Under the pieces are notes generated by a model. That model saw nothing but the letters and a program-made list of their open reading frames with translations. It did not search any database and was not told the origin of the DNA. 41,334 nucleotides of DNA. Origin: Bacteroidales bacterium. GTDB lineage: Bacteria > Bacteroidota > Bacteroidia > Bacteroidales > F082. Each line of letters begins with the position of its first letter. The stretch's first letter is position 1. The position numbers and the translations under genes were made by a program. The DNA is taken from positions 1-41,334 of the forward strand of contig JAGCFU010000046.1 in NCBI GenBank assembly GCA_017649945.1, written 5' to 3'. Positions 1-41,334 of this stretch are shown piece by piece.

Positions 1-595
1 CGGATTTCCCGGAAGTCTATGCATCTCTGTCAACGAACAAGTGGTACACGGCATCCCGGGTAACTACGAGCTCCGCGACGGTGACATCGTCTCAATCGAC
101 TGCGGCACAGTGCTGAACGGTTACGTCGGTGACTCAGCCTACACATTCTGCTGCGGCGAGGTGTCGGAAGAGGTGAAGCTCCTTCTCAAACGCACGAAGG
201 AATCACTCTACAAAGGCATCGAGGCAGCAGTGGCAGGCAACCGCATCGGCGATATCGGATACGCAGTGCAAAGCCACGTTGAGCAATTCGGTTACGGCGT
301 CGTTCGCGAGCTCGTCGGACATGGTGTGGGACGTAAAATGCATGAAGACCCGCAAGTGCCAAACTACGGAAAGCGCGGAACAGGCACCAAACTGGACGAA
401 GGCATGGTACTCGCCATCGAACCGATGATAACACTCGGAAAAAAAGAAATCGTGCAGGAACGTGACGGTTGGACTATCACCACACGTGACAGAAAACCAG
501 CCGCTCACTTCGAACACGATATCGCAGTACGCCACGGCAAAGCCGAAATATTATCAAGTTTTGAATGGGCAGAAGCAGTAGAAAATAACCAATAA
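1..595 (+). CDS. map: Methionine aminopeptidase, type I (5' truncated)
   Basis: Removes the initiator methionine from nascent proteins in the cytosol. The reading frame is open from base 2, so the gene begins before the window; the GTG at 41 is an internal valine codon, not a start. The visible part carries the M24 metal-ligand pattern: an Asp in [16 protein letters not shown] and a second Asp nine to twelve residues on, the His of LVGHGVG, the Glu of AIEPMI and the Glu of HFEHDIAV. It sits 11 bases before infA, the usual place for map inside bacterial ribosomal operons (commonly secY-map-infA). Assignment is firm; only the N-terminus is missing. Confidence 0.95.
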
Positions 596-606
596 AAAGA
601 AATTAT

Positions 607-825
607 ATGGCAAAACAGTTGTCGATAGAACAAGACGGTACAGTAACAGAATCACTCGGTAATGCAATGTTCCGGGTTGAATTGGAGAACGGTCTGCAAA
701 TCATAGCACACATCTCCGGAAAAATGCGCATGCATTACATCAAAATTCTCCCTGGAGACAAGGTAAGACTCGAGATGTCGCCTTACGATTTGACAAAAGG
801 TCGTATAACTTTCAGGTATAAATAA
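607..825 (+). CDS. infA: Translation initiation factor IF-1
   Basis: IF-1 binds the ribosomal A site of the 30S subunit during initiation. The product is 72 residues, the normal length, and is a single S1/OB-fold domain: residues about 10-70 contain the family blocks [15 protein letters not shown] and [16 protein letters not shown], ending ITFRYK. It lies between map and rpmJ, the classic alpha/spc operon order. Confidence 0.98.
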
Positions 826-830
826 AAAAT

Positions 831-858
831 TGTGTTATTTTTGTAAATCGTAACACAA
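831..858 (+). promoter_or_regulatory. Inverted repeat overlapping the rpmJ promoter region
   Basis: TGTGTTA at 831-837 is the exact reverse complement of TAACACA at 851-857 (8 bp if the flanking T and A are counted), with a 13-base loop. The right arm lies just upstream of the -7 element at 866-873, and the loop contains a TTG that could serve as the -33 element. This is either an operator or a weak RNA hairpin in read-through transcripts. No regulator is identified. Confidence 0.35.
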
Positions 859-865
859 AAAAGCG

Positions 866-873
866 TAATTTTG
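866..873 (+). promoter_or_regulatory. Bacteroidota -7 element (TAATTTTG) for rpmJ and downstream ribosomal genes
   Basis: It matches TAnnTTTG exactly, and a TTG lies 22 bases upstream at 841-843. It would give rpmJ-rpsM-rpsK-rpsD-rpoA-rplQ an internal promoter separate from map-infA, with a leader of about 40 bases before the ATG at 920. Confidence 0.5.
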
Positions 874-919
874 CGCGCTAAAAAAGAATGCTTCGAAAAG
901 AATAAAAAAAGTATATAAA

Positions 920-1036
920 ATGAAAGTAAGAGCATCAATCAAGAAGAGATCAGACGATTGCAAAATAGTGCGTCGTAAAGGTAAATTGTATGTAATTAAC
1001 AAAAAGAACCCTAAAGAAAAACAACGTCAGGGTTAA
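920..1036 (+). CDS. rpmJ: Ribosomal protein L36
   Basis: A 38-residue 50S protein starting [10 protein letters not shown] and ending KEKQRQG, both L36 hallmarks. The zinc ribbon of classical L36 (three Cys and one His) is broken here: only Cys14 remains, and the other ligand positions are Ser, Asn and Lys, so this is a zinc-independent (C-minus) form, as is common in Bacteroidota. The length matches the family. It lies between infA and rpsM as in other bacteria. Confidence 0.96.
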
Positions 1037-1059
1037 TTAAAATAAAAAACAGATAAACT

Positions 1060-1437
1060 ATGGCTAGAATTGCTGGTGTAGATATCCCGAACAACAAACA
1101 AGGTCAAATATCTTTAACCTACATTTACGGTATCGGCCGTTCAGCTGCTAAAGCTATCCTTGCACAGGCTAACGTCCCAGCTGATAAGAAAGTCCAGGAC
1201 TGGACCGATGATGAACAGAACGCTATCCGTAACATCATCGCCGACAACTACAAGACAGAAGGTGAACTCCGCAGCGAGATCCAAATCAACATCAAACGTT
1301 TGATGGATATCGGTTGCTACAGAGGAATCCGTCACCGTCTCGGATTACCACTCCGTGGTCAGAGCACAAAGAACAACGCTCGTACACGTAAAGGTCGTAA
1401 GAAGACCGTTGCAAATAAGAAGAAAGCTACTAAATAG
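1060..1437 (+). CDS. rpsM: Ribosomal protein S13
   Basis: A 125-residue 30S head protein that contacts the tRNAs and the 50S subunit. N-terminal [13 protein letters not shown], the helix-two-turn-helix [13 protein letters not shown], and the C-terminal [19 protein letters not shown] followed by a basic Lys-rich tail are all family signatures. It starts 23 bases after rpmJ and is co-oriented with the rest of the operon. Confidence 0.98.
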
Positions 1438-1446
1438 CCATTAGTG

Positions 1447-1502
1447 ATTAGCAATTAGCCATTAGAGTTGTTTTATCTAATAGCTAATGGCTAACGGCTA
1501 AT
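1447..1502. repeat. Imperfect palindromic repeat in the rpsM-rpsK gap
   Basis: The left arm ATTAGCAATTAGCCATTAG (1447-1465) pairs with CTAATGGCTAACGGCTAAT (1484-1502) at 17 of 19 positions around an 18-base loop. The arms are themselves built of short ATTAGC-like units, which continue just outside on both sides. There is no T-tract, so it is not a classical terminator. It looks like a small REP-type interspersed element inserted within a ribosomal operon. Confidence 0.6.
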
Positions 1503-1554
1503 AGCTAAAACGTGGTTGGATCATAATTAATACCATTAAAAAAAAGTAAATTAA

Positions 1555-1944
1555 ATGGCAAAAAACACAAAATCTGTTAAGAAACGTGTTGTGAAGATCG
1601 AAGCTACCGGTAAGGCTTTTATCAAAGCTTCTTTCAATAACATCATCATTTCATTAGCAAACAATGAAGGACAGGTCATTTCTTGGGCATCAGCCGGAAA
1701 GATGGGCTTCAAGGGTTCAAAAAAGAACACTCCTTACGCAGCTCAGATGGCAGCAGAAGAATGCTCAAAGACAGCATATGACTTGGGATTACGTAAAGTT
1801 AAAGTTTTCGTCAAGGGACCAGGCGCAGGCCGTGAATCAGCTATCCGCGCTATCCACTCATCAGGCGTAGAGGTGACAGAAATCATCGACGTCACTCCAA
1901 TACCGCACAACGGTTGCCGTCCGCCAAAACGCAGAAGAGTGTAA
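1555..1944 (+). CDS. rpsK: Ribosomal protein S11
   Basis: A 129-residue 30S platform protein. Family blocks are [33 protein letters not shown] and the C-terminal [18 protein letters not shown]. The length is normal. It is separated from rpsM by 117 bases holding a palindromic repeat, and is followed after 27 bases by rpsD. Confidence 0.98.
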
Positions 1945-1971
1945 TTGTTTAACATTTAAAAAGTAAAAGTT

Positions 1972-2577
1972 ATGGCAAGATATACAGGTCCTAAGACAAA
2001 GATCGCCCGTAAGTTTGGTGAACCAATCTACGGCTCAGACAAGTATTACGAAAAGAGAAATTTCCCTCCGGGACAACATGGAGCTGCAAAGAAACGTAAA
2101 AAAGTTTCTGAATACGGTGTCCAGTTGCAGGAAAAACAAAAGGCAAAATACACCTATGGTATCCTCGAGCGCCAGTTCCGCAACACCTTCGAGAAAGCTT
2201 CGAAGAAGAAGGGTATCACCGGTGAAATCCTCCTCCAGCTCATCGAATCACGTGTCGACAACACAGTGTACCGTCTCGGTATCGCTCCTACACGTGACGC
2301 TGCCCGCCAGTTAGTCAGCCACCGTCACATCACAGTGAACGGCAAGGTGATGAACATCCCTTCAGCAATGCTGAAACCAGGCGACATCGTAGCAGTGCGC
2401 GAGAAATCAAAGAGCTTGGAAGTTATTACAAATTCAGTGGCAGGCCATTCAAACAGCTTCCCATGGTTAGAATGGGATTCAAATACCCTCACAGGAAAGT
2501 TCATGAGCTATCCTAACCGCGAGGATATTCCTGAAACCATCAATGAACAGCTTATCGTTGAGTTGTATTCTAAATAA
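1972..2577 (+). CDS. rpsD: Ribosomal protein S4
   Basis: A 201-residue primary 16S rRNA-binding protein; in other bacteria S4 also represses its own operon. It begins [18 protein letters not shown]. An S4 RNA-binding domain covers roughly residues 90-155, with [20 protein letters not shown] and [10 protein letters not shown]. The N-terminal zinc-finger Cys cluster found in some S4 proteins is absent. It lies between rpsK and rpoA, the standard alpha-operon order. Confidence 0.98.
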
Positions 2578-2596
2578 TCGAATATAAACTGATATT

Positions 2597-3589
2597 ATGG
2601 CAATATTAGCATTTCAAAGACCTGATAAGGTCGTCATGGTAGAATCGACAGACAAACACGGTGTCTTCGAATTTCGCCCACTCGAACCTGGCTACGGCAT
2701 GACCATCGGTAATGCCTTGAGAAGAGTTCTCCTCTCATCGCTCGAAGGTTTCGCCATCACTTCAATCCGCATTGAAGGCGTGGAACATGAAATGGCTCCA
2801 ATCCCTGGCGTCATCGAAGACCTCACCGACATCGTGCTGAAGTTCAAGCAAGTTCGTTTCAAACAACAGATCCCGGGTGAGACATTCGAAAAAGTCACCG
2901 TCGTCATCGGTGGACAAGAAGAATTTGTCGCCGGCGACATCAACAAGTTCCTCTCAGTGTTCCAAGTGCTGAACCCGGAACTCGTGATCTGCCACATGGA
3001 CCCATCGGTGAAGTTGACTATCGACATGACCATCAACAAAGGTAGAGGTTATGTCAACGCCGACGAGAACAAAGTTCTCAACGCACCGGTCAACACCATC
3101 GCCATCGATTCAATCCATACACCTATCAGAAACGTCAGCTTTAAGGTTGATAACTACCGTGTCGAGCAGAAGACCGACTACGAGAAGCTCATCCTTGACA
3201 TCGAAACAGATGGCTCAATCAATCCGAAAGATGCAATGACGGAAGCTGCTAAGATCCTCATCTATCACCTCATGCTGTTCTCAGACGAACGCATCACCCT
3301 GATGGACGAACAGAAGACAGTGTCAGAAGACTTTGACGAAGGCTCACTGCACATCCGTCAACTTCTGAAGACCAAACTCGTCGACATGGATCTTTCAGTT
3401 CGCGCTCTGAACTGCCTCAAAGCAGCCGAAGTCGAAACAATCGGTGAACTCGTCGCCCTTAACAAAGCCGACCTTCTCAAGTTCCGCAACTTCGGTAAGA
3501 AGTCACTCACAGAACTCGAAGAATTGGTCAGAAGCAAGGGACTCGAATTTGGAATGAATATCAGTAAATATAAATTAGATAAGGAATAA
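2597..3589 (+). CDS. rpoA: RNA polymerase alpha subunit
   Basis: A 330-residue subunit that dimerises to nucleate RNA polymerase assembly. The N-terminal domain (about residues 20-235) shows the family block [19 protein letters not shown]; the C-terminal helix-hairpin-helix domain (about 255-325) shows [16 protein letters not shown] and [13 protein letters not shown], the DNA- and activator-contacting part. It is full length and lies 5 bases upstream of rplQ, so the two are co-translated. Confidence 0.98.
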
Positions 3590-3594
3590 TAGAG

Positions 3595-4068
3595 ATGAGA
3601 CACAATAAGAAAATAAATCATTTAGGAAGAAAAGCCGCTCACCGTAATTCGATGCTCGCTAACATGGCATCATCATTGATCCTTGAGAAACGCATCATTA
3701 CCACGACAGCTAAGGCAAAGGCTTTGCGTATCTACGTAGAACCGATGATCACCCGTTCCAAAGACGACTCAACAAATTCACGTCGTATCGTTTTCGCACA
3801 GTTGCAGAATAAATACGCTGTGACAGAACTCTTCCGCGAAGTGAGCCAGAAAGTCGCTAACCGTCCAGGTGGCTACACAAGAATCATTAAGCTCGGCCTC
3901 CGCGCAGGTGACAGCGCCGACATGTGTATGATGGAACTCGTTGACTACAACGATATCTACACCAACGGCAAGAAAGCTGCTAAAGCAACCAAGACAACAC
4001 GTCGTGGCGGCAAGAAGAAAGCAGAAGCTCCTGCAGCACCAGCAGCAGAAGAAGCAAAGGCTGAATAA
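3595..4068 (+). CDS. rplQ: Ribosomal protein L17 with an Ala/Lys/Glu-rich tail
   Basis: A 157-residue 50S protein. Residues 1-115 are the L17 core ([21 protein letters not shown], then [10 protein letters not shown], then [21 protein letters not shown]). Residues after about 120 are a low-complexity extension of Lys, Ala and Glu, longer than in E. coli L17 (about 127 residues); such tails are frequent in Bacteroidota. It is the last gene of the alpha operon and is followed by a strong terminator. Confidence 0.97.
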
Positions 4069-4092
4069 TAAGTCTATCAATAATAGATAATC

Positions 4093-4127
4093 AATAGAGA
4101 CGTTTCTTGAAACGTCTCTATTTTTTT
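4093..4127 (+). terminator. Rho-independent terminator of the alpha ribosomal operon
   Basis: A perfect 13-bp stem, AATAGAGACGTTT (4093-4105) with AAACGTCTCTATT (4110-4122), loop CTTG, followed by a run of seven T (4121-4127). It lies 25 bases after the rplQ stop. Confidence 0.92.
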
Positions 4128-4207
4128 ATTCTCCGTGTATAAAATTTTATTTTGGGTGTACAAAATTTTACTTTAAATGTAAATCGTTTTATTCTCCGTG
4201 TATTTTT
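4124..4207. repeat. Four 21-bp direct repeats, exact helical phasing, upstream of the mini-protein operon
   Basis: Units start at 4124, 4145, 4166 and 4187. The first and last share a 17-base exact match, TTTTATTCTCCGTGTAT (4124-4140 and 4187-4203). The second matches the first at 22 of 26 aligned bases, and the third is decayed but keeps TTTTA and ATGTA. The 21-bp period is two turns of B-DNA, so all units face the same side of the helix. The array ends 33 bases before the -7 element at 4241. This is the geometry of a tandem binding site for a direct-repeat-reading regulator such as a LytTR protein (inference). With the terminator, promoter and leader hairpin, it accounts for the otherwise gene-free stretch 4069-4397. 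Confidence 0.7.
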
Positions 4208-4240
4208 GAAAAAAATAATTTTAACATTAAAAAATTATAG

Positions 4241-4248
4241 TACTTTTG
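4241..4248 (+). promoter_or_regulatory. Bacteroidota -7 element (TACTTTTG) for the mini-protein/lipoprotein operon
   Basis: Exact TAnnTTTG match. No clear TTG lies 19-21 bases upstream, which fits a promoter needing an activator bound at the adjacent 21-bp array. The predicted start near 4255 leaves a leader of about 145 bases, AT-rich and without an ORF. Confidence 0.55.
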
Positions 4249-4253
4249 CGGCC

Positions 4254-4292
4254 GTTTTAGACGGTATTTTTTCCATAAACGAGTTCTAAAAC
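4254..4292 (+). promoter_or_regulatory. Stem-loop at the 5' end of the long leader
   Basis: GTTTTAGA (4254-4261) is the reverse complement of TCTAAAAC (4285-4292). It sits exactly at the predicted transcript start, so the mRNA would begin with this 8-bp hairpin. It may protect the transcript or regulate it; no known riboswitch is recognised. Confidence 0.35.
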
Positions 4293-4397
4293 CTACTTTT
4301 TAACACTATATATCACCTTTTTATTTATTCATTTTTATTTACTTTTTTTTAATTGTTTAATCGTAAAAACGATTTGTAATTATTTGATTAAATTAAA

Positions 4398-4700
4398 ATG
4401 AAAAAGTTTTCGGAAAAAGCAAAAGCCTTTGTTAAAGTCATGGCAATAGTAGCAGTGCTGCTGTTGCCAGGTAAATCAATCGGACAAACCAACACGGATG
4501 GATTCTTCTCATCCTACAGCGGTGATTACGCAGAACGCACAAACTCCTACGATGATGTTGCAAATCAAACGTTCGGTCAAAACTATGGATTAGGCATGGG
4601 CTTAGGTAGCCCACAACATGAATCACCAGTGGGTAGCGGACTCTTAATCATGACAATCGCGGGCGCCAGCTACGTGTTACTTAAAAAGAAGAACAACTGA
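4398..4700 (+). CDS. Small secreted protein with C-terminal PxGSG-TM-Lys anchor segment (unknown function)
   Basis: I do not recognise a named family. The product is 100 residues: a Sec signal peptide (Lys-rich start, hydrophobic 12-24, likely cleavage near SIGQ at 30), a short polar middle with DGFFSSYSGDY at 34-44, and a C-terminal segment SPVGSGLLIMTIAGASYVLL (77-96) followed by KKKNN. That tail (short motif, one hydrophobic stretch, basic end) has the layout of a protein-sorting signal and resembles the PID-CTERM signals of Bacteroidota, but with PVGSG in place of PIDGG (inference). The same plan, including DGFF and PIGSGLLIM, recurs at the N-terminus of the 614-residue protein at 31580. 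Its stop is 2 bases before the next start, so the two genes are translationally coupled. Confidence 0.8.
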   Translation: MKKFSEKAKAFVKVMAIVAVLLLPGKSIGQTNTDGFFSSYSGDYAERTNSYDDVANQTFGQNYGLGMGLGSPQHESPVGSGLLIMTIAGASYVLLKKKNN

Positions 4701-4702
4701 TT

Positions 4703-6262
4703 ATGAAAAAAATAAGCATTATCTTGGTGGCGTTGTCATTTTTGATGACTTTAACGCAATGTAAGAAAAAAGATTTACATATAGTAAACGATGCCGTATA
4801 TATTACACTTGATGTAAATAATGGCTCAAGAATTGATGTGAACACAACGACAGGTGCCGTAAGATTTGGAAGATATGACGTTATTTACGCTGTAAGCGAC
4901 GGAAAATTTGTAGGAACCCTTGAACATAACGGTGAGAGATTCTCCGGCTCTATTGAAGGAGCAGTCGAAGGCGAACCTCTTTTCTTCTATTTCTTTGGAA
5001 ATAAAAGACCTGATTATCTTAAAGTTGGAGAATCGACATCATGCTCGGTGGTTATCGACGACCAAACCGACAAACTACCAGTCATTTCATGCGGCTTGTC
5101 AAATGAGGAGTTCTCTGCAGAAACCAACATCTATTCAGTGTTCTTGAGGAATAGATGTGCTTTGGTGAAGTTTAATGTCAGCACAATATCTGAAGATGAG
5201 GCTACCTGCATTAGCGGATTAAATAACAAAGTGGAGATAGATTTCTCTACATGCACATGCAAATACAGCCAGGCAAAGAACGGTGTTATTAAACTGAAAC
5301 CGGGCTCAGGTGAACGTTGGGCTATACTTCTTCCAAACGATGAGGCGATAGATGAAGGCGCCATTGGAACGGTGTTTTCAGCAGATTACCGTTACTTCGG
5401 CAGCCGTCCGGCTATGGATGCTATTTATAATAATGACTATATCGCATACGGCTATGATATTTCTATTGAAACAGCAGCCGAAGGTGATGGGAAGTTCTCA
5501 ATGAATGGCTCAAAACGTGTCATCTTTGCAAAAGGCAACGTGCAGTATATTGCTGCTAAGGGTACTGAAAAAGCTTGTTGGAAATTCGCTGATAATCAAT
5601 ACGATATGTTGCCAAATACAGCCGAACAAACTGGTGACGGCGTCAATATCAACCGCGATCGCTTCGGATGGGGCACGGGAGATAATCCTAATAATGTGTC
5701 GACCAGAAATGCAGACTATTTCGATTACGTCGACTGGGGTAAGAACTTCCCGAACGATGAGGGCTTCGACTGGCACGCTCCTAAATGTATCGAATGGGAA
5801 TATGTTATGTTTACACGTAACGCGTCGAAACTTAACGGAGTGTATAACGCACGTTATGCAAGAGCAAGAATCGACACCCCTGAAGGCGACAGAATAAACG
5901 GCTTAATATTGTTCCCTGATGTGTATAATCATCCGGGAGACGTGGAACTTCCCAAAAAAGCGAGCATAAACTACACCACAGACAACAACGGTGGCGCTTA
6001 TACTGATAACATCTACTCAGTGGAAGATTGGGAAAAGATGGAGTTGGCAGGAGCGGTGTTTTTACCGGCAGGCGGTCAACGTATCGTAAAAAGCGGCTCA
6101 CTCGGTTTTTATGATGTTAACGTGGGAGGTCATTACTGGTCACAGTGCGACCTCGGTGATCCGGAACACGCCTGTAATATTTATTTTACCACTTATCGCC
6201 CGTATATCTACGACAAAAACGACAAATATAAAGGCTTCTCAGTAAGACTTGTTCACGAATAA
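4703..6262 (+). CDS. Lipoprotein with fimbrillin-like N-terminal part and FISUMP-like C-terminal domain
   Basis: 519 residues. The signal peptide ends in LMTLTQC with lipid-modifiable Cys20, followed by KKKD; Gln before Cys is not canonical but is common in Bacteroidales lipoproteins. Residues about 25-260 (ITLDVNNGSRIDVN, then VGTLEHNGERFSGSI) resemble the start of fimbrillin/Mfa-type proteins. Residues about 265-519 (KRVIFAKGNVQY, WKFADNQYD, FGWGTGDN, NGLILFPDVY, WEKMELAGAVFLPAGG, GFSVRLVHE) match a repeatedly seen Bacteroidales surface domain of the FISUMP type. No T9SS C-terminal domain is present. It is probably outer-membrane or surface anchored. Role unknown; it is paired with the mini-protein upstream and is paralogous to residues 110-614 of the protein at 31580. 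Confidence 0.8.
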   Translation: MKKISIILVALSFLMTLTQCKKKDLHIVNDAVYITLDVNNGSRIDVNTTTGAVRFGRYDVIYAVSDGKFVGTLEHNGERFSGSIEGAVEGEPLFFYFFGNKRPDYLKVGESTSCSVVIDDQTDKLPVISCGLSNEEFSAETNIYSVFLRNRCALVKFNVSTISEDEATCISGLNNKVEIDFSTCTCKYSQAKNGVIKLKPGSGERWAILLPNDEAIDEGAIGTVFSADYRYFGSRPAMDAIYNNDYIAYGYDISIETAAEGDGKFSMNGSKRVIFAKGNVQYIAAKGTEKACWKFADNQYDMLPNTAEQTGDGVNINRDRFGWGTGDNPNNVSTRNADYFDYVDWGKNFPNDEGFDWHAPKCIEWEYVMFTRNASKLNGVYNARYARARIDTPEGDRINGLILFPDVYNHPGDVELPKKASINYTTDNNGGAYTDNIYSVEDWEKMELAGAVFLPAGGQRIVKSGSLGFYDVNVGGHYWSQCDLGDPEHACNIYFTTYRPYIYDKNDKYKGFSVRLVHE

Positions 6263-6301
6263 AAAATTTGTAACTTCTAACTGCAACTTAAAACTTTTTT
6301 G

Positions 6302-6309
6302 TATCTTTG
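6302..6309 (+). promoter_or_regulatory. Bacteroidota -7 element (TATCTTTG) for eno
   Basis: Exact TAnnTTTG match 35 bases before the enolase ATG, giving a leader of about 30 bases. It is preceded by a TAACTTC-type AT-rich spacer. No good -33 TTG at the usual distance. Confidence 0.55.
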
Positions 6310-6332
6310 TAGCTTGATTAATTAGGTTTTAA

Positions 6333-9028
<2,696 letters not shown>

Positions 9029-9029
9029 A

Positions 9030-11318
9030 TTAGAAAGGATATCCTATACCAAAGTTCCAAACCACATTTTTCCACTGCAAATCATTGCCGCGCCATCTAT
9101 TTGCTTCTTCAAACACAGGGTCAATCAATGGAGCAGCTAAATCAAGACGTATCAGGAAGAAGGAGAAATCGAAACGGATACCGAAGCCAGCGTCCATTGC
9201 AAGCTGCTTATAGAATTTGTCAAATTTAAACTGTCCTCCCTCAAACGACTCATTGTTGGTCAAAGTCCAGATATTTCCGATGTCAGAGAAGATGGCGCCT
9301 TTCAAAATGCCATAAAGAGGGAACCTAAATTCTATATTCGACTCTATCTGCAAATCTCCGATATGCTCCATGTCATAACCGTCATTGTTCTTGAACTCAC
9401 CAGGGCCCAACGTTCTGAACTGCCATCCGCGCATACCGTTTGTGCCGCCGGCATAGAAACTCTTTTCAAAAGGCATGTCTTTGGAATTGCCGTAAGCAAT
9501 ACCTTGCCCGAACATGAATCGCAATGCCAACACATTTTCACTCATGAAATAATGGTAATATCTCAAATCCAACTGATATCTGAAATACTGTGCGTAACGG
9601 ATGCCCATGACTTCATGAAACTTATCAGATGTTGTGATGACCGGTGTTGTCTTGAATAACGACAATGCGTTTCCTGACGTCTCGATATCTGCTTTGAAAT
9701 AAACAAAGTCTTTTGTTTTGGTTACGTTCTGGTTGGTGAATATGAAAGAATAATTCAAACCGAGAATCAAGTGGTCGGTATATTGGTCTTTGATTCGCTG
9801 GTTTGTCTCATAGTCAAGCATTAATTCAAACAAATCTGTCGGCAAGACCTTGACTGTGTTGAGGTTGATAGGGGTGAGGTAGTGCTCGATTGTGTTGGTC
9901 GATTTCCAGTTATAACCGAATGATGCCGTCAGGATATATCGTGTGTAAAGCGGACGGATCTGTGCGTTATAGCCTGCCGACAGCAAAGTTCTCGGTTGAT
10001 ATTCGCTGACAAATCTGTGCAATGCGATGGGACTTAGGAATCGGGGGAACATGATGCTCGCGTCGATGCCGAATTCCTTAGTGTTAAACAAACCTTCGTC
10101 AGTCACGGCGTTTGAGACTCGTTGCGCCTGGAAACCGCCTTTCAACGTGACCCTCAACACCTCCGAACCTCTGAAAATATTGTTGTTTCTATAAGAAATA
10201 CTTCCTAAAGCACCAAGGTCGCCGCCCGAGTTAGTGCCTTCAAGCTGGATGTTATAATAATGTAACTTGCCTTTCTGCAGTTTTATAGTGCAATTCAGAA
10301 GCTTTAATGTGTCATTTCCGCTTGGCACCGTGTCGAAACTGATGTTGCTGAGATTGTATAGCTTCAAACTTCCCAATGCCCTGTACGTCTGGCTGACTTT
10401 CTTAATGCTGAACTCTTCTCCTTGATGTATCTGGATGACCTGATTGAAAGTCTTGAGATTCACTTTGGGATTCTTGCCGTAGATGAAGTCAAAACGATAC
10501 TCTGGATCACGTTTCCTTAACGAGAATGTGAACGGTACCGTATCATTTATTGTTACTTTAGCAGTCTTTACGTTGTAATTAGGATAGATGAAAACCTTGT
10601 TGATGTAATATTTCTCGTGCTTGTTGCCGTCGATACGCAGTTTGATGTCGGCTTTTCTCTGCATCAGGTTGGTGTCGACTTCATAGAAAATATACTCCTT
10701 GGTAAAGAAATAATATCCGTTGCTCCTAAGGTGATACGTTATCTGATCACGCTCCTTGTCCATCGTGTAAATGTTGTAATTGTCATCAGTCTTGACGACA
10801 AAATCATCCTCAATTTTCTTGATTTCAGAATATATCGCACTGTCGTATATTTTATAGTCGATATTTCTTATTGTGTAAGGTTTTGTCCGATGTATCGAAT
10901 ACACGACTTTAGCCCTTTTCCGTTTTTCTTTTTTGGTAGCTGTGACGCTTGATTTGAAAAATCCGGTGTTGTTCAGATAATTTTCAATCTGTCGTGTCGA
11001 TTCGTTGGTAAATGTTACGTTATAGTATACTGGTTCGACGGCAAGATTCTTATTTACCCATTTGTAGAATTTTCTGTCGGTCTTCTGTGTTTTGTAATAA
11101 AGCCATACACGAGGCATCCATCCGAGAAGAGTTTTGTTAGGTTTTTGCACCAGATAATTTGCATACTCAGATCTTATCAGGTTACTACGCGCCGAGTCGT
11201 AAACGATTTTGTTGTCAACCAATAATGCCTTGCCTTCAGGGACATATTTCCTGACGCCGCAACTCGCAATTATCGAAACCACGAGTAAAAACATTATTAA
11301 TTTAACAACTCTCTTCAT
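9030..11318 (-). CDS. tamL: TamL-type lipoprotein of the Omp85/TamA superfamily
   Basis: 762 residues. A lipoprotein signal ends in SIIASC with Cys20, followed by GVRKYVPEGKALL, the usual opening of Bacteroidota TamL. The middle (about 80-400) holds POTRA-like repeats (YTIRNIDYKIYDS, YYINKVFIYPNY, YYNIQLEGTNSGGDLGALGS). The C-terminal half is a 16-strand type barrel, with the Omp85 loop-6 motif in variant form GGTNGMRGW and a terminal WNFGIGYPF ending in Phe. TamA/TamL act with TamB in envelope assembly; tamB is not in this window. Its start is preceded by tandem heptamers whose last unit supplies a GGAG a few bases before the ATG. It lies between folC and the helicase gene on one transcript. 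Confidence 0.88.
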   Translation of the reverse strand: MKRVVKLIMFLLVVSIIASCGVRKYVPEGKALLVDNKIVYDSARSNLIRSEYANYLVQKPNKTLLGWMPRVWLYYKTQKTDRKFYKWVNKNLAVEPVYYNVTFTNESTRQIENYLNNTGFFKSSVTATKKEKRKRAKVVYSIHRTKPYTIRNIDYKIYDSAIYSEIKKIEDDFVVKTDDNYNIYTMDKERDQITYHLRSNGYYFFTKEYIFYEVDTNLMQRKADIKLRIDGNKHEKYYINKVFIYPNYNVKTAKVTINDTVPFTFSLRKRDPEYRFDFIYGKNPKVNLKTFNQVIQIHQGEEFSIKKVSQTYRALGSLKLYNLSNISFDTVPSGNDTLKLLNCTIKLQKGKLHYYNIQLEGTNSGGDLGALGSISYRNNNIFRGSEVLRVTLKGGFQAQRVSNAVTDEGLFNTKEFGIDASIMFPRFLSPIALHRFVSEYQPRTLLSAGYNAQIRPLYTRYILTASFGYNWKSTNTIEHYLTPINLNTVKVLPTDLFELMLDYETNQRIKDQYTDHLILGLNYSFIFTNQNVTKTKDFVYFKADIETSGNALSLFKTTPVITTSDKFHEVMGIRYAQYFRYQLDLRYYHYFMSENVLALRFMFGQGIAYGNSKDMPFEKSFYAGGTNGMRGWQFRTLGPGEFKNNDGYDMEHIGDLQIESNIEFRFPLYGILKGAIFSDIGNIWTLTNNESFEGGQFKFDKFYKQLAMDAGFGIRFDFSFFLIRLDLAAPLIDPVFEEANRWRGNDLQWKNVVWNFGIGYPF

Positions 11319-11319
11319 T

Positions 11320-11354
11320 TAACTCCTAACTTCTAACTTCTAACTTCTAACTCC
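11320..11354. repeat. Five tandem TAACTTC/TAACTCC heptamers between folC and tamL
   Basis: Units at 11320, 11327, 11334, 11341 and 11348: the outer two are TAACTCC, the inner three TAACTTC. Read on the transcribed strand these are GAAGTTA/GGAGTTA repeats directly against the tamL start codon, with GGAG in ribosome-binding position. Copy-number change by slippage would move or add purine-rich sites in the leader. Confidence 0.8.
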
Positions 11355-11360
11355 AAACTT

Positions 11361-12647
11361 TTAAATAACTTCCGCTACCGTGAAATTGCTTCCGCCAATG
11401 AAAACTACATCGTCGAAATGGGCATTGTTGAGCGCTGAATTGTATGCCTGCTGCACCGATTCATATACTTTTCCGCGTAATCCGGCCTCTAAAGCTTTGT
11501 CAGCCAAGATGTTGGCATCTAATCCGCGTGGTATGTCGGCCTTGCAGAAATAGTAGTCGGCATAATGTGGCAGCAGATGCAAAATACCGTCTATATCTTT
11601 GTCGTTCACACAACCTAAAACGAAGTGTAACTTCCTGAACGTCATGTCACTAAGCTGCATCACAATCTCTTTTATTCCGCCAACGTTGTGTCCTGTGTCG
11701 GCTATCACCAACGGTTGACGGCTCAAGATTTGCCATCTGCCCATCAGATTGGTGTTTTTCACTACAAACTCAAGGCCGTTGATGACGTCTTTCTTTTCGA
11801 TATTGAACTTTGCTTTGAGTTGTTCGACGGCGCAAATCACTGTGGCAAGGTTTTTCTTCTGATAATATCCGAGAAGTGGGAACTCCACTGCCTCAATGTA
11901 TAACTCATTGTCTTTCCAGATGTCAAACTTTTGATAATCAAGAGATTCGATGTGTATTTTGTCGCAATCTACAATCTGGTCGGCGAAGAAAATCGGAGCT
12001 TTGCATTCCTGAGCTTTCTTGATGAAAACGTCTTTAGTCTCCGGTTGTGTCTCGCCAATAACCACTGGAGTGTTTGGCTTGATGATGCCTGCTTTTTCAA
12101 CCGCAATTTCTGCTAATGTGTTACCGAGCATATTCACGTGATCCAATGAAATGTTAGTGATTATGCTTAGTTCCGGATTTATCACATTGGTTGAGTCCAA
12201 ACGTCCGCCGAGTCCCACCTCGATGATGGCGATGTCGACTTTCTCTTTCGCGAAATAATCGAATGCCATGCCTGTCGCCATCTCGAAGAACGATAGTTGC
12301 ATCTCCTCGAACTTCTCTTTATTGTCGCCGATGAAGTCGATGACGTTCTGTTCAGGTATCATCTTACCGTTGATGCGTATTCTCTCGCGGAAATCGAGCA
12401 GGTGAGGGGATGTGTACAAGCCTGTTTTGTATCCGCATTCCTGGAAAATGGATGCCAACGTGTGCGACACTGTTCCTTTGCCGTTGGTTCCGGCCACATG
12501 CACTGTCTTGAAGCTGTTTTGCGGATTGCCAAGAAAATCAAGCAATTCTTTGATGTTGCCAAGGTCTGGCTTATATGCCGACGCACCTATCTTCTGGTAC
12601 ATCGGGAACTTGTTGAACATCCAATTTGTGGTCTCTGCGTAGTTCAT
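11361..12647 (-). CDS. folC: Dihydrofolate synthase / folylpolyglutamate synthase
   Basis: A 428-residue Mur-ligase-family enzyme that adds glutamate to dihydropteroate and folates. ATP-binding VAGTNGKGTV at 51-60, then SPHLLDFRERIRINGK, the metal/substrate block IIEVGLGGRLDSTN, ITNISLDHVNMLGNT and VIADTGHNVGG. Length is normal. The start overlaps the tonB stop by four bases (ATGA), indicating translational coupling within the exbB-exbD-tonB-folC-tamL operon; there is no evident functional link between folate synthesis and its neighbours. Confidence 0.95.
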   Translation of the reverse strand: MNYAETTNWMFNKFPMYQKIGASAYKPDLGNIKELLDFLGNPQNSFKTVHVAGTNGKGTVSHTLASIFQECGYKTGLYTSPHLLDFRERIRINGKMIPEQNVIDFIGDNKEKFEEMQLSFFEMATGMAFDYFAKEKVDIAIIEVGLGGRLDSTNVINPELSIITNISLDHVNMLGNTLAEIAVEKAGIIKPNTPVVIGETQPETKDVFIKKAQECKAPIFFADQIVDCDKIHIESLDYQKFDIWKDNELYIEAVEFPLLGYYQKKNLATVICAVEQLKAKFNIEKKDVINGLEFVVKNTNLMGRWQILSRQPLVIADTGHNVGGIKEIVMQLSDMTFRKLHFVLGCVNDKDIDGILHLLPHYADYYFCKADIPRGLDANILADKALEAGLRGKVYESVQQAYNSALNNAHFDDVVFIGGSNFTVAEVI

Positions 12648-13363
12648 TTTAAGACAAATTTATATGTTATCGTGCCTTTTTGTAGTTCGGCGGCGTTTTT
12701 ATCTGATGCGAATACTGAGTTTCTTGCTGCGTTTAAAGCGGTCTCACGCATTTTGGCATTTGCGATGTTAGTGCCTTTGCCTATCTGTGTCCTTTGCACA
12801 CGTCCGTCGCGGTCAACCCAGATGTCAACTACGATGGTGCCTTCTTCATTGAAGTCGGAACTTGGTCTTGAGAGGCTTTTATGTCCTCTGCCTCCAAGGT
12901 CATATGATGGCCCGCCGCCGCTGCCGCCTTGTCCCGTGTAACTCTGGGCGTCCCTGGTACCATTCGGGTTACCTTGATCACCGGGTGTTTCAGTGTTGCC
13001 TTCTGATGAGGGCTGTTCAGGTGTCTTCACTGGCTTGAACAAGGCTCTCTCGTTGACTTTCTGTTCTTTTTTCTTAGGTTTCGGCTCCTCCAAAGCTGGT
13101 GCTTCTTCAGTATTTTGGGTCACTGTCTCTTCTTTGGGCTGTTCCTGCTTCGGTTTCGGAGCCTCTGCCACCTTTGTTGGCTTTGGCTGCTGTTGCGTGC
13201 CCATGCCTTGGTTGTACATTCCGAGGTTAACCTCAACTCCTGCTTCTCCTGGCAACGGCAATGGCGTAGTGAGTGCCAAAATGAACAAAATCACTACTAC
13301 AACAGCGTGAACCGCCACGGTAGCACCTATCGCAATGGCCCTATTTCTGTTCTGCCGTGTCAT
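12644..13363 (-). CDS. tonB: TonB-like energy transducer
   Basis: 239 residues. One N-terminal membrane helix (about 9-31) contains His19, the conserved transmembrane His of TonB. A Pro/Lys/Glu-rich periplasm-spanning linker follows (about 55-130), then a Gly-rich patch (YTGQGGSGGG), then a TonB/TolA-like C-terminal fold (about 170-239: GTIVVDIWVDRDGRVQ to GTITYKFVLK). It follows exbD with a four-base overlap, so the three make one motor. Whether it serves TonB-dependent receptors or a Tol-like envelope role cannot be told from sequence; a TolA-like reading is possible given tamL downstream. Confidence 0.85.
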   Translation of the reverse strand: MTRQNRNRAIAIGATVAVHAVVVVILFILALTTPLPLPGEAGVEVNLGMYNQGMGTQQQPKPTKVAEAPKPKQEQPKEETVTQNTEEAPALEEPKPKKKEQKVNERALFKPVKTPEQPSSEGNTETPGDQGNPNGTRDAQSYTGQGGSGGGPSYDLGGRGHKSLSRPSSDFNEEGTIVVDIWVDRDGRVQRTQIGKGTNIANAKMRETALNAARNSVFASDKNAAELQKGTITYKFVLK

Positions 13364-13773
13364 TTCTTCGCTGATGTTGCAAGTAAAACCTTGTGGTTCT
13401 GATGTGTCTCGTTGTTGATATTGTTCACAGCGTCAATCACGTTGACGATATACTGCACAGGTACCGTCTTGTCGGAACGTACTACCACAGTGCCGTCTAT
13501 GGTGTTGCCGAGTGCAAGTAATATTTCCGGTTGTAACTGAGTGTCGGCGACTTTGCGTTCCCCGACGAAATAATCCATCTTGTCGTTGATGTATACTGTG
13601 ACGGTCTGCTTTGCCATGGTGCGGCTGCTGCTCTGCGGAAGTAACAGTTTTATCGCATTCGGCGCCACTAATGTCGACGTCAGCATGAAGAATATAAGCA
13701 AAAGGAACACGAGGTCGGACATCGACGACGAGTTGAACTCCACTCTTCTCTGGTTTCTGCGTTTCAGTGCCAT
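13360..13773 (-). CDS. exbD: ExbD/TolR family biopolymer transport protein
   Basis: 137 residues. A single membrane helix (about 19-36, SDLVFLLLIFFMLTSTLV) carries the conserved proton-handling Asp20, with a short basic N-terminus and a periplasmic ExbD/TolR domain (VTVYINDKMDYFVG, VVRSDKTVPVQYIVNVIDAV). It partners ExbB in the proton-driven motor. It lies 1 base after exbB and overlaps tonB by four bases. Confidence 0.93.
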   Translation of the reverse strand: MALKRRNQRRVEFNSSSMSDLVFLLLIFFMLTSTLVAPNAIKLLLPQSSSRTMAKQTVTVYINDKMDYFVGERKVADTQLQPEILLALGNTIDGTVVVRSDKTVPVQYIVNVIDAVNNINNETHQNHKVLLATSAKK

Positions 13774-13774
13774 A

Positions 13775-14461
13775 TTACTTTGCAGGTTCGTTCAAAACAT
13801 CCATGAATTCAATACTCTTCGATTCGAGAAGATTCACAACCTTGTCAATCTGTGAAACAAGGATGTTGTAGAAAATAAAGGCGATGATACCCACGATGAG
13901 GCCGCCGACGGTTGTCACCATGGCCTGATAGATACCTGTAGAGAGAAGCTCTATATCGATATTGTTGCCTGCCATCGACATGTCGTAGAATGCACGAATC
14001 ATTCCGATGACGGTGCCGAGGAAGCCCAACATCGGGCCGGCTCCGGAAATCATGGCGAGGAGCGCCACACCTTTCTCAAGGTTGCTGACTTCCAGGTTTC
14101 CGACGTTTTCAATGGCTGTCTGAATGTCATTCAAAGGCTTGCCGATGCGCGAGATGCCTTTCTCAATCATTCGTGAAAGTGGGGTGGAGGTGCGCTGGCA
14201 CAACACCTTGGCATCATTGAGCTTGCCGTCTTTCATGTAATTGCGTATAGTTTCCATAAACATATCGTCTTTTTTCGCTGCCCGATTGATGTTTATGAAT
14301 CGCTCAATAAAGATGTAAAACGCGATAATGGAGAAAATCGCTAAAATCAACATGATCCATCCGCCGTGAACGGCCATGTCCCATAAAGACATTCTGATTT
14401 CTGTGGCTTCTGTAACTTGTTCTGCCACAGGGATTTGCAATAAAAAATTCGTTAAATTCAT
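13775..14461 (-). CDS. exbB: ExbB/TolQ/MotA family proton channel
   Basis: 228 residues from the ATG at 14461, which I prefer to an in-frame ATG at 14494 because a -7 element lies at 14482-14489. Three membrane segments: about 28-52 (WIMLILAIFSIIAFYIFIERF), about 125-150 (ALLAMISGAGPMLGFLGTVIGMI) and about 175-200 (MVTTVGGLIVGIIAFIFYNILV). The block GPMLGFLGTVIGMI is the TolQ/ExbB core motif. It forms the inner-membrane channel with ExbD and powers TonB. It is the first gene of the minus-strand operon. Confidence 0.92.
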   Translation of the reverse strand: MNLTNFLLQIPVAEQVTEATEIRMSLWDMAVHGGWIMLILAIFSIIAFYIFIERFININRAAKKDDMFMETIRNYMKDGKLNDAKVLCQRTSTPLSRMIEKGISRIGKPLNDIQTAIENVGNLEVSNLEKGVALLAMISGAGPMLGFLGTVIGMIRAFYDMSMAGNNIDIELLSTGIYQAMVTTVGGLIVGIIAFIFYNILVSQIDKVVNLLESKSIEFMDVLNEPAK

Positions 14462-14481
14462 ATACTTGTATTTGTCATTTA

Positions 14482-14489
14482 CAAAAATA
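14482..14489 (-). promoter_or_regulatory. Candidate -7 element (TATTTTTG on the minus strand) for exbB
   Basis: Exact TAnnTTTG match about 20 bases before the exbB ATG at 14461. A second match (TATATTTG, 14503-14510) lies slightly upstream. Neither has a TTG at exactly 19-21 bases, so the choice is uncertain. Confidence 0.4.
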
Positions 14490-14510
14490 AACAATTAAAC
14501 GACAAATATA

Positions 14511-15401
14511 TTATATTTCTGCGAATCTTTTTACAATTTTTTCACTATAAGTTTTAGAAATCGGCACCGATTCAAGTTCTTTCTTGTCGAAATCGATGTA
14601 GTAATAGTCGGATTCAGTGCGTAACACCTTGATATTGTTGGTGTTAACTATGTATGTCCTGTGGCATCGCATGAGAGGTGTGCCTTTGAAAGCGTCTTCA
14701 ATGGCCTGAATTTTGTTGCGGAGCACAAAAGAACTGATACCTTCTTTATTATTATAGAACACCTCGACGTAGTTGCCTTCCGCCTTGATGTAGTATATAT
14801 TCTCAAGTTTTACAGCGAATTTCTGAGCTCCGGTGTAGTCGTTGAAGTTGATGATGTCAGGATTTTCGGTGACGAGAGGTGCGCTGGTGGTGTTTTTCGT
14901 GTTATTGTTCGCAATGTTAGATTTTATCACTCGTTTGGCGATATTCAGGATTCGGCGTGTATCAATGAGAGCGAAACTTAAGTCAGTGACAATGAACGGG
15001 AATCCTAAGGCTATCAGTGAAATCAAGATACTTTTTCCAATGATTAATGCTTGTGTGTAACCTTGTATCTGCATGATTCTCAATGAGATATATGCATGGA
15101 AAAGTCCGATGAGCACAATCTCCGCAACATTCCATAATATATATTTGGGGAAGGTGAACCGTATCAGTCTTTTTGAAGTGTAATACATCATCACCCTGCT
15201 GAAAATCAGGAATATAGTGGAGAAGATGATGAAGAATGAGGTGTATATGAACTTGCTTTCATCTTCCACTGAGAACCATGTGGTGTTTGAAAACGGGTAA
15301 TATATGGCCAAAAACGCGATAGCGAAGAGCGCCGAGATGGTTACCTGCACCACCAAGTTGTTCTTTTCTATCAGGTAATGTGGCAATTTTTTTCTTGTCA
15401 T
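14511..15401 (-). CDS. Membrane-bound LytTR-family transcription regulator
   Basis: 296 residues from the ATG at 15401; an upstream in-frame ATG (15470) is rejected because the promoter at 15420-15427 lies between the two. Four predicted membrane helices fill about residues 12-155 (for example LFAIAFLAIYYPF, FFIIFSTIFLIFSRVM, ILWNVAEIVLIGLF, SILISLIALGFPFIV). A linker leads to a C-terminal LytTR DNA-binding domain (about 200-296: IYYIKAEGNYVEVFY, MRCHRTYIVN, VPISKTYSEKI). No receiver domain is present, so the signal is probably sensed in the membrane. It is divergent from fabH across seven phased repeats, which are its most likely binding sites; LytTR proteins are known to read pairs of ~9-bp direct repeats about two turns apart. 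Confidence 0.88.
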   Translation of the reverse strand: MTRKKLPHYLIEKNNLVVQVTISALFAIAFLAIYYPFSNTTWFSVEDESKFIYTSFFIIFSTIFLIFSRVMMYYTSKRLIRFTFPKYILWNVAEIVLIGLFHAYISLRIMQIQGYTQALIIGKSILISLIALGFPFIVTDLSFALIDTRRILNIAKRVIKSNIANNNTKNTTSAPLVTENPDIINFNDYTGAQKFAVKLENIYYIKAEGNYVEVFYNNKEGISSFVLRNKIQAIEDAFKGTPLMRCHRTYIVNTNNIKVLRTESDYYYIDFDKKELESVPISKTYSEKIVKRFAEI

Positions 15402-15419
15402 AGCCGAAATTTTAGACTG

Positions 15420-15427
15420 CAAAGATA
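15420..15427 (-). promoter_or_regulatory. Bacteroidota -7 element (TATCTTTG, minus strand) for the LytTR gene
   Basis: CAAAGATA on the plus strand. It lies 18 bases before the ATG at 15401, so the leader is short, and 27 bases from the nearest TTTCGTCAC unit. Confidence 0.6.
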
Positions 15428-15450
15428 CAAATAATATCAATATGAAGATA

Positions 15451-15594
15451 TTTTCGTCACAAAATTTCACAATTTCGTCACAAAAAATTGAAATTCGTCA
15501 CAAAAGCCCCTGATTTCGTCACAAATAGTCGAATTTCGTCACAAAATTCAAAATTTCGTCACAAATGGGCTGAATTTCGTCACAAAAATTCATC
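15451..15594. repeat. Seven helically phased TTTCGTCACAAA repeats between the LytTR gene and fabH
   Basis: Units start at 15451, 15472, 15492, 15513, 15533, 15553 and 15574 (steps 21, 20, 21, 20, 20, 21). All seven keep TTCGTCACAAA; the 8-10 bases between cores are unrelated. The mean step of 20.5 bp equals two DNA turns, so all cores lie on one face. The array is centred between two divergent promoters: 27 bases separate the LytTR -7 element from the first CGTCAC and 28 bases separate the last CGTCAC from the fabH -7 element. It reads as an extended operator, not a CRISPR. Confidence 0.9.
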
Positions 15595-15611
15595 AGGTGC
15601 ATTATTGAGGG

Positions 15612-15619
15612 TATTTTTG
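15612..15619 (+). promoter_or_regulatory. Bacteroidota -7 element (TATTTTTG) for the fabH operon
   Basis: Exact TAnnTTTG match 44 bases before the fabH ATG. No TTG at -33; the closest TTTCGTCAC core ends 28 bases upstream, a position suited to an activator. Confidence 0.6.
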
Positions 15620-15663
15620 CATCATTGAAAACGAATATTAGTAATAATTAAAAGACTTTTTAA

Positions 15664-16611
15664 ATGAAGATTTCAGGAACAGGAAGTTCTCTTCCGTCAA
15701 AAGTTGTTACAAACCAGATGCTTGCTGAGATTCTTGACACATCTGACGAATGGATTACAACGCGTACCGGTATCAAGGAGCGCCGTGTCCTTTCTAAGGA
15801 ATATGTGTTAGACCTCGCTGTCGATGCGTCGTTGAAGGCTTTGGCTGACGCTAAGATGGATGTTAAGGACATCAACTTCATCATTTGCGCCAACGTCGTG
15901 AATGAATATGTGACACCTGCTTTGAGCTGCATCGTGAAAGATAAGATCGGAGCACATTGTCCATGTGTTGACCTCAATGGGGCGTGCGTGGGTTTCATTT
16001 ATGCCTGCGACATCGCGGAAGCATATTATAAAATAGGTAAAGTGAAAAACGTCCTCGTGGTATGCGCCGAGGCCCCTGCCCATATGCTCGACTGGCATGA
16101 CCGTACATGTGCCGTGCTGTTCGGAGCGGGAGCGGGAGCGGCAGTGCTCACACCGGGTGACAACATCATCGCCACACGTCTCACCGGTTCGGAAGGCTGG
16201 GACCGTCTCTATGAGATGCACGATCTCCAGTGGTGCCCTTACGATGAGAAAGGCAGCACCAATCTCCCTCTCGTGATGCATGGTCAGGATGTGTTCAAAT
16301 TCGCCACATCAACATGCGTCAGCGACTTGAAGGCAGTGCTTAAAGATGCTAACGTCAGTGCTGATGAGATTAACACTTATTTCATCCATCAGGCTAACTT
16401 GAGAATTATTAAATACATTGAACAGATGCTGAGACAGCCTACCGAGAAGTTCCCGACCAACATCGAGAAATACGGTAACACATCGTCGGCCAGCCTACCT
16501 ATCCTTCTTGACGAAGTGAAACGCGCTGGCGGCCTCAAGGAAGGCGACATGCTCGCTTTCAGCGCCTTCGGCGCCGGCCTCGTATCAGGTGCAATGATTA
16601 TGAAATGGTAA
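15664..16611 (+). CDS. fabH: Beta-ketoacyl-ACP synthase III (KAS III / FabH-like)
   Basis: 315 residues. FabH condenses an acyl-CoA primer with malonyl-ACP to start fatty acid synthesis. The catalytic triad is in place: Cys108 (NGACVGFIYA), His242 (FIHQAN) and Asn272 (YGNTSSAS). N-terminal GTGSSLPSKVVTN and DEWITTRTGIKERR are family blocks. Length is standard. It is the first gene of an eight-gene operon, just downstream of the phased array. The primer (acetyl-, branched or other) cannot be told from sequence. Confidence 0.95.
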   Translation: MKISGTGSSLPSKVVTNQMLAEILDTSDEWITTRTGIKERRVLSKEYVLDLAVDASLKALADAKMDVKDINFIICANVVNEYVTPALSCIVKDKIGAHCPCVDLNGACVGFIYACDIAEAYYKIGKVKNVLVVCAEAPAHMLDWHDRTCAVLFGAGAGAAVLTPGDNIIATRLTGSEGWDRLYEMHDLQWCPYDEKGSTNLPLVMHGQDVFKFATSTCVSDLKAVLKDANVSADEINTYFIHQANLRIIKYIEQMLRQPTEKFPTNIEKYGNTSSASLPILLDEVKRAGGLKEGDMLAFSAFGAGLVSGAMIMKW

Positions 16612-16622
16612 AATTGAAAACT

Positions 16623-17867
16623 ATGGAAACAAATAAAAGAAGAGTTGTAATTACAGGAATGGGAGTTGTATCTCCTGTTGGAAACGATGTCGAAACATTC
16701 CTCGACAGCATCATGACTGGAAAATGCGGCATCGGCATGATTACTAAGTTTAACACCGACGACCTCCCTGTGAAGGTTGCAGCAGAAATCAAGGATTTTG
16801 ATCCTGCTAAGGACGGATTGGATACTCCTTTCGTGCGCCGTAACGACCTTTTCGCTGTATACGCCATGGCAGCTGCATGCCAGGCTATGAAAGGCAATGA
16901 GGATGGCTGGGATGCTGACCGTCTCGGCGTGTATATCGGCTCAGGCATCGGCGGCTTCGACACCATGATGCGTGAGATGCATAAACTCGAGGCAGAAGGT
17001 CCACGCTGGGTCTCTCCTCTGATGATACCTACCATGATAGCAAACATGGCGGCAGGTAATGTGGCTATCCGTTTCAACGCCCACGGAGTGTGTCTGCCAG
17101 TAGTGACAGCATGCGCAACGAGCACTCATGCTATCGGCGAGGCTTATCGCGCTATCAAAGACGGCTACGCTGACGGCATCATCGCAGGCGGTACAGAAGC
17201 TCCTATCAACCGTCTCTCAATCGCTGGCTTCGCTAACTGCAAGGCGTTGACAAAGTCAGAAGACCCGAATGCAGCATCATTGCCATTCGACGCCCGCCGT
17301 GCAGGATTCGTCATCGCAGAAGGCGCAGGTATCGTTCTTTTGGAAGAATACGAACATGCTAAACAACGCGGAGCTAAGATATACGCTGAGGTATGCGGCT
17401 ACGGCAACACTTGCGACGGACATCACGTCACAGCACCACATCCGGAAGGCACATACGCAGCTAAAGCTATCAAGATAGCATTGGATGAGGCCGGTTATCA
17501 GGAAAAGAAAGACCTCCTTTACATTAATGCACACGGCACCGGCACAGCGTTGAACGACTCGTCAGAGACCATGGCTATCAAGAAGGCTATGGGTGAGGAC
17601 GAGGCACGCAGAGCCCTGATTAGCTCAACAAAATCAATGACAGGACACCTTCTCGGTGCAGCAGGAGCTATCGAAATCATCGCTTCAGCATTGGCATTGC
17701 AGAAAGGTATGGTGCCTCCGACAATCAACCTTAACGAGGCTGACCCGGTATGTGACCTCAACTACACACCGAATAAGGCTGTCAAAGCTGACCTTACAAT
17801 AGCAGTATCACAGTCACTTGGCTTCGGCGGACATAATGGCGCCGTGGCTTTGAGACCGATTAAATAA
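16623..17867 (+). CDS. fabF: Beta-ketoacyl-ACP synthase II (KAS II / FabF-like)
   Basis: 414 residues from the ATG at 16623 (METNKRRVVITGMGVVSPVG); an ATG at 16605 would overlap fabH and add a non-conserved hexapeptide. It elongates acyl-ACP with malonyl-ACP. Catalytic Cys164 (TACATSTHAIGEAYRAI), His304 (INAHGTGTALND) and His342 (GHLLGAAGAIE) match the Cys-His-His set of KAS I/II. It follows fabH by 11 bases and precedes fabZ by 21. Confidence 0.95.
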   Translation: METNKRRVVITGMGVVSPVGNDVETFLDSIMTGKCGIGMITKFNTDDLPVKVAAEIKDFDPAKDGLDTPFVRRNDLFAVYAMAAACQAMKGNEDGWDADRLGVYIGSGIGGFDTMMREMHKLEAEGPRWVSPLMIPTMIANMAAGNVAIRFNAHGVCLPVVTACATSTHAIGEAYRAIKDGYADGIIAGGTEAPINRLSIAGFANCKALTKSEDPNAASLPFDARRAGFVIAEGAGIVLLEEYEHAKQRGAKIYAEVCGYGNTCDGHHVTAPHPEGTYAAKAIKIALDEAGYQEKKDLLYINAHGTGTALNDSSETMAIKKAMGEDEARRALISSTKSMTGHLLGAAGAIEIIASALALQKGMVPPTINLNEADPVCDLNYTPNKAVKADLTIAVSQSLGFGGHNGAVALRPIK

Positions 17868-17888
17868 AACATTGAAAACTATATAGCT

Positions 17889-18314
17889 ATGACAAAAGAA
17901 GAATTAAAAAACTACTTGCCTCACCGCGAGCCTATGTTGCTCGTTGACGAGATTGATATTGATGAGCAGCATGTCGCTCACTCGAAATATCACGTCAAGG
18001 GTGATGAGTTCTTCCTCCAGGGACACTTCCCGGGCAACCCTGTGGTGCCGGGCGTCATCCTCTGCGAGATTATGGCCCAGTCGTGCGCTCTCCTTATGAA
18101 GGAAGACCTTCCGGGCAAACTGACTTTCTACACAGGCATCAACAACGTGCGTTTCAAGAACCAGGTTCTTCCGGGTGACACCGTGGAAGTGGACGCTGTC
18201 TTGACAGCACACCGCGCCAATATCTATTTCTGCGATGCTAAATTAAGCGTCAGAGGAAAACAGTGCGTCAGCGGAAGCCTGTCGTTTGCTCTCGTTCCAA
18301 GAACAGAAAAATAA
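17889..18314 (+). CDS. fabZ: 3-hydroxyacyl-ACP dehydratase (FabZ-like)
   Basis: A 141-residue single hot-dog domain. It dehydrates 3-hydroxyacyl-ACP to trans-2-enoyl-ACP. The active-site block is QGHFPGNPVVPGVILCEIMAQ, with catalytic His46 and Glu60. MTKEELKNYLPHREPMLLVD is the usual FabZ opening. Its stop is 12 bases before the etfB start. Confidence 0.94.
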   Translation: MTKEELKNYLPHREPMLLVDEIDIDEQHVAHSKYHVKGDEFFLQGHFPGNPVVPGVILCEIMAQSCALLMKEDLPGKLTFYTGINNVRFKNQVLPGDTVEVDAVLTAHRANIYFCDAKLSVRGKQCVSGSLSFALVPRTEK

Positions 18315-18326
18315 AATTTGAATATA

Positions 18327-19151
18327 ATGCAGAAGAAAGATTTTCAAATCGTTGTGTTGGCAAAACAGGTGCCTGATACCAAGAACGTTGGTAAGGACGC
18401 TATGAATGCCGACGGCACTATCAACCGTGCGGCTCTTCCTGCCATCTTCAACCCTGATGACATGAAGGCTCTCGAGATGGCTCTGATGTGCCGTGATAGA
18501 ATTAAAGCAGAAAACAACATCGATGTCAAGGTCACTGTCATCACGATGGGACCTCCACGCGCCAACGAGATTATCCGTGAGGCATTGTACCGTGGTGCAG
18601 ACGATGGTTTCGTGGTCAGCGACAAACGTTTTGCAGGCTCCGACACCTTGGCTACATCATACGCTTTGTCGATGGCAATCAAGAAGTTGGGTCATTATGA
18701 CATCGTCTTTACAGGACGTCAGGCTATCGATGGCGACACCGCACAGGTGGGACCGCAGACAGCAGAGAAACTTGACGTGCCACAGATCACTTACGCCGAT
18801 GAGATTATCATCGCGACACCTGAGAAGATCCGTCTCAAGAGAGTGCTCCAGCATGGTATCGAGATCGTCGAGACAAAACTCCCGGCTCTCGTCACAGTAC
18901 ACGGCAACGCACATGAATGCCGCTCACGCCACGCACATCTCGTGATTAAGAAGAAAAACACTGAAATCCCTATGCTGACAGCCGACGACCTCAACCCTGA
19001 CTTTGAGAGATTAGGTCTTAAAGGCTCTCCGACAAAGGTGAAAAACATCGAGAACGTCGTTCTCGCAAAGAAAGAAAGCATAGCAGTAAGTAGCGATGAC
19101 GAAGGTATCAAAGGATTGGTTGAAGACCTCACCGCAGCTCACATTTTCTAA
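18327..19151 (+). CDS. etfB: Electron transfer flavoprotein beta subunit
   Basis: 274 residues from the ATG at 18327 (MQKKDFQIVVLAKQVPDTKN); an in-frame TTG at 18318 is a weaker choice. EtfB binds nucleotide or flavin and, with EtfA, passes electrons between acyl-CoA dehydrogenases and other carriers. Family blocks: DMKALEMAL, TMGPPRANEIIREALYRGADD, GRQAIDGDTAQVGPQTAE. It lies between fabZ and acpP, and its partner etfA follows acpP. Bifurcating and non-bifurcating types were not separated here. Confidence 0.94.
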   Translation: MQKKDFQIVVLAKQVPDTKNVGKDAMNADGTINRAALPAIFNPDDMKALEMALMCRDRIKAENNIDVKVTVITMGPPRANEIIREALYRGADDGFVVSDKRFAGSDTLATSYALSMAIKKLGHYDIVFTGRQAIDGDTAQVGPQTAEKLDVPQITYADEIIIATPEKIRLKRVLQHGIEIVETKLPALVTVHGNAHECRSRHAHLVIKKKNTEIPMLTADDLNPDFERLGLKGSPTKVKNIENVVLAKKESIAVSSDDEGIKGLVEDLTAAHIF

Positions 19152-19152
19152 T

Positions 19153-19200
19153 TTAAAATTTCAAATTTAAAGATTTAAAATTCATTTAAGATTAAAATTA
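19153..19200. repeat. AT-rich ATTTAAAATT-type spacer between etfB and acpP
   Basis: The stretch is built of TTTAAA/AATTT words; it shares the 13-base word GATTTAAAATTCA (19172-19184) with the region before the hydrogenase accessory operon (39176-39188). It interrupts an otherwise tightly packed operon; no promoter motif or terminator is visible in it. Confidence 0.5.
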
Positions 19201-19213
19201 AACAACTATAGTT

Positions 19214-19450
19214 ATGACAACAAAAGAAAAAATCACTGAAATCATCGTTAACAAGTTGAATTGCGATCCTTCACAGGTTACAGAAGACGCAGCATTTGTC
19301 ACCACATTAGGTGCTGATTCATTGGATATCGTTGAGCTTATCATGGACATCGAGCGTGAGTTCGAGATCACTATTCCGGATACCATGACAGAGAAGATCG
19401 TCACAGTGGGCGATGCAATCAAAGTTGTTGAAGAAATCAAGGCAAAATAA
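19214..19450 (+). CDS. acpP: Acyl carrier protein
   Basis: 78 residues, acidic, four-helix ACP. Ser36 in LGADSLDIVEL is the 4'-phosphopantetheine attachment site. Helix II continues as IMDIEREFEITIPD. The last base of its stop is the first base of the etfA ATG (TAATG), so ACP and ETF are translationally coupled, an unusual partnership. Whether it is the housekeeping ACP or one dedicated to this operon cannot be told. Confidence 0.95.
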   Translation: MTTKEKITEIIVNKLNCDPSQVTEDAAFVTTLGADSLDIVELIMDIEREFEITIPDTMTEKIVTVGDAIKVVEEIKAK

Positions 19451-20445
19451 TGAATAACATTATTGTTTATTGTGAAGTAAAAGACGACGGCAAGATCGCC
19501 GATGTGAGCTTGGAGCTCTGTTCCAAGGCCCGTCATCTGGCCGACCGACTCAACGTGAATGTTGAGGCCGCTGTCATTGGCAACAATCTCAAAGGTCTTG
19601 AGAATGAGTTGTTTACACATGGTGTGAACACAGTGTTCTGCCTTGAAGATTCGCGTCTGTCGTTCTATCAGACGCTGCCTCATTTCAGTGTGATGACAAA
19701 ACTCATCGAGCGTGAAAAACCGTATTCAGTGCTTTTCGGAGCAACTCCTGTCGGTCGTGACCTCGGTCCGAGAGTGGCGTCATATCTCCGTTGCGGTCTC
19801 ACAGCAGACTGTACAGCCCTCGACATCGACGAGAACGGCAACCTGATGCAGATCCGTCCGGCTTTCGGCGGTAACATCATCGCAACCATCATCTGCCCGG
19901 ACGTCCGTCCACAGATGGCTACAGTGCGTGAAGGCGTTATGAAACAGGAAGTGTTTGAGAAACAGAAGAATACATCTGTCGTGAAACTCAACGCCGCTGA
20001 GTTCTTGAAGCCAGAGGATTTCATCGTGAACATCATCGAGCGTAAGCTTGAGGAGAAGAAAATCGACATCAAAGGTGCTCCAATCATCGTTTCAGGCGGT
20101 TACGGCATGGGTTCTAAGGAGAACTTCAAGCTGTTGCATGAACTTGCTAACCTTCTCGGAGGCGAGGTCGGTGCCACACGTGCCGCTGTCGACGCCGGAT
20201 TCGCAGAGCCGGAACGTCAGGTCGGCCAGACAGGCGTCACAGTGCGTCCAAAGGTGTACATCGCATGCGGTATCTCCGGCGCTGTCCAGCACCGCTCGGG
20301 CATGGAACAGTCAGCGTTGATAATCTCTATCAACACCGACCCGCACGCCCCGATCAACTCTATCGCAGACTACGTCATCACAGGTGATGCCGCAGATGTT
20401 GTGCCGAAGATGATAAAATATTGTAAATCAAATAGTAAGAAATAA
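19450..20445 (+). CDS. etfA: Electron transfer flavoprotein alpha subunit
   Basis: 331 residues. The C-terminal FAD domain (about 205-325) shows IVSGGYGMGSKENFKLLHEL, VGATRAAVDAGFAE, RQVGQTGVTVRPKVYIACG, ISGAVQHRSGM and NTDPHAPINSIADYVITGD, all standard for FAD binding. Forms a heterodimer with EtfB. It overlaps acpP by one base upstream and the dehydrogenase gene by one base downstream (TAATG at both junctions). Confidence 0.95.
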   Translation: MNNIIVYCEVKDDGKIADVSLELCSKARHLADRLNVNVEAAVIGNNLKGLENELFTHGVNTVFCLEDSRLSFYQTLPHFSVMTKLIEREKPYSVLFGATPVGRDLGPRVASYLRCGLTADCTALDIDENGNLMQIRPAFGGNIIATIICPDVRPQMATVREGVMKQEVFEKQKNTSVVKLNAAEFLKPEDFIVNIIERKLEEKKIDIKGAPIIVSGGYGMGSKENFKLLHELANLLGGEVGATRAAVDAGFAEPERQVGQTGVTVRPKVYIACGISGAVQHRSGMEQSALIISINTDPHAPINSIADYVITGDAADVVPKMIKYCKSNSKK

Positions 20446-22025
20446 TGAACTTTTATCAAGATAATAAAAGCCTCGCTTTCTATCTGAACCATCCTAAGAT
20501 GGAGGAGATCGTCCGCATGAAAGAAAACGACTTCGTGGACGCTGAGAACGACGAGTTGGCACCGAAGAACGTTGAAGACGCTATCGACAATTACGATAAG
20601 GTTTTGGACATCGTCGGTGAGCTTTGCGGTGACGTTCTTGACGTGAATGCAGAGGCAGTTGATATTGAAGGTCCGAAAATCGTTGACAACGCTATCGTTT
20701 ACGCGAAGGGAACACAGCAGAACCACGAGGCTATGCGTGACGCAGGTCTCTACGGCATGGCTCTTCCGCGCAAATACAACGGACTTAACTTCTCATACGT
20801 TCCATACGTGATGGCAGCTGAGATGGTTTCTCGCGCTGACGCAGGCTTCGCTAACATCTGGGGTTTGCAGGACTGCGCCGAGACTATTCTTAAATTCGCT
20901 GACGACGCTATCAAAGACGAGTTCTTGCCACGTATCTACAAAGGCGACACTTGCTCTATGGACCTCACCGAGCCTGACGCAGGTTCCGACCTTCAGTCAG
21001 TGCAGCTCAAGGCTACTTTCGATGAGAAGGCTAACTGCTGGAGACTCAACGGCGTGAAACGTTTCATCACCAATGGTGACGCTGACATCAAGTTAGTGCT
21101 CGCACGTTCGGAAGAAGGCAGCACCGACGGTCGTGGTCTTTCACTTTTCGTCTACGATAGAAAAGAAAAAGCCGTGACAGTGAGAAGAATCGAGAACAAG
21201 ATGGGTATCCACGGTTCACCGACAGCAGAGTTGGTGTTCAACAACGCTCCTGCAAAACTTATCGGCGACCGCAAGATGGGTCTTATCAAATACGTTATGT
21301 CGTTGATGAACGGCGCGCGTTTAGGCGTTGGCGCTCAGTCAGTGGGACTCGCTGAAGCAGCAGTTCGCGACGCTGAGGAATACGCTGACCAACGTGAACA
21401 GTTCGGCAAGAAAATCAAGGAGTTTGTGGCAGTACAGGACATCCTCGATCTTATGCGTGCCAAGACTGACGCAGCCCGTTCATTGCTTTATGAGACAGCC
21501 CGTTACGTTGAGACAAACAAGAAAGTTGCCGACATGCTTACACCGGTTTTGAAGATGTTCGCCAGCGAGTGGGCTAACCAGATCGCTTACGACGACATCC
21601 AGATTCACGGCGGTTCAGGCTTCATGAAGGAATACAAATGCGAACGTTTGTATCGTGACGCACGCATTCTGACCATCTACGAAGGAACATCACAACTTCA
21701 GGTTGTCGCAGCTGCACGTTTCCTCGGAAACGGCGCTTATCTCAAGTACATCGCTGACTTGGACAACTTCGAGTATTCAGAAGAACTTCTCCCATTGCGC
21801 GACAAACTTCGTGCCATGACAGAGAAATATAAAGAAATTTTTGACCTTTCAGGCAATAAAGAGACCCACCACAGACGTTTAGTAGAAGCGGTAGGTTTCA
21901 TCATCATGGGTTATCTGATGCTTCAGGACACTACTCGTTGCGCTGATTTCAGAAAATCTTGCGAGAATATTATAAAATTAGGTCAAGGAGAAATTGCAAA
22001 ATCTTACGAATATGTTAAAGAATAG
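20445..22025 (+). CDS. Acyl-CoA (or acyl-ACP) dehydrogenase family flavoprotein, long form
   Basis: 526 residues against about 380 for short-chain enzymes. It has an extra ~60-residue N-terminal part and a C-terminal helical extension past residue 430. The core has the FAD/substrate blocks CSMDLTEPDAGSDLQSVQ (170-187), GVKRFITNGD (203-212), REQFGKKI (317-324), QIHGGSGFMKE (386-396) and IYEGTSQLQ with the catalytic base Glu413. It would interconvert acyl and 2-enoyl thioesters using the adjacent EtfAB. Its position with acpP and FAS-II genes suggests a carrier-bound substrate, or a role as enoyl reductase (inference; dehydrogenases acting on carrier-bound prolyl groups are known, for example PigA/PltE). 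Confidence 0.9.
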   Translation: MNFYQDNKSLAFYLNHPKMEEIVRMKENDFVDAENDELAPKNVEDAIDNYDKVLDIVGELCGDVLDVNAEAVDIEGPKIVDNAIVYAKGTQQNHEAMRDAGLYGMALPRKYNGLNFSYVPYVMAAEMVSRADAGFANIWGLQDCAETILKFADDAIKDEFLPRIYKGDTCSMDLTEPDAGSDLQSVQLKATFDEKANCWRLNGVKRFITNGDADIKLVLARSEEGSTDGRGLSLFVYDRKEKAVTVRRIENKMGIHGSPTAELVFNNAPAKLIGDRKMGLIKYVMSLMNGARLGVGAQSVGLAEAAVRDAEEYADQREQFGKKIKEFVAVQDILDLMRAKTDAARSLLYETARYVETNKKVADMLTPVLKMFASEWANQIAYDDIQIHGGSGFMKEYKCERLYRDARILTIYEGTSQLQVVAAARFLGNGAYLKYIADLDNFEYSEELLPLRDKLRAMTEKYKEIFDLSGNKETHHRRLVEAVGFIIMGYLMLQDTTRCADFRKSCENIIKLGQGEIAKSYEYVKE

Positions 22026-22749
22026 AACAGCTATCATTACCGGTGCCGCACGTGGTATCGGCAAGGCCATCGCAAAGCGTTTCGCTATGGAAGGCTGCAA
22101 TATCGCTATTACCGATATTAATGAAGACAACATCAAGGCCACCGTCGCTGAACTCAGTGAACTCGGCACAAAAGTGAAAGGTTATGTTTCAAACGCAGCA
22201 GATTTCGCTGACGTTGAAAAGACCGTAGCTCAGGTTGCTGAAGACTTCGGTCGTATCGACATCCTCGTGAACAACGCAGGTATCACCAAAGACGGCTTGA
22301 TGCTTCGTATGACAGAGGCTCAGTGGGATGCAGTCCTCACCGTGAACTTGAAGTCGGCATTCAACTACATCCATGCCGTGTTGCCTATCATGGCACGTCA
22401 GAAGGGTGGCAGCATCATCAACATGGCAAGCGTCGTCGGTGTAAGTGGCAACGCAGGTCAGGCTAACTACTCAGCATCAAAGGCTGGTTTGATCGGTCTC
22501 GCCAAGTCAATCGCTAAGGAGATGGGCAGCCGTGGCATCCGTGCCAACTGCATTGCTCCAGGTTTCATCGAGAGCGACATGACACGTGCACTTCCGGAAG
22601 AGGTGAGAAAAGACTGGGCAACTAAGATCCCGTTGAGAAGAGGCGGTACACCGGAAGACGTCGCCAACGTGGCGTTGTTCCTTGCATCAGACCTCTCCAG
22701 CTATGTCACCGGTCAGGTGATTAACTGCTGCGGTGGAATGCAGTGCTAA
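22012..22749 (+). CDS. fabG: 3-oxoacyl-ACP reductase (FabG-like SDR)
   Basis: 245 residues from the ATG at 22012, which overlaps the dehydrogenase gene by 14 bases; a TTG at 21994 is rejected. NADPH-binding TGAARGIG (10-17), NNAG (87-90) and the catalytic Ser140, Tyr153 and Lys157 (YSASK) are all present; the C-terminus VTGQVINCCGGMQC is typical of FabG. It reduces 3-oxoacyl-ACP. Last gene of the operon, followed by a terminator. Confidence 0.93.
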   Translation: MLKNRTAIITGAARGIGKAIAKRFAMEGCNIAITDINEDNIKATVAELSELGTKVKGYVSNAADFADVEKTVAQVAEDFGRIDILVNNAGITKDGLMLRMTEAQWDAVLTVNLKSAFNYIHAVLPIMARQKGGSIINMASVVGVSGNAGQANYSASKAGLIGLAKSIAKEMGSRGIRANCIAPGFIESDMTRALPEEVRKDWATKIPLRRGGTPEDVANVALFLASDLSSYVTGQVINCCGGMQC

Positions 22750-22772
22750 TAGTTAATGATAGTGTTAATAGT

Positions 22773-22807
22773 AAGAACGGTTCGCGTCATGCGGGCCGTT
22801 CTTTTTA
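22773..22807 (+). terminator. Rho-independent terminator of the fabH-fabG operon
   Basis: A 13-bp stem: AAGAACGGTTCGC (22773-22785) with GCGGGCCGTTCTT (22791-22803), two G-U pairs, loop GTCAT, then a short T run. It lies in the 55-base gap between fabG and the convergent anmK. Confidence 0.85.
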
Positions 22808-23866
22808 TTTGTTTGGCTGGAATATCTTGCCTGAAGAAGAATCGGATGCAGCACCCGTGACGGATTTCAACACATTGATTTCGTTGCGGCTGCGGAGCAA
22901 TCCGAGAAACGCGAAAACCAGGGCTTCTTTGTAGTCGATGATATCGTCGGCAGGAACGGAAACCTGATGTTTTGTATGTGCTTGGATGCGTTCTACGAGA
23001 TATTTGTTTTTTGCACCGCCGCCTGTTACCAATATTTTGTCTGTTGGCTGATTTTCAATTGATTGTGATATTTGAATGGATATGTGCTCAACGAATGTAG
23101 ACATCATTTCGGCAATATCGTCACGGTTTTCAATTAACGGTTTTATGTTGTCCTCGAAGAATTCACGTCCCAATGATTTGGGATATTTTTGTGAATAGAA
23201 AGGATGTGCGTTCAATGTTGTTAATAATTGATTGTCAATGGTTCCGGAACGAGCGATTAATCCGTCTTTATCGTATGGCATCGATAATTTGTTTGCCAGA
23301 TAATTCAATGCCTGATTTGCGATGCAGATATCGTATGCTATACGTTGACTGTCGACGTCATATGAAACATTGGCGATGCCGCCGATATTGAGACAGATAG
23401 GGAAGGAGGGAAACAATAGTTTGTCGCCTATTGGCACCAATGGTGCGCCCTGGCCGCCTTTTAGCACATCTTCGGTACGGAAATCGTTTATGACAGTGAC
23501 ACCGCATTCGTTTGCAAGTGCCTGACCGTCACCGATTTGCAAAGTGTAATGTTCCTGTGGCTTATGGAAGATCGTGTGGCCGTGGGATGCTACGATTTCA
23601 GGCTTCAGGCCATGTTTATCAATAAATGATTTCGTCACCTTACCGAGGAATCTTCCATATTGATAATCAATATCTTTTAATTTATTGCTATCATAATAAA
23701 ACGCATCGGCTAACATTTGCCGCCAATCATCATCGTAATCGTAATTGTCTTTGGCTACAATTTCAAAATGCCATTGACCGTCATGCCGGAAGTCGACGTC
23801 TACAAGGTCGATGCCGTCGAGCGAGCTGCCCGACATGAGACCGATTATGTTGTGTTTTTCGATCAT
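22805..23866 (-). CDS. anmK: Anhydro-N-acetylmuramic acid kinase
   Basis: A 353-residue cytosolic sugar kinase of peptidoglycan recycling; it converts 1,6-anhydro-MurNAc to MurNAc-6-phosphate. N-terminal phosphate-binding MSGSSLDGIDL (11-21), SHGHTIFHKP, QIGDGQALA, DFRTEDVLKGGQGAPLVPIGD and the ATP-site block ILVTGGGAKNKYL. Its start directly abuts the murF stop, so two peptidoglycan-metabolism genes are coupled behind gldJ. Confidence 0.94.
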   Translation of the reverse strand: MIEKHNIIGLMSGSSLDGIDLVDVDFRHDGQWHFEIVAKDNYDYDDDWRQMLADAFYYDSNKLKDIDYQYGRFLGKVTKSFIDKHGLKPEIVASHGHTIFHKPQEHYTLQIGDGQALANECGVTVINDFRTEDVLKGGQGAPLVPIGDKLLFPSFPICLNIGGIANVSYDVDSQRIAYDICIANQALNYLANKLSMPYDKDGLIARSGTIDNQLLTTLNAHPFYSQKYPKSLGREFFEDNIKPLIENRDDIAEMMSTFVEHISIQISQSIENQPTDKILVTGGGAKNKYLVERIQAHTKHQVSVPADDIIDYKEALVFAFLGLLRSRNEINVLKSVTGAASDSSSGKIFQPNK

Positions 23867-25150
23867 TTATAACGAATCGATGATTTTGTTGAGATGTATG
23901 CTGTTGGAACCTTTAACGAGGATGTCTCTGCCTGAAACAGGGTGCTGCTGCAGATACTGCGCGAGCTCTTCGACATTAATAAACGTAGAGAACTTTGAGT
24001 TCTTTGCGACGCGTTGGAACTCTTCACCTACAAGATAAACATTCTCAAATCGGAGTTCTTTGAGAAGCTCCAAAATATTTTTATGTTCCTGCCCAGACTC
24101 ATTGCCGAGCTCGCGCATGTCGCCGAGAATCAACAGGTTGTCTGACTTACAGATGTTTCTGAAGTTCTTGATGGAGTGACTCATGCTGGTCGGGTTGGCG
24201 TTGTAAGCGTCCATCACTACACGGTTGCGTGCAGTCTCAATGACTTGTGAGCGGTTGTTGGTGGGGCGGTAGCTTGACAGTGCCTCAACGATATCGTTTG
24301 CAGCGACATTGAAATATGTTCCGATGCATATTGCTGCCATAACATTCTCGAAGTTGTAGTCGCCAACGAGTTGAGTGTCGATCTTTTTGCCGTTCCATTC
24401 CACTGAGAGATACGGATTAGCCGAAAGGAGCTTGCCTTGAATGTCGGCATCGTTGCTTGTTCCGTAAGTCACCTTATTAATACTTTTGGAGAGATCCATC
24501 AGCAGCTCGTTGTCTTTATTCACGAAAAGCAGACCTTTGTGTGCCGCAATGTATTGGTACATCTCATTTTTGGTCTTGATAACGCCTTCATATCCTCCAA
24601 AATCTCTCAGATGAGCACGTCCGATGTTGGTTATCATGCCATAATTAGGCTCGCCGATGCCGGTAAGTTCATTTATATCTCCCGGATGACTTGCGCCCAT
24701 CTCAATTACTGCGAGCTCAGTATCCGGTTTTATTCTCAACAACGTGAGTGGTACACCAAGTTGGTTATTGAAGTTTCCTTGGGTAAAGAGGATGTTGTAT
24801 TTTTTCGCCAGCACAGCTGAAACAAGCTCTTTTGTTGTCGTCTTGCCGTTTGTTCCGGTGATGCCGATGATAGGTGTGTCAAGTTGCTTTCTGTGATAGT
24901 TGGCAAGTTCCTGCAATGCTTTCAGGCTGTCTTCCACAACGAATAATCTCTCGTGTTGCGGAAGGTCTTTTCTGTCTGCTATAACGCATGCCGCTATGCC
25001 TTCTTCTGCCACATTCAAAGCGAAATCGTTGCCGTCAAAGTGTTCGCCTTTGAGAGCAACGAAAACGCATCCTTGTGTGATGGTACGACTGTCGGTAGTG
25101 ACAGTGTATGCTGTTTTATACAGCTTGTAAATCTTTTCTATAGTACTCAT
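23867..25150 (-). CDS. murF: UDP-MurNAc-tripeptide D-alanyl-D-alanine ligase
   Basis: 427 residues from the ATG at 25150 (MSTIEKIYKLYKTAYTVTTD); in-frame sequence further upstream lies within gldJ and is not conserved. It adds D-Ala-D-Ala to the peptidoglycan precursor. P-loop GITGTNGKTTTKE (96-108), VIEMGASHPGDI, NIGRAHLRDFGG, DAYNANPTSM and LGDMRELG are MurF/Mur-ligase blocks. The start overlaps the gldJ stop by four bases (ATGA). Confidence 0.95.
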   Translation of the reverse strand: MSTIEKIYKLYKTAYTVTTDSRTITQGCVFVALKGEHFDGNDFALNVAEEGIAACVIADRKDLPQHERLFVVEDSLKALQELANYHRKQLDTPIIGITGTNGKTTTKELVSAVLAKKYNILFTQGNFNNQLGVPLTLLRIKPDTELAVIEMGASHPGDINELTGIGEPNYGMITNIGRAHLRDFGGYEGVIKTKNEMYQYIAAHKGLLFVNKDNELLMDLSKSINKVTYGTSNDADIQGKLLSANPYLSVEWNGKKIDTQLVGDYNFENVMAAICIGTYFNVAANDIVEALSSYRPTNNRSQVIETARNRVVMDAYNANPTSMSHSIKNFRNICKSDNLLILGDMRELGNESGQEHKNILELLKELRFENVYLVGEEFQRVAKNSKFSTFINVEELAQYLQQHPVSGRDILVKGSNSIHLNKIIDSL

Positions 25151-26490
25151 TGTTTGTTCATCGCACATCTGAAGCCTACCGTTGAAGAAGTTTGTGTTTC
25201 TTCCATAAAGCGACGTACAGAAGGGCTGAGGTAGTAAGGACCGTCGGCCCATGAACCACCTTTATACACGCGTGAACGATCTGATATCAAAGTGGTCTTG
25301 CCATAGTCGTACATCTGTTTGGTGAAGTCCTGCTGAGCGTTGTCTTTGTTGCTCCAGTCGTTCTGGATTGTCGACATATAGTCACCGTCTTTGTAATTGA
25401 GGTCACGGAACGGGTTCTGGTCGGCGAAGTCTTCAAATGAGAGCGGACGATAGACGTCGAGCACCCATTCTGACACGTTGCCTGCCATGTTGTAGAGGCC
25501 GTAGTCGTTTGGCCAATATGACATTACAGGAGCAGGGAATGCTGCGCCGTCGTTGAGACTGCCGGCTACCCCCATGTAATCGCCGTTACCTCTCTTGAAG
25601 TTGGCGACGAAGTTACCCATGTAGTTCTTATCCTGAGAGCGGAGACCGTCGGAATCCCAAGGATATATTCTGCGTTCCTTGATGCTTTCCTCTGAAGTGT
25701 TGCCGATGAGACCTAAAGCGGCGTATTCCCATTCAGCTTCCGTGGGGAGACGATATTTTGGAATGAGTATGCCGTCTTCCATTCTCACGCTGCGCTGACC
25801 TGTCGGGTTGCTTGGGTTGAGGTCTGTGAAACCGTTGGCAATAACTCCTGTGTATTCACCTGCGAGATATGCGTCGGTGGTGAAGTGGTTGTCTTTGTCC
25901 TGATTTGGATCGAATGCGAGAACTCCGGCTTCGATGAGCAGCATCTCGTTGACGCGGTCTGAACGCCATAATGCGTAGTCGTTAGCCTGAAGCCATGACA
26001 CGCCGACGACAGGATAATCGCGGTATGCCGGGTGACGGAAGTATATCTCAACCATAGGCTCATTGTATGACAGAGAGTTACGCCATACTAATGTGTCAGG
26101 AAGAGCTTTGTTGATCATCTCCGGATAATCGCTTCCGAAGATGCGCTCCAACCAATATATATACTCCAGATAATCAAGATTGCTTACCTCTGTCTGATCC
26201 ATGTAGAATGATGAAACGGTGACCTGACGTGGGGTGTTGTCCCATTCAGAGTATACGTTTTCCTGTGTGGCACCCATGGTGAATGTGCCCCCTTCTATCG
26301 CCACAAGACCCGGCCCGATTGGTTGCTCGGTTGCCTTGGCTACATAAAAACCTCCGTAATTCGGATCATTGTAATTCCATCCTGTGGTTCTCGACTTGGT
26401 TGTGGACTTCTTGCCACATGAAATCATAAGGATACCGCAACAAAAAATTGCCAAAATAGCACTAAATCTAATACTTCTATGCATTTTCAT
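25147..26490 (-). CDS. gldJ: Gliding/T9SS-associated lipoprotein GldJ
   Basis: 447 residues. A lipoprotein signal ends in LMISC with Cys25. Residues about 50-445 form a formylglycine-generating-enzyme-like (FGE-sulfatase) fold: IEGGTFTMGATQ, MDQTEVSNLDYLEY, YPVVGVSWLQANDYALWR, YRLPTEAEWEYAA, NMAGNVSEWVLDVYRP, RVYKGGSWADG and the terminal GFRCAMN. GldJ and GldK share this fold; TGWNYNDPNYGGF after the Cys and ALPDTLVWRN point to GldJ. GldJ stabilises the T9SS core in gliding Bacteroidota. Its position divergent from porU/porV supports the call. First gene of gldJ-murF-anmK; no clear TAnnTTTG promoter was found upstream. Confidence 0.85.
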   Translation of the reverse strand: MKMHRSIRFSAILAIFCCGILMISCGKKSTTKSRTTGWNYNDPNYGGFYVAKATEQPIGPGLVAIEGGTFTMGATQENVYSEWDNTPRQVTVSSFYMDQTEVSNLDYLEYIYWLERIFGSDYPEMINKALPDTLVWRNSLSYNEPMVEIYFRHPAYRDYPVVGVSWLQANDYALWRSDRVNEMLLIEAGVLAFDPNQDKDNHFTTDAYLAGEYTGVIANGFTDLNPSNPTGQRSVRMEDGILIPKYRLPTEAEWEYAALGLIGNTSEESIKERRIYPWDSDGLRSQDKNYMGNFVANFKRGNGDYMGVAGSLNDGAAFPAPVMSYWPNDYGLYNMAGNVSEWVLDVYRPLSFEDFADQNPFRDLNYKDGDYMSTIQNDWSNKDNAQQDFTKQMYDYGKTTLISDRSRVYKGGSWADGPYYLSPSVRRFMEETQTSSTVGFRCAMNKQ

Positions 26491-26652
26491 TCGTATTTTA
26501 TTATCTTTTTCAATAACTGAAATTCATTGTATTTATTGCATGAGCCGATAAAAAAATGAATTTTATTTTCTTCAAAATTTTCAAACTGCAATAATACGAC
26601 TTTTTTCCGTTGTCTGAAAAGGTTTTTTTAATTTTTTTTGAAAAGTTTTTTT

Positions 26653-26696
26653 ACAATATTATTTCACGTTGTTCGTTGTAGTTTTGAAAATATTGT
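26653..26696. promoter_or_regulatory. Inverted repeat around the porU -33 element
   Basis: ACAATATT (26653-26660) is the exact reverse complement of AATATTGT (26689-26696). The TTG at 26676-26678 lies between the arms and the -7 element starts one base after the right arm. It may be an operator, though the AT-rich context makes chance plausible. Confidence 0.3.
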
Positions 26697-26705
26697 TTAT
26701 CTTTG
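26676..26705 (+). promoter_or_regulatory. porU promoter: TTG (26676-26678), 19-bp spacer, TATCTTTG (26698-26705)
   Basis: Both elements match the Bacteroidota sigma-70-type consensus at the expected spacing. Only 10 bases separate the -7 element from the ATG at 26716, so the transcript is nearly leaderless. It also decides the porU start: the ORF extends upstream, but earlier in-frame ATGs lie before the promoter. Confidence 0.7.
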
Positions 26706-26715
26706 CAAATTAGAT

Positions 26716-29700
26716 ATGAATACGTCTTTAAAAATATATGGAAAATTATTTGTGTTGCTTGCTGTGATGTTCTTCATGGCAAATGTCACAGTTTGGGCTG
26801 AGAATTCGGTTCTTAGCAGCGGGACTTGGTATAAACTGTCGATTTCTGAGACGGGAATGTATAAACTTACATATTCCGATTTGGAATCGATGGGTGTCGA
26901 TGTGGCGAATATCAATCCGAAAAATCTCCGTATTTATCATAATGGCGGCGGTGTTTTGCCTAAAATCAACAATAAATATTATCCTGATGATTTGTATGAA
27001 ATCCCGATTTATGTGTCAGGAGAGGATGACGGCGTATTTAACCGTAATGATTATGTCTTGTTCTACGCCAGAGGGCCGGTCACTTGGAGATATATCAAAA
27101 AGACGCAGTATTATGGACATGTGAAGAATCCGTATACCAATTATACTTATGTGTTTCTGACTGTCGGTGCGGAAGAGGGCAGACGTATTCAAATGGCGGA
27201 AGAGCCGGAAGAAACCTCTGTGATTCCTGTCGACGAATTTATTGATTGTCAGGTGAAGGATGTCGACGACATCAATATCAACAATATGGGTTGTACCTGG
27301 TTTTTCGATAAGTTTGATGTTGTCTTGCAGAGAAATTACGATTTTAAATTTGATAATATCAATACTTCAAAAGAGGCGAAGATGAAGGTCTCGATGGCAT
27401 CGAGGAATATTTCTTCTGCAACGATGACGTTCAAGTACGATAACAGGATAGTGTATTCAAAGTCGTTTAAGAATTACGGCACATACATGTTCGCGGATTG
27501 GGATACTTTATGCTCGGCGCGATTTGCTGTTACAGGCAGCCCTATAAACATAACGGCGACATACAACAGGGCGATGACATCGTCGGTGGCATGGATGGAT
27601 TATATCTCCTTGAATGTCTGGCGTTATCTCAAGATGAGCGGAGATGTTATGGCGTTCCGTAATCCGGAATGCAGCAGTGCCAGTGTGGTTTATGAGTATG
27701 ATTTGCAAAACGCATCGGATGTGGAGATGGTGTGGAATGTCACCGACCCGATCAATCCTACGAGGATGAAAACGAAAATGACGGCGTCGACATTGTCGTT
27801 CAAGGTTTATGGTGATATGAATAACGAATTCATCGCATTTAAGGGAAGCGGATTCAAGACCCCTGCATTTGACGGCGTGGTCGGGAATCAGAACCTGCAT
27901 GCCATGAGGGATATCGATTACCTTATTATTACGCATCCTAAATTCCAGTCGCATGCTGAACGTCTGAAAGATATCCATGCTCAACTTGACGATTATGTTA
28001 TTGAGATCGTTCAACCGCAGTATATATATAATGAGTTCTCGTGTGGCGCTAAGGATATCGCAGGTATAAGGAATTTTGTCAGGATGCTTTACCAAAACAG
28101 CAGTGACGAGCATAGCCTTAAATATGTGCTGCTTTTCGGTGACGCGTCGTATGACTACCATAACACCGATGAATGTCTCATCCCGACATGGGAGTCGTTT
28201 AACGGCTGTGACATTACGTCGTCTGTCGTTACCGATGATTTCTATGTCTGCCTTGACGATAACGAAGGTTTGATGGAATCTCCTAAAAACGGTCCCAACG
28301 CCTCGATGATAGACTTGCCTATTGGAAGAATGCCGGTGAAGACAGAGGAACAGGCTACGGAAATCATCGACAAAATCGAGGCTTATGTAGCTAAAAATGC
28401 CAGTGCGATGGCAAACTGGCGTAATGTCATCACATTGATATGTGACGATGAGTCGAATGATTTTATCTCCAATTCGGAATATTTGGCGAATAACATCCGT
28501 AAATGGGGCGGAAATATTATTGTCGACAAGATTTATCTTGATGCATACAATCAGGTGGCTACTGCAAGCGGACAGCGTTGCCCTGAAATAAACGAAGCAA
28601 TCAGCAACCGTATAGAAAAAGGCTCTCTCGTAGTGAATTATAACGGTCACGGTGGCGAGATAGGACTTGGCGAGGAACGTATTTTGACCATAGAGGATAT
28701 CAATTCGTGGGAGAATATACCTATGTTACCTCTGTTTGTCACCGCAACATGTGAATTCAGCCGCTATGACGATCACACGAGGACTTCTGCCGGTGAGTTA
28801 TTGTTTACAAACAGCAGGGGCGGTGCAATCGCGATGATCACCACTGCAAGAACGACGAGCGGAAGTAGGGAGCTTTTAATTAGAACATATAGGAATATGT
28901 TCCAGATGGAAAATGGAGAATACCCTACAATGGGTGAGATTTTCTTTAATGCCAAGCAAGATAAAACCAACGTAACCAAGGTGTTCGTGCTTTTCGGCGA
29001 CCCTGCACTGCGTCTGGCTTATCCGAAAAACAATGTTGTTTTGACCAAAATCAATGGGAAGCCTGTTTCTCCGAATAATGATACAATATGTCTTAATGAT
29101 ACTCTTAAGGCGTTGAGTACTATTGAGTTACAAGGAGAGATAACTGATAATTTCGGTGAGATTATGACAGACTTCGACGGAGTGGTTAGAGTGTCGGTCT
29201 ACGATAAAGAGAACACGTATCGTACCAAAGGTGATGAGGGCTCTCCGATAATTGATTTCAAACTTAGGAATAGTCTGTTATTCGATGGCAGCGCAACTGT
29301 TGAGGCCGGAACATTTACGACCACATTCACGATTCCTAAAGATATCAACTATAGCTTCGGTAAAGGTTTGATAAGTTTCTATGCCACTGATTATGAGCAA
29401 GATGCAAACGGAATGTATGACAATATCATTGTAGGAGGCTATAACGACCAAGCTTTGCCTGACGAACAAGGTCCGGAGGCACGCATATTCATTGATGACA
29501 CATTGTTTGTAAGCGGCGGAATAACTAACGAGAACCCGTTGTTCTATGCGTTGATGCGAGATGAATATGGTATCAATACGACAGGAATCGGAATTGGACA
29601 CGATATTACGATGACTATAACAGGGGCCACAAACAAGACGTACACGCTGAATTCATATTATGAGACACCTGAAAACCCGAACGATTACGGTAAACTTGCG

Positions 29701-30123
29701 TATCGTATCTATGGTTTGAATGAAGGTGAACATCATCTTAACTTCAGGGTGTGGGACATTTATAACAACTCAACCAATGTCTCTCTCGATTTTGTTGTCA
29801 TCAAGAGCGATAATCCGGTTGTGGAGAATGTTTATAACTCCCCGAATCCTATGACGAATTACACGAGATTCTGCTTTGAGCATAACCAAAAAGGCAATAT
29901 CGATATCGTGATAAACATATATAATTTGAGCGGACAGCTTGTCAAGACGATAAGAGACAGCAGATTCGGCACTTCGACACGTATAGAGCCGATTTACTGG
30001 GATGGCAGAGGCGATAACGGTGCGAATCTTCCGTCAGGATTATATATTTATAATGTAACGTTGACCAATAATAATAAGGAGAAACATTCCGGCTATTCAA
30101 AATTGGTGATATCCAGACAATAA
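26716..30123 (+). CDS. porU: T9SS C-terminal signal peptidase/sortase PorU
   Basis: 1135 residues from the ATG at 26716. PorU cleaves the C-terminal domain of T9SS cargo at the cell surface and attaches it to A-LPS. After the signal peptide (about 1-30) comes LSSGTWYKLSISETGMYKLTY, the usual start of mature PorU. The central gingipain-type C25 peptidase domain has the catalytic dyad His645 (NYNGHGGEIG) and Cys679 (VTATCEFSRYDD), 34 residues apart as in P. gingivalis PorU. The C-terminus (about 1040-1135) is a FlgD-like/T9SS type-A Ig domain (YNSPNPMTNYTRF to GLYIYNVTL). It is followed by porV, its known partner. Confidence 0.94.
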   Translation: MNTSLKIYGKLFVLLAVMFFMANVTVWAENSVLSSGTWYKLSISETGMYKLTYSDLESMGVDVANINPKNLRIYHNGGGVLPKINNKYYPDDLYEIPIYVSGEDDGVFNRNDYVLFYARGPVTWRYIKKTQYYGHVKNPYTNYTYVFLTVGAEEGRRIQMAEEPEETSVIPVDEFIDCQVKDVDDININNMGCTWFFDKFDVVLQRNYDFKFDNINTSKEAKMKVSMASRNISSATMTFKYDNRIVYSKSFKNYGTYMFADWDTLCSARFAVTGSPINITATYNRAMTSSVAWMDYISLNVWRYLKMSGDVMAFRNPECSSASVVYEYDLQNASDVEMVWNVTDPINPTRMKTKMTASTLSFKVYGDMNNEFIAFKGSGFKTPAFDGVVGNQNLHAMRDIDYLIITHPKFQSHAERLKDIHAQLDDYVIEIVQPQYIYNEFSCGAKDIAGIRNFVRMLYQNSSDEHSLKYVLLFGDASYDYHNTDECLIPTWESFNGCDITSSVVTDDFYVCLDDNEGLMESPKNGPNASMIDLPIGRMPVKTEEQATEIIDKIEAYVAKNASAMANWRNVITLICDDESNDFISNSEYLANNIRKWGGNIIVDKIYLDAYNQVATASGQRCPEINEAISNRIEKGSLVVNYNGHGGEIGLGEERILTIEDINSWENIPMLPLFVTATCEFSRYDDHTRTSAGELLFTNSRGGAIAMITTARTTSGSRELLIRTYRNMFQMENGEYPTMGEIFFNAKQDKTNVTKVFVLFGDPALRLAYPKNNVVLTKINGKPVSPNNDTICLNDTLKALSTIELQGEITDNFGEIMTDFDGVVRVSVYDKENTYRTKGDEGSPIIDFKLRNSLLFDGSATVEAGTFTTTFTIPKDINYSFGKGLISFYATDYEQDANGMYDNIIVGGYNDQALPDEQGPEARIFIDDTLFVSGGITNENPLFYALMRDEYGINTTGIGIGHDITMTITGATNKTYTLNSYYETPENPNDYGKLAYRIYGLNEGEHHLNFRVWDIYNNSTNVSLDFVVIKSDNPVVENVYNSPNPMTNYTRFCFEHNQKGNIDIVINIYNLSGQLVKTIRDSRFGTSTRIEPIYWDGRGDNGANLPSGLYIYNVTLTNNNKEKHSGYSKLVISRQ

Positions 30124-30176
30124 ATAAAATTTTATACAATAAATAAGATGCATGTGCGTTAAATGAAATAAATGTT

Positions 30177-30184
30177 TAATTTTG
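30177..30184 (+). promoter_or_regulatory. Bacteroidota -7 element (TAATTTTG) for porV
   Basis: Exact TAnnTTTG match 19 bases before the porV ATG, in the 80-base gap after porU. It suggests porV is also transcribed alone, consistent with a need for much more PorV than PorU. Confidence 0.55.
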
Positions 30185-30203
30185 CAGCGTAATTTATAAT
30201 AAT

Positions 30204-31379
30204 ATGGTAAAGAAAACTTTTGTTATTTTAGTGGTTCTTTTGATGGCTGGCGTCATTGCAAAAGCACAAAACAATGATTACAACGTCATTTCTACGGCAG
30301 TTCCTTCTATGATGATTGCTCCGGATGCACGTTCAGCAGGTATGGGTGATCTGGGCGTGTCGACATCACCTGATGTATATTCAATGCATTGGAATCCTGC
30401 CAAATACGCATTTATTCAAGATGATTTGAGCGTTGGTCTGGCATATACTCCATGGTTGAGAAAGCTCGTTCCGGATATGAATATCGCTTATCTCGCTGTC
30501 TCGAAACGTGTCAGCAGCAAGTCGGCAGTCGCTGGAACATTGCGTTACTTCAACTTGGGAGATATCAACTTCAGAGGTGACGACAACACAGACCTCGGAA
30601 CATACAGACCGAATGAATTCGCAATCGACCTCTGCTATTCAAGAAAACTTGGTGACTACTGGTCAGCGGCAGTGGCAGCGCGTTATATACGTTCTGACTT
30701 GACGCAAGGTGTTCAAAATTATGCTAAAGCGGCATGGTCAGTGGCGGCAGATATCGGCGTTTACTACCAGAGACCGGTTAATCTCGGTAGCGTTGACGGA
30801 GACTTCTCATGGGGAGTTTCAATCACCAACATCGGTAGCAAGATGAACTATTCTAACGCTAACTCAAAATCGGATTTTATCCCGACGAACTTACGTTTGG
30901 GTCCGACATTGAAAGTCAATATCGATGAGTTTAACTCACTTGCATTCTCGATTGACCTCAACAAGCTGCTTGTTCCTACACCGCCTATCTATGATACAGC
31001 CGGTAATATTATAAAAGGTAAGGATCCGGATGTGTCGGTCGTGCAAGGTATGCTCCAGTCATTCTACGACGCTCCAGACGGATTCAGCGAGGAGTTGAAA
31101 GAAATTACACTCAGTATAGGTGCCGAATATATCTATAACAACGTGTTCGCTGTTCGTACAGGTTTCTTCCATGAGGCAAAGATGAAAGGTAACCGCCGTT
31201 ATCTCACATTCGGTGCAGGCTTGCGCTACAACGTGCTTGTCATCGATGTGTCATACCTCGTGCCAGTCAACAATAAGGCCAATTCAGGAACCAACCCTCT
31301 CGAAGGCACATTACGTTTCAGCTTGGCATTCAATATCAACAAGTGGGGTGGAAACACCAAACTTGAGAGAGTTGATTAA
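30204..31379 (+). CDS. porV: T9SS outer membrane shuttle protein PorV (LptO)
   Basis: 391 residues. Signal peptide about 1-22 ending in AKAQ, then the PorV signature PSMMIAPDARSAGMGDLGVSTSPDVYSMHWNP split over 35-65. The rest alternates as a FadL-like 14-strand barrel and ends NINKWGGNTKLERVD. PorV carries cargo from the Sov translocon to PorU. Downstream of porU, as in Flavobacterium johnsoniae and relatives. A strong terminator follows. Confidence 0.93.
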   Translation: MVKKTFVILVVLLMAGVIAKAQNNDYNVISTAVPSMMIAPDARSAGMGDLGVSTSPDVYSMHWNPAKYAFIQDDLSVGLAYTPWLRKLVPDMNIAYLAVSKRVSSKSAVAGTLRYFNLGDINFRGDDNTDLGTYRPNEFAIDLCYSRKLGDYWSAAVAARYIRSDLTQGVQNYAKAAWSVAADIGVYYQRPVNLGSVDGDFSWGVSITNIGSKMNYSNANSKSDFIPTNLRLGPTLKVNIDEFNSLAFSIDLNKLLVPTPPIYDTAGNIIKGKDPDVSVVQGMLQSFYDAPDGFSEELKEITLSIGAEYIYNNVFAVRTGFFHEAKMKGNRRYLTFGAGLRYNVLVIDVSYLVPVNNKANSGTNPLEGTLRFSLAFNINKWGGNTKLERVD

Positions 31380-31400
31380 GGAGTATGGATTAAAAAGTAG

Positions 31401-31427
31401 GGGCGGATGATTATCCGCCCTTTTTTT
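31401..31427 (+). terminator. Rho-independent terminator after porV
   Basis: GGGCGGAT (31401-31408) pairs with ATCCGCCC (31413-31420) around loop GATT, followed by seven T. It lies 21 bases after the porV stop. Confidence 0.93.
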
Positions 31428-31461
31428 ATTAATTTTTTGGTGTTGGTATTAAAATTTGTTG

Positions 31462-31469
31462 TATTTTTG
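31462..31469 (+). promoter_or_regulatory. Bacteroidota -7 element (TATTTTTG) for the fused mini-protein/lipoprotein gene
   Basis: Exact TAnnTTTG match, with a TTG 22 bases upstream (31437-31439). The predicted leader of about 105 bases is AT-rich and long, like that of the paralogous operon at 4398, but the 21-bp array found there is not present. Confidence 0.5.
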
Positions 31470-31579
31470 CAGCACCAAAAACAGAAATTTATTGAGACTA
31501 TTTTTTTATGTGTTTTCAAATAGATTTCTTGGCTTTTGGGTTTTAAGTTACTATTTGTTTAACATTTAAAAAATTAAAA

Positions 31580-33424
31580 ATGAAAAAATCAAAATTTAAA
31601 CATGGAGCCTGGGTGCTGTTTGCTGCTCTGGCATTCAGCTTGTTTCTGCCGATGTATGTGAACGCCCAAGGTGGAGGAGCCGACGGCTTTTTCAAGGGAT
31701 TCTTTGACGATTACGAAAATCGAGACGGTGAAGACGTTGAGGTGTATGGCGGCGTCACCAATGATTCTTTTAATGCGCCAATAGGTAGCGGACTGCTTAT
31801 AATGCTGGCTTCCGGACTCGGATATGCAGCTGTGAAAAGGCGTGGAGTGCGGTCACGAGATTGTGCGACAATGCTTGTGGCGTCAGCTTTGATGCTCGGG
31901 ATGACACAATGTAAGAAAGAAGTGAATAAGAAAATACCTTATAATAATAAGGTGAATATTACACTGAATCTGGATGATGGGGCTAAAACTGATGTCAATC
32001 CGGAGACGGGAACGGTCGATTTTGTTGACGGAGATGAGATTATTGTGGCTAACAACGGCGTTTATGTCGGAACACTCGTGTATGAAGACGATGTCTTTAG
32101 CGGAACCATAATTGGAGCGAGTTCTGACGATTATCTCCATTTCTATCATCTTGGCAATAAGGATGTCGGGCTGTTGGTAGAGGGTAGTAGCTCAGCATGT
32201 TCGGTGTCGATATCCGACCAGATTACAACGCTTCCGGTGATATCCGCCGGATGTTCTAATGAATTGTATTCGGACGACAACTCGTCGTATACCGCAAGAC
32301 TGCATAACAAATGTGCTTTGGTGATGTTTGATGTCGACACTGACTCGGAATTTGCCGCTACATGCATCTCGGGTTGCAAGAATCAGATTGATGTAGATTT
32401 CAGTGACGACTCTTTTAGCTTTAGTGAGGCTGATGGAGGAAAGATACATCTTTCTCCGGGGAGAGGCTGTAGATGGGCTGTGCTTCTGCCGCAAGAGGAG
32501 CTGGGCGAAGGTGAGGCCGGTTCCGCTGTTGCCGGAATATATAGCGGTACGCGAGGCGCTGTGCCGAAAATAACTGCCAATGAGGTTTATGCTGACGGAG
32601 TTTCTGTTGTTATGAATGAAGCGGAGACTGTGGAAGGTGCACTGAATGCCTTTTTTACAGTGAATGAGCAGGGTAAGAAAGTCCGTTTTTCCAAGGCCAA
32701 TCTTTCTTACAATACGGTTACTGAAGAGTGGAGATTCCTCGATTATCAATATAGTGTTGAAGAAAGAGATTCGGAAGGCGTAGGCGCCGATTACGAGTAC
32801 CGTACGGTAATGACGCTATTTGGCTGGAGTACGAGCGGGTTTAATCATGGGGCGGTGTGTTATATGCCATATAGCACGAGCACGACGAAATCGAGTTACT
32901 GTGCTTATGGAAATGGGGCGTTGAATCTGTATGACGGAGATGGAACTGCTGATTGGGGATACAATAAAATCGCTAATGGCGGAGGAGCGTATAAGCAATG
33001 GCGTGTCCTGACGCAGCCGGAGTGGTATTATTTGATAACCAGAGCTCAAGATGAGGAGAAGTTTGCTGAAGCTACGATAAATATACCTCGAAAGTCGATT
33101 ACAGGATTCATTCTGCTTCCTGACGAATGGTCTGAGCCGTATCCTGAATGTTTTACGGCAGGTTACGGCAATAATTATACAACAAATGTCTATACTTTGG
33201 AACAATGGCAGCAGATGGAAGAGAATGGGGCTTTGTTTCTCCCTAATTGCGGCAGGCGGTATAAGAAAGTATGTACGGGACCCAATCTGTATCTGTTCTT
33301 GTGGACAAGCTCAAGAAGTACTAATTCAGATGCTTGCGCTGTGTTTTTAAGTGACACTGAGATAAATCCGCTGCGAATTGATTACAAAAGCTGTGGCTCG
33401 GCAGTCCGTCTTGTGTGTGAGTGA
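31580..33424 (+). CDS. Fusion of secreted anchor mini-protein and fimbrillin-like/FISUMP lipoprotein
   Basis: 614 residues, function unknown. Residues 1-94 repeat the plan of the 100-residue protein at 4398: signal peptide to VNAQ (30), DGFFKGFFDDY (35-45), then APIGSGLLIMLASGLGYAAV (66-85) and KRRGVRSR. Without a stop this runs into RDCATMLVASALMLGMTQC (Cys111), which looks like the signal peptide and lipobox of the 4703 lipoprotein, followed by KKEVNKK, a fimbrillin-like part (ITLNLDDGAKTDVN) and a FISUMP-like C-terminal domain (KVRFSKANLSYN, LFGWSTSGFNHG, WRVLTQPEWYYL, GALFLPNCGRRY, AVRLVCE). A GTG at 31847 or ATG at 31871 could start the lipoprotein separately. It lies just after porV, on its own promoter. 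Confidence 0.78.
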   Translation: MKKSKFKHGAWVLFAALAFSLFLPMYVNAQGGGADGFFKGFFDDYENRDGEDVEVYGGVTNDSFNAPIGSGLLIMLASGLGYAAVKRRGVRSRDCATMLVASALMLGMTQCKKEVNKKIPYNNKVNITLNLDDGAKTDVNPETGTVDFVDGDEIIVANNGVYVGTLVYEDDVFSGTIIGASSDDYLHFYHLGNKDVGLLVEGSSSACSVSISDQITTLPVISAGCSNELYSDDNSSYTARLHNKCALVMFDVDTDSEFAATCISGCKNQIDVDFSDDSFSFSEADGGKIHLSPGRGCRWAVLLPQEELGEGEAGSAVAGIYSGTRGAVPKITANEVYADGVSVVMNEAETVEGALNAFFTVNEQGKKVRFSKANLSYNTVTEEWRFLDYQYSVEERDSEGVGADYEYRTVMTLFGWSTSGFNHGAVCYMPYSTSTTKSSYCAYGNGALNLYDGDGTADWGYNKIANGGGAYKQWRVLTQPEWYYLITRAQDEEKFAEATINIPRKSITGFILLPDEWSEPYPECFTAGYGNNYTTNVYTLEQWQQMEENGALFLPNCGRRYKKVCTGPNLYLFLWTSSRSTNSDACAVFLSDTEINPLRIDYKSCGSAVRLVCE

Positions 33425-33435
33425 CTTTTGTGAAT

Positions 33436-33470
33436 AAAAAAAAGAGACAATGTACATTGTCTCTTTTTTA
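33436..33470. terminator. Bidirectional terminator between the fusion gene and rpmH
   Basis: A perfect 20-base palindrome, GAGACAATGTACATTGTCTC (33444-33463), flanked by eight A and six T. The T-run serves the plus-strand gene; the A-run is a T-run for the minus-strand rpmH transcript. Confidence 0.9.
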
Positions 33471-33508
33471 ACCTTAAATAATTAATTATTAGGTACGGCT
33501 TCGCCGAA

Positions 33509-33655
33509 TCAATACTCGTCAGATACTGTGAGCTTTTTTCTGCCTTTTGCGCGGCGTGCTTTCAATACCTTGCGACCGTTGGCAGTTGCCATTCTTTCTC
33601 TGAAACCGTGTTTGTTCTTGCGTCTTCTGTTCGATGGTTGAAATGTACGTTTCAT
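33509..33655 (-). CDS. rpmH: Ribosomal protein L34
   Basis: A 48-residue, very basic 50S protein: [20 protein letters not shown], then [20 protein letters not shown] and KLTVSDEY. The MKRTFQPS start and HGFRxRM...GRKVLxxRRxKGR core define L34. It has its own promoter at 33701-33730 and ends at the shared terminator. It is not next to rnpA/dnaA here. Confidence 0.97.
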
Positions 33656-33700
33656 TGTCTTATGTATTTATTTTTTCTTTTTTCCTAATTTTTCGGACTG

Positions 33701-33730
33701 CAAAATTACACATAATTTTGATACGTACAA
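33701..33730 (-). promoter_or_regulatory. rpmH promoter: TTG, 19-bp spacer, TAATTTTG (minus strand)
   Basis: -7 element CAAAATTA on the plus strand at 33701-33708; the -33 element is CAA at 33728-33730. Spacing and both motifs fit the Bacteroidota consensus. It lies between pepD and rpmH, so rpmH is transcribed independently. Confidence 0.7.
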
Positions 33731-33745
33731 CATTTTTTTGAAAAA

Positions 33746-35200
33746 TTATTTTTCAGGTACATTTTTCAATGTTTCTACTAAGAATTCCCAGAATGGAGCT
33801 ACTGATTCGATGAGCAGAGCCTCGTCAGGTGAGTGTGGGTGAACGAGTGTCGGGCCGAACGAAATCATATCCCAGTTAGGATATTTTGCGCCGAGGATAC
33901 CGCATTCGAGACCTGCGTGGATGACCATGACTTTAGGTTCTTTGCCGAATTTATCGTTGTATACCTTCTTCATTGTGGCGAGGATCGGGCTGTCGATGTT
34001 CGGTTTCCAGCCGTGGTATGAGCCGCTTGACTCTGCCTTTGCGCCGTGAGCTTCGAGGACGGCACGGACGTCTTCAGCGAGTTTGTCTTTGAGTTCATCG
34101 ACGAGGCCGCGTTGCAGTGAGCATGTGATGATCTTACCGTCTTCCGATTTCACGAGAGCGAGGTTCGATGATGTCTCGACAGTGCCTTCGAAGTCTTTTG
34201 ACATTCCGATGACGCCGTTAGGATATTTTGCGATGGCTTCGAGCATGTTCTTGAAGGTCTTGTTGTCGATGACTTCTGCAGGCATCTCAGTTTCTGCCAT
34301 TGCTATTGCGAGGTCTGGTTCAGCTTCTGAGAACTGTTCTTTCACTGCAGTCTCGTATTCGCTGACGAATTTCTGCATTTTCTCCACTTTGTCGGTTGGG
34401 ACTACCACTGTGGCGAACGACTCTCTTGGGATGGCGTTGCGGAGGCTGCCGCCGTTGATGGTGGCAAGACGCACGTTGAATTTCTGTGACACCATGATTA
34501 ATAAGGTGTTCATGATTTTGTTGGCGTTGCCTCTTCCGAGGTTGATGTCCATGCCCGAGTGACCGCCTTTTAATCCCTTTACTACCAGTTGGAATGCTGC
34601 CATGTCGGCTGGTGTTTTCTCCATTTTAGGAGTCCAGTATCCGTTGGTGTCGATTCCGCCTGCGCAGCCCACGTAGAGTTCGCCTTCGGTCTCTGAGTCC
34701 ATGTTGAGGAGGATGTCGCCTTTAAGGAATCCCGGTTCGAGTTTGTTTGCGCCTGTCATGCCGGTCTCCTCGTCGATTGTGAAGAGGCCTTCGATAGGAC
34801 CGTGCTCGAGGTCTTTTGATGCGAGCACACCCATTGCCGCGGCTGCTCCCACGCCGTTGTCAGCGCCGAGAGTGGTGCCTTTTGCGCGTACCCAGCCGTT
34901 GTCGACGTAAGTCTCAATCGGGTCTTTCTCGAAATCATGAGCGGTGTCGGCGTTTTTCTGCGGCACCATGTCGAGGTGTGCCTGAAGGATGATGCCTTTG
35001 CGGTTTTCGTAACCTGGTGTTGCCGGCTTGCGGATGATGACGTTGCCAGCAGCGTCGACGATGGTCTCAAGACCGAGGTCTTCACCGAATTTTTTCATAA
35101 AAGCAATCACCTGAGCCTCCTTCTTTGAAGGACGCGGGATGCGAGTTAAGCTGTAGAAGTTTTCAAATACTTCTTTTGGTTGTAATTCGTTGATTGTCAT
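33746..35200 (-). CDS. pepD: Aminoacyl-histidine dipeptidase PepD (M20)
   Basis: A 484-residue di-zinc peptidase that hydrolyses Xaa-His and other dipeptides. Metal-ligand and catalytic blocks: QAHLDMVPQK (His75, Asp77), LGADNGVGAAAAMG (Asp114), DEETGMTGA (Glu144/Glu145), LNMDSE, and HAGLECGIL near the C-terminus. Length matches PepD (about 485). It follows the iron-sulfur gene on the same strand by 22 bases with no promoter or terminator between them, so it may be read from that operon. Confidence 0.95.
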   Translation of the reverse strand: MTINELQPKEVFENFYSLTRIPRPSKKEAQVIAFMKKFGEDLGLETIVDAAGNVIIRKPATPGYENRKGIILQAHLDMVPQKNADTAHDFEKDPIETYVDNGWVRAKGTTLGADNGVGAAAAMGVLASKDLEHGPIEGLFTIDEETGMTGANKLEPGFLKGDILLNMDSETEGELYVGCAGGIDTNGYWTPKMEKTPADMAAFQLVVKGLKGGHSGMDINLGRGNANKIMNTLLIMVSQKFNVRLATINGGSLRNAIPRESFATVVVPTDKVEKMQKFVSEYETAVKEQFSEAEPDLAIAMAETEMPAEVIDNKTFKNMLEAIAKYPNGVIGMSKDFEGTVETSSNLALVKSEDGKIITCSLQRGLVDELKDKLAEDVRAVLEAHGAKAESSGSYHGWKPNIDSPILATMKKVYNDKFGKEPKVMVIHAGLECGILGAKYPNWDMISFGPTLVHPHSPDEALLIESVAPFWEFLVETLKNVPEK

Positions 35201-35222
35201 AATGTTATATTTTTAAAATGAT

Positions 35223-36584
35223 TTATTTGTTTTTCACAAAGTTGTTTATTTTCTCGTCGCCCCAGATGTCTTCCATGATCTTTAGCGATTCTTCCACCTT
35301 CATATCTTTGCGTGCTTCCATATTACGTTGGACGAATATGCAATCTGAGAGTTTGCAGCCGTTGCACACAATGTCTTCGGCGAGGGCGTCACATGACGGT
35401 GCGCCGCAGATGCCGCAGTCGATTTGAGGCAGCAGGCGTTCCAACTCTTTTATTTTATTCATCTTCTCGAGAGCTTTCGAGATGTCGGGGTCGAGGCTGA
35501 TGGAACGTGCTTCCACCGGACCGACTGCGATGTTGTCGAGCAGATAGTCGTGTTCGTCTTCCACCTCGTTGGCACGTGTCAGTTCGCCGCGACGTTCCTT
35601 GCCAGCTACATATCTCGCGCGGTTGAACAAACGTTCGCAGGTGAGGAAACGGTTGTTGTAGGTGAGGATGCCGCCGGGACAGCTTTGGTCGCAGGCGCGA
35701 AGCTCGAGGAAGTCGACGTCTTCAATTTCTTCATTCTCGACTTTTTCGAGGAATTCGATGCAGTTTTCCATTCCGTCAATGGAGAGGGAGTGCTCGGATA
35801 CTGAGAGTCGGCGTTCGCCGTTGGTCAGTGAGGTTAGGATGCTGTCGGATGTGAGCTGTGCGACCGGCAGTTTCACCTCTTTGTAGTCGTGGCCTTGTTC
35901 CTTGATTTTCTTGTAGACGCGGTTATATAGCGAGTCCATGTTGATGACGCCGTCGACGCTGGATTTCTCTTCGCCTACAGGGCTTTTCACTGCTGCTATC
36001 TTCGCGGCGCAAGGTGTTACGTAGAACACTCCGATTTGGTCTTCCGGCCAGCCGTCTTTCACGAGTTTGCGTCTTATATACATTGCCGTGATGTCAAGCG
36101 GAGCCTTGATAGGGATGATGTTGTCAACCAGACCGGGGAACTTCACCTGAATGAGGCGCACGATGGCGGGACAGAATGATGATATGAGTGGTTTTTCATT
36201 GCCTTCACGCTCCAAACGGTTTTTCGCCTCGGTATAGATAGGCGTTGTTATCTCCGTCTCAATGACGTGCTGGAAGCCTATCTCTTTGAGGATGGCATAG
36301 ATGCGCGACACGCTGATGTCGTCTTTAAACTGACCCAGGAAGACGGCTGGGACAAGTGCGACGCGGCAAGGATATTTAAAGATTTCCTCGAAGTCGTCCT
36401 GTTTGACGAATACGGCTTTATGCGGACATGCTATGAAGCAGTTGCCGCAGTCGATGCAGCGGTCTTCGTTGATATGCGCTTTCCCGTCGCGGACACGGAT
36501 AGCCTGCGTGGGGCACACTCTCATGCAGTGGGAGCAGCCTTCGCAAACGTTTTCGTTTATTTGTAGAGCGTGAAAGAATGACAT
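35223..36584 (-). CDS. [FeFe]-hydrogenase-like iron-sulfur protein, putative redox/H2 sensor (HsfB-like)
   Basis: 453 residues. Two N-terminal 4Fe-4S sites (C14-C17-C20-C24 and C43-C46-C49-C53). Then an [FeFe]-hydrogenase large-subunit domain: P1-like SSFCPA (Cys138), P2-like TPCAAK (Cys192), P3-like RACDQSCPGG (Cys298, Cys302). All four H-cluster cysteine positions are kept, but the proton-relay Cys of the usual TSCCP motif is Phe137, so fast H2 turnover is unlikely and a sensory role fits. A C-terminal RnfB-type 4Fe-4S site follows (C390, C393, C398, C415). It lacks the PAS domain of some sensory relatives. It is the last core gene of a set with ATPase, DRTGG and PHP proteins. Confidence 0.85.
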   Translation of the reverse strand: MSFFHALQINENVCEGCSHCMRVCPTQAIRVRDGKAHINEDRCIDCGNCFIACPHKAVFVKQDDFEEIFKYPCRVALVPAVFLGQFKDDISVSRIYAILKEIGFQHVIETEITTPIYTEAKNRLEREGNEKPLISSFCPAIVRLIQVKFPGLVDNIIPIKAPLDITAMYIRRKLVKDGWPEDQIGVFYVTPCAAKIAAVKSPVGEEKSSVDGVINMDSLYNRVYKKIKEQGHDYKEVKLPVAQLTSDSILTSLTNGERRLSVSEHSLSIDGMENCIEFLEKVENEEIEDVDFLELRACDQSCPGGILTYNNRFLTCERLFNRARYVAGKERRGELTRANEVEDEHDYLLDNIAVGPVEARSISLDPDISKALEKMNKIKELERLLPQIDCGICGAPSCDALAEDIVCNGCKLSDCIFVQRNMEARKDMKVEESLKIMEDIWGDEKINNFVKNK

Positions 36585-36603
36585 AATCCTAATTTTTTAA
36601 TGA

Positions 36604-37017
36604 TTAACTGAGGTTGACCTCCATTTCTACGGTTGTCCCCACACCTACGGTTGATTGCACGTTTAGGCGGTCGACGTTTTTCTTGATGTTAGGGAGTCCC
36701 ATGCCGGCTCCGAATCCCATATTGCGGACTTCCGGTGAGGCGGTGCTGTGGCCTTCCTGCATTGCCCAGTCGATGTCGGGGATACCGGGGCCTTTGTCGA
36801 TGACACGAAGGAGAATCTTGCCAGCGTCGATGTCGGCGGTGACCACACCGCCGTAGGCATGCGCGATAGCGTTGACTTCGGCCTCGTAGAGGGCGACAAC
36901 GACGCGTTTCACTATCGACGGGTTCACGTTGAGCTGCTTCAGAGTCTTCTTGATAGAACTTGAGGCAGAGCCGGCGTTGACGAAATCTCCTTCAATTACT
37001 GTATATTCCAAATGCAT
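36604..37017 (-). CDS. RsbW-like ATP-binding protein (GHKL/HATPase_c)
   Basis: A 137-residue single GHKL ATPase domain of the anti-sigma/serine kinase type. N box ALYEAEVNAIAHAYGG, G1 box DKGPGIPDID, G2 box GFGAGMGLPNIKKNVD. No sensor or dimerisation domain. Such proteins are constant companions of the HsfB-like gene in hydrogenase clusters of anaerobes, where they probably relay the redox signal by phosphorylation or partner switching (inference). It is 19 bases upstream of the HsfB-like gene. Confidence 0.82.
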   Translation of the reverse strand: MHLEYTVIEGDFVNAGSASSSIKKTLKQLNVNPSIVKRVVVALYEAEVNAIAHAYGGVVTADIDAGKILLRVIDKGPGIPDIDWAMQEGHSTASPEVRNMGFGAGMGLPNIKKNVDRLNVQSTVGVGTTVEMEVNLS

Positions 37018-37043
37018 GTTAATTAGTTTTCGTTAATATCATG

Positions 37044-37388
37044 TTAATAAATCGGTTTGAGTCCGGCTTCCCATAGGAGACCGCAGGCCTTGAACATCGA
37101 GTAGTCGCATTCCATGAGTACCATGTCCTCCTCTTCGGCGAGCTCGATCATTTCTTCTGTAGGTTTCTTTTTTCTTACGAAAACGACGATGTCGAGGTTG
37201 CCCATCTCGCATGTGCGGATTGTCTGCATGGTGCAGAGGCCGGTGACAATCATCGGGAAGTTGTCGCCTAAGGTCAGGATGTCGGACATCAGGTCGCTGG
37301 CGAAAGCTTTATCCTGTTCCTCGTCGAGACGGTCCTGACCGCATATTACCTTGGCGTTCAAGACTTTAGCAATTTCAGATAGTTTCAT
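37044..37388 (-). CDS. DRTGG-domain protein (first copy)
   Basis: 114 residues, a single DRTGG-type domain as found beside CBS domains and in phosphotransacetylases: MKLSEIAKVLNAKVICG, then ASDLMSDILTLGDNFPMIVTGL, VVFVRKKKPTEEMIELAEEE, and CDYSMFKACGLLWEAGL. Ligand unknown. It is paralogous to the protein at 38809-39144 with the same length and layout, placed at the other end of the set. Confidence 0.8.
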   Translation of the reverse strand: MKLSEIAKVLNAKVICGQDRLDEEQDKAFASDLMSDILTLGDNFPMIVTGLCTMQTIRTCEMGNLDIVVFVRKKKPTEEMIELAEEEDMVLMECDYSMFKACGLLWEAGLKPIY

Positions 37389-37392
37389 TGTA

Positions 37393-37941
37393 TTATTCGT
37401 TATATTTTATTTCTTCCAAATTTTCTTGAATCATTTCCTTTAAATATTTCATGATGTTGATGTCGTTCATTGACATTCCGTCGAGGGCTTCTTTGATTTC
37501 ATCGGTGTCGAACACGAATTCGCCTTCGTCGGTGATGTGTTTGTAGATGAAATGGATGTCTTCATGGGCGGCGAACAGCATCACGAGGGTGCCAGAGAGA
37601 TCTCCCATTGGCGGACGGTCGATGTTGTCGTGCTGGAACCAGAAGTTGAGCACAGTGCCTTTGCCGACTTCGCTCTCAATCTTCATTCCGCCGCCGCAGT
37701 TCTCAGTGTTCATTTTAATAAGAGGTAACCCGAGGCCGACTTTTCGTGTCGTGCGTGACGTCGTCCAAGGGTCGGTGACCTTTGCAAGAAACTCAGGTGA
37801 CATGCCTTTGCCGTTGTCCTTGATGGTGAAGGCGTATACGTTGTCCTTCAGGCTGTCTTTGATGGTCAGCTCGACAAGGGTGGAGTTGGCAGCAGTGGAG
37901 TTCTCCATCAGGTCATATACATGTAATGCTAATTCTTTCAT
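37393..37941 (-). CDS. GHKL ATPase-domain protein of the hydrogenase accessory set
   Basis: 182 residues. N-terminal GHKL ATPase: N box ALHVYDLMENSTAAN (MutL-like), G1 IKDNGKGMSPEF, G2 KVGLGLPLIK, then ESEVGKGTVLNFWF. The C-terminal ~70 residues are not recognised (acidic, ILE/GLU-rich). There is no phospho-acceptor His domain, so it is not a complete histidine kinase. It overlaps the PHP gene by four bases and is 4 bases from the DRTGG gene, so the three are co-translated. Confidence 0.8.
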   Translation of the reverse strand: MKELALHVYDLMENSTAANSTLVELTIKDSLKDNVYAFTIKDNGKGMSPEFLAKVTDPWTTSRTTRKVGLGLPLIKMNTENCGGGMKIESEVGKGTVLNFWFQHDNIDRPPMGDLSGTLVMLFAAHEDIHFIYKHITDEGEFVFDTDEIKEALDGMSMNDINIMKYLKEMIQENLEEIKYNE

Positions 37942-38714
37942 CCGAATAAAAGTTGTAGTTTTTCTTGAGGTTCAGTGTCGATGTAGCGGCCGTCTTCGCC
38001 GTGGAGCGTCTTGCGGAACTCGTCGAAAGTCTTGTCGTACATGTGAAGCACGCAATGCACCTCGCCGATGATATGCAGGAAATGTGCGTCGCTGCTCTTG
38101 GTGAACATGAACTTCTTCAAATATGCGAATTTCTTCAAAAAATCCTCTTTCTTGACGTGTTTTGAAATCTCCAATGCATCAGCTTTGAGGTCAGGCGGAA
38201 TGAAACCCAGTTGTGACATCATAGACGATGCCGGTTTGTTGACGTGTGCCGGCACGAAGAGTCCGCCGATTTCATGCACTTTGTCGTAAAGCATGTCGAG
38301 GTCGCAGTCGAGTGCCGACCATAGCAGCCAGGGCTCGTCGCCGATGATTTCCTCGTCTTTGTCAACTATGAGCTGGTAGCCGAATTTCTCCTCATCGAGA
38401 GGGATGTGCGGCAGGTGCTCGTCGAGGAACTCCTGGAACTTGTCGAGTTGTTCGTCGGTCTCGAAGTAGGCGAGGGCATGAGCCTCTTCCTGTGTCGTTA
38501 TCTCCACTCCTCCGATGACGAGTATGCCGTTCTCGCGTCCGATCTCCTGCGTTACCTTCACCTGTCGTGTGGTGTTGTGGTCACAGATTGCGATGACGTC
38601 GAGATGCAGTTTCTTCGCCTGTTCCACGATGGCAGTGGGCGACATATAGATATCGCCGCACGGCGAAAGCACCGTGTGAAGGTGAAGGTCAGCCCGATAT
38701 TTCTGCAGTTCCAT
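37938..38714 (-). CDS. PHP-domain metal-dependent phosphoesterase family protein
   Basis: 258 residues. Metal-binding motifs ADLHLHTVLSPCGD (His11, His13), AICDHNTTRQ (Asp-His), PAHVNKPASSMMSQLGF (His) and a late SSDAHFLHIIGE (Asp-His) are those of TrpH-like PHP phosphoesterases. The substrate is unknown. Genes of this kind recur next to ATPase, DRTGG and HsfB-like genes in hydrogenase clusters of anaerobes. It probably follows the second DRTGG gene on one transcript, across a 94-base gap containing a hairpin. Confidence 0.83.
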   Translation of the reverse strand: MELQKYRADLHLHTVLSPCGDIYMSPTAIVEQAKKLHLDVIAICDHNTTRQVKVTQEIGRENGILVIGGVEITTQEEAHALAYFETDEQLDKFQEFLDEHLPHIPLDEEKFGYQLIVDKDEEIIGDEPWLLWSALDCDLDMLYDKVHEIGGLFVPAHVNKPASSMMSQLGFIPPDLKADALEISKHVKKEDFLKKFAYLKKFMFTKSSDAHFLHIIGEVHCVLHMYDKTFDEFRKTLHGEDGRYIDTEPQEKLQLLFG

Positions 38715-38748
38715 TATTTATTGGGATAATAAAGATAATCGCTTCGCT

Positions 38749-38814
38749 GATAAGAAGGATAAAAAATTAGCCGCAAGGCACTTATCTTTCTTATCCTTCT
38801 TATCTTTCTTATCC
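38749..38814. repeat. Hairpin-forming repeat between the PHP and second DRTGG genes
   Basis: GATAAGAAGGATAA (38749-38762) is the exact reverse complement of TTATCCTTCTTATC (38791-38804); loop 28 bases. The right side is also a direct repeat: TTATCTTTCTTATCC at 38782-38796 and 38800-38814 (period 18). No T-run typical of termination on the minus strand. It may tune expression between the genes. Confidence 0.65.
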
Positions 38815-39144
38815 TTTTATTAAATTATAAACAAGTCCTGCGATTTCAAATGTCGGCAATGATGTCTGGAGAATCGGCAGTTCTTCATCGTTAGCCTGGT
38901 TGATGGTGTCTTCGTTGGCACCGAGGTCTTTGACGAGGATGATGCACGACATCTCTTTCAATGATGCCACCGCCATCACGTTTTTATGGGTCTGGAGGGT
39001 GATCCAGATGTTGCCTTCCTGTGCGTTGCCCATCACGTCGCTGAGGAGGTCGGAGATGTAGCATCCGTCGATTTCGCGATCGAGGCCGTTTTTGCCTGCG
39101 AGGACCTTAAGTCCCAGTTTCTCAACTAATTCCTGTACTTTCAT
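38809..39144 (-). CDS. DRTGG-domain protein (second copy)
   Basis: 111 residues: MKVQELVEKLGLKVLAGKNG, YISDLLSDVMGNAQEGNIWI, CIILVKDLGANEDTINQANDE, LPTFEIAGLVYNLIKG. It is the same single-domain plan as the protein at 37044-37388, but clearly diverged from it. Probable regulatory ligand-binding or partner protein of the hydrogenase module; function unknown. First gene of the minus-strand set, with a well-formed promoter 57 bases upstream. Confidence 0.8.
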   Translation of the reverse strand: MKVQELVEKLGLKVLAGKNGLDREIDGCYISDLLSDVMGNAQEGNIWITLQTHKNVMAVASLKEMSCIILVKDLGANEDTINQANDEELPILQTSLPTFEIAGLVYNLIKG

Positions 39145-39200
39145 ATATTTTTTGATTTAAAAATTCAAAATTTGAGATTTAAAATTCACAAATAAGACTG

Positions 39201-39230
39201 CAAAGTTATGAAATAATAATGAGATTGCAA
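39201..39230 (-). promoter_or_regulatory. Promoter of the hydrogenase accessory set: TTG, 19-bp spacer, TAACTTTG (minus strand)
   Basis: -7 element CAAAGTTA on the plus strand at 39201-39208; -33 as CAA at 39228-39230. Exact spacing. The leader contains the ATTTAAAATT-type AT repeat (39153-39188). Confidence 0.7.
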
Positions 39231-39268
39231 AGGAAATTGAAAAAATTATTTTTTTTAAAAATTATCAC

Positions 39269-39276
39269 TAATTTTG
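39269..39276 (+). promoter_or_regulatory. -7 element (TAATTTTG) immediately before queH
   Basis: Exact TAnnTTTG match ending 4 bases before the GTG at 39281. Transcription would start at or within a few bases of the start codon, so the mRNA would be leaderless. Confidence 0.5.
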
Positions 39277-39280
39277 CAAC

Positions 39281-39859
39281 GTGAAAAAGAAATTTGAGTT
39301 AATTGTGCCGGGAGGGGAGACGAAGGTGCTCCTTCACACCTGCTGTGCGCCGTGTTCGTCGGCGATTATCGAATGCCTTATGCAGCATGGCATTACACCT
39401 ACTATATATTATAGCAATCCGAACATATTCCCTTTGGAGGAATATGAGATAAGGAAAAACGAGTGCACGCGTTATGCCACGTCGCTCGGTTTGGAAATTA
39501 TTGACGATGATTATGACCATGAAAAATGGCGCTCTGAGATGGCAGGATTAGAAGACGAGCCTGAGAGGGGAGGACGTTGTCTTAAGTGCTTCAAATACAG
39601 ACTGTTACGGACAGCAAAATATGCTCACGAACACGGTTTTAAAGTCATCACGACTACCTTGGCATCGAGCCGTTGGAAGAGCCTCGAACAGATTGAGGAG
39701 GCAGGGAAATTTGCCGCGACATTTTACCCTGATGTGACCTTTTGGGCGCAAAATTGGAGAAAGGGAGGACTGAGCGAGCGAAGGCTCGAAATCATTAAGG
39801 AATACGGGTTTTATAATCAAAGATATTGTGGATGTGAGTTCTCGATGAGAGACGTCTAA
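39281..39859 (+). CDS. queH: Epoxyqueuosine reductase QueH
   Basis: 192 residues; the last step of queuosine tRNA modification, reducing epoxyqueuosine to queuosine. QueH (former DUF208) carries four conserved iron-sulfur ligand Cys: Cys21, Cys22 (HTCCAPCSS) and Cys100, Cys103 (RCLKC), plus the redox pair Cys183/Cys185 (RYCGCEFS); all are present. The start is GTG at 39281: no ATG exists between the preceding promoter and the essential HTCC motif. It is monocistronic between two promoter regions. Confidence 0.92.
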   Translation: MKKKFELIVPGGETKVLLHTCCAPCSSAIIECLMQHGITPTIYYSNPNIFPLEEYEIRKNECTRYATSLGLEIIDDDYDHEKWRSEMAGLEDEPERGGRCLKCFKYRLLRTAKYAHEHGFKVITTTLASSRWKSLEQIEEAGKFAATFYPDVTFWAQNWRKGGLSERRLEIIKEYGFYNQRYCGCEFSMRDV

Positions 39860-39899
39860 ATATTTTTTCTTAATTATTTTTTTATATAAAAAAGATTCG

Positions 39900-39907
39900 T
39901 ATATTTG
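39900..39907 (+). promoter_or_regulatory. Bacteroidota -7 element (TATATTTG) for the bifurcating hydrogenase genes
   Basis: Exact TAnnTTTG match 71 bases before the ATG at 39979. It would drive the HndB-like gene, the HydB-like gene and presumably the catalytic subunit beyond the window. Confidence 0.55.
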
Positions 39908-39978
39908 CCACACGTTAAAATATGTTGGAAATATTGTAAAAATATTCGTAAATCATTCATTAACATAACATTACAAAT

Positions 39979-40368
39979 ATGGCTAAAGTAAAATCATTGG
40001 CAGAATTGAAGGCAATGAGAGAGAAATTACAGTCAAATCTCGACCTTCGTGAAAAGAGCAACAACCCTGATTCAATGGTTCAGGTGAAAGTCGCTATGGC
40101 AACTTGCGGTATCGCCGCCGGTGCAAAACAGGTGATGGAACACATGATGGAGAAAGCCGACCAGCTGAAACTCAGCGTCGTCTTCACACAGACAGGCTGC
40201 ATGGGCTACTGCCACGCAGAACCTACCATCGAGGTTAAAGTTCCGGGCAAAGACCCGATCGTCTTCGGTCACGTCGACAACAAACGCGCTGACGAGATTC
40301 TCGAGAAGTATGTCATGAACAACGAGCTCGTCGAGGGTATCATCCCTGTGAACTATGAGAAAATCTAA
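39979..40368 (+). CDS. HndB-like thioredoxin-fold [2Fe-2S] subunit of a bifurcating hydrogenase
   Basis: 129 residues with an N-terminal helix (MAKVKSLAELKAMREKLQSN) and a thioredoxin-like ferredoxin domain. Visible Cys are 43 (ATCGIAAGAK), 74 and 78 (QTGCMGYCHAEP). The position where NuoE has its first ligand is Val38, so only three of four classical ligands are present; this is also how I remember HndB of Desulfovibrio NADP-reducing hydrogenase. It lies 28 bases before the NuoF-like gene and probably belongs to its complex. No NuoE-like (HndA/HydC) gene precedes it in this window. Confidence 0.82.
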   Translation: MAKVKSLAELKAMREKLQSNLDLREKSNNPDSMVQVKVAMATCGIAAGAKQVMEHMMEKADQLKLSVVFTQTGCMGYCHAEPTIEVKVPGKDPIVFGHVDNKRADEILEKYVMNNELVEGIIPVNYEKI

Positions 40369-40396
40369 TCATTCATTCTAAATTGGAGGACTTTAT

Positions 40397-41334
40397 ATGA
40401 CAAAAATCAAAACGCACGTGCTTTGCTGCGGTGGTACCGGATGTAAGGCATCTGCAAGTGATGAGATCATCGCAACCTTTGAAAAATTATTGAAGGAAAA
40501 AGGTTTGCAAGATGAAGTTCAGGTCATCAGAACAGGCTGCTTCGGCTTCTGCGAGAAGGGCCCTATCGTAAAGATGCTCCCTGACAACACATTCTATACT
40601 CAGGTTAAACCTGAAGATGTCGAGAAAATCATCAACGAGCACATCATCAAAGGTCGTAAGGTCACTGACCTTCTCTACCTCGATCCGGAAAACAAACAGC
40701 ATGTCGCCGACTCAAAGCACATGGGTTTCTACAAGAAACAGCTCCGTATAGCTTTGCGTAACTGCGGTTTCATCAACCCAGAAGACATCGACGAATACAT
40801 CTCACGCGGTGGTTATGAAGCTATCGCTAAGGTTCTCGGCGAGATGACACCTCAGCAGGTCATCGACGAGATCACAAAGTCAGGTCTCCGTGGCCGTGGT
40901 GGTGCGGGCTTCCCGACAGGTGTTAAATGGGGTCTCTGCGCGAAGAACCAGGCCGACCAGAAATACGTCATCTGCAACGCTGACGAAGGCGACCCGGGCG
41001 CGTTCATGGACCGTTCAATCATGGAAGGTGACCCGAACTCAATCATCGAGGCTATGGCTATCTGCGGATACGCTATCGGTGCAACAAAAGGTTTGGTCTA
41101 CATCCGTGCTGAATACCCATTGGCAATCCACCGTTTGCAGGTTGCTATCGCTCAGGCTCGTGAATACGGTCTCCTCGGCGACGACATCCTCGGAAGCGGC
41201 TTCAACTTCGATATCGAGCTTCGCTATGGCGCCGGCGCATTCGTCTGCGGTGAAGAGACAGCTCTTATCCACTCAATGGAAGGTAAACGTGGTGAACCTA
41301 CTTTGAAACCACCATTCCCGGCTGTTTCAGGTTA
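40397..41334 (+). CDS. hydB: NADH-binding HydB/HndC (NuoF-like) subunit, 3' truncated by window
   Basis: At least 312 residues; the frame is open to the window end. An N-terminal thioredoxin-like [2Fe-2S] domain has all four ligands (C11-x4-C16, C48-x3-C52). Then the NuoF FMN/NADH domain: GLRGRGGAGFPTGVKWG (163-179), ICNADEGDPGAFMDR and YGAGAFVCGEETALIHSMEG. In Thermotoga-type HydABC and Desulfovibrio Hnd this subunit oxidises NADH and bifurcates electrons to ferredoxin and H2. A clear Shine-Dalgarno GGAGG (40385-40389) lies 7 bases before the ATG, unusual here since most genes lack one. The catalytic HydA is expected beyond the window. Confidence 0.92.
   Translation, partial: MTKIKTHVLCCGGTGCKASASDEIIATFEKLLKEKGLQDEVQVIRTGCFGFCEKGPIVKMLPDNTFYTQVKPEDVEKIINEHIIKGRKVTDLLYLDPENKQHVADSKHMGFYKKQLRIALRNCGFINPEDIDEYISRGGYEAIAKVLGEMTPQQVIDEITKSGLRGRGGAGFPTGVKWGLCAKNQADQKYVICNADEGDPGAFMDRSIMEGDPNSIIEAMAICGYAIGATKGLVYIRAEYPLAIHRLQVAIAQAREYGLLGDDILGSGFNFDIELRYGAGAFVCGEETALIHSMEGKRGEPTLKPPFPAVSG

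Follow-up and report, generated by a model that had tools for sequence, protein, structure and literature searches.

A seven-unit candidate LytTR operator in fixed register with a fatty-acid synthesis promoter in uncultured Bacteroidales

The window analyzed here is the whole stretch of 41,334 nucleotides, in which a gene for a LytTR protein (lytTR) stands divergent from a group of fatty-acid synthesis genes. The lytTR gene lies on the minus strand (14511..15401), and its translation gives a protein of 296 aa, the proposed regulator, with a LytTR domain in Pfam (PF04397, E 1.7e-15). On the plus strand, fabH (15664..16611; 3-oxoacyl-ACP synthase III; PF08541, PF08545) is the proposed main target and presumably the first gene of an operon that continues with a fabF-type ketoacyl synthase (16605..17867; PF00109, PF02801), a FabA/FabZ-like dehydratase (17889..18314; PF07977), one subunit of an electron transfer flavoprotein (18318..19151; PF01012), and an alpha-type subunit of the same kind of protein (19450..20445; PF01012, PF00766). 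An earlier note, made from the letters of this DNA alone, had placed a LytTR gene beside fab-etf genes, and Pfam confirmed LytTR, fabH, the fabF-type and fabA/fabZ-type genes, and both etf genes. After lytTR, on the minus strand, come ExbB, ExbD, and a TonB-like gene (12644–14494; Pfam). Elsewhere in the window, a degenerate 21-bp tandem repeat (TTTTATTCTCCGTGTATAAAA, 3.8 copies) is found between reading frames at 4124–4203.

Between lytTR and fabH, an exact search found a 12-bp word in seven plus-strand copies (15452–15586), six of them TTTCGTCACAAA and one ATTCGTCACAAA, and TRF also picked up this array. Counted from the lytTR-proximal end, units 1 (15452..15463) and 2 (15473..15484) are TTTCGTCACAAA, unit 3 (15493..15504) is ATTCGTCACAAA, and units 4 (15514..15525), 5 (15534..15545), 6 (15554..15565), and 7 (15575..15586), the last being proximal to fabH, are again TTTCGTCACAAA. 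The steps from unit to unit are 21, 20, 21, 20, 20, and 21 bp (mean 20.5), and the claim of seven near-identical cores at steps of 20–21 bp was thus recovered in full. A putative -7 element of the fabH promoter, TATTTTTG, was read from the sequence at 15612..15619 (plus strand); the core of unit 7, TTCGTCAC, ends 28 nt upstream of it, and that of unit 6 ends 49 nt upstream. The putative -7 element of the lytTR promoter is located at 15420..15427 (minus strand), where it reads TATCTTTG (CAAAGATA on the plus strand). Gaps of 27 and 28 bases to the two -7 elements had been proposed; measured from the 8-bp core TTCGTCAC, the value of 28 on the fabH side stands, whereas the lytTR side gives 25 rather than 27. 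In the genome to which the window belongs (1.975 Mb, 84% complete), a two-core pattern matched this array only, as six overlapping pairs, and the backwards control of the pattern had zero matches across the same genome. Three more single cores were found there, each within a reading frame.

The array precedes fatty-acid synthesis genes across a group of uncultured bacteria from rumen and gut, and it was compared over 16 orthologous loci of the genus, here called clade A, whose LytTR proteins are 71%–100% identical. Seven units were detected in 15 of the 16 loci (6-of-8 rule), with a span of 123 bp in 14 loci and 124 bp in L250; L238 has five chained units and a degenerate end unit. Steps ranged from 19 to 22 bp (mean 20.51 over 94 steps), and four loci keep the span by pairing a step of 22 with a subsequent step of 19; L250 has a 22-bp step without a compensating short one. 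Mean column conservation was 0.955 in the cores versus 0.644 in the inner spacers, and because the spacers have diverged while the cores are conserved, the array is not a recent simple tandem repeat. All gaps reported here are counted between the end of the 8-bp core and the -7 element, for which we took the last match to T[AT]NNTTTG before the gene, a rule that is blind to phase. From the fabH-nearest unit to the fabH -7 element, the gap is 28 nt in all 16 loci. Toward lytTR, it is 24–25 nt in 13 of the 16, the exceptions being L240 (14 nt, which is ten bases, or about one turn, shorter), L238 (66 nt), and L248 (2 nt; another -7 match was chosen by the rule).

Hydropathy of the LytTR protein gave about four hydrophobic stretches within residues 13–148, and Pfam at E 0.001 found the LytTR domain alone, with no MHYT. 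An AlphaFold model built on a six-row alignment was unusable (mean pLDDT 38), and a sequence search of solved structures returned a weak LytTR match, 3d6w, and an unrelated methyltransferase. A lytTR homologue at 1e-20 is present in 75 of 80 genomes of the genus; a class-level search for close homologues at 1e-25 found them in 0 of 148 genomes besides the one studied here. In the lytTR tree, clades A, B, and C and L028 are joined at 98/88, L029 at 91/35, and L290, a long branch without a ladder of such units, at 99/93. L038 and L039, which are sister to the fabH-linked group, follow at 93/96 and have no ladder, even though L039 has a divergent ligase gene. A second LytTR gene of the same genome (L266; G000:C73:15864-16715) is 28% identical and has no array; the gene upstream of it looks TonB-like.

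The exact word proved of little use outside the genus, since in a sample of the order its two-core pattern matched 8 of 198 genomes versus 4 for the backwards control. In a sample of the family, it matched 30 of 149 genomes, all within the genus (control 0), and several of these pairs, lying in long reading frames at 18-bp steps, resemble coding repeats. Among the matches listed for an exact three-unit pattern (129 arrays of at least three units, L056–L203), 87, whose spacers are near-identical, have the look of simple or coding repeats. The word TTTCGTCACAAA is one local form of a broader motif, which reads about TTYRYCMC in the direction of the target gene (GKGRYRAA reversed). In other families of the order, related membrane LytTR genes (24%–35% identical) often have two to four upstream repeats at 20-bp steps, which read T..GGGGTGAAA toward lytTR. 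Intermediates such as GTGGCGAA occur beside fabH in clade B (LytTR 44%–48% identical), L028, and L029, and single arrays before ligase genes combine TTTCGTCAC, TTTCGTCCC, TTTCACCCC, TTTCGCCCC, and TTTATCCCA forms; it is these intermediates and mixed arrays that point to a unit of about TTYRYCMC.

Independently of any motif, a near-identical repeat at lag 20 was present in 18 of 48 lytTR loci of other families, versus 1.8 in shuffles, the highest count at any lag over 40 shuffles being 6. Chains, defined as at least two motif units at 19–22 bp in the lytTR sense, stand upstream of lytTR in all 16 loci of clade A, in seven of nine of clade B, and in 22 of the 48 of other families (0.24 expected), where the motif had been written after reading 28 of the 48 loci and chains were found in 18 of those 28 and in 4 of the 20 fetched later. 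On the opposite strand, none of the 48 had a chain. The 13 most distant of these homologues (L292, L293, L295–L305) showed no ladder, and in the 14 loci of clade C that were read the lytTR gene has no array of its own. There, it sits after a gene that we take to be recX.

To which genes the ladder belongs was counted at the gene starts of 106 loci of the genus (L238–L285, L308–L365), from which short or duplicate upstream sequences were dropped. A ladder pointing toward the gene was found at 36 of 38 fabH, 14 of 30 ligase, and six of six GDSL genes, with the reservation that loci discovered through their arrays supplied the ligase and GDSL queries, so that the counts for these two include discovery cases. 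None of 156 other gene starts in these loci had a ladder toward it, in line with the expectation that arrays would be absent from random genes. A ladder pointing away from the gene was found at 21 of 50 lytTR genes and at seven of the 156 others, and all seven of the latter lie across a target's array. The ligases are, from our reading of their sequences, presumably acyl-CoA ligases; in clade A genomes, ligase genes have no ladder. The GDSL acylhydrolase carries one in seven of eight genus loci, the eighth (L344) having only 58 nt upstream, and also in L012 and L013 of another family (L012 is PF13472). In clade C, fabH lies 3–7 kb from lytTR on the same contig and has two or three strict units in 15 of 15 loci. 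In clades A and B, as well as in L028 and L029, which represent two further families, lytTR is divergent from fabH; in other families, it most often has a DUF6051 alpha/beta hydrolase gene as its divergent partner (17 of 48 by sequence signature, plus L294), one example of which was checked by Pfam (PF19519, 5.5e-117).

Clade A genomes also have extra two-unit sites at genes without a plain lipid role, as we read the gene names, and many of these sites fall inside a repeated composite element. This element, of ~85 bp and dispersed in clade A genomes (L207–L210, L212–L214, L216, L218, L220, L223, and others), has direct repeats like TATCTTTTGGTCGAA and GTATCTAAAGGTCGAA, within which two cores stand 20 bp apart. 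It recurs intergenically beside genes that we take to be rsmI, a gene for an outer-membrane protein, asd, ribF, and tsaB. Longer sites are three exact cores directly 5' of a recombinase-like gene (L215:732-781, G281) and five cores between a gene for an AraC-type-looking regulator and a large reading frame (L221:4071-4162, G263).

The distances to the -7 element recur from one target to another. At clade A fabH, units end 28, 49, 69, 89, 110, 130, and 151 nt upstream of it. At clade C fabH, the values are 48–49, 68–69, and 90–91 in 13 of 15 loci, the rule having chosen a later match in L351 and L352, and at clade B fabH they are 70 and usually 90, plus an off-register unit at 18 (L349 also has 29 and 50). 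In nine clade C loci, the ligase genes show 49, 70, 91, 112, and 133 or values close to these, and the clade B locus L321 has 28, 49, 69, and 89; L320 and L324–L326 deviate from the register. The GDSL genes have units at 48–49, 68–70, and 90–91, some with extra units at 77–78, 109–110, and 141–143, and those of another family have them at 68 and 88. For the DUF6051 and fabH genes of other families, a -7 match was found in 16 of 19 regions, and 34 of 35 gaps are at most 2 nt from 30, 49, 69, or 89, the lone outlier being 122 in L047; L034 was omitted from this comparison for its misplaced start, and the duplicate L388 gave 69 and 49 from the last -7 candidate. A Rayleigh figure for the register carries no weight here, as the distances behind it were hand-picked and omit the off-register units. 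On the lytTR side, the gap differs by clade, being 24–25 nt in A, 8 nt in B, and 6 nt in L028, and in C lytTR lies apart from the array. An equal aim at both promoters, as the earlier note had it, does not agree with a register rigid at fabH (28 nt) and variable at lytTR; equal control of the two was therefore rejected as the main function, and control of the regulator's own gene became less certain.

Whether or not lytTR was nearby, DUF6051 genes were searched for in 295 genomes; 55 had matches, and the best 30 of the 55 loci were examined. All nine with a LytTR gene in the ~1.5-kb flanks had a ladder (three duplicate earlier loci; new loci alone, six of six), versus 0 of the 20 readable loci without lytTR in the flanks; L374, with no upstream sequence, was excluded, and gene starts are uncertain in L366, L369, L373, L377, and L384. 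Fisher's test gave p 1e-7 for this association (4e-6 for the new loci only), values that are rough because loci of the same family are not independent. Five of the six new loci have units 89–90 and 69–70 nt from the last -7 candidate, and the sixth has no match; in three of the five, an earlier candidate would yield 61 and 41. Among 29 fabH-like loci of other genera and families, adjacency went the same way, with a ladder in both loci that have a four-transmembrane (4TM) LytTR gene, each known before, and in 0 of 26 without LytTR. L409, which has fabH and a LytTR gene and no ladder, was considered as a counter-case and set aside, its LytTR gene being of the response-regulator type.

LytTR operators with two or three repeats, spaced by about two turns, are described in the available parts of two papers (PMC6193735, PMC11347149), so the general kind of operator is not new, and the claim that it was undescribed had to be narrowed accordingly. 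It holds for the seven-unit, fixed-register form: no description of such a ladder, or of its register at lipid genes, was found among the matches listed from the open-licence PMC literature, and a literature search with the motif letters gave no relevant description among the matches listed. By its sequence features, the array is a candidate operator in the class of LytTR direct repeats, set apart by how many units it has and by its recurrent association with genes for lipid enzymes.

A close likeness in the accessible text of PMC11347149 is CoxC, a membrane-anchored LytTR protein with direct repeats two turns apart (18–21 bp) at its target promoter. CoxC is a repressor of an alphaproteobacterium with a seven-transmembrane MHYT sensor for CO, and its operator at the cox genes has three units of motif TTNNNGCN overlapping the -35 element (PMC11347149), whereas here up to seven units lie upstream of the promoter, the protein has about four hydrophobic stretches, and the genes are lipid genes. 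RcoM, as described in the same portion of PMC11347149, is likewise a LytTR protein with three direct repeats (motif TTCNNGCA) and spacers of 12–13 bp, its heme sensing CO. In LRS, as far as described in the accessible text of PMC6193735, LytTR autoregulation proceeds via direct repeats just upstream of a promoter, as may be the case here, but LRS proper pairs a soluble regulator with a membrane inhibitor that is a distinct protein, while here the hydrophobic stretches and the LytTR domain are in one 296-aa protein and the next genes are ExbB, ExbD, and TonB-like. The repeats of LRS are narrowly spaced upstream of the regulator's own promoter (PMC6193735); here, they are upstream of lytTR with a spacing to the -7 element that differs between clades. 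The LRS-like regulators of Bacteroides are comparable, with several transmembrane segments and with repeats that come ahead of a TATCTTTG element; according to the same text, their operons have two 11-bp repeats of the TCCGGTATTCA type, proposed from sequence, and include a membrane protein with NfeD-like and DUF2154 domains (PMC6193735). HigX of Caulobacter has four predicted transmembrane helices ahead of a LytTR domain, to which the roughly four hydrophobic stretches and the LytTR domain found here may correspond, and it has envelope-linked targets, but its motif in the available part of PMC13384398 is an 8-bp imperfect inverted repeat with no direct-repeat ladder, and the word lipid does not appear in the main text of that paper. 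The neighborhood of DUF6051, LytTR, and ligase genes has already been described (PMC11878206), in the available portion without an operator, a register, or a link to fabH.

Taken as computed, the array is conserved in its cores, keeps its register, accompanies lytTR, and stands before a limited set of target genes. It is, on these grounds, a real, conserved, and promoter-locked candidate operator, and it is likely to be a multicopy operator of the membrane LytTR protein, where cooperative binding would activate the fabH-fabF-fabZ-etf operon and have a lesser, more variable effect on lytTR itself. We infer that LytTR binds the array, that it acts as an activator, and that it answers to a signal. 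One LytTR domain would occupy each 8-bp unit (TTYRYCMC, here TTCGTCAC), and as the units are two helical turns apart, the bound proteins would be stacked on one face of the DNA. Upon a membrane or lipid signal, the regulator would bind the ladder cooperatively and the operon would be activated. Judging by the Bacteroidetes promoter layout, the two units nearest to fabH are presumably at about -42 and -63, which would be the places used by class II and class I activators, respectively. Comparison with relatives suggests that the ladder sites serve for docking of a membrane-anchored regulator, which probably controls several lipid enzymes, with relatives using the same ladder at other lipid enzyme genes; in clade B, the unit 8 nt from the lytTR -7 element would fit negative feedback. 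What endures of the original proposal is a LytTR operator directed at lipid genes, for which the ladders at 22 of 48 lytTR genes in other families, the DUF6051 ladders found only beside lytTR (best 30 of 55 loci), and the 36 of 38 fabH genes all argue. The idea that arrays always lie near a LytTR gene had to be given up, as no lytTR adjoins the arrays at clade C fabH, ligase, and GDSL genes; with a homologue in 75 of 80 genomes of the genus, LytTR could act from a distance.

That the units keep a set distance ahead of the promoter favors activation. CoxC, a membrane LytTR protein, represses at three repeats overlapping the -35 element according to the available text (PMC11347149), so the same LytTR operator might serve a repressor instead, blocking RNA polymerase at fabH, lytTR, or both until released by a signal. 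The units nearest to lytTR in clade B and L028, 8 and 6 nt from the -7 element, are in a repressor-like place, and clade B fabH has its unit at 18 nt. Against this, the nearest strict unit is 28 or at least 48 nt from the -7 element at clade A and C fabH and at most ligase, GDSL, and DUF6051 genes, the units stop upstream of the expected -33 element, the rigid register suits contact with polymerase, and most LytTR-type regulators are stated in that same text to bind upstream of -35 and activate (PMC11347149); we consider repression rather unlikely. Reading of the ladder by another, unlinked transcription factor, with lytTR as a regulated neighbor, is less probable still. It would account for arrays at genes without an adjoining lytTR and for two incomplete genomes, G341 (72% complete) and G330 (85%), that have ladders at GDSL or ligase genes and no lytTR match at 1e-20; in G302, with a two-unit GDSL ladder, the sole lytTR relative is a 27%-identical paralogue. 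It does not account for the DUF6051 ladders, which track an adjacent lytTR (nine of nine versus 0 of 20, best 30 of 55 loci), or for the fabH-like loci of other genera and families, with ladders in two of two beside a 4TM-LytTR gene, in 0 of 26 without LytTR, and none in L409; two-turn direct repeats are, moreover, what the accessible texts report for LytTR sites (PMC6193735, PMC11347149).

A repeat with no regulatory role, such as a replication iteron cluster, a mobile repeat, or an unstable minisatellite, might be suspected from the two-core element dispersed at several places in clade A genomes and from the 87 arrays with near-identical spacers among the 129 of at least three units (L056–L203, among the matches listed). 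Over the 16 loci, however, the spacers have diverged while the cores, the total span, and the distance to the fabH -7 element were kept, and the same register recurs at unrelated genes, which leaves such an origin extremely improbable; readings of the array as a tandem repeat, iterons, or a coding repeat were set aside on the strength of spacer divergence and register.

Building on the membrane-LytTR operator as the preferred reading, a bolder and doubtful extension may be offered. Up to seven membrane-tethered LytTR proteins in a row on one face of the promoter might bring the fatty-acid operon to the inner membrane and read the state of the membrane, the number of units acting as a rheostat, within a Bacteroidales lipid regulon that would use one register (28 + about 20.4 n nt upstream of the -7 element) at fabH, acyl-CoA ligase, GDSL, and DUF6051 genes. 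Among the matches listed from the open-licence PMC literature, no regulator of fatty-acid synthesis was described for this group. A membrane-tied regulator whose operator is recognizable in the sequence and has a fixed promoter register would make its targets predictable, the number of units open to variation, and its signal open to search, and it opens to testing the way in which transcription factors bound to the membrane read DNA sites repeated in a row. The set of targets (fabH, acyl-CoA ligase, and lipase-like hydrolases) hints at a single controller balancing lipid synthesis and turnover.

Some other arrays came to light in these searches. In Bhargavaea, L066, L099, L110, and L117 have TTCGTCACTTTC arrays with 21-bp steps, diverged spacers, and no LytTR within 8 kb, which are probably a separate phenomenon. 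Prevotella and Bacteroides arrays (L063, L165, L068, L096, and L103) have TTCGTCACA cores, some of them after CCG, and those of L063 and L165 adjoin other LytTR genes; the core, to our eye, resembles the AlgR box. In another family, two GTGACGAAA units (L014:1501-1529, G183) precede a LytS-type-looking kinase gene that is followed by a response-regulator gene, and a LytTR match lies just downstream of the two.
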